From a virus: a stretch of DNA of 28,685 bases. The stretch spans positions 1 through 28,685 of IMG/VR virus record IMGVR_UViG_3300009684_000132. One strand, written 5' to 3'. Below, piece by piece: positions 1-28,685 of this stretch. Position numbers and translations under genes: made by a program. Numbering within the stretch: the first letter of the stretch is position 1; every line of letters starts with the position of its first letter. The notes below the pieces were generated by a model. The model was given only the letters and a program-made list of their open reading frames with translations, made no database searches and had not been told where the DNA came from.

Positions 1-39
1 AGCTGTTTGCATTTTGCTGGGGGGGGGTAGGGCCTTGGG

Positions 40-51
40 GTGACAGGTCAC
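40..51. repeat. short inverted repeat in left leader
   Basis: GTGAC-AG-GTCAC is a perfect 5-bp inverted repeat. It lies among four near-copies of the octamer GGTGWCAG (39-46, 52-59 as GGTGACGA, 61-68, 120-127), between a nine-G run (19-27) and a nine-T run (79-87). It could be a protein-binding site or part of a packaging signal next to the terminase genes. This is seen only as a pattern, and no known motif is recognised. Confidence 0.3.
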
Positions 52-136
52 GGTGACGATGGTGTCAGAAAAATTTTATTTTTTTTTAATGAAAATCACT
101 ATTCCGCTACCAGATAAAAGGTGACAGTATTAGTCA

Positions 137-151
137 TACGCAATTTGCGTA
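137..151. promoter_or_regulatory. perfect palindrome upstream of pqqA (possible operator)
   Basis: TACGCAA-T-TTGCGTA is a perfect inverted repeat with 7-bp arms and a one-base centre. It sits 20 bases before the pqqA start codon and just ahead of its Shine-Dalgarno (AGGAGA, 161-166). A -10-like hexamer TAATCT (150-155) overlaps its right arm, so a bound protein could block transcription of the peptide gene. No convincing -35 is visible at normal spacing, so the promoter itself is uncertain. The DNA-binding partner is unknown. Confidence 0.4.
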
Positions 152-171
152 ATCTAACCAGGAGATACATC

Positions 172-243
172 ATGTGGACAAAACCAGCAGCGACTGAAAT
201 GCGTTTCGGCTTCGAAGTAACAATGTACGTAATGAACAAGTAA
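172..243 (+). CDS. pqqA: PqqA-like pyrroloquinoline quinone precursor peptide
   Basis: This 23-codon gene encodes a peptide starting MWTKPAATEMRFGFE and ending VTMYVMNK. It has the hallmark PqqA core: G13-x-E15-V-T-x-Y19, with Glu and Tyr separated by three residues, and the MWxKPA N-terminus typical of the 23-residue proteobacterial PqqA. In PQQ synthesis the radical-SAM enzyme PqqE, with PqqD as chaperone, cross-links this Glu to this Tyr. PqqB, PqqC and a protease then complete the cofactor. No other pqq gene is in the window, so the peptide would have to be processed by host enzymes. A strong Shine-Dalgarno (AGGAGA at 161-166, 5 bases from ATG) and an immediate rho-independent terminator make it a stand-alone, probably well expressed cistron. 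The PqqA match is strong. Its benefit to the phage is inference. Confidence 0.88.
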   Translation: MWTKPAATEMRFGFEVTMYVMNK

Positions 244-248
244 TACCC

Positions 249-266
249 AGGGGCTTCGGCCCCTTT
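249..266 (+). terminator. UUCG-tetraloop terminator after pqqA
   Basis: AGGGGC-TTCG-GCCCCT forms a 6-bp GC-rich stem with a UUCG loop and is followed by TTTGCTTT. It begins 5 bases after the pqqA stop codon and separates this peptide gene from the terminase operon. The same hairpin style recurs after the coat gene and the two genes following it. Confidence 0.85.
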
Positions 267-276
267 GCTTTATCCC

Positions 277-305
277 TTGACAATCCGCAAAATTCAAACT
301 ACCAT
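277..305 (+). promoter_or_regulatory. sigma70-like promoter for terminase operon, probably leaderless
   Basis: A perfect -35 TTGACA (277-282), a 17-base spacer and a -10-like TACCAT (300-305; 4 of 6 consensus bases) precede the terS ATG by only 6 bases. Transcription would start at about the A of the ATG at 312, giving an mRNA without a leader. No Shine-Dalgarno lies before that ATG. The element directly follows the pqqA terminator, as expected for a new transcription unit. Confidence 0.55.
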
Positions 306-311
306 GCGAGC

Positions 312-716
312 ATGACATTCCTCTCGATACCTTTTTCGCCACGCGAGTTGAAGGCAACTGAGTCTCGCTTACAGGCCATCTACGATGCAGCAAAGCTTGG
401 GTTGAAGAACGACTCTCTGGCGTTAGCTGCAGGGATGATGCCGTCCGAGTATCGGCAACTCTGCCAGGTCGACCCTGTCGCAGAGATGGCGGCACAAAAA
501 GGTAAGGCTGACGGTGAGAAAGAGATGGCGCAACATCTAGTGGCGGCAGCCCGTGAAGGCGACGCTAAGTCAGCTCTCGCCGTGCTACAGCATGTACACG
601 GCTGGACAGCCAAGACTGAGATCAGCGTAGATGTGTATCAGAAAATTAGTATTACTCAAGCTTTGCAAGAAGCTCAATCGCGTGTTATTGAAGGCACCGT
701 CGTAGACAACGAATAA
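312..716 (+). CDS. terS: terminase small subunit
   Basis: The 134-residue protein recognises phage DNA and loads the large terminase at the start of packaging. The sequence shows an N-terminal helical, HTH-like region (about residues 12-50, with ALAAGM-x-PSEYRQL) followed by the segment AREGDAKSALAVLQHVHGW (about residues 78-96), a pattern I associate with small terminase subunits of this phage type. Position supports it: it is the first gene of the morphogenesis operon, with terL one gene later. The ATG at 312 has no Shine-Dalgarno but lies 6 bases after a promoter-like -10, so it may be translated from a leaderless mRNA. An upstream ATG at 304 runs into a stop after three codons. Confidence 0.75.
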   Translation: MTFLSIPFSPRELKATESRLQAIYDAAKLGLKNDSLALAAGMMPSEYRQLCQVDPVAEMAAQKGKADGEKEMAQHLVAAAREGDAKSALAVLQHVHGWTAKTEISVDVYQKISITQALQEAQSRVIEGTVVDNE

Positions 717-727
717 GGATCATAAGC

Positions 728-1144
728 ATGCCATTAATCAGTTCAGGGTACCCAAAAGGAATTTACGGTATTGGTCTTAGAGATCAACTGTTTCCAGGTG
801 AAGAAGAATACTTTAAAGCTAACCCTCATGTAGCAGGTATGGCGGCAGAAGATAACAAAGTAATTCTTAATCCGTATAGCAAAATATCCGATAAAGAAAA
901 AGAATCGGTATTACGTAATGAAGCGGCTAGAGTTCACATGAGGTCAGGCTTACTGCCTAAACCTAATTATGACTTAACGCCTGATCAAGCCGAAGCATTT
1001 AAAACGTATGGCGAAGGTGATATGGATGCAATTCGTCAAACTATTGCCGCGCGTATATTCTCAGGTGACCCTTCAGCAAAAACGCCAACCCCCGCACAAA
1101 TAGAGTATGTAAACCAACTTAAGCAGTTTATGGGCGCTCAGTAA
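728..1144 (+). CDS. conserved phage protein between terS and terL
   Basis: This is a 138-residue soluble protein without membrane segments. I do not recognise a characterised family. The core stretch NKVILNPYSKIS (residues about 43-54) followed by a helical NEAARVHMRSG looks like a protein type I associate with the terminase region of podovirus genomes. The start is set by AAGGA at 715-719, 8 bases before ATG. It lies 11 bases after terS, and its stop codon abuts the GTG start of terL, so the three genes are co-transcribed. A packaging-related role is suggested only by position. Confidence 0.65.
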   Translation: MPLISSGYPKGIYGIGLRDQLFPGEEEYFKANPHVAGMAAEDNKVILNPYSKISDKEKESVLRNEAARVHMRSGLLPKPNYDLTPDQAEAFKTYGEGDMDAIRQTIAARIFSGDPSAKTPTPAQIEYVNQLKQFMGAQ

Positions 1145-2671
1145 GTGCAACTACCTATATATAGCTCGGATGAAGAACAGTTATTAATGTCACGTCTGTG
1201 GGACCCGCGTGTTGCGGACGATCCTGAAGCGTTCGTGCTGTTCGCGTTCCCGTGGGGACAAGCCAACACGCCGTTAGCAAAGTTCAGAGGGCCAAGACAA
1301 TGGCAACGCGACGTGCTAAGAACAATCGCCAAGCACATCAAAGATAATCAAGGTAAAGTCGACATGTCAACGTTACGTGAGGCAGTCAGCTCAGGGCGGG
1401 GGATCGGTAAGTCGGCGTTAGTCAGTTGGCTAATACTGTGGATGTTAACAACACGCATCGGGTCTAGTGTAGTGGTGTCAGCTAACAGCGAGTCGCAGCT
1501 CAGGTCCGTCACATGGGGCGAGCTGACTAAGTGGCAGGCCATGATCATCAACGCGCATTGGTGGGAGATCAGCGCGACTAAGCTCGTGCCAGCCAAGTGG
1601 GTGTGTGAGCTAGTCGAGCGCGACTTGAAAAAGGGGACGCGGTACTGGGCGGCTGAGGGTAAGCTGTGGTCAGAGGAGAACCCAGACAGCTACGCGGGTG
1701 TGCATAACCACGACGGCATGATGTTAATATTTGATGAAGCAAGCGGCATACCTGACGCCATCTGGTCCGTAGGGGCTGGCTTCTTCACGGAGAACATATT
1801 AGATCGGTATTGGTTCGCGTTCAGCAACCCGCGCCGTAATCAAGGCTACTTCTTTGAGTGCTTCAACTCTAAACGAGACTTTTGGCATGGGAGACAAATA
1901 GATGCACGTCAGGTCGAGGATACAGATAAAGCGGTTTATGAACAGATTATTGCAGAGTATGGTGAGGACTCGTCACAGGCGCGGGTCGAGGTTTATGGTG
2001 AATTTCCTTCTGCGGGAGAAGATCAGTTTATCAGCCCGACACTCGTCGAGGACGCATTTAAACGTGAGAGATATAAGGATACGTCTGCGCCAATCGTTAT
2101 CGGAGTGGACCCAGCGCGGGGCGGGGCGGATAGCACAGTCATCTTAGTGCGTCAAGGCCGTGACATTATAAGTATCAAACGCTACCAAGGCGAGGATACG
2201 ATGTCTATCGTTGGGCGTGTCATCGAGGCGATAGAAGAGTTCAAGCCTGTCATGACAGTCATCGACGAAGGCGGCCTGGGGTATGGCATATTGGACAGGC
2301 TAACCGAGCAACGCTACAAGGTTAGAGGTGTGAACTTTGGGTCACGCGCTAAGAACAGCATCATGTGGGGCAACAAGCGGGCAGAGATGTGGGGCGCCAT
2401 GCGAGAGTGGCTTAAGACTGCGAGCATACCAGAGGATAGAAAACTAAAGTCAGACCTGACAGGTCCAATGAAGAAGCCAAACAGTAGTGGTACAATCTTC
2501 TTAGAAGGTAAGAAAGAGATGAAAGCAAGAGGCATGGCAAGTCCTGACGCAGCGGATGCACTATGCGTTACGTTTGCATTTCCAGTAGCGCATCGTGAGT
2601 ATGTTGACAAAGGCATAAAAAAGTCGTATGCTAACGGTGGCGGTATATCTAGTTCATGGATGGGAAGCTAA
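1145..2671 (+). CDS. terL: terminase large subunit (ATPase-nuclease)
   Basis: The 508-residue packaging motor translocates DNA into the prohead and cuts it. The N-terminal ATPase has a Walker A (SSGRGIGKS, residues 82-90), Walker B with catalytic acid (LIFDEA, 194-199) and a motif III-like FSNP (226-229). The C-terminal RNase H-like nuclease has IGVDPARGG (319-327, Asp322), VIDEGG (372-377) and SPDAADAL (466-473). Length is normal for the family. The first possible start is GTG directly after the preceding stop. An alternative is the in-frame ATG at 1187 (residue 15), and neither has a strong Shine-Dalgarno, so coupling to the upstream gene is likely. Confidence 0.93.
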   Translation: MQLPIYSSDEEQLLMSRLWDPRVADDPEAFVLFAFPWGQANTPLAKFRGPRQWQRDVLRTIAKHIKDNQGKVDMSTLREAVSSGRGIGKSALVSWLILWMLTTRIGSSVVVSANSESQLRSVTWGELTKWQAMIINAHWWEISATKLVPAKWVCELVERDLKKGTRYWAAEGKLWSEENPDSYAGVHNHDGMMLIFDEASGIPDAIWSVGAGFFTENILDRYWFAFSNPRRNQGYFFECFNSKRDFWHGRQIDARQVEDTDKAVYEQIIAEYGEDSSQARVEVYGEFPSAGEDQFISPTLVEDAFKRERYKDTSAPIVIGVDPARGGADSTVILVRQGRDIISIKRYQGEDTMSIVGRVIEAIEEFKPVMTVIDEGGLGYGILDRLTEQRYKVRGVNFGSRAKNSIMWGNKRAEMWGAMREWLKTASIPEDRKLKSDLTGPMKKPNSSGTIFLEGKKEMKARGMASPDAADALCVTFAFPVAHREYVDKGIKKSYANGGGISSSWMGS

Positions 2672-2672
2672 A

Positions 2673-2954
2673 ATGGCTACAAAAAAAGCACATGACAAAC
2701 CTATTGCGCATACCACAAAAGGTAAAGACGCAAACTACAAGCCTACAGATAAAGGCGCTGGCATGACAGCTAAAGGCCGTGCAGAGTATAATGCTAAGAA
2801 CGGCAGTCATTTAAAGGCACCAGCACCAAGCCCAAAGACAAAAGCAGACGAAGGCCGTAAAGCCTCGTTCTGTGCTAGAATGGGTGGCGTAGTAAAAAAT
2901 GCTAAAGGTGATGCACCTAGAGCAAAAGCAGCACTTAAAAAATGGAAGTGTTAA
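2673..2954 (+). CDS. small basic protein with SFCARMGG motif
   Basis: The protein has 93 residues, starts MATKKAHDKPIAHTTKGK, is rich in Lys/Ala/Gly and is strongly basic. The segments KGRAEYNAKNGSHLKAP (about residues 32-48) and ASFCARMGG (about 65-73) resemble a small DUF-type family common in podovirus structural regions (possibly DUF6321; the number is from memory). The ATG at 2673 is chosen over an in-frame ATG inside terL at 2628, because it falls immediately after the terL stop and begins the lysine-rich sequence. It is the first of four consecutive tiny basic genes. Function unknown; virion or DNA association is possible. Confidence 0.7.
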   Translation: MATKKAHDKPIAHTTKGKDANYKPTDKGAGMTAKGRAEYNAKNGSHLKAPAPSPKTKADEGRKASFCARMGGVVKNAKGDAPRAKAALKKWKC

Positions 2955-2963
2955 GGACATATT

Positions 2964-3119
2964 ATGGCAGCTAAACCAGGTTTGTACGCAAATATCCACG
3001 CAAAACAAGAACGTATTAAAGCAGGCTCAGGTGAAAAAATGAGAAAGCCTGGCGCTAAAGGCGCACCAACAGCTAAAGATTTTAAAGACTCAGCTAAAAC
3101 CGCTAAAAAAGGAAAATGA
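2964..3119 (+). CDS. tiny lysine-rich phage protein (51 aa)
   Basis: The 51-codon ORF starts MAAKPGLYANIHAKQERIKA and ends in an Ala/Lys-rich tail. AAGGA at 2953-2957 provides a ribosome site 6 bases before ATG. The segment GLYANIHAKQERIKAGSGEK followed by MRKPGAKGAPTA resembles small conserved proteins I associate with podovirus genomes near the portal. It is basic, low in hydrophobics and probably unstructured at the C-terminus. Function unknown. It is the second of four tiny basic genes. Confidence 0.65.
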   Translation: MAAKPGLYANIHAKQERIKAGSGEKMRKPGAKGAPTAKDFKDSAKTAKKGK

Positions 3120-3120
3120 A

Positions 3121-3246
3121 ATGAAAGCTAAATCGTTTGAAAAGTCTAAAAAAGACGTAGAGAAAAAAGGCGTTAAAGAAGGTAGCAAAAAAGACATGTA
3201 CGCAGATAAAAAACAGTCTAAACCAATGCCTATGAAGAAGAAATAA
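3121..3246 (+). CDS. tiny lysine-rich protein (41 aa)
   Basis: The 41-residue protein begins MKAKSFEKSKKDVEKKG and ends in a Pro-Met-Lys tail. About 40 percent of residues are lysine. It starts one base after the stop of the preceding gene, with GGAAA at 3111-3115 as ribosome site, and is followed two bases later by the next tiny gene. Composition suggests a disordered, nucleic-acid- or partner-binding polypeptide. No family is recognised. Confidence 0.6.
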   Translation: MKAKSFEKSKKDVEKKGVKEGSKKDMYADKKQSKPMPMKKK

Positions 3247-3248
3247 TC

Positions 3249-3389
3249 ATGCCATTAAAAAAATCTACCTCACCAAAAGCGTTCCGTGAAAATGTTAAAG
3301 CTGAAATTAAAGCAGGGAAACCAATTAAACAAGCGGTTGCCATCGCGTATTCCGAAAAGCGTTCAGCGGCCAAAAAAGGTAAAAAATGA
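3249..3389 (+). CDS. tiny phage protein of the KPxKQAVAIAYS type (46 aa)
   Basis: This 46-residue basic protein begins MPLKKSTSPKAFRENVKAEI. The second half, AGKPIKQAVAIAYSEKR, is a motif seen in many small uncharacterised phage proteins near the head genes. It probably forms two short helices with a lysine-rich end. Its TGA overlaps the ATG of the GroES-like gene (ATGA at 3386-3389), so translation of the two is coupled. Function unknown. Confidence 0.7.
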   Translation: MPLKKSTSPKAFRENVKAEIKAGKPIKQAVAIAYSEKRSAAKKGKK

Positions 3390-3664
3390 GACTTAAGCCA
3401 TTAAGCGACTGCATTGTTGTAGAGCAAGACGAAGAAAAAGTAAGCAGTATTATTTTTGTACCAGGTGCTAAGAAGTTGTTTAGCGGATACGTACGCGCAA
3501 TCGGCCCAGGGAAGAAACTAGAGAATGGAAAACTATCAAATATGGATGTTCAAGTTGGGGATCATATTATGTTTGGTGAGTACACAGGTCAAACGACGAC
3601 TATCGACGGTAAAGATTACCTAATGATGCGTAACACGGAAGTGATTGGACTGATAAATGAATGA
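3386..3664 (+). CDS. groES: GroES-like co-chaperonin (Cpn10)
   Basis: The 92-residue protein has the Cpn10 pattern: N-terminal RLKPLSDCIVVEQDE, a mobile-loop region with the hydrophobic tripeptide I22-I23-F24 (the GroEL-contacting IVL equivalent), GYVRAIGPGKK, VGDHIMFGEYTG and the C-terminal YLMMRNTEVIGLI. GroES caps GroEL and controls substrate folding. Phages such as T4 (gp31) and others encode their own version to fold a difficult coat protein. Here it is translationally coupled to a tiny gene upstream and overlaps the portal gene by 8 bases, so it is made together with capsid components. The likely client is the P22-type coat protein, which is inference. Confidence 0.88.
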   Translation: MRLKPLSDCIVVEQDEEKVSSIIFVPGAKKLFSGYVRAIGPGKKLENGKLSNMDVQVGDHIMFGEYTGQTTTIDGKDYLMMRNTEVIGLINE

Positions 3665-5840
3665 TGATATGGTAACCGTCGGTGTTGTCGCTAATGGCGG
3701 CAACAAGAAAAGCGATCCTAGGGATATGCTGGCTACAATGCGTAGCCGTTTTTCTATGGCGGTTTCTGCTTATTCAGAGTCAAGAGAAGATGAGCTTGAC
3801 GACTTACGTTTTGAGGCTGGTTCGCCTGACAACCAATGGCAATGGCCTGCGGATGTGTTGGCAACACGCGGTTCAGTACAAGGTCAGACGATTAATGCTA
3901 GACCTTGCTTAACAATCAACAAGTTACCGCAACACGTTCATCAAGTTACTAATGAACAACGCCAAAACCGACCTTCGGTGAAGGTAATTCCTGTGGATGA
4001 TAATGCTGACGTAGAGGTCGCAGAAATATTCGAGGGAGTTATTAGGCATATTGAATATATCTCAGATGCAGATGTCGCATACGACACAGCATGTGAGAAT
4101 CAGGTCACCTATGGTGAAGGTTATATCCGTGTACTAACTAAATATTGCGACGACAATACATTTGATCAAGACATTTACATTGGTCGCATCCGCAATTCCT
4201 TTAGCGTGTACATGGACCCTACAATCCAAGACCCAACTGGCGCTGATGCTGAATGGTGTTTTATTACAGAGGATATGACAAAAGCTGAATACGAGCGTCA
4301 ATTCCCTGATGCAGCACCAATTTCATCGATTATGCAACAAGGTGTAGGCGACTCTTCACTAAGCCAATGGTTAACAGAAGATACAGTCCGTATTGCAGAG
4401 TATTTTTACATAGATCACACGCCATCTAAGCTAAATCTATACCGTGGCAACATCTCAGTAGTAGAGAATAGCCCTGAAGATAAGCAAATGAAAGATATGG
4501 GTCAAAAACCTATCAAGTCACGTACTGCTGACGTTAAAAAAGTCAAGTGGTTAAAGACAAACGGCTTTGAAATCTTGCAAGAACAAGAGTGGGCAGGTTG
4601 CTACATCCCTGTTGTGCGTGTAGTAGGTAACGAGTATGAAGTAGATGGACGATTGTACGTGTCTGGCCTTATACGTAATGCAAAAGATGCACAACGTATG
4701 TACAACTACTGGGTTTCACAAGAAGCTGAGATGTTGGCATTGGCGCCAAAAGCACCATTTATCGGTTACGGCGGTCAATTTGAAGGCTATGAATCTCAAT
4801 GGAAAACTGCAAACACGACAAATTGGCCTTATTTAGAGGTTAACCCTGACGTAACAGACGGTGCAGGTAGCGTTTTACCTTTACCACAACGTGCGCAACC
4901 ACCAATGGCTTCTAGCGGTCTATTACAAGCAAAAGCAGGCGCTTCAGACGATATTAAATCATCTACAGGTCAATATGACTCTAGTTTAGGTGCAACAAGC
5001 AATGAACGCTCAGGAAGAGCGATTTTAGCAAGAGAAAAACAAGGTGATACGGGTACATACCACTATATTGACAATTTAGCGCGTGCTATTCGCCATATTG
5101 GACGTCAATTAGTGGACTTAATCCCAAAAATCTACGATACAGAACGTGTAGCACGTATTATTGGCATTGATGGCGAAGTAAAATCAGCGAAAATTAACCC
5201 TGATCAGCCTGAACCAATCAAAAAAATAGTGAACGAAACAGGCATTGTAGTTGAGAAAATCTACAATCCTAGCGTTGGTAAGTACGACATTGCGGTGTCT
5301 ACTGGCCCAAGTTACATGACAAAACGTCAAGAATCATTAGATGCAATGAGTCAATTATTGCAAGGCAACCCACAATTGTGGCAAGTAGCTGGCGATTTGT
5401 TTGTTAAGAACATGGATTGGCCTGGCGCACAAGAGATGGCTAAACGTTTTGCTAAAACGATTGATCCTAAGCTATTAAATGATGCAGAAGATAACCCAGC
5501 ATTGGCAGCCGCACAGCAACAAATGGAAGCAATGGGACAAGAGCTAGATCAACTACACGGCATGCTACAAAATGTTAGCAAGTCGATGGAAGCGCAAGAT
5601 TTGGCAATTAAAGAACAAGAAGCTAACATTAAAGCGTATGATGCAGAAACTAAACGTATTAGCGCAGTTCAAGCGTCTATGTCACCAGAACAAATACAAG
5701 ATATAGTAATGGGTACGGTGCATGGTATGATTACAACTGGCGATTTAGTAGGTGAGATGCCAGGTCGCGGCGCACCTGAAATGCCTAACCAAATGCAAGA
5801 GCAACAACCAATGGCACCATCTGAAGGGATGCAACAATGA
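3657..5840 (+). CDS. P22-like portal protein
   Basis: The 727-residue protein forms the twelve-fold ring at one capsid vertex through which DNA enters and leaves. The size and sequence match the P22 portal family: after about 80 residues comes INARPCLTINKLPQHVHQV followed by NEQRQNRPSVKVIPVDD, then VTYGEGYIRVLTKY and SVYMDPTIQDPTGADAEW. The C-terminal 130 residues are Gln/Met/Glu-rich and predicted helical/coiled coil, corresponding to the P22 portal barrel. The start ATG overlaps the GroES-like gene end by 8 bases. The end overlaps the next gene by 4 bases (ATGA). Confidence 0.9.
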   Translation: MNDDMVTVGVVANGGNKKSDPRDMLATMRSRFSMAVSAYSESREDELDDLRFEAGSPDNQWQWPADVLATRGSVQGQTINARPCLTINKLPQHVHQVTNEQRQNRPSVKVIPVDDNADVEVAEIFEGVIRHIEYISDADVAYDTACENQVTYGEGYIRVLTKYCDDNTFDQDIYIGRIRNSFSVYMDPTIQDPTGADAEWCFITEDMTKAEYERQFPDAAPISSIMQQGVGDSSLSQWLTEDTVRIAEYFYIDHTPSKLNLYRGNISVVENSPEDKQMKDMGQKPIKSRTADVKKVKWLKTNGFEILQEQEWAGCYIPVVRVVGNEYEVDGRLYVSGLIRNAKDAQRMYNYWVSQEAEMLALAPKAPFIGYGGQFEGYESQWKTANTTNWPYLEVNPDVTDGAGSVLPLPQRAQPPMASSGLLQAKAGASDDIKSSTGQYDSSLGATSNERSGRAILAREKQGDTGTYHYIDNLARAIRHIGRQLVDLIPKIYDTERVARIIGIDGEVKSAKINPDQPEPIKKIVNETGIVVEKIYNPSVGKYDIAVSTGPSYMTKRQESLDAMSQLLQGNPQLWQVAGDLFVKNMDWPGAQEMAKRFAKTIDPKLLNDAEDNPALAAAQQQMEAMGQELDQLHGMLQNVSKSMEAQDLAIKEQEANIKAYDAETKRISAVQASMSPEQIQDIVMGTVHGMITTGDLVGEMPGRGAPEMPNQMQEQQPMAPSEGMQQ

Positions 5841-6199
5841 AAGCCTGTGACTTTGTAGGAATATTATTTTTAGCGCGTGATGTAACACACTCTGTACATC
5901 TTAATACACGTAGCTATTCAAAACATAAAGCATTACAAAAGTTTTATGAGAATATTATTGAATTAGCAGATAATTTTGCTGAAGCTTATCAAGGCCGTCA
6001 TGGTTTGATGGGGCCAATTTCTTTGCAGTCAGCTAAAAAAACGACTAATGTGCTTGAGTTTTTAGAAAGTCAATTAGAAGAAATTGAAACTGATCGCTAT
6101 AAAGTGTGCGATGAAACAGATACCGCAATACAAAATTTAATTGACGAAGTAGTAGCGTTATACTTATCTACAATTTATAGATTAAGGTTCTTAGCATGA
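5837..6199 (+). CDS. Dps/ferritin-like small helical protein
   Basis: This 120-residue all-helical protein overlaps the portal gene by 4 bases. Residues 18-49 follow the Dps ferroxidase pattern: H18, H30, D45 and E49 are spaced exactly as E. coli Dps H51, H63, D78 and E82 (steps 12, 15, 4). The fifth ligand (Dps D67) is Q34. HKALQKF aligns with HEMLDGF and ADNFAEA with LDTMAER. The C-terminal helix (about residues 92-118) resembles the last Dps helix. Dps proteins oxidise iron and protect or compact DNA. The protein is shorter than Dps (about 160 residues), lacks a Lys-rich DNA-binding tail and may not bind metal fully. Small phage proteins of this kind have been classed as DUF families (DUF5856 comes to mind, from memory). 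Gene call strong, Dps relation moderate. Confidence 0.6.
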   Translation: MKACDFVGILFLARDVTHSVHLNTRSYSKHKALQKFYENIIELADNFAEAYQGRHGLMGPISLQSAKKTTNVLEFLESQLEEIETDRYKVCDETDTAIQNLIDEVVALYLSTIYRLRFLA

Positions 6200-6241
6200 T
6201 TGTTTTAATTACCCACTTTACGTTTGCGGAAGGCACTTTAA

Positions 6242-6415
6242 ATGGCTAGATGCGCTGTCATTGATATAGAAACTAACACTCAGGTTAATTTTATTATCGC
6301 TGAAGTGACTGACATCCCGCCAATTGGATGTAAACTTGTAGAAATTCCTGATGGATTTAATTGGGATGAGGCTACATGGAAAATAATTACAGAGGTAGAT
6401 GATAATGCCGACTAA
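6242..6415 (+). CDS. small hypothetical protein (57 aa)
   Basis: The 57-residue acidic protein begins MARCAVIDIETNTQVNFI and contains DIPPIGCKLVEIPDGFNWDE. It looks like a small beta-rich domain ending in a Trp-containing segment, resembling short proteins that accompany phage tail or adhesin genes. It ends inside the start of the glycine-rich gene (11-base overlap with the ATG at 6405), so it is probably coupled to it and may assist its assembly. That role is inferred from position only. No family is recognised. Confidence 0.55.
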   Translation: MARCAVIDIETNTQVNFIIAEVTDIPPIGCKLVEIPDGFNWDEATWKIITEVDDNAD

Positions 6416-7427
6416 CGTTATATTTTTAAAATCAGGAAGTACATTTACGTTACCTAGTGATTTTATTTCACTTAATTCAGTAGAATGTATTGGCGGCGGC
6501 GGCGGTGCAGGCGTAGGTGCAATTAGTGGCGGTGGCGGTGCTGGCGCGTATGCTTATTCAAATGACATGAATCAAACAGGTTGGCTTGCAGGCACCACAA
6601 TACTTTACTATAGTGTGGGCGCAGGTGGAACAAGCGGCGCATCTCCAACAGCAGGTGGAACCACATGGTTTAGTAATACAAATGCAATCCCTGCATCAGG
6701 AACATCAGGGTCTATAGGAACTAAAGCGCAAGGTGGTTTTCCCTCAGTAGGATATTTGCGAGGTAACGGCGGTGTATCAGGTAGTTCTACAGGAGTTTTA
6801 AGGCGTACTGGCGGACGTGGAGGAAATGCAAGTAGTGCGGCAACTATAGGTTTTGGTGGCGGTGGCGGTGCGCCTAGTAATACAGGCAATGGCGGGAATG
6901 GCGGCGCTAGTGATGGTTCTTTTGGGTCCAGTGCATTAGTTGCCAACGGTGGCGGTGGCGGCGCGGGGTCTGCTGAAGGCTTAGGGGGAAATGGAGGTTC
7001 TGGTGCTGATACTAGTAATGGCGGTGATGGCGGTTCTTCAGGTAGTAATCCATACACCACTGGGGCAACAATATCAAATGCAGCACAAAATGGTTCTTCA
7101 GGCTCTGGCGGTGGCGGCGGTTTAGGCGATGGTACTTTATACCCTAGTTCAGCAAAAGGCGGAAATGGTAGCGCAGCGCCTGTTTGGACACAAACGTCTA
7201 ATGGTGAAATAGCAGGTAATGGAAGTGGACCTGGTGGAGGATATCCTGCTGGCTCATTAGGAAGTAATGCTTATGGTGCAGGTATGGCTGGAAGTAGCGC
7301 TTTTGTAAGTAATGGTGGCAATGGAATTATTGTATTTACATATACTGCGGCAGAACCACCACCAGTATCAACAAATCAACAATTATTGATCGAAATTAGA
7401 TCATTTACACAACGTAGGAGAATTTAA
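6405..7427 (+). CDS. glycine-rich adhesin-like structural protein
   Basis: This 340-residue protein has a short N-terminal beta region (VIFLKSGSTFTLPSDFISLN), then about 270 residues dominated by Gly with Ser/Ala/Asn, including many GGGGGAG, GGNGG and GGDGG runs. It ends with a Pro-rich and basic tail (RRRI). Such glycine-rich domains occur in phage receptor-binding adhesins (polyglycine II sandwiches, as in T4-like gp38) and other fibre tips. AGAGG at 6391-6395 fits the ATG at 6405 (9 bases) better than the ATG at 6399 (3 bases), so 6405 is chosen. Its place between the portal and scaffold genes, far from the tail fibre genes, is unusual. It could instead be a head fibre. Function is inferred. 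Confidence 0.65.
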   Translation: MPTNVIFLKSGSTFTLPSDFISLNSVECIGGGGGAGVGAISGGGGAGAYAYSNDMNQTGWLAGTTILYYSVGAGGTSGASPTAGGTTWFSNTNAIPASGTSGSIGTKAQGGFPSVGYLRGNGGVSGSSTGVLRRTGGRGGNASSAATIGFGGGGGAPSNTGNGGNGGASDGSFGSSALVANGGGGGAGSAEGLGGNGGSGADTSNGGDGGSSGSNPYTTGATISNAAQNGSSGSGGGGGLGDGTLYPSSAKGGNGSAAPVWTQTSNGEIAGNGSGPGGGYPAGSLGSNAYGAGMAGSSAFVSNGGNGIIVFTYTAAEPPPVSTNQQLLIEIRSFTQRRRI

Positions 7428-7733
7428 ATGTCAGTTAACTTAAAAGCTATTACCACTCGTCTAGGGTATCAGCAAATTACATCTCTTAGCGCGGCTACAG
7501 GACTGACAGTTCCTTCCGTTGATCTAAACGGACTTAATTGCAGACCTGTTATTGCATTGATTACACCTGAAACGCAAGCTGTTCGTTGGCGCGATGATGA
7601 TGTCAATCCTACAGCATCTGTAGGTATGCCATTAGCAGCAGGTGTTACACTACAGTACGATGGCGATTTGACTAAAATTAAATTTATTGAACAAACAGCT
7701 AGTGCTAAAATTAATATCAGCTACTACGCATAG
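7428..7733 (+). CDS. conserved phage virion protein (101 aa)
   Basis: The 101-residue protein contains QAVRWRDDDVNPTASVGMPL followed by AAGVTLQYDGDLTKIKFIEQ. This pattern resembles small beta-sandwich proteins in the head gene cluster of many tailed phages, of uncertain role (possibly decoration or fibre base). The ATG immediately follows the stop of the glycine-rich gene, with AGGAG at 7416-7420, so the two are co-expressed and may be partners on the virion surface. Confidence 0.6.
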   Translation: MSVNLKAITTRLGYQQITSLSAATGLTVPSVDLNGLNCRPVIALITPETQAVRWRDDDVNPTASVGMPLAAGVTLQYDGDLTKIKFIEQTASAKINISYYA

Positions 7734-7748
7734 AATTTAAAAACTGTA

Positions 7749-7765
7749 CTAGTGCAGTTCACTAG
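7749..7765 (+). terminator. weak hairpin before scaffold gene
   Basis: CTAGTG-CAGTT-CACTAG forms a 6-bp stem in the 50-base gap before the scaffold gene and is followed by GGTTTCT. An alternative 5-bp pairing (AACTG at 7742-7746 with CAGTT at 7755-7759) excludes it. It is too weak and U-poor for an efficient terminator, so it may be an attenuator or RNA-processing hairpin. Confidence 0.3.
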
Positions 7766-7783
7766 GGTTTCTAAGGAAACAAA

Positions 7784-8569
7784 ATGAGTGAAAACCAAGA
7801 AGTAGAAGTACTAGCGGAAGTACCCGCGCCAGAGACAGAAGTTACGACAGCTCCTGAAACTGATGCACCAGCAGTAGAAGTGTCGGAAGAAAAGCCAGCA
7901 GAAGCCTCTAAAGTATTCTCACAAGAAGAACTAGATGCAGCCATTGGCAAACGCTTGGCAAGAGAACAGCGTAAATGGGAAAGAGATCGTGCAGCTCAGG
8001 CTTCAACACCTGCAGCACCTAGAGATGTCCCTGCGCCTGATCAGTTTGAATCAGTAGAAGCGTATGCCGAAGCATTGGCAATGCAAAAAGCTGAACAGAT
8101 GATTGAGCAAAGAGAACAACAAAGGCAACAGCATGAAATCTTAGAGTCCTATCACGACAAGGAAGAAGATGCACGAGCAAAGTATGACGACTTCGAGCAA
8201 GTTGCATACAACCCTAGTGTTCCTATTACTCAAGTGATGGCTCAATCTATTCAAGCTTCAGATGTAGGTCCTGACTTGGCTTATTACCTAGGGACAAACA
8301 TTAAAGAAGCTGAACGTATTGCTCGTTTAGCGCCAATCTTACAAGCAAAAGAAATTGGCAGACTTGAAGCAAAAATTGCTAACGAGCCTGTTACTAAGAA
8401 AACAACAAGCGCACCTGCGCCTATATCGCCTGTGACGGCTAAAGGTAGTGGTTCACCAGCGTATGACACGACAGACCCTAGGTCTGTAAAAACGATGTCT
8501 ACATCTGATTGGATTGCGGCTGAAAGAGCTAGACAAGCAAAGGCATGGGAAGCGAACAAAAACCGCTAA
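7784..8569 (+). CDS. capsid scaffolding protein
   Basis: The 261-residue protein sits directly before the coat gene, where podovirus scaffolds lie. Its composition is typical: an acidic, Pro/Ala/Glu/Val-rich N-terminus (first 45 residues), a helical EELDAAIGKRLAREQRKWER segment that recurs in phage scaffold proteins, a long Glu/Gln-rich coiled-coil centre (residues about 85-130) and a basic C-terminus (RARQAKAWEANKNR) of the kind that contacts coat protein. It directs coat assembly and leaves before or during packaging. AAGG at 7772-7775 serves the ATG at 7784. Confidence 0.85.
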   Translation: MSENQEVEVLAEVPAPETEVTTAPETDAPAVEVSEEKPAEASKVFSQEELDAAIGKRLAREQRKWERDRAAQASTPAAPRDVPAPDQFESVEAYAEALAMQKAEQMIEQREQQRQQHEILESYHDKEEDARAKYDDFEQVAYNPSVPITQVMAQSIQASDVGPDLAYYLGTNIKEAERIARLAPILQAKEIGRLEAKIANEPVTKKTTSAPAPISPVTAKGSGSPAYDTTDPRSVKTMSTSDWIAAERARQAKAWEANKNR

Positions 8570-8589
8570 CTTTTATATAAGGAAATATC

Positions 8590-9792
8590 ATGTCAAATTC
8601 AATCTTAACCATTGATATGATCACTCGTAAAGCTTTAGAAATCCTAGAGAACAACCTTGTGATCACACGTAACGTGAATCGTCAGTACGATGATTCTTTC
8701 GCTGTAGAAGGCGCTAAAATTGGTTCTACTTTGCGTATCCGTTTACCAGATCGCGCTTTAGTAACTGACGGTGCAGCTCTACAAGTTCAAGATGACAACG
8801 AACAATACACAACATTGGCTGTTGCATCACAAAAACACATTGGCGTTAACTTCACATCTGCTGAATTGACTATGCAATTAGATGACTTTGCAGAACGTGT
8901 ATTGAAACCACGTATCTCACAATTGGCTTCTAGCGTTGATGCTGACGTTGCAAACGCATACAAAGCTATCTACAACTCAGTAGGTACACCAGGTACTACA
9001 CCATCAACTTCATTGGTATTGTTGCAAGCTCAACAAAAACTAAATGAAAACGCTGCTGTAATGTCACCACGTTACGCTACTGTTAACCCTGCTGCTAACG
9101 CTGGCTTGGTTGAAGGTATGAAAGGTTTGTTTAACCCAACTGACACAGTTTCACGTCAATTCAAAAACGGTATGATGGGTATGGGCGTATTGGGCTTCGA
9201 TGAAGTTAATATGTCTCAATCAATCAAACAACACACTACTGGTTCATGGGGTACTGCAATCACAGTTACTTCAACAATCACAACTGAAGGTACAAACTCT
9301 ATCGGTTTGAGCTTCACAGGTTCAAGCAAAACTTGGAACGTAGGCGACATCTTTACAATTGCTAACGTTTACTCAGTTAACCCACAAACACGTGAAACAA
9401 CTGGTTCATTGCAACAATTCACAGTAACTGCTGCTGCAACTGGTTCTTCAACAACAACAGTAACTGTATCTCCAGCTCTATACACACCAGCTAACGCATT
9501 GGCAACTGTAGACAGCTTACCCGTATCAGGCGCTGTGGTAACTATGTTCGGTGCAGCATCAACACAATACGCACAAAACTTGGTATACCATAAAGATGCA
9601 ATTACATTTGCAACTGCTGACTTGTTGTTACCACAAGGTGTAGACATGGCTTCACGTCAAGTACACAATGGCATCTCACTACGTGTTGTTCGTCAATATG
9701 ACATCAACAATGATCGTTTGCCTTGCCGTATTGACGTTCTATATGGCTATTCTGCAATTCGTCCACAAATGGCTGCCCGTATCTGGGGATAG
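8590..9792 (+). CDS. P22-type major capsid (coat) protein
   Basis: This 400-residue protein matches the P22 coat family in order and sequence: the N-arm MSNSILTIDMITRKALEILE, then LVITRNVNRQYDDSFAVEGA, GSTLRIRLPDRAL, and HIGVNFTSAELTMQLDDFAE. These are followed by a variable Thr/Ser-rich insertion (about residues 215-300, equivalent to the telokin-like I-domain) and the C-terminal LVYHKDAITFATADLLLPQG. P22 coat is 430 residues, so the length is similar. A strong Shine-Dalgarno (AAGGAAA, 8579-8585) precedes it and a UUCG terminator follows. Codon choice is notably uniform (many TTG/GCT/CGT), as expected for the most highly expressed gene. Confidence 0.9.
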   Translation: MSNSILTIDMITRKALEILENNLVITRNVNRQYDDSFAVEGAKIGSTLRIRLPDRALVTDGAALQVQDDNEQYTTLAVASQKHIGVNFTSAELTMQLDDFAERVLKPRISQLASSVDADVANAYKAIYNSVGTPGTTPSTSLVLLQAQQKLNENAAVMSPRYATVNPAANAGLVEGMKGLFNPTDTVSRQFKNGMMGMGVLGFDEVNMSQSIKQHTTGSWGTAITVTSTITTEGTNSIGLSFTGSSKTWNVGDIFTIANVYSVNPQTRETTGSLQQFTVTAAATGSSTTTVTVSPALYTPANALATVDSLPVSGAVVTMFGAASTQYAQNLVYHKDAITFATADLLLPQGVDMASRQVHNGISLRVVRQYDINNDRLPCRIDVLYGYSAIRPQMAARIWG

Positions 9793-9800
9793 TCTAGGTA

Positions 9801-9822
9801 AGCCCCACTTCGGTGGGGTTTC
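9801..9822 (+). terminator. UUCG-tetraloop terminator after coat gene
   Basis: CCCCAC-TTCG-GTGGGG (9803-9818) is a perfect 6-bp stem extended by AG/TT pairs and followed by TTTC. It lies 9 bases after the coat stop codon. The U-tract is short, so read-through into the next gene is likely, or the hairpin may protect the coat mRNA 3' end. Confidence 0.75.
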
Positions 9823-9849
9823 AACAATTTATTAGTAAAGGAAATTATC

Positions 9850-10260
9850 ATGGCTTTTCCAAATGGTGCAGGTGGTTATCAATTAGGTGACGGCAATTTA
9901 GCTGAACTTCGTTTAGGCTATACAGCAGTACCTACGTCAGTAGCTGCTACAGCTACATTAACAGCAGCTCAAGTTACTGCAGGTATTTTGTTAGTTGGTT
10001 CAGGCGCTACTGCTGCTCAAACATACACATTACCAGCGGCTTCTACAATCGACACAGTTCTTTCTTCAGCTAAAGTAGGTTCAACTTTTGACTTAGTTGT
10101 AGTTAACTTAGGTACATCTTCAGGTACTGGCGCGTTAGCGTTAGGTACAGGTTTTACTGATGGTGGTAACGGTACCGTAGCTGTAGCAATTACATCTTCA
10201 GGTCAATTCCGTTTCCGTAAAACAGGGGACGCTGCATATACTGTATATCGTATTGCTTAG
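9850..10260 (+). CDS. probable capsid decoration/head-associated protein 1
   Basis: The 136-residue Ala/Thr/Gly-rich protein has no charged core and is predicted all-beta: VAATATLTAAQVTAGILLVG, a TYTLPAAS motif, STFDLVVVNLGTSS and a C-terminal GQFRFRKTGDAAYTVYRIA. Proteins of this composition immediately after the coat gene are commonly head-surface (decoration) or fibre-type components. It has its own strong ribosome site (AAAGGAAAT, 9837-9845) and is bracketed by UUCG hairpins, suggesting separate dosage control. Decoration function is inferred from position and fold type. Confidence 0.6.
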   Translation: MAFPNGAGGYQLGDGNLAELRLGYTAVPTSVAATATLTAAQVTAGILLVGSGATAAQTYTLPAASTIDTVLSSAKVGSTFDLVVVNLGTSSGTGALALGTGFTDGGNGTVAVAITSSGQFRFRKTGDAAYTVYRIA

Positions 10261-10269
10261 TAACATAAC

Positions 10270-10293
10270 TCCACCCTTCGGGGTGGATTTTTA
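10270..10293 (+). terminator. UUCG-tetraloop terminator
   Basis: TCCACCC-TTCG-GGGTGGA is a perfect 7-bp stem (10270-10287) followed by TTTTTA. It begins 9 bases after the stop of the first candidate decoration gene. It is the best U-tract of the series. Confidence 0.85.
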
Positions 10294-10307
10294 ATAAAGG
10301 AAATATC

Positions 10308-10721
10308 ATGTCGAATACCAAACCAATTGGTGTGGCGTATACAGACCAAGATATTATCGGTTCTCAATTTGTATTAGCAGGTGAACAACTTGGCTATACA
10401 ACCGATGCTCAAGGTGTTGTTACCCAACTAACGGATAAATCAACTGCTGTAACTTTAAATAAATCTGCAGGCCGTATTACTATGAACAACGCTTCATTGA
10501 CTACAGCTACTAACGCAACATTTACATTAAACAATTCTTTCATTAGCGCAAACGATACTGTTGTATTAACAATCTCAGGTGGTCAAACTACACCAGGTTC
10601 ATATAACGTATTTGCTAACGCTCTTGGTGCAGGAACTGTAAGCATCACATTACGTAATATTTCAGGCGGTACATTGTCTGAAGCTGTTATCATTAACTTT
10701 GCATTGATTCATTGTCAATAA
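10308..10721 (+). CDS. probable capsid decoration/head-associated protein 2
   Basis: This 137-residue beta-rich protein has a pattern seen in phage virion proteins: TQLTDKSTAVTLNKSAGRIT, a run of Thr/Asn-rich strands, ISANDTVVLTISGG and VSITLRNISGGTLSEAVIIN followed by FALIHCQ. I associate this domain with surface-exposed structural proteins. It carries the same ribosome-site spacing (AAAGGAAATATC before ATG) as the coat gene and the preceding gene, and ends at another UUCG hairpin. Exact role unknown. Confidence 0.6.
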   Translation: MSNTKPIGVAYTDQDIIGSQFVLAGEQLGYTTDAQGVVTQLTDKSTAVTLNKSAGRITMNNASLTTATNATFTLNNSFISANDTVVLTISGGQTTPGSYNVFANALGAGTVSITLRNISGGTLSEAVIINFALIHCQ

Positions 10722-10745
10722 AAATAAGGGCTTCGGCCCTTATTT
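10722..10745 (+). terminator. UUCG-tetraloop terminator with long stem
   Basis: AATAAGGGC-TTCG-GCCCTTATT-type pairing gives about a 10-bp stem around a UUCG loop directly at the stop codon of the preceding gene. The AT-rich lower stem supplies U residues on one side and A residues on the other. Confidence 0.8.
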
Positions 10746-10757
10746 ATAGGATAAAAA

Positions 10758-10937
10758 ATGGCTATTACTTATTTGAAACATGAAGTACACGGCACTAAAA
10801 TTGCTTATATGGAAGCAGAAGTAGAAGCAGATGCACAAAACGGCTGGATAGAGTATAATCCAGATACGCCTGCTAAACCAACAGTAGTTGCGGCTCCCGT
10901 CAATGAACTGGAAGTTAAACGACGTAGAAAAGAATAA
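10758..10937 (+). CDS. small hypothetical protein (59 aa)
   Basis: The 59-residue protein begins MAITYLKHEVHGTKIAYMEA, has a central GWIEYNPDTPAKP and ends in the basic run KRRRKE. It occurs right after a terminator, 12 bases before the gp4-like gene. The pattern (short beta segment, Pro-rich linker, Arg/Lys tail) resembles short proteins encoded near head-tail connector genes in many phages. No function can be assigned. Confidence 0.6.
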   Translation: MAITYLKHEVHGTKIAYMEAEVEADAQNGWIEYNPDTPAKPTVVAAPVNELEVKRRRKE

Positions 10938-10948
10938 GGAGCCTTAAT

Positions 10949-11659
10949 ATGGCAACGGCTGGCGATCAAATTAATGGAGCGTTACGATTACTTGGCATTT
11001 TAGCCGAAGGCGAAACTCCATCTGCAGAGACATCACAAGATGCGCTATCTGCATTAAATCAAATGATAGATAGTTGGAATACAGAACGCTTAATGATCTA
11101 TAACACTATTGATCAAGTGTTTACCTGGCCACCAAATCAAATCACACGAACATTAGGCCCTACAGGTGACTTTGTAGGCGCTCGTCCAGTATTGTTAGAT
11201 GATTCAACTTACTTTAAAGACCCAACTAACGGTATTTCTTTTGGTATTAAGTTTATCAATCAACAACAATATGACGGTATTGCAGTTAAAACTGTAACCT
11301 CTACATATCCACAAGTGATGTGGATTAACATGGAACACCCTAACATTTCAATGGCTATTTATCCAAAACCTACAAAGGCATTGGAATGGCATTTTATTTC
11401 AGTTGAGGAATTAGCTCAACCTGCTACATTAGCGACAGAGATTTATTTTCCACCAGGTTACTTACGTGCCTTTAAATATAACTTAGCTTGTGAAATAGCA
11501 CCTGAGTTTGGCGTAGAGCCATCTCCTACAGTATCACGCATTGCGATGGCATCTAAGCGTAACTTGAAACGTATCAATAACCCTGACGATATTATGAGCT
11601 TGCCTTACAGCATTGTGGCTACTCGTCAACGCTTTAATATTTTTGCTGGTAACTATTAA
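10949..11659 (+). CDS. gp4-like head-to-tail connector (tail accessory factor)
   Basis: The 236-residue protein binds below the portal ring and helps retain packaged DNA. It matches the P22 gp4 pattern: N-terminal helical AGDQINGALRLLGILAEGE, then ALNQMIDSWNTERLMIYN, PPNQITRTLGPTGDF, a beta-rich middle with MWINMEHPNISMAIYPKP, and IYFPPGYLRAFKYNLACEIA. P22 gp4 is about 166 residues. The longer form here is usual for related podoviruses. It overlaps the gp10-like gene by one base (TAATG), so the two tail factors are translated together. Confidence 0.85.
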   Translation: MATAGDQINGALRLLGILAEGETPSAETSQDALSALNQMIDSWNTERLMIYNTIDQVFTWPPNQITRTLGPTGDFVGARPVLLDDSTYFKDPTNGISFGIKFINQQQYDGIAVKTVTSTYPQVMWINMEHPNISMAIYPKPTKALEWHFISVEELAQPATLATEIYFPPGYLRAFKYNLACEIAPEFGVEPSPTVSRIAMASKRNLKRINNPDDIMSLPYSIVATRQRFNIFAGNY

Positions 11660-13098
11660 TGAAAAGTCCTATCTTAGGTCAGTCTTATATAGCTCGGTCT
11701 ATTAATGCTGCGGATAACCGCATGGTTAATTTGTTTCCAGAAGCTACACCTGAGAACGGCTTAGAGATAGGCTATCTTAATCGTGCGCCTGGACTAACAA
11801 CACTATGCACCGTAGGTACAGGCCCTATTAGAGGTCTGTGGGCGCATCAATCAAACGGTACAGACGCGTACTGCGTATCAGGTACAGGCTTCTATCGTAT
11901 CAACACAGACTACACATCACAATACATTGGTGAAGTGTTAGGGACAGGGCCAGTCACATTTGCTGACAACGGTACACAGATATTTATTGCCGCTAATCCG
12001 TTAGGCTACATCTACAACGAAGTAACCAACGTGTTTGCTCAAATTACTGATCCTGACTTTACAGGTGCGGGAACTGTGTGTTATTTAGATGGATATTTTG
12101 TATATAACGAGCCTGATAGCCAAAAGATTTGGATTACGCAACTTCTTGATGGCACGTCAATAAACCCCTTAGACTTTGCTAGTGCTGAAGGCGCTCCCGA
12201 CGGTGTAGTAGCGCTAAATACAATCCATCGTGAACTATGGGTATTTGGTACAGATACAACTGAAGTGTGGTATGACTCAGGTGCTGCAGATTTTCCGTTA
12301 GTCCCTATTCAAGGTGCGTTTAACGAGACTGGCTGTATTGCAGCCTATTCCGTAGCCAAGCTAGATAACTCTCTTTTTTGGCTAGGTAACGACCCTCGCG
12401 GGTTTGGCGTTGTGTTTAGGTCTAATGGCTACGCAGCACAACGCGTATCAACACATGCAGTAGAATATGCAATACAGAACTATGGCACTATATCAGACGC
12501 TGTAGCGTACACATACCAACAAGAAGGCCACGCCTTTTATGTGATTAGTTTTCCTACAGCAAATGCCACTTGGGTGTATGATGTAGCAACAGGTTCATGG
12601 CATGAACGTGCTAGTTTGGTTAACGGCGAGTTTGCTCGTCATCGTTCAAACTGTCAATGTAACTTCCAATCAACAACATTAGTTGGTGATTATGTAAACG
12701 GTAACATCTACAAGTTTGACTTAGATGTGTATGCAGATAACAGCGCACCGCAGAAATGGCTACGTTCATGGAGAGCGCTACCTAGCGGTCAAAACAACTT
12801 GAAGCGTACAGCACAGCACAGTCTACAGTTAGAGATTGAGTCAGGCGTAGGCTTAAACTTAGGTCAAGGTGATGACCCGCAAGTAATGTTAAGATGGTCT
12901 GATGATGGCGGCCATACGTGGTCCAACGAACATTGGAAGTCAATGGGTAAGATAGGTGAATATGGTTATCGTAACATTTGGCGTCGTCTAGGGATGACAC
13001 AAAAGCTACGTGATCGTGTGTATGAAATATCAGGAACTGATCCTGTTAAGGTAGCTATTATGGGTGCGGAGTTAATCTTAAATGGCACAAACGCTTAA
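11659..13098 (+). CDS. gp10-like packaged DNA stabilisation protein
   Basis: The 479-residue protein corresponds to P22 gp10 (472 residues), the hexameric tail hub that joins gp4 to the tail needle and tailspikes. Typical elements are the N-terminal SINAADNRMVNLFPEATPEN, LNRAPGLTTL, GPIRGLWAHQSNG, repeated beta-propeller-like strands (YIGEVLGTGPVTFADNGTQI), and ELWVFGTDTTEVWYDSG in the centre. The C-terminus has the conserved MLRWSDDGGHTWSNEHW and RNIWRRLG. The gene order gp4-gp10 as in P22 supports the call. Confidence 0.87.
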   Translation: MKSPILGQSYIARSINAADNRMVNLFPEATPENGLEIGYLNRAPGLTTLCTVGTGPIRGLWAHQSNGTDAYCVSGTGFYRINTDYTSQYIGEVLGTGPVTFADNGTQIFIAANPLGYIYNEVTNVFAQITDPDFTGAGTVCYLDGYFVYNEPDSQKIWITQLLDGTSINPLDFASAEGAPDGVVALNTIHRELWVFGTDTTEVWYDSGAADFPLVPIQGAFNETGCIAAYSVAKLDNSLFWLGNDPRGFGVVFRSNGYAAQRVSTHAVEYAIQNYGTISDAVAYTYQQEGHAFYVISFPTANATWVYDVATGSWHERASLVNGEFARHRSNCQCNFQSTTLVGDYVNGNIYKFDLDVYADNSAPQKWLRSWRALPSGQNNLKRTAQHSLQLEIESGVGLNLGQGDDPQVMLRWSDDGGHTWSNEHWKSMGKIGEYGYRNIWRRLGMTQKLRDRVYEISGTDPVKVAIMGAELILNGTNA

Positions 13099-13900
13099 CT
13101 ACACTCGGATACCTGCACCTAGAGTTTCGCTTGTAGATCCACAAACAGGGATTGTAGCAAACGAATGGTTTAGGTTTTTTAATAACCTTTACACAATAGC
13201 GTATTCAGGAACTAACACGACTACGCCAGGTACGTATGGTTCGGCTACAAATGTAGCACGGATAACGGTAAATGATTTTGGCGGTATTACAGACATAAGT
13301 AGTGTACCAATAGCAATTGACGCTACTCAGATTGTTAGCGGTAATATTAATACTGCCCGTATTCAAGGCGCATACACAGGCATTACAGGCGTAGGTACAC
13401 TAACGTTAGGTACATGGAACGCAACGCCGATTACTACAACTTATGGTGGTACAGGACTAACAAGTTATGCAGTAGGTGATTTAAGCTATTACGCAGCAGG
13501 TACAGCGCTAAGTAAACTAGCCATAGGGTCAAGCACCTTTATACTTACTTCTAGCGGTACAGCCCCGCAATGGACTAACCCTACTACGATAACCGTAGGT
13601 AAAGCAACAAATGTAGCAGGTGGATTAGCTAATCAAATACCGTATCAATCTGCACCAGATACTACCGCATTTAATACAAAGTTAACTTTTGACGGTACTA
13701 ATTTTAAAGTAACGGGTAATATATTTGCCACCGCAGGCACGACAACTATGGCAGATGGGTTTAATTATATACCTGCAGCAGCAGGCGCGCCTACAGGTGT
13801 ACCTGCAACGATAGCGGGGTATGTACCTATGTACTATGATACAACTAACAATTTCTTCTATGTATATAATGGCGCATGGAAAAAAATACTTTTAGCATAA
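13082..13900 (+). CDS. tail fibre / tail adaptor protein
   Basis: This 272-residue protein starts inside the end of the gp10-like gene (17-base overlap). The N-terminus contains NEWFRFFNNLYTIAYSGT, a helical anchor motif found at the start of many phage tail proteins. It continues with beta repeats (INTARIQGAYTGITGVGTLT, then YGGTGLTSYAVGDLSYYAAG, the classic fibre shaft motif) and ends with FYVYNGAWKKILLA, a Trp-containing end seen in fibre tips. It probably forms a trimeric fibre or an anchor for the tailspike encoded next. Whether it has a receptor-binding tip is unclear. Confidence 0.7.
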   Translation: MAQTLNYTRIPAPRVSLVDPQTGIVANEWFRFFNNLYTIAYSGTNTTTPGTYGSATNVARITVNDFGGITDISSVPIAIDATQIVSGNINTARIQGAYTGITGVGTLTLGTWNATPITTTYGGTGLTSYAVGDLSYYAAGTALSKLAIGSSTFILTSSGTAPQWTNPTTITVGKATNVAGGLANQIPYQSAPDTTAFNTKLTFDGTNFKVTGNIFATAGTTTMADGFNYIPAAAGAPTGVPATIAGYVPMYYDTTNNFFYVYNGAWKKILLA

Positions 13901-13910
13901 AGGACGCATA

Positions 13911-15383
13911 ATGGCAACTTTAATACCAAAATACACGCAGGTAACAACATCCAATCGGACAATCGCACAGAAGTTTGCTGAGACTATTTCAGTTAAAGAC
14001 TATGGTGCTAAAGGTGACGGTACAACAGATGATACCGCAGCAATTAACGCGGCTATTACTTATGCTAATAGCCAAGCTGTAGTTGTAAACCCACTAAGCC
14101 CAACTTCTTTAGTGACAGTTATATTTCCAAGTGGAAAATATGTTGTTTCATCCACAATATCGCTGTCAAATAACACAAGTTACTGTAACTTAGAAGGACA
14201 AGGTGCCGCCGAGCTTTATTTCACAGGGACTGGGACATGCCTATCAATTGGTAATAATACAAGCTATGGCATACTCGGTACAACAATTAAAAATATTAAG
14301 CTACAAAAAGCAGGCGCTAAAGCAGGGACAGGGCTTGTAGTCCAAATAGCAGGATATAGCAACTATGAAGGCTTATCTATTGACGGGTTTGATATTGGCG
14401 TATTACACCAAGGCGCTATCAATTGTACATATGACTTTAAACAAAGAGGTATTAGTAACTGTAACTATGGTTTTATAGTAGAAAATATACTGCCTTCTAG
14501 TGGATCTAGATTTGCATCTAATTTATTAACAGTTAAAAATCTGCGTTTTAATACAATTTCTAATACGGCATTTACACAACGTGAAGGCGCAGGAATAGCT
14601 AATCCTGGTACGGGCGGTGCAATATTAGTAGAAAAATGTACTTTTGAAGGAATTTCTGGTACAGGATCAAGAAGTATATATCTTGTAAATACAGGCGAGG
14701 CTGCAAGTCAAGATACAACTGTATTTAGACAATGTTGGTTTGAAGGTTATGGAGAAACACTTTGCATCCTTAATAATGCTAGAGCTACTTTTCAAAACTG
14801 TTTTATTGCTAATGGCGGTGCTGCTGGTTTTGTATTACAAAATAATGTTAGTTATTTAAAACTTGATACTGTAGTTACTTATTTCCTTGATGCGCAACCA
14901 ACAGGCAATTATTTAGTAAGTTTTGTTTCACCTGCTACAGCAGCTAGTCTTTCTAATTTAACTGTAGTTAATTGTAATTTTGAAGGGCTTAAACAATTAA
15001 CATCAACTTATCCAGATGCTCAATCTGGCAGCCCGTCTAATATCTATCCTCTTAATTTACCAACACCAAAAGTGTATAGAATTAGATACAACGCATACTA
15101 TCCGTCGGGAAATAATGCACAAAACTGGGGTTTGGTAGTTAACTTATTAACTGAAGTAACTAAGTTAAATGGGACTAACTGGAATTATGCAGATGTTATC
15201 TTTGCTGGCTTTGATGGCGTAGATAAAGGTTTTACTTCATTACGTGTTTTTAATCTTGGTACTGGATCGTTAAGTAACTTTGGGAATAACGTAGCATATA
15301 CTGTTTCTGGCGTAAGTATTACGTTTGTAAACGATGGTACAGGCAGATGGTTTAACATGGATGGCACTTACACGGTATATTAA
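13911..15383 (+). CDS. tailspike with right-handed beta-helix (pectate-lyase-like fold)
   Basis: The 490-residue protein has the family signature VKDYGAKGDGTTDDTAAINA near residue 30, followed by YVVSSTISLSNNT and many short strands with Asn/Gly turns (LTVKNLRFNTISNT, ILVEKCTFEG, ATFQNCFIANGG). These mark a parallel beta-helix, the fold of P22 and capsule-depolymerising tailspikes. It likely binds and may cut host surface polysaccharide. Asp/Glu residues are scattered along the helix and no catalytic set can be assigned by eye. The N-terminal region before the helix is only about 28 residues, so the head-binding domain found in P22 tailspike is missing here. Confidence 0.78.
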   Translation: MATLIPKYTQVTTSNRTIAQKFAETISVKDYGAKGDGTTDDTAAINAAITYANSQAVVVNPLSPTSLVTVIFPSGKYVVSSTISLSNNTSYCNLEGQGAAELYFTGTGTCLSIGNNTSYGILGTTIKNIKLQKAGAKAGTGLVVQIAGYSNYEGLSIDGFDIGVLHQGAINCTYDFKQRGISNCNYGFIVENILPSSGSRFASNLLTVKNLRFNTISNTAFTQREGAGIANPGTGGAILVEKCTFEGISGTGSRSIYLVNTGEAASQDTTVFRQCWFEGYGETLCILNNARATFQNCFIANGGAAGFVLQNNVSYLKLDTVVTYFLDAQPTGNYLVSFVSPATAASLSNLTVVNCNFEGLKQLTSTYPDAQSGSPSNIYPLNLPTPKVYRIRYNAYYPSGNNAQNWGLVVNLLTEVTKLNGTNWNYADVIFAGFDGVDKGFTSLRVFNLGTGSLSNFGNNVAYTVSGVSITFVNDGTGRWFNMDGTYTVY

Positions 15384-15385
15384 CT

Positions 15386-15649
15386 ATGAAAAAACTAACT
15401 GAATTACTATCAAACCCACGTATCCCTGTACCGCTTGACAAGCAAGCGCACTTTAATTCAGGTGGTATCTTGGCGCTTATAGCATACTTTTTTATTGGTT
15501 ACTACGCTTTATTGCTAGTAATGGTGGTAGCTTTTGCAAAAGAGTGGTATGATTATCAGCATCCAACAATCCATACTTGCGATTTTTATGATTGGTTAGC
15601 CACGGTACTAGGCGCTGTCGTTACATTAGGAGTGATTTATGTCTGTTAA
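15386..15649 (+). CDS. small membrane protein with HxxxG and KExxDxxH motifs
   Basis: The 87-residue protein has two predicted membrane segments (about residues 28-50 and 68-86). Conserved-looking polar motifs are LDKQAHFNSGG before the first and FAKEWYDYQHPTIHTCDFYD between them, with several His/Asp residues facing the same side. This resembles small phage membrane proteins distantly like VanZ/YfiM-type families. It starts 2 bases after the tailspike stop and overlaps the next tail gene by 11 bases. A holin-like or envelope role is possible but unproven. Confidence 0.55.
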   Translation: MKKLTELLSNPRIPVPLDKQAHFNSGGILALIAYFFIGYYALLLVMVVAFAKEWYDYQHPTIHTCDFYDWLATVLGAVVTLGVIYVC

Positions 15650-16316
15650 CTTATCCCCGTTAGGCGGCGCTGGCGCACAGTTCTTCAGCAATAATGGCGT
15701 ACCACTTGCAGGTGGGTTACTGTACACTTATTCAGCAGGGACATCAACCCCTGCTACAGCTTATACTTCTAATTTAGGTTTAACTGCGCTTGCTAACCCT
15801 ATCGTACTAGATTCAGCAGGTCGAGTGCCTACAGGTGAGATTTGGTTAACTGATGGCGTTAGCTACAAGTTTGTACTTAAAACTGCCTTAGACGTGTTAA
15901 TTGCAACGTGGGATAACCTTACAGGTATAAACTCTAATTTCGTTCCATTTACACAAAAGAAACAAACCTTTACGGCTACAGCAGGACAAACTGTATTTAC
16001 GTTAACTACGATGCAGTATATCGTAGGCGGAAATAACTTAAGTGTATACGTGAACGGTAGCAAACAAATAGCCGCCGTAAACTATATTGAAACATCAAGC
16101 ACCGTAGTTACTTTTGTATCTGGTCTTAATATTAACGATGTTGTTGAATGTACGACTTCAATAACTAATACTACAAACCCTATTGACTCAGGCCCTACAA
16201 GTTCAAGACCTACAGGTAGCGCTATTACAGGTCAGTATTATTTTGATACCACGATAGTTAAACCTATCTGGTGGAACGGCACTATTTGGATATTAGCTAC
16301 AGGGCTTGCTGCTTAA
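15639..16316 (+). CDS. stand-alone tailspike head-binding-type domain protein
   Basis: In this 225-residue protein residues 1-95 resemble the P22-type tailspike head-binding domain: GAGAQFFSNNGVPLAGGLLY, TYSAGTSTPATAYTSNLG, NPIVLDSAGRVPTGEIWLTD, then YKFVLKTALDVLIATWDNLT. The second half is beta-rich (QTVFTLTTMQYIVGGNNLSV) and the end is a YYFDTTIVKPIWWNGTIWI fibre-tip-like motif. It carries no beta-helix, so it probably anchors or adapts another receptor-binding protein, or is itself a short spike. It overlaps the membrane protein gene upstream. Confidence 0.7.
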   Translation: MSVNLSPLGGAGAQFFSNNGVPLAGGLLYTYSAGTSTPATAYTSNLGLTALANPIVLDSAGRVPTGEIWLTDGVSYKFVLKTALDVLIATWDNLTGINSNFVPFTQKKQTFTATAGQTVFTLTTMQYIVGGNNLSVYVNGSKQIAAVNYIETSSTVVTFVSGLNINDVVECTTSITNTTNPIDSGPTSSRPTGSAITGQYYFDTTIVKPIWWNGTIWILATGLAA

Positions 16317-16317
16317 C

Positions 16318-16716
16318 ATGACACAGCAATTAGCTACATCGATGCAGGAAAAAGCGGTAGAGTTATTGTATGAGTCAGTTAAAGATAGACTAAGTATAGA
16401 TAAGCAACAGTTTAAAAATGTGCTAAAAGATTGGGAACTTGTAGAGTTAATGCAAGATGACAACTTAATTGGCGTTGTAATGATCAAAGGTAACGAGCTT
16501 CATGTTAGTTTTAAAGGCGTACCAAAAAGTTCTATACGCAGGCATATTAAAGCAACAGTCGGTGAATTGATGACAAAGTACGGCTATGTAGTAACTTTAG
16601 TTTCAAAAGGCAATGATAAAGGTTTAGCTTTTTGTAAACGCCTTGGATTTTATATTACAGGCGAAGATTCAGATAAAACATACATGAGATGCGACAGGAG
16701 TAATTATGTTCGGTAA
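16318..16716 (+). CDS. GNAT-like protein of virion region
   Basis: The 132-residue protein ends with KGLAFCKRLGFYITGEDSDK and TYMRC, the classic C-terminal end of GNAT acyltransferases. Earlier there is a beta hairpin LIGVVMIKGNELHVSFKGVP and a helix RRHIKATVGELMTKYG. The acetyl-CoA pyrophosphate loop (Q/RxxGxG/A) is not evident, so catalysis is doubtful. Proteins with this fold occur in the internal virion region of T7-like and related phages (gp13 type). The ATG at 16318, one base after the preceding stop, is preferred over an in-frame TTG at 16306. Confidence 0.6.
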   Translation: MTQQLATSMQEKAVELLYESVKDRLSIDKQQFKNVLKDWELVELMQDDNLIGVVMIKGNELHVSFKGVPKSSIRRHIKATVGELMTKYGYVVTLVSKGNDKGLAFCKRLGFYITGEDSDKTYMRCDRSNYVR

Positions 16717-17527
16717 TCAATTTAAATTTAGTAGTTTAATGCGTCATCCAGGGTACAACGACCCAATTACCGCTACAATTGCTTCTGTAGGCGGAAGCTT
16801 ACTTGGCGGAATAATGTCAAGTAACGCATCAGAGGATGCAGCTAATACCCAAGCAAACGCAGCCAACCGTGCAGCAGACTTACAGTATAAAGCTTTTCAA
16901 GAACAACAAGCCGCACAAAAACCGTTTCTTGAAGCAGGACTTAAAGGCCAAAACAGACTATTAGACTTGTTAGGACTTAGCGGTAACGCTGGCGCTGAAG
17001 GCTATGGTTCTGCTGCTAAGAACTTTAGTATGGCTGACTATCAAGCTGATCCTGGCTATGCGTTCCGTATGTCTGAAGGACTTAAAGCACTTGATCGTAC
17101 TGCCGCTGCACGCGGCGGTATGTTGTCAGGCGCAGCGTTAAGAGGCGCTACACGTTACGGTCAAGACATGGCCTCACAAGAATATCAAAACGCGTACAAC
17201 CGCTATCAAACTAACCGCGCAAATATTTTAAACCCGCTACAAAGTCTTGCAGGTCAAGGACAAACGACAGCTAATACGTTAGGTAATGCAAGTCAGAATT
17301 ATGCGACTAACGCAGGTAACGCGTATATGAACGCAGGTAATGCTGCTGCGTCAGGTTACGTAGGTAGTGCTAATGCGTGGAACCAAGCACTTGGCGGTGC
17401 AGCAAATGCGTATCAGCAAAACCAATTGATGAACAGAATATTCCCTAGTGCAAGTGCAACGCCTTATACAAGCGCTTCTAATTTTGAATCGCGAATGGGC
17501 CTTCCACAAACAGGGTACGGTAGTTAA
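16706..17527 (+). CDS. DNA ejection/transfer protein
   Basis: This 273-residue Ala/Asn/Gln-rich protein has the architecture of podovirus ejection proteins (P22 gp7-like 'DNA transfer protein'). An N-terminal Gly-rich hydrophobic segment (ATIASVGGSLLGGIMSS, about residues 23-39) is followed by a helical NTQANAANRAADLQYKAF segment. Then come DPGYAFRMSEGLKALDRTAA, ARGGMLSGAALRGATRYGQD and NRYQTNRANILNPLQSLAGQ, a recurring pattern in this family. It is packaged in the capsid and released into the cell envelope ahead of DNA. It overlaps the GNAT-like gene by 11 bases. Confidence 0.78.
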   Translation: MFGNQFKFSSLMRHPGYNDPITATIASVGGSLLGGIMSSNASEDAANTQANAANRAADLQYKAFQEQQAAQKPFLEAGLKGQNRLLDLLGLSGNAGAEGYGSAAKNFSMADYQADPGYAFRMSEGLKALDRTAAARGGMLSGAALRGATRYGQDMASQEYQNAYNRYQTNRANILNPLQSLAGQGQTTANTLGNASQNYATNAGNAYMNAGNAAASGYVGSANAWNQALGGAANAYQQNQLMNRIFPSASATPYTSASNFESRMGLPQTGYGS

Positions 17528-17543
17528 TATTAAGGATTAAATC

Positions 17544-18863
17544 ATGGCTATTGACGCAAGTATCGCTTTAGGAGTTAAACCAGTACAGATTGAGTCCCCG
17601 CTTAATCAGATGGCTAACGTATACGCTTTGCAAAACGCTCAACAATCTAATCAACTTAATCAGATGAAGATGGATGAGTATAAGCGTGGTATTGCAACCA
17701 CGGAACGTAGAAATGCGTTATTAGGTGGTTTTGCACCAGATATGAGCATAGACCAACAAGTAAACGCATTAGCTAGAGGTGGGTTCTTAGATGAAGCTAA
17801 AGCTTTGGCTGAATCATCAGCTAAAGTTAGTAAAGATAAACGCGAAGCTGAAAAAGCGGCATCAGACCTTAAAGCTAACAGCATTAAATTTCACCGCGAT
17901 TTATTGCCTACGGTTAGAGATCAAGCCTCATATGAACAATGGGGCATGAACGCAATTAAAGACATCCCTGAACTAGGTAAAATGTTACCTGCACAGTATG
18001 ATCCTGCGCTTATTCCGCAACTAGCTATGTCTGCGGATAAGTATATTGAAGCTAACAAGCCTCAAATATTGCAACAAAACTTAGGCGGTAAAGCTAATAT
18101 TGTAAGCGTAAATCCATATACAGGAAAACAAGAAATAGTAAGCTCTTCTGCAATGACCGCAACGCCTGGCGAACAAAAACCAACCTTTAATCAAGGCGCT
18201 TGGTACTATCCGCCTACAGCAGAAAATCCGCAAGGCACCGTAGCTGGCGAAACTAGAGCTGATAAGCCAAAACCACTAACAACGCTACAAGATACTAAGT
18301 TACAACATGACATAGGTAAAGATTATAAAACAACACAAGATGCAATTGCATCTTTTGCAGACGTTAAAAAGGCTACCGCGCAAGTTAAAAGTTATACTAA
18401 CGCTCAATTAGGTAAAGTAACAGGAAAATACGGCGAATATTTACCTTCATTAGGTGAAACAGCTAAAAACGTAGATACCGATTTAGCTAACTTAAAAGGC
18501 AAGGTAACTTCACTAGGTAAAATTGCCGCTAGTGCTAGCGGTGCAATTGGGTCTATGGCAGTACAAGAATGGACTTTAGTTAGAGATATGATAGCTGCGT
18601 TAGATGAGACAAAAATGACGCCGCAAAAACTTAGACAACAAATGGACTTAATTGACGCTCAACTTGCAGGCGCTGAAACAAGATTGCGTGATGCGTATAC
18701 TACAACCCATCAAGAAGATTTTGTAAGGTACCCAAAACGATTTGAACTTCCACAAAGTACAAACGCACCTGCGGCAGCTAAACCTAACGCGCCAGCAAGA
18801 AATCCTATGAAAGCACAAGCGTATGAAGCATATTTAAAAGCACATTCAGGTGACAATAAATAA
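17544..18863 (+). CDS. internal virion / ejection protein 2
   Basis: The 439-residue protein is highly helical and Gln/Ala/Lys-rich, with long amphipathic segments (VYALQNAQQSNQLNQMKMDE near residues 27-46; a Lys/Ala-rich coil at about 92-112). It is followed by a middle domain and a C-terminal helical region that ends in a Pro/Ala-rich tail. It lies between the gp7-like and lysozyme-fused ejection genes, the position of P22 gp20/gp16-type proteins. Its stop overlaps the next ATG by one base (TAATG). No catalytic motif is seen. Confidence 0.65.
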   Translation: MAIDASIALGVKPVQIESPLNQMANVYALQNAQQSNQLNQMKMDEYKRGIATTERRNALLGGFAPDMSIDQQVNALARGGFLDEAKALAESSAKVSKDKREAEKAASDLKANSIKFHRDLLPTVRDQASYEQWGMNAIKDIPELGKMLPAQYDPALIPQLAMSADKYIEANKPQILQQNLGGKANIVSVNPYTGKQEIVSSSAMTATPGEQKPTFNQGAWYYPPTAENPQGTVAGETRADKPKPLTTLQDTKLQHDIGKDYKTTQDAIASFADVKKATAQVKSYTNAQLGKVTGKYGEYLPSLGETAKNVDTDLANLKGKVTSLGKIAASASGAIGSMAVQEWTLVRDMIAALDETKMTPQKLRQQMDLIDAQLAGAETRLRDAYTTTHQEDFVRYPKRFELPQSTNAPAAAKPNAPARNPMKAQAYEAYLKAHSGDNK

Positions 18864-20953
18864 TGAATGAACAAGATGTAGTCTCATTTTTTACGGGTAA
18901 AGGATACGAACCGCATCAAGCGGCAGGTATTGCGGGTAATCTTATGCAAGAGAGTACATTAAATCCTACGGCAAAAAACCCTACGTCGGGCGCATTTGGT
19001 CTAGCGCAATGGCTAGGTAGCCGTAAAAAGTCATTTATGGACTTTGCATTAAAAAATAAAAAAGATATTAAAGACCCGACAGCGCAGTTAGAGTTTATTG
19101 ATCACGAGTTAAACACAACGGAAACACGTGCTAGAGATAAGTTGTTAAACTCTAAAGATGCAACTGAAGCCGCGTTTAATTTTTCAAATCATTACGAACG
19201 TGCTGGCGCTAACGAAAAGAAAAACGCTACGCGTGCAAACTATGCAAATAGAATATTAAGCTCAATCGTTCCTTCCGCACAAGCAGGTGAAAATATGGCT
19301 AAACCGTTATCTTATGACGAATGGGTTGCAGCAGGCGAACCGAAAGCGCCAATTAAATCTGACATACCTTCACGTAAATCTGAAATACCTTCACGTAAAT
19401 CTGCAACATCTGCGCCATTATCTTATGACGAATGGGTAGCAGCAGGTGAACCAAAAACGCCAGCAGAACATGAAATTAGCAAATTGTCTGTTGCAGATAA
19501 TTTAACTCGCAAAGCTAGAATTGCACTCGGCGGCGCAGCGCCTGCTGTTGTAGGTGCAGGTGCTGGCGCTTTACTAGGAACTTTAGGCGGTCCTGTTGCA
19601 CCACTTACAGTTCCTGCAGGCGCGTTAATTGGGTCTATGGCGGTTCCTGCAATTGACTTAGGTATTATGGGGTATAACTATTTAGCTAATAAAAATATTC
19701 CTACCGCATCTCAGTCAGTTAAAAATATGCTAGGTACGCCTACACCCGCAACAACAGGTGAACGTATGCTTGACATAGCATCAAGTGCAATATCACCTGC
19801 AGGGATTGAACCTGCGGCCGCTAATTTAGTTAAATCAGCGCCAGGGTTGTTAGGTCGTGCAGGAAAAGAATTTAGCCGCGCACCAATAACTCAACTTGCA
19901 GTTGCACCTACGTCTGCTGCAGTTTCTCAAGGCGTTGCTGAAACTACCGATAACCCTTTATTAGGCGCAGCGGCTGGTTTAACTACCGCCGTAGCTGGCA
20001 ACACACGTATGCCTAAAGATGCGTTTATACCTGCGTATAATGCAGTTACAGGTAAGAATGTACCTTTAAAAATTAAAGTTCCAACAGCAGGTGAGTTAAC
20101 CGCTAGAGCGCAAGCAAACTATGATGTTTTGGATAACTCAGGGTTTCAATTAGACGCACCATCTTTTAATGCGCATTTTTCTACGATACCTGATAAATTA
20201 CGAAAAGATATTGGCTATGTAGTTAGACCTGGCTCAGAAGTTGATGCAGCAATTAAAGAATTAACCGCAGGAAATATTAAAGATGTTGCTGAAATAACTA
20301 CGTTGCGTAAAGTTATTGGGGGTTTAAAAGCTAGTGATAAGCCACGTGAGCGCCAAGTAGCAATGGAATTAATGGATGAGTTTGATGACTATGTTCTTCA
20401 TGCACCACCTAGCGCTATAGTTGGCGGAACTAAATCAGCTATAAAAGCGTGGGAAGCAGCAAGAGAAGATTATGCAAAAATGAAGAAAAGTGAAATATTT
20501 ACTAGCATTTTAGATAAGTCAGATTTTACGCAAGGCGATAAAGGTAAATATATTGCAAGTAAAGTTTCAAAAATAGCGCAAAATGAAAAGCAAATGCGTG
20601 TGTTTACGCCAGCAGAACAAGAACAAATTAAAAAAGTTGCTGCAGGTGGCCCTGTTCAAGCTTTGCTTAATACAGTAGCTAAATTTACACCGATGACTCC
20701 TGCAGCCGCAATTTTTACCGCGGTCAATCCTTGGGGCGCGTATACCGCTGCAGGTGGTATGGCAGCTAAAACATTAGCTACATCAAGACAAGAGCAAAAA
20801 GTTAATAATTTAGCTAAAATAATGCGACTAGGTACCGGCAGTCGCCCACCTATGTTCCAAGGTGCTACAGGTAATTTACCTTTAACCTATCGTGAGGCAA
20901 CAAACGCGATAAACATGCTTAACAACCAAAATCAAAACGCATTAGCACAATAG
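18863..20953 (+). CDS. virion-associated lysozyme / ejection protein 3
   Basis: In this 696-residue protein the first 135 residues match the phage tail-lysozyme domain: GYEPHQAAGIAGNLMQESTL (catalytic Glu about residue 30), SGAFGLAQWLGSRKKSF, AQLEFIDHELNTTE and a C-terminal FSNHYERAG. It would open peptidoglycan during DNA entry. Next come a linker with two copies of PLSYDEWVAAGEPK (residues 148-161 and 185-198) and a tandem IPSRKS repeat. A Gly/Ala-rich hydrophobic zone (residues about 222-273, several GxxxG steps) follows that could insert in the membrane, and then a long helical domain. The combination of hydrolase and membrane-active region fits a channel-forming ejection protein. Confidence 0.8.
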   Translation: MNEQDVVSFFTGKGYEPHQAAGIAGNLMQESTLNPTAKNPTSGAFGLAQWLGSRKKSFMDFALKNKKDIKDPTAQLEFIDHELNTTETRARDKLLNSKDATEAAFNFSNHYERAGANEKKNATRANYANRILSSIVPSAQAGENMAKPLSYDEWVAAGEPKAPIKSDIPSRKSEIPSRKSATSAPLSYDEWVAAGEPKTPAEHEISKLSVADNLTRKARIALGGAAPAVVGAGAGALLGTLGGPVAPLTVPAGALIGSMAVPAIDLGIMGYNYLANKNIPTASQSVKNMLGTPTPATTGERMLDIASSAISPAGIEPAAANLVKSAPGLLGRAGKEFSRAPITQLAVAPTSAAVSQGVAETTDNPLLGAAAGLTTAVAGNTRMPKDAFIPAYNAVTGKNVPLKIKVPTAGELTARAQANYDVLDNSGFQLDAPSFNAHFSTIPDKLRKDIGYVVRPGSEVDAAIKELTAGNIKDVAEITTLRKVIGGLKASDKPRERQVAMELMDEFDDYVLHAPPSAIVGGTKSAIKAWEAAREDYAKMKKSEIFTSILDKSDFTQGDKGKYIASKVSKIAQNEKQMRVFTPAEQEQIKKVAAGGPVQALLNTVAKFTPMTPAAAIFTAVNPWGAYTAAGGMAAKTLATSRQEQKVNNLAKIMRLGTGSRPPMFQGATGNLPLTYREATNAINMLNNQNQNALAQ
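19304..19456 (+). repeat. duplicated linker module inside the lysozyme-ejection gene
   Basis: Two imperfect 42-base copies (19304-19345 and 19415-19456) encode the same 14 residues, PLSYDEWVAAGEPK, and differ mainly at synonymous positions. Between them a 21-base unit encoding a D/E-IPSRKS heptad is tandemly duplicated (19361-19381 and 19382-19402). The preserved peptide with drifted codons suggests selection on the motif. Confidence 0.8.
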
Positions 20954-20962
20954 GACTTTATC

Positions 20963-21223
20963 ATGGACGATCAAACAACGCGACTGAATAGAATTGAAGA
21001 GAAGCTGGATAAGGTAGGCGAGGCAATCATCTCTTTAGCCCGTATGGAAGAACGAATGATTACGTTGTTCAGACGCATGGATAACTACGATCAAAACCAA
21101 AACACACTTGAAGGTAGAGTGAACAAGATTGAAGTTGCACACGCAGGTAGCGCATGGGTCGAGCGTATCGTATGGCTGATCGTAGGTGGCCTTGTGATGG
21201 GGACTATCTATTTTGGTAAATAG
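20963..21223 (+). CDS. coiled-coil membrane protein (XhlA/holin-accessory type)
   Basis: The 86-residue protein has an N-terminal coiled coil (TRLNRIEEKLDKVGEAIISL and onward to about residue 60) and one C-terminal membrane segment (WVERIVWLIVGGLVMGTIYF, about residues 65-84). This is the layout of XhlA-like and related lysis-associated proteins, anchored in the inner membrane by the C-terminus. It opens the lysis cassette, and its end overlaps the endolysin TTG start by 11 bases. It could be the holin or an accessory factor. Confidence 0.65.
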   Translation: MDDQTTRLNRIEEKLDKVGEAIISLARMEERMITLFRRMDNYDQNQNTLEGRVNKIEVAHAGSAWVERIVWLIVGGLVMGTIYFGK

Positions 21224-21629
21224 CCGTAATCTGTCAGACCTACATCCTAGAGTTAAAACGCTATGTGAGCGATTCATATTTTCATGTGCAAAGCAAAACA
21301 TCGACGTCATTATTACGTCAACGTTCCGTGATACGGAATCTCAAACAGCGCTCTACAATCAAGGGCGCACAACACCAGGTAAGATAGTCACTAACGCTAA
21401 GGCAGGTCAGTCATTTCATAACTGGAAAGTTGCGTTTGACTTCTGCCCAATCGTCAACGGTAAATGTCAATGGGATAACAAAGCGCTATTTACTGCTTGC
21501 GGGATCATCGCAGAAGAGCTAGGCTTGGAATGGGCTGGCAGATGGACTGGCAAGTTTAAAGAATTAGCGCATTGTCAATACACAGGCGGATTAACTTTAC
21601 AAGACTTCCAATCAGGTAAAACACTATGA
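21213..21629 (+). CDS. endolysin, L-alanyl-D-glutamate peptidase type (M15/VanY-like)
   Basis: The 138-residue zinc peptidase cleaves peptidoglycan stem peptides at lysis. The Zn ligands are visible: His69 in SFHNWKVAFDF, Asp76 in the same motif, and His120 in ELAHCQY, with the general base Glu117. The N-terminus (SRNLSDLHPRVKTLCERFIF) and STFRDTESQTALYNQGRT are typical of M15_4 endolysins such as those of T5-like phages. No ATG is available. The TTG at 21213, inside the end of the preceding gene, is the only start that keeps the conserved N-terminus. There is no signal peptide, so it needs a holin. Confidence 0.88.
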   Translation: MVNSRNLSDLHPRVKTLCERFIFSCAKQNIDVIITSTFRDTESQTALYNQGRTTPGKIVTNAKAGQSFHNWKVAFDFCPIVNGKCQWDNKALFTACGIIAEELGLEWAGRWTGKFKELAHCQYTGGLTLQDFQSGKTL

Positions 21630-21814
21630 AGCAATGGTATAAATCTAAGGTATTATGGTTTAACTTTATTGTCGGTGTAGGAGCAGCATGTGAAGCATCT
21701 CTTAATATTGTGCAAGGCTATTTTGATCCTCGCGTATATTTCGCTATTGTTACCGCTATCTCTGGTGTTAATATGGCTTTACGTTTTATATCTACAACTA
21801 AGCTCACCAAATGA
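21626..21814 (+). CDS. holin-like small membrane protein
   Basis: This 62-residue protein has two hydrophobic segments (about residues 10-28 and 37-56) separated by a short polar turn (QGYFDPRVY) and a basic C-terminus (STTKLTK). The size, topology and position between endolysin and Rz suit a class II holin. It overlaps the endolysin by 4 bases (ATGA) and the Rz gene by 4 bases. A second membrane protein at 20963 means which of the two triggers lysis is open. Confidence 0.65.
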   Translation: MKQWYKSKVLWFNFIVGVGAACEASLNIVQGYFDPRVYFAIVTAISGVNMALRFISTTKLTK

Positions 21815-22266
21815 ATCTTTGGATACTATATTGGAAACAGATCACCGTGGCCTGCGCTATTGTAGCCGCTGGGTTACTGGGTTACTATCAAGGCTATGCA
21901 GGCGAAAAGGCAAAGTTTGATGCGTTTAAGCTAGAATTAAGCATCCGTACTGAAGCTTTGCAACAAAAGAATAACGCAATTGTCACCGAACAGAAACAAA
22001 TTACTTCTAATGTAACGAAGGAATATGCAAATGCTGTCAAGAAACTTAATGCTTACTACGCTGCTCACCCTAATATTAAATGGGTGCGCGACACAGATAC
22101 CCGTGACGTGTCCGACATTTCCGACACCACCGAAAGCATTGATGGAAAAACCGAAAGCGATGTACCTAGTACCGTCGACGCTAGTCCCTTAGACTGCGCG
22201 TCTGACGTCTTACAATTGCTACACTTACAAGAGTGGGTTAGAGACCAAGAAAATGTTAATCGATGA
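21811..22266 (+). CDS. Rz: Rz-like i-spanin
   Basis: The 151-residue inner-membrane spanin has an N-terminal membrane anchor (ITVACAIVAAGLLGYYQGYA, about residues 10-29), a periplasmic helical coiled coil (residues 32-85) and a C-terminal domain with LDCASDVLQLLHLQEWVRDQ, which matches the conserved end of Rz proteins. Together with an outer-membrane lipoprotein it fuses the two membranes in the last step of Gram-negative lysis. That partner is encoded within this gene in another frame at 22031-22192. The gene overlaps the next one by 14 bases. Confidence 0.82.
   Translation: MNLWILYWKQITVACAIVAAGLLGYYQGYAGEKAKFDAFKLELSIRTEALQQKNNAIVTEQKQITSNVTKEYANAVKKLNAYYAAHPNIKWVRDTDTRDVSDISDTTESIDGKTESDVPSTVDASPLDCASDVLQLLHLQEWVRDQENVNR
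22031..22192 (+). CDS. Rz1: Rz1-like o-spanin lipoprotein embedded in Rz
   Basis: The 53-residue protein is read in the +1 frame wholly inside Rz. It begins MLSRNLMLTTLLTLILNGCA: a positive residue, a hydrophobic core and a lipobox-like LNGC with Cys19 as the lipidated residue. The mature part is short and Pro-rich (CPTFPTPPKALMEKP), exactly the Rz1 pattern. An alternative ATG at 22049 would leave only 12 residues before the Cys, so 22031 is preferred. Asn at -2 of the lipobox is slightly unusual. The embedded arrangement is that of lambda Rz/Rz1. The gene is shorter than common ORF-length cut-offs and easily missed. Confidence 0.85.
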   Translation: MLSRNLMLTTLLTLILNGCATQIPVTCPTFPTPPKALMEKPKAMYLVPSTLVP

Positions 22267-23416
22267 AGGCTTAAAGACTTACGCAACAGAACGCCAAAAA
22301 GAATATATTGACGCAGTTAACGAATACGGTGGAATTAGATCTGCCGCCAGATCACTAAACATTAATCACAGCGCAATTGTAGAAGCTTTTAGCTTACTGC
22401 GTCGCCGAGCTGCCACAAGCGGATACGCACCTGAGCAAGACATGGTGCGACCTGTACCAGAGCCGTTCATTGTTAGAGGTGTATCAACCTACTACAACGC
22501 TGAAGGTAAAGCGTCAGGTCAATGGGTCAAGTCTAAGATAGACGACAGCAAACTAGAGGAAACAATTAGACAGTTTGTATTAACTCTAGCTGAAGGTGTA
22601 AAAGGTCTAGCGCCCTTAATAGAAAAACCAAAACTAAACAGGTCAGATGTTATGACTGTTATCCCTATGGGTGATCCGCATTTCGGATTACACGCCTGGC
22701 ATCAAGACGCAGGCGATGACTTTGACTTAGAGATTGCAGAGCGATTAACTTGTAATGCAATTGACAGGTTGATTGCAAGCTCGCCTGATTCTGAAACGGC
22801 TATGTTGCTTAACTTAGGCGACATGTTTCATGCAGACAACCAAAAGAATGTAACTAACTCAGGCCATCAACTTGACGTTGACGGACGCTGGGCAAAGGTA
22901 CAGCAGATTGGGCTTCGCGCCATGATTTACTGTTTACAACAGTTACTAAAAAAACACACTAAAGTAATATTTAGAATTAACAAAGGCAACCATGACGGTC
23001 ATTCATCTTACGCATTAGCGTTAATGATCTCATGTTACTTCCATAACGAGCCTAGAATTGAAGTAGACTTGTCACCTGCCGTATCTTGGTACTATCAGTT
23101 TGGTAAAGTTTTAATCGGGTCTACACATGGCGACACAATCAAAGGTAGGGACATGTTGTCTATTATGGCTGCGGATAAGCCAGTCCAATGGGGCGAATCT
23201 AAATTTAGATATTGGTATGTCGGACATGTTCATCATAAAGAAGTAAAAGAATATCATGGCGGTACAGTAGAATATTTTAGAACACTTGCAGCTAGAGATG
23301 CTTGGCATCAAGGACAAGGTTACCGTGCGGGTCGAGATATGTGTGCTATAATTTTACATAAAGAACACGGCGAAATTGAACGTCACACTTGTGACATTGG
23401 CTTAATAGAGGAGTAA
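22253..23416 (+). CDS. HTH-containing metallophosphoesterase
   Basis: In this 387-residue protein residues about 14-52 form a helix-turn-helix-like unit (EYGGIRSAARSLNINHSAIV), probably DNA-binding. From residue 130 a calcineurin-like phosphoesterase follows with all metal motifs: GDPHFG (Asp141, His143), GDMFHADN (Asp190), GNHDGH (Asn246, His247, Asp248), THGD (His292) and GHVHH (His325, His327). Such proteins hydrolyse phosphodiesters. In phages this fusion appears commonly near lysis or late genes and its substrate is unknown. It overlaps Rz by 14 bases, so it is the end of the late operon rather than a separate unit. A DNA end-processing role is speculative. Confidence 0.8.
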   Translation: MLIDEGLKTYATERQKEYIDAVNEYGGIRSAARSLNINHSAIVEAFSLLRRRAATSGYAPEQDMVRPVPEPFIVRGVSTYYNAEGKASGQWVKSKIDDSKLEETIRQFVLTLAEGVKGLAPLIEKPKLNRSDVMTVIPMGDPHFGLHAWHQDAGDDFDLEIAERLTCNAIDRLIASSPDSETAMLLNLGDMFHADNQKNVTNSGHQLDVDGRWAKVQQIGLRAMIYCLQQLLKKHTKVIFRINKGNHDGHSSYALALMISCYFHNEPRIEVDLSPAVSWYYQFGKVLIGSTHGDTIKGRDMLSIMAADKPVQWGESKFRYWYVGHVHHKEVKEYHGGTVEYFRTLAARDAWHQGQGYRAGRDMCAIILHKEHGEIERHTCDIGLIEE

Positions 23417-23418
23417 CT

Positions 23419-23592
23419 ATGTCTGAACGCACACCCGAAGAAATTTGTGAGGACCTTCTAGGCCAAACAATTGAAGAAATCGAAGTTGATTATGATACTG
23501 AACTAATTACAATCATCACTAACTTAGGTAGAATTGAATTTAGTGGCGACGGATTAGAGATGTATGTCGAAACTGATGATTATGACTCTTAA
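23419..23592 (+). CDS. small acidic protein (57 aa)
   Basis: This 57-residue protein has 18 Asp/Glu and only 2 Arg, without Lys or His. It begins MSERTPEEICEDLLGQTIEE and then alternates short strands (IEVDYDTELITIITNLGRIE, FSGDGLEMYVE). It starts 2 bases after the phosphoesterase stop, with GAGG at 23409-23412 as ribosome site. It is the last rightward gene before the convergent operon. The high negative charge could suit a DNA-mimic or inhibitor, but that is conjecture; no family is recognised. Confidence 0.6.
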   Translation: MSERTPEEICEDLLGQTIEEIEVDYDTELITIITNLGRIEFSGDGLEMYVETDDYDS

Positions 23593-23594
23593 AT

Positions 23595-23613
23595 CGATTT
23601 TTTATTAAAATCG
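23595..23613 (+). terminator. AT-rich hairpin ending rightward late operon
   Basis: CGATTTT-TTATT-AAAATCG is a perfect 7-bp stem starting 2 bases after the last rightward stop codon and followed by GTAGATTTTCGG. It is AT-rich and the following U-run is interrupted, so termination may be partial. Confidence 0.5.
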
Positions 23614-23657
23614 GTAGATTTTCGGCTTCTGCAATCGACGTATAACGCGAGAACAGA

Positions 23658-23684
23658 GTGGGGTTAAGGCTACCATAGCCCCAC
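23658..23684. other. nested alternative hairpins between convergent operons
   Basis: GTGGGG (23658-23663) pairs with CCCCAC (23679-23684). Inside, GGCTA (23668-23672) pairs with TAGCC (23676-23680) around a CCA loop. The two pairings share bases 23679-23680 and so compete. The element lies between the two terminators of the facing operons, in non-coding sequence. It may be a third terminator or a small structured RNA; nothing decides between these. Confidence 0.4.
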
Positions 23685-23690
23685 ACATGC

Positions 23691-23713
23691 AAAACCCTGC
23701 CAAAAAGGCAGGG
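23691..23713 (-). terminator. terminator of leftward operon
   Basis: CCCTGCC-AAAAA-GGCAGGG is a perfect 7-bp GC-rich stem (23695-23713). Read leftward it is followed by TTTT (23694-23691), a standard rho-independent terminator 18 bases beyond the last leftward stop codon. Confidence 0.85.
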
Positions 23714-23731
23714 AAGTAGCAAATCGCGTAT

Positions 23732-23899
23732 TCAGTCAAAGTTAATGCGTAATTCATCAATATCTATCTCTATTTCACGGTCATTTGGCATTTTTACCAT
23801 AGCAGTAGTGGGAAAGTGACCTGACCTCAGCACTTCAACGACACATTCACCTTTATCCCACCAACACCATTTTTGTAACTGCACTTTTTGATCTCTCAT
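23732..23899 (-). CDS. small hypothetical protein (55 aa)
   Basis: The last gene of the leftward operon encodes 55 residues starting MRDQKVQLQKWCWWDKGECV and containing an acidic DREIEIDIDELRINFD end. It is probably a compact beta-barrel-like (SH3/KOW-type) fold by strand pattern. The ATG at 23899 is chosen over 23926: it lies just after the stop of the upstream gene and has GGGGTGG as ribosome site. Function unknown. Confidence 0.6.
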   Translation of the reverse strand: MRDQKVQLQKWCWWDKGECVVEVLRSGHFPTTAMVKMPNDREIEIDIDELRINFD

Positions 23900-23900
23900 T

Positions 23901-24341
23901 TTACCACCCCAACTGATTAAAGCCACTAGCGATACTCACAACTGTTTTCTTGTGAGTTCTTTTTGGCGCAGCAAGTGGAAAGTCTAATAAACGATAAACA
24001 CCTGGCGGGTCCTCTTCGCGTTTTCTTTTCTTAACGCCAGACCCAGCGAACCGTTCTACGGTCTCTTTTGCTAATTGCTCTACAGTTTTAAGTTTGAACG
24101 GCATATCAGGGTTAGCATAATACTGTGACACCATGATAGTTTTAAGTCTACGTTCTTCAATCTTATCTTTATGTAGCTTGATATAGCCTTTATCTATCAA
24201 GCGATGTAGATGATTGCTCAACTGATCTTTACCTAAGTTAAACGCTTCCATCAACATACGACGCGTCTGAGGCTTTTCTGCCATAAGATTATACATTGAT
24301 TCTTTTAACCGTTCATACTTTAACTGTTGTTCATAGCTCAT
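23901..24341 (-). CDS. winged-helix DNA-binding protein
   Basis: In this 146-residue protein residues 8-62 read as a winged helix: helix YERLKESMYNLMAEKP, turn, then TRRMLMEAFNLGKDQLSNHL as recognition region and a wing GYIKLHKDK. The middle is helical (VEQLAKETVERF), with a basic patch KKRKREE and a Pro-rich, basic C-terminal tail. It could be a phage transcription regulator controlling early/late switching or its own operon. Its ATG overlaps the DUF3310 gene stop (ATGA). Function inferred from fold pattern. Confidence 0.65.
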   Translation of the reverse strand: MSYEQQLKYERLKESMYNLMAEKPQTRRMLMEAFNLGKDQLSNHLHRLIDKGYIKLHKDKIEERRLKTIMVSQYYANPDMPFKLKTVEQLAKETVERFAGSGVKKRKREEDPPGVYRLLDFPLAAPKRTHKKTVVSIASGFNQLGW

Positions 24342-24646
24342 TTTATATCCTTATATCTAGTCGCTAAGATTAGTTGACAATAATGTATGGCCTTACGTAT
24401 ATCTTCAGCGCCATTCTTAGCAATATGACGTGTAATGTACTTGATTACGTTGCCCTCTAAAAAACCTAGTCGGTTAGCCGTGATGTATTCTACTGGCTGA
24501 ATAATCATGTCTTTGTAGTGCGACCCACCCTCTTGTTTATTTAGCGGACTAACTTTTAAACTACACCACGGACACACCTCATCCTCATACTTTTCTGACC
24601 CGCATGAGTCACATAACACAAACTCTCTATCTGCGCCGCTACCCAT
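24338..24646 (-). CDS. DUF3310 protein with N-terminal zinc ribbon
   Basis: The 102-residue protein combines two parts. Residues 9-30 hold C12-x2-C15...C25-x2-C28, a zinc ribbon. Residues 40-100 match the phage DUF3310 (SaV-like) pattern: GGSHYKDMIIQPVEYITANR, LGFLEGNVIKYITRH and EDIRKAIHYCQLIL. The family is widespread in phages and has been proposed to act on nucleotides or nucleic acid; the activity is not established. A ribosome site GAGG lies 9 bases upstream of ATG. It overlaps both neighbours by a few bases. Confidence 0.8.
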   Translation of the reverse strand: MGSGADREFVLCDSCGSEKYEDEVCPWCSLKVSPLNKQEGGSHYKDMIIQPVEYITANRLGFLEGNVIKYITRHIAKNGAEDIRKAIHYCQLILATRYKDIK

Positions 24647-24881
24647 TTTTTGCCTCTTCCTGTACTTGTGCGCCTATCTTTTCTAACACACCGTCGCTTA
24701 ATAACGTAGTGATGTCAACCGCAGAATCAGCTAACTCAATAGCGATAATGTCAACGTAAGTCGCTGCAGGACTGTCGCCAGTCCCTAGCGGATCGCGTTC
24801 AACTTCTACGTCTGCGTAGACATCTAACTCGATGCCATAAACTTTTACCGTGTATAAACCCATGATGTTAATTTTCTCCAT
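24639..24881 (-). CDS. small hypothetical protein (80 aa or 74 aa)
   Basis: The protein begins with beta strands (LYTVKVYGIELDVYADVEVE) followed by an acidic strand-helix region (AATYVDIIAIELADSAVDIT) and a C-terminal helix (LLSDGVLEKIGAQVQEEAKN). Two starts are possible: ATG at 24881 without a ribosome site, or ATG at 24863 (residue 7) with GGAG about 12 bases before it. It overlaps the start of the zinc-ribbon DUF3310 gene and the end of the 46-residue gene upstream. Proteins like it occur in phage early regions; function unknown. Confidence 0.65.
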   Translation of the reverse strand: MEKINIMGLYTVKVYGIELDVYADVEVERDPLGTGDSPAATYVDIIAIELADSAVDITTLLSDGVLEKIGAQVQEEAKNG

Positions 24882-24985
24882 AATTTAGTTAAATAACTTG
24901 GCTCGTCATCAAACGGAATCCAAGGCGTAGGGTCTACGTGACCGAACTTAAAGTTTTGCTCACTCCAAATCTCACGATTGTTCAT
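24845..24985 (-). CDS. small hypothetical protein (46 aa)
   Basis: This is a short gene whose ATG overlaps the upstream gene stop (ATGA), a coupling used throughout this operon. It reads MNNREIWSEQNFKFGHVDPT, then PWIPFDDEPSYLTKLW, and a basic tail (RKLTSWVYTR). Its end overlaps the next gene by 37 bases in another frame. Without it, the operon would have a gap of about 100 bases at this spot. It is Trp/Pro-rich with no recognised family. It could be an interaction peptide. Confidence 0.5.
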   Translation of the reverse strand: MNNREIWSEQNFKFGHVDPTPWIPFDDEPSYLTKLWRKLTSWVYTR

Positions 24986-25176
24986 GGGCGTACTGCTCCT
25001 TTCAATATCTCTACACGCTCACGTGCAGCACGTAAGATAGTGTAGCGTTGATGTAAACGTTGTAACATAGAGATACGCTTCTCGCCTTCACGCTCGTTTT
25101 CTAACAAGGCTAACACTTCATCCTCGCTTAACGTAGTAAGCTGCGCATTAAGTGATCGCCAATTCAATCTAGTCAT
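24982..25176 (-). CDS. small helical protein (64 aa)
   Basis: The 64-residue protein starts MTRLNWRSLNAQLTTLSEDE. The ATG at 25176 has AAAGG 8 bases upstream and overlaps the preceding stop (TAATG). The longer reading from 25239 lacks a ribosome site. Two long amphipathic helices (EDEVLALLENEREGEKRISM and LQRLHQRYTILRAARERVEI) make a helical hairpin or dimerising coil. Similar small helical proteins are common in phage early operons. No function can be assigned. Confidence 0.6.
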   Translation of the reverse strand: MTRLNWRSLNAQLTTLSEDEVLALLENEREGEKRISMLQRLHQRYTILRAARERVEILKGAVRP

Positions 25177-25331
25177 TAGTAAACCTTTCCAGAAAATACA
25201 TGTGTGATACCGCCAACATCTCTTACTTCTACTGTACATCCGTATCGGTCTTTGTTAACCAATACGACTGTATATGCGCCCACTATAAAGCTTAAGAATA
25301 GACATGTCAAGAATATCTTTACATCATTCAT
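25176..25331 (-). CDS. single-pass membrane protein (51 aa)
   Basis: The 51-residue protein begins MNDVKIFLTCLFLSFIVGAY, an N-terminal hydrophobic segment (residues 6-24). It is followed by a short soluble domain (DRYGCTVEVRDVGGITHVFS). The ATG at 25331 is preferred over 25358 because it overlaps the upstream stop (ATGA) and has GGGGG 7 bases ahead. It is probably an inner-membrane protein with its C-terminus outside, or a signal-anchored peptide. Such proteins can modify superinfection or host envelope, but here that is only a possibility. Confidence 0.55.
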   Translation of the reverse strand: MNDVKIFLTCLFLSFIVGAYTVVLVNKDRYGCTVEVRDVGGITHVFSGKVY

Positions 25332-25579
25332 AATGTACCCCCTGCACCATGTTTCCATTCGTATGCTTTGCCTGGATCAACATCATCATCAAAGTTAACT
25401 TCTCTTGATTTGCACCATTTACATTCTTGCGCTGGTTGTTCATCAGGCACATATTCAATACCTAAATCATCACCACATCTTTTACATATCAACACATAAT
25501 CCTGTGCAGGTTGTTCTAATGCTTCTTTACAAGCTTCAAGTGCTTTAATCGCTAGTTTTAATGCTTCGTCTTTAGTCAT
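25328..25579 (-). CDS. zinc-ribbon protein with EQPAQ repeats (83 aa)
   Basis: The 83-residue protein starts with a helix (KDEALKLAIKALEACKEALE) and has two CxxC pairs, C32-x2-C35 and C53-x2-C56, likely one zinc site. The pentapeptide EQPAQ occurs twice (residues 22-26 and 47-51), a low-complexity unit seen in variable numbers in related phage proteins. It overlaps the helicase gene by 4 bases and the next gene by 4 bases. Function unknown; nucleic-acid or protein binding is plausible. Confidence 0.6.
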   Translation of the reverse strand: MTKDEALKLAIKALEACKEALEQPAQDYVLICKRCGDDLGIEYVPDEQPAQECKWCKSREVNFDDDVDPGKAYEWKHGAGGTL

Positions 25580-26877
25580 GTTAGTTCTTCCATAGCAATA
25601 TCAGAAATAGCCCGTTTGTCATGCAGGGCTGCCCATATACGTTCGTCAACGGTTTTATTTGTCAACATCACGTAACACCATACATCATGCTTTTGCCCGC
25701 TACGGTGTAAACGGCCTATCGTCTGCTCATAAAGCTCAAGGCTCCAGGGCAACGATAGGAATACAATCTTACTGCCGCCATGCTGTAAGTTGAGGCCATG
25801 ACCTGCAGACTTAGGATGCACGAGCAGTAGTTCTACTTTGCCATCGTTCCATCGTGTGATGGCATCATCATCATCTAGCGTTACAGCCTTCGGATAACGT
25901 CGCTTAAGTTCTGCTAACTCCTCTTTAAATGCGTATGCAATGATGGTGTTAGCGTGTTGGTTCTCTTCTAGCAGTTCGTCAAGCCTATCAAACTTATGCT
26001 TGCTAAACCATGTCGGTACGGCATCTGCGTCATAAATAAAGCCTGACGCCATCTGCTGTAGCTTAGATGTCACTACGGCAGCGTTAACTGCAGCGATCTG
26101 TGTGTTACCGAACTGAACGACAAAGTCTTTCTTCATCTTTTCATACGGCAGTCTGTCGTCCATGTCACAGCGTAACTCGACTGTGTGCAGTAACGGCAAT
26201 TTGTCTTTATATTCGCCAGCGTCTAACACAAAAGTGGCAGGCTTAATAATTTCCATGACCTGCTCAAGCGCGTTAGGTCTTGGCACCCAGTCACCGTATT
26301 CTTTATTGATTAAGATAAAGTGCTGTTGCATGAACGCACCCTTGCTACGCCCTAATATTGTTTGATCCACAATCTTACATTGTCCAAACACGTCCTCAAG
26401 GCCGTTGCTAGTAAAGCTACCTGTCAAGCCCCAGCGTATGTTGATCTTGTCTAATAGCTTTGACAGCGCCTTGAAACGTGCGCCTGACGGGTTTTTTAAC
26501 CTAGTTAATTCGTCAAACACAATGCCGTCAATGCCGTTCAAATTATGTACAGACTGCAAATTGTCATAGTTTAGCACCACAATATCTGCGTCAGACGCAA
26601 ATGCTGCGTCACGATGCTTAGGCGTACCGACAGCCACAACGAGCTTAAGCTTAGGCGCCCATTTCGGTTGCTCGACAGGCCACACGTCAGTACAGACACG
26701 CTTAGGGGCTAACACTAAGAAGCGTGTCACTACCTCAGTCTCAATAGCGTCTTGCATGGCGGTGAGCGTGATGGCGGTCTTGCCTGCACCCACAGGCGCT
26801 AAAATCATGGCACGGTCATGCTCATACAGGAAGTCAGCCGCCGTGTCTTGATAGGGTCGTAGTTTTAGCCCACTCAT
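25576..26877 (-). CDS. SNF2-family DNA helicase/translocase
   Basis: This 433-residue SF2 enzyme has all core motifs: Q-motif-like LRPYQ (residues 6-10), Walker A APVGAGKT (27-34), motif Ia LVLAPKR, Walker B FDEL (121-124), motif III LTGSFTSN (151-158), and, in the second RecA lobe, AGHGLNLQHG, then QTIGRLHRSGQ (385-395) as motif VI. It is a compact phage-type SNF2 protein without accessory domains, likely acting in replication, recombination or DNA remodelling. It overlaps the VRR-NUC gene by 44 bases, and a helicase-nuclease pair is a frequent phage partnership. Confidence 0.88.
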   Translation of the reverse strand: MSGLKLRPYQDTAADFLYEHDRAMILAPVGAGKTAITLTAMQDAIETEVVTRFLVLAPKRVCTDVWPVEQPKWAPKLKLVVAVGTPKHRDAAFASDADIVVLNYDNLQSVHNLNGIDGIVFDELTRLKNPSGARFKALSKLLDKINIRWGLTGSFTSNGLEDVFGQCKIVDQTILGRSKGAFMQQHFILINKEYGDWVPRPNALEQVMEIIKPATFVLDAGEYKDKLPLLHTVELRCDMDDRLPYEKMKKDFVVQFGNTQIAAVNAAVVTSKLQQMASGFIYDADAVPTWFSKHKFDRLDELLEENQHANTIIAYAFKEELAELKRRYPKAVTLDDDDAITRWNDGKVELLLVHPKSAGHGLNLQHGGSKIVFLSLPWSLELYEQTIGRLHRSGQKHDVWCYVMLTNKTVDERIWAALHDKRAISDIAMEELT

Positions 26878-27127
26878 CTATATCATCCTTATTCCATAAA
26901 CATGCGTAATGTTGATTGAGCCTCTGCATATCAGACGCAAATAACTTCTGCAGTTCTGACAGCTTACCGCCCTCTGTTTTTATTTCTACAAACCATGTCT
27001 GTCCATTAGGCAGACAGGCTACACGATCAGCCACACCCCGATGCGCTGGCGATGTGAACTTGTAGCTCTTGCCACCTAACTGCTCGACTACTTTTTTAAA
27101 GTATGCTTCAACTTGTTTTTCTAACAT
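26834..27127 (-). CDS. VRR-NUC domain nuclease
   Basis: The 97-residue protein has the VRR-NUC active site of the PD-(D/E)xK superfamily: RGVADRV (Asp34), WFVEIKTEGGK (Glu48, Lys50) and ELQ (Gln60). Stand-alone VRR-NUC proteins from phages can act as structure-specific endonucleases, for example on Holliday junctions. It is the first gene of the leftward operon, next to the SNF2 helicase. The ATG at 27127 has no Shine-Dalgarno and sits 6 bases after a -10-like box, as for terS, suggesting a leaderless transcript. Confidence 0.87.
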   Translation of the reverse strand: MLEKQVEAYFKKVVEQLGGKSYKFTSPAHRGVADRVACLPNGQTWFVEIKTEGGKLSELQKLFASDMQRLNQHYACLWNKDDIDEWAKTTTLSRHGG

Positions 27128-27133
27128 GAGGAC

Positions 27134-27162
27134 ACATTACTTACCCTTTTTCTATGTGTCAA
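27134..27162 (-). promoter_or_regulatory. leftward promoter for the VRR-NUC operon, probably leaderless
   Basis: Read leftward: TTGACA (27162-27157), 17 bases, TAATGT (27139-27134; 3 of 6 consensus bases), then 6 bases to ATG at 27127. The predicted transcription start is at or within a base of the start codon. The intergenic segment upstream is AT-rich and could act as an UP element. Confidence 0.55.
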
Positions 27163-27185
27163 GCAATTTATTATTAAATTAAATG

Positions 27186-27215
27186 TTGACATACTAATTT
27201 TATGTATGCTAATCT
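27186..27215 (+). promoter_or_regulatory. rightward promoter for the DUF2800 operon
   Basis: TTGACA (27186-27191) is followed after 18 bases by TAATCT (27210-27215), preceded by TGC (an extended -10-like feature). The transcription start would be near 27222, leaving a leader of about 26 bases with AAAGG at 27236-27240 before ATG at 27248. The two divergent -35 boxes are 23 bases apart across an AT-rich stretch, so the two promoters could share regulation. Confidence 0.55.
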
Positions 27216-27247
27216 GCAAACTCAATAGGTAAATTAAAGGAAACTAA

Positions 27248-28372
27248 ATGCAACACTCTTCAGTCGTAGGCGGTTCAACCGCTAAACGTGTTATTGCCTG
27301 CCCTGGCTCAGTCGCGCTCTGCGACAAGATGCCACCACGTCCTTCTAATAAGTATGCAGACGAAGGAACCCTACTACATAATGTGATTGCAGAAATACTT
27401 GACAAAGGCCACACGCCTGAGCATTACCTTGGCACCGTGTATGAAGATCAAGTGTTAACGCAAGAACTGATTGACAACAAAATCAAACCTGCGCTTGATG
27501 CGTTAGATGCCATTGACCCTGACAAACAGATGGAGTATGCAGTCGAGACACGCGTAGGCTTTGGTGACTTCTTACCAAACGTATTTGGCTCAACCGACTT
27601 CTTAGGTCGTATCGGTGACACAGCCTATGTATTAGATTGGAAGTTCGGTGACGGTGTAGCCGTGGAAGTAGAAGAGAACCCACAGCTTATGTTCTACGCT
27701 GCTGCTGCCATGCGTACTAAAGAAGTGTCATGGGTGTTTGATGGCGTGACATCTATCGAGATGATTATTGTTCAACCGCCTAACGTTAAACGTTGGACGA
27801 CAAACGTTAACCGTATCAAGTTATTTGAACAGTCATTAGCCCTTGCAGTCCGTCAATCACAAGCACCTGACGCTAGACTTAATGCAGGCGATCATTGCCG
27901 TTGGTGTGCAGGCAAGCCTATCTGTCCTCAGATGACTGGCGCTGTTGACCGAGTGTTGCCCACCAAATTAGATGCGTTGCCTGTAGAACAAATAGGTGTA
28001 TACTTGCAAAACGCCGACGTAATTGAACAATGGATCACAGACTTACGTGCGTTAGCTTTCCAAATACTAGAGGCAGGTAAACTTGTCCCAGGCTATAAGC
28101 TAGTTGCCAAACGTGCGACTAGACAATGGGTCAACGAAGAGGATGCGAAGTCTGCACTTCTTAAAGACCTACCAGAATCTGACATAATAGAGACGACGTT
28201 AATCTCACCAGCTAAAGCTGAGAAGGTGCTTAAAAAACACGGTCTTACTTTACCTGAAGGGACAGTCGTCGCTATTAGTTCAGGTAGTACGCTGGCAAAC
28301 GAGGATGATCCTCGCCCAGCATTGTTGCAAATCGGACAGCAATTGACCGCTGCCCTTAATAAAATCATCTAA
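27248..28372 (+). CDS. DUF2800 protein, Cas4/RecB-like nuclease
   Basis: The 374-residue protein has PD-(D/E)xK exonuclease motifs: GTLLHN with His44, an Asp (Asp117) in GSTDFLGR, VLDWKFG (Asp130, Lys132) and NPQLMFYA with Gln146. Four cysteines, Cys18 and Cys217-x2-Cys220-x5-Cys226, are placed as in the Fe-S cluster of Cas4/AddB-type nucleases. It likely resects DNA ends during phage recombination. A Shine-Dalgarno (AAAGG) is 7 bases before ATG. It is followed by the truncated gene 11 bases later, typical of a recombination module; the single-strand binding or annealing partner is not in the window. Confidence 0.85.
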   Translation: MQHSSVVGGSTAKRVIACPGSVALCDKMPPRPSNKYADEGTLLHNVIAEILDKGHTPEHYLGTVYEDQVLTQELIDNKIKPALDALDAIDPDKQMEYAVETRVGFGDFLPNVFGSTDFLGRIGDTAYVLDWKFGDGVAVEVEENPQLMFYAAAAMRTKEVSWVFDGVTSIEMIIVQPPNVKRWTTNVNRIKLFEQSLALAVRQSQAPDARLNAGDHCRWCAGKPICPQMTGAVDRVLPTKLDALPVEQIGVYLQNADVIEQWITDLRALAFQILEAGKLVPGYKLVAKRATRQWVNEEDAKSALLKDLPESDIIETTLISPAKAEKVLKKHGLTLPEGTVVAISSGSTLANEDDPRPALLQIGQQLTAALNKII

Positions 28373-28383
28373 AGGAAATTAAA

Positions 28384-28685
28384 ATGTCTAATATCGTAAC
28401 TTTTTCACAAGCAAATCTACCAGCAGTTTCTTCTTTAAGCACAGCCTTACGTTCACTTGAGAACGATGTATCGCCAGCAGGCGTTGCTATTCTTAAGATG
28501 GATAAGACAGGTCATTGGGTGTTTGGTGCAGACCAAACAGAAGTCGAAGATGATGCTACATGGGCTGTCAATCCGTTCTCATTCATTCATGGCTTTATCG
28601 CCTGGGGTGATGGCGACGTATTAGGTGAGAAGATGGTGTCAGTATCACAGCCGTTGCCTGAGCTTGATGGTGCGCCACCTGCAGC
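28384..28685 (+). CDS. conserved phage protein, truncated at window end
   Basis: The first 100 codons of a gene run off the right edge. The protein begins MSNIVTFSQANLPAVSSLST and contains the segment NPFSFIHGFIAWGDGDVLGE followed by KMVSVSQPLPELDGAPPA, a pattern I associate with conserved phage proteins next to DUF2800/single-strand binding genes. AAAGGAAAT at 28372-28380 is the ribosome site. It is probably part of the recombination/replication module; function unknown. Confidence 0.65.
   Translation, partial: MSNIVTFSQANLPAVSSLSTALRSLENDVSPAGVAILKMDKTGHWVFGADQTEVEDDATWAVNPFSFIHGFIAWGDGDVLGEKMVSVSQPLPELDGAPPA

Follow-up and report, generated by a model that had tools for sequence, protein, structure and literature searches.

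A stand-alone pqqA gene, likely an auxiliary metabolic gene, in a P22-like phage and in cultured methylophages

Results

A pqqA gene upstream of the phage terminase genes

The window, i.e., the whole 28,685-nucleotide stretch analyzed here (IMG/VR record IMGVR_UViG_3300009684_000132), carries on its forward strand an ORF of 23 codons plus TAA (positions 172 to 243, stop included) that translates into the 23-residue peptide MWTKPAATEMRFGFEVTMYVMNK. The data indicate that the phage likely carries this ORF as a working pqqA and as an auxiliary metabolic gene, whose product, we infer, would feed host PqqBCDE to sustain methanol oxidation. In keeping with the PqqA signature recognized in the original prediction, the peptide matches the Pfam PqqA profile (PF08042) at 42.4 bits (E 6e-11) with all 19 model positions aligned, about twice the gathering cut-off of 21.1 bits. 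PqqA profile matches were found in 0/14 control genomes, and a PHROGs search with the 23-residue peptide gave no match. Glu15 and Tyr19 are separated by three residues (E-x3-Y), and identity to host peptides predicts that the product serves as a PqqE/PqqD substrate and a source of PQQ.

As originally described, pqqA directly precedes the terminase region. It is followed on the same strand by a terminase-small-subunit-like ORF (312 to 716), so designated from its position before TerL and a C-terminal similarity, spanning 21 residues (pairwise E 9e-7), to the TerS annotated in phage DSL-LC05, then by an ORF of no assigned function (728 to 1144) and by the terminase large subunit gene (TerL, 1145 to 2671; PHROG 2, 73% identity to DSL-LC05 TerL), which lies 0.9 kb from pqqA. 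Farther downstream, also on the forward strand, are the genes for a P22-like portal protein (3657 to 5840; Pfam PF16510, 593 bits) and a P22-like coat protein (8590 to 9792; Pfam PF11651). The host-derived metabolic gene is hence located inside a bona fide phage genome, sharing its record with TerL and the P22-type portal and coat genes, and the window probably represents a lytic P22-like podovirus. It also contains a reverse-strand SNF2-type helicase (25576 to 26877), a weak reverse-strand VRR-NUC match (26834 to 27127) and, after the helicase region, a forward DUF2800/PD-(D/E)XK nuclease (27248 to 28372).

This context bears on whether the pqqA-bearing viral records are simply mis-binned host fragments. 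Such is probably the case for L009 and L010, two records of Acinetobacter phage MD-2021a filed as phage, which are probably bacterial DNA because a complete host pqq operon lies inside the contigs. As an account of the viral gene the probability of mis-binning is close to nil, since it is refuted for the window by the proximity of pqqA to TerL and the downstream portal and coat genes, and cultured phage genomes carry pqqA as well.

The viral pqqA stands alone

There is no complete PQQ biosynthesis operon in the window. Searches with PqqB to PqqE (tblastn) gave zero matches in the window and the viral loci, and no PqqE was detected above the profile cut-off in 50 longer pqqA-bearing viral records, in agreement with the earlier description of a lone gene. 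A PQQ dehydrogenase was encoded in just 1 of 50 pqqA-bearing records, many of which are fragments, a scarcity that counts somewhat against a role in PQQ supply. The 72-kb record L052 contains pqqA and a PQQ-dependent alcohol/methanol dehydrogenase (record positions 34049 to 35731), and in this resembles the Lake Baikal virus VP_266 (PMC7678222).

A compact cassette with a leader stem-loop

The ribosome site and immediate terminator attributed to the gene are both present. A Shine-Dalgarno sequence read from the forward strand, AGGAGA (160 to 165), lies 6 nt before the ATG, and SD-like sites precede 158 of the 166 viral pqqA copies among the matches listed. Downstream, hairpin search and folding identified an intrinsic-terminator-like hairpin (249 to 264, forward strand), in which AGGGGCTTCGGCCCCT is followed by the T-rich tail TTGCTTTATC, with a predicted fold of -11.8 kcal/mol; given this position, the end coordinate of 270 in the original prediction corresponds to the ORF plus its terminator.

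Just 5' of the ribosome site, stem counts drew out a forward-strand inverted repeat, TACGCA-ATT-TGCGTA (137 to 151), forming a stem-loop in the pqqA leader. Over a 63-base leader region, stems of at least 6 pairs occur in 43% of viral pqqA compared to 15% of dinucleotide shuffles, while in the interval from -52 to -12 they are found in 35% of viral pqqA, 15% of host pqqA and 7.5% of 968 other phage gene starts, the strength of these statistics being approximate because related phages are not independent. The loops of 42 out of 65 leaders are centered 25 to 35 bases before the ATG. The stem letters vary between phages, with pairing and position (about 30 bases before the start) being kept, and the stem may be a 5' RNA element. 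The fold of the whole transcript region (125 to 275) had no extra stability relative to shuffles (z -0.2).

A dedicated sigma-70 promoter for pqqA was considered and rejected: none was found in the window, full promoters before viral pqqA are no commoner than in shuffles, and -10-like hexamers show no more than a modest excess between -60 and -40. A promoter-like sequence, TTGACA-17-TACCAT, precedes the terminase genes (277 to 305, forward strand), a consensus match of which about one is expected by chance.

Widespread occurrence among methylophages

All nine Methylophilales phage records found, i.e., Venkman, P19250A, MEP301, MEP401, MEP402 and four Melnitz records, contain pqqA; the nine comprise the records found, with MEP431-434, Venkman EXVC038S and phiMB624-A also named in the taxonomy. 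In tblastn searches of annotated phages these nine, all of them isolated on Methylophilales, encoded peptides 77 to 96% identical to that of the window, and the environmental podovirus MW202481 encoded it at 100%. None of the cultured methylophage records has the gene annotated as pqqA (0 annotations): it is either unannotated or overlaid by an opposite-strand "hypothetical protein." In Melnitz-1 (L008, 3998 to 4166), for instance, a reverse-strand hypothetical ORF is annotated over pqqA, and a tRNA-Leu gene follows a short distance past the end of pqqA.

The genomic place of pqqA varies, from before the terminase genes (window) to beside the SSB/transglycosylase genes (MW202481), a convergent gene junction (P19250A) or next to tRNA-Leu (Melnitz). 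The viral scans relied on degenerate DNA patterns, and the viral pqqA counts are lower bounds. Among the matches listed, 163 pqqA-bearing loci fell into 42 gene-sharing groups (about four shared genes required), a group count inflated by the many loci that are short pieces. Across viral pqqA loci, the leader-ORF-hairpin layout recurs with unrelated flanking sequences. We put forward, as a tentative proposal that is somewhat less likely to hold than to fail, that Methylophilaceae phages of every lineage have arrived convergently at a single standardized cassette, made up of a leader with a stem-loop, a strong ribosome site, pqqA by itself and a terminator. In this cassette the leader stem would be an RNA element stabilizing or boosting a short message, and PqqA supply would be a general need for infecting methanol-dependent cells.

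Other PqqA types were seen in phage-like records (L034, L037, L069, L088, L013/L022 and L027/L033), including the type MKWETPSFEDLRFGFEVTMYINASN adjoining TerL and portal genes in L034. These records hint that phages of other PQQ-making hosts do likewise. A pattern search of IMG/VR for a second PqqA type (MQWT...F) retrieved nothing.

Selection acts on the peptide

In a set of IMG/VR copies chosen on residues 1 to 13 only, E15 and Y19 were kept in 120/120 copies among the matches listed, so that the Glu-Tyr pair noted originally in the window proves invariant. The pN/pS ratio was 0.08 over residues 14 to 23 in the set chosen on residues 1 to 13, and 0.24 over residues 1 to 12 in a set chosen on residues 13 to 19. 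Codons vary freely, and selection therefore acts on the peptide; viral pqqA is under strong purifying selection. The same or near-same peptides in many unrelated phages, together with large synonymous divergence, exclude a chance ORF. A leader-peptide or RNA-only role for the ORF was also rejected, as the extensive variation at synonymous sites leaves the peptide unchanged.

Conservation in related phages, on which the original prediction had been made to depend, was borne out: among the closest relatives (TerL at least 94% identical, with enough upstream DNA), pqqA occupies the same place in 8 of 9, and in their alignment the ORF is conserved whereas the leader and terminator region diverge. 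The ninth, L291, retains leader, ribosome site and start (around 5400 to 5640), with 58 bases gone and the ATG directly followed by TAA. Either the ORF alone was deleted in nature or the assembly collapsed here; unless it is an assembly error, the loss implies that the gene is not indispensable. In sister-clade records (TerL 79 to 85% identical), PqqA was found in 0/40 within the sequence examined. Presence in close relatives and absence from the sister clade are compatible with a gene linked to the kind of host infected.

The clean loss of the ORF in L291 is what might be expected if pqqA were a passenger, an abundant multicopy host gene captured repeatedly with no benefit to the phage, and so are the many pqqA copies in the hosts and a coding-limited identity that suggests frequent exchange with them. 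We regard this as unlikely, however, in view of the purifying selection at the protein level, the occurrence of pqqA in every cultured methylophage record found and the recurrence of the leader-ORF-hairpin layout despite unrelated flanks.

A Methylophilaceae host

A genome scan with EMRFGFEVTMY[VI] returned at least 120 matches, most of those listed being named Methylophilaceae and the remainder mainly unnamed Betaproteobacteria, Burkholderiales or Nitrosomonadales. The window peptide was identical in 26 of the 130 cellular copies among the matches listed. All Methylophilaceae genomes in the set (60/60) had pqqA, with 1 to 12 copies per genome, in line with the 3 to 12 pqqA copies and typically single pqqBCDE reported for the family (PMC4109929). 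The host of the window phage is thus very likely a member of the Methylophilaceae, judging from the pqqA gene alone, its PqqA type being typical of that family and of its cultured phages. The methylotrophic, PQQ-making host anticipated earlier hence acquires a family name through near-exclusive motif retrieval, the 26 identical cellular copies and the Methylophilales phages. No prophage related to the window was found in 187 Methylophilaceae genomes, consistent with a lytic phage.

Probable confinement of exchange with host copies to the coding unit

Viral pqqA coding sequences average 92% identity to the best host copy, and no host copy compared comes closer to that of the window than 4 differences in 69 positions. 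Outside the gene, viral and host sequences are 36.5% identical over the 60 bases upstream (vs 34.4% for random pairs) and 29.0% over the 60 bases downstream (vs 28.1%). The longest exact viral-host run had a median of 38 nt, with some copies identical over 72 to 88 nt. The sequences suggest that exchange between virus and host may be limited to the short coding unit.

A short, complete host gene with identity limited to the coding sequence, and in some copies extending over those 72 to 88 nt, could also be a relic of an integration site, i.e., an attP carrying an intact host pqqA. Coding-limited homology and the absence of a tyrosine integrase in 39 records searched for this integrase class argue, however, against attachment-site carriage, as do the lack of a related prophage in the Methylophilaceae genomes, the differing genomic positions in unrelated phages, the large synonymous divergence and the median exact run of only 38 nt. 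We consider such an origin highly improbable.

Discussion

How might a single peptide benefit the phage? PqqE with PqqD cross-links the Glu and Tyr of PqqA, one PqqA being used per PQQ (Barr 2016, as cited in PMC7678222 and PMC9851590). During infection, the phage pqqA message would be translated, host PqqE/PqqD would cross-link Glu15 and Tyr19 of the product, and host PqqB/C and a protease would complete PQQ; the extra cofactor would keep methanol dehydrogenase loaded, allowing the cell's principal intake of carbon and energy to go on while host transcription fades. Only pqqA would be needed because PqqA is consumed one per PQQ while PqqBCDE are reusable and already in the cell. Substrate-only supply is also the host's own strategy, since the hosts hold 1 to 12 scattered pqqA genes and typically one pqqBCDE set. 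In Gluconobacter, cell-free extract turns added purified PqqA into PQQ at 70 to 80% (as cited in PMC9851590), which together with the host gene copy numbers indicates that the peptide alone can suffice where the enzymes exist. In Acetobacter, pqqAB overexpression raised PQQ by 29% vs eightfold for the whole operon (PMC7936290), so that PqqA alone may raise PQQ little and to an uncertain extent.

PqqD acts as a chaperone that binds PqqA. A lone peptide with a strong ribosome site might accordingly act as a decoy that occupies PqqD/PqqE or another host factor, lowering PQQ formation or freeing resources, much as the original prediction had offered diversion of PqqE/PqqD as an alternative. This is disfavored, and we deem it quite improbable: the phage peptide is letter for letter a host substrate (identical to the 26 host copies among the matches listed), loss of Glu15/Tyr19 would be expected at least sometimes and was seen in none of the 120 listed copies chosen on residues 1 to 13, and the one pqqA record with a PQQ-dependent dehydrogenase points to more PQQ use, not less.

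If PqqA supply to the host pathway is indeed the function, pqqA would be a very common methylophage metabolic gene that has been overlooked because it is just 23 codons long, and could serve as an easy marker by which to recognize viruses whose hosts are methanol-consuming bacteria. It would also be a plain example, open to testing, of a virus that provides a host pathway solely with the substrate it uses up, and would tie infection by viruses to the oxidation of methanol in lakes and coastal seawater.

In the OM43-phage literature covered, the P19250A paper lying outside it, no mention of pqqA as a phage gene was found; PMC9004378 names PQQ only as a constituent of the medium. Among the papers found, viral PqqA is already known from one report, that of Lake Baikal virus VP_266, which encodes PqqA plus methanol dehydrogenase and was proposed to carry an auxiliary metabolic gene (PMC7678222); what appears to be new is how widely methylophages carry the gene, its occurrence as the substrate gene by itself and the leader element. 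VP_266 resembles the window phage in being a methylotroph virus with PqqA and differs in its methanol dehydrogenase, of which 49 of the 50 pqqA-bearing records tested, many of them fragmentary, show none. The P22-like podoviruses DSL-LC05 and MW202483 are relatives of the window phage (TerL 73% and 68% identical, portal 75% and 70%, respectively) but, unlike it, gave no pqqA match by tblastn of the phage collection. Conversely, Venkman, P19250A, MEP301, MEP401/402 and Melnitz have a lone pqqA as in the window, although they belong to unrelated lineages and carry it at other locations. A further likeness is to the PqqA (PF08042) of the Methylophilaceae themselves, where the same peptide is found in the 26 cellular copies, including those of Methylophilus, Methylotenera and "Ca. 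Methylopumilus," whereas the window copy resides on a phage genome between unrelated flanks.
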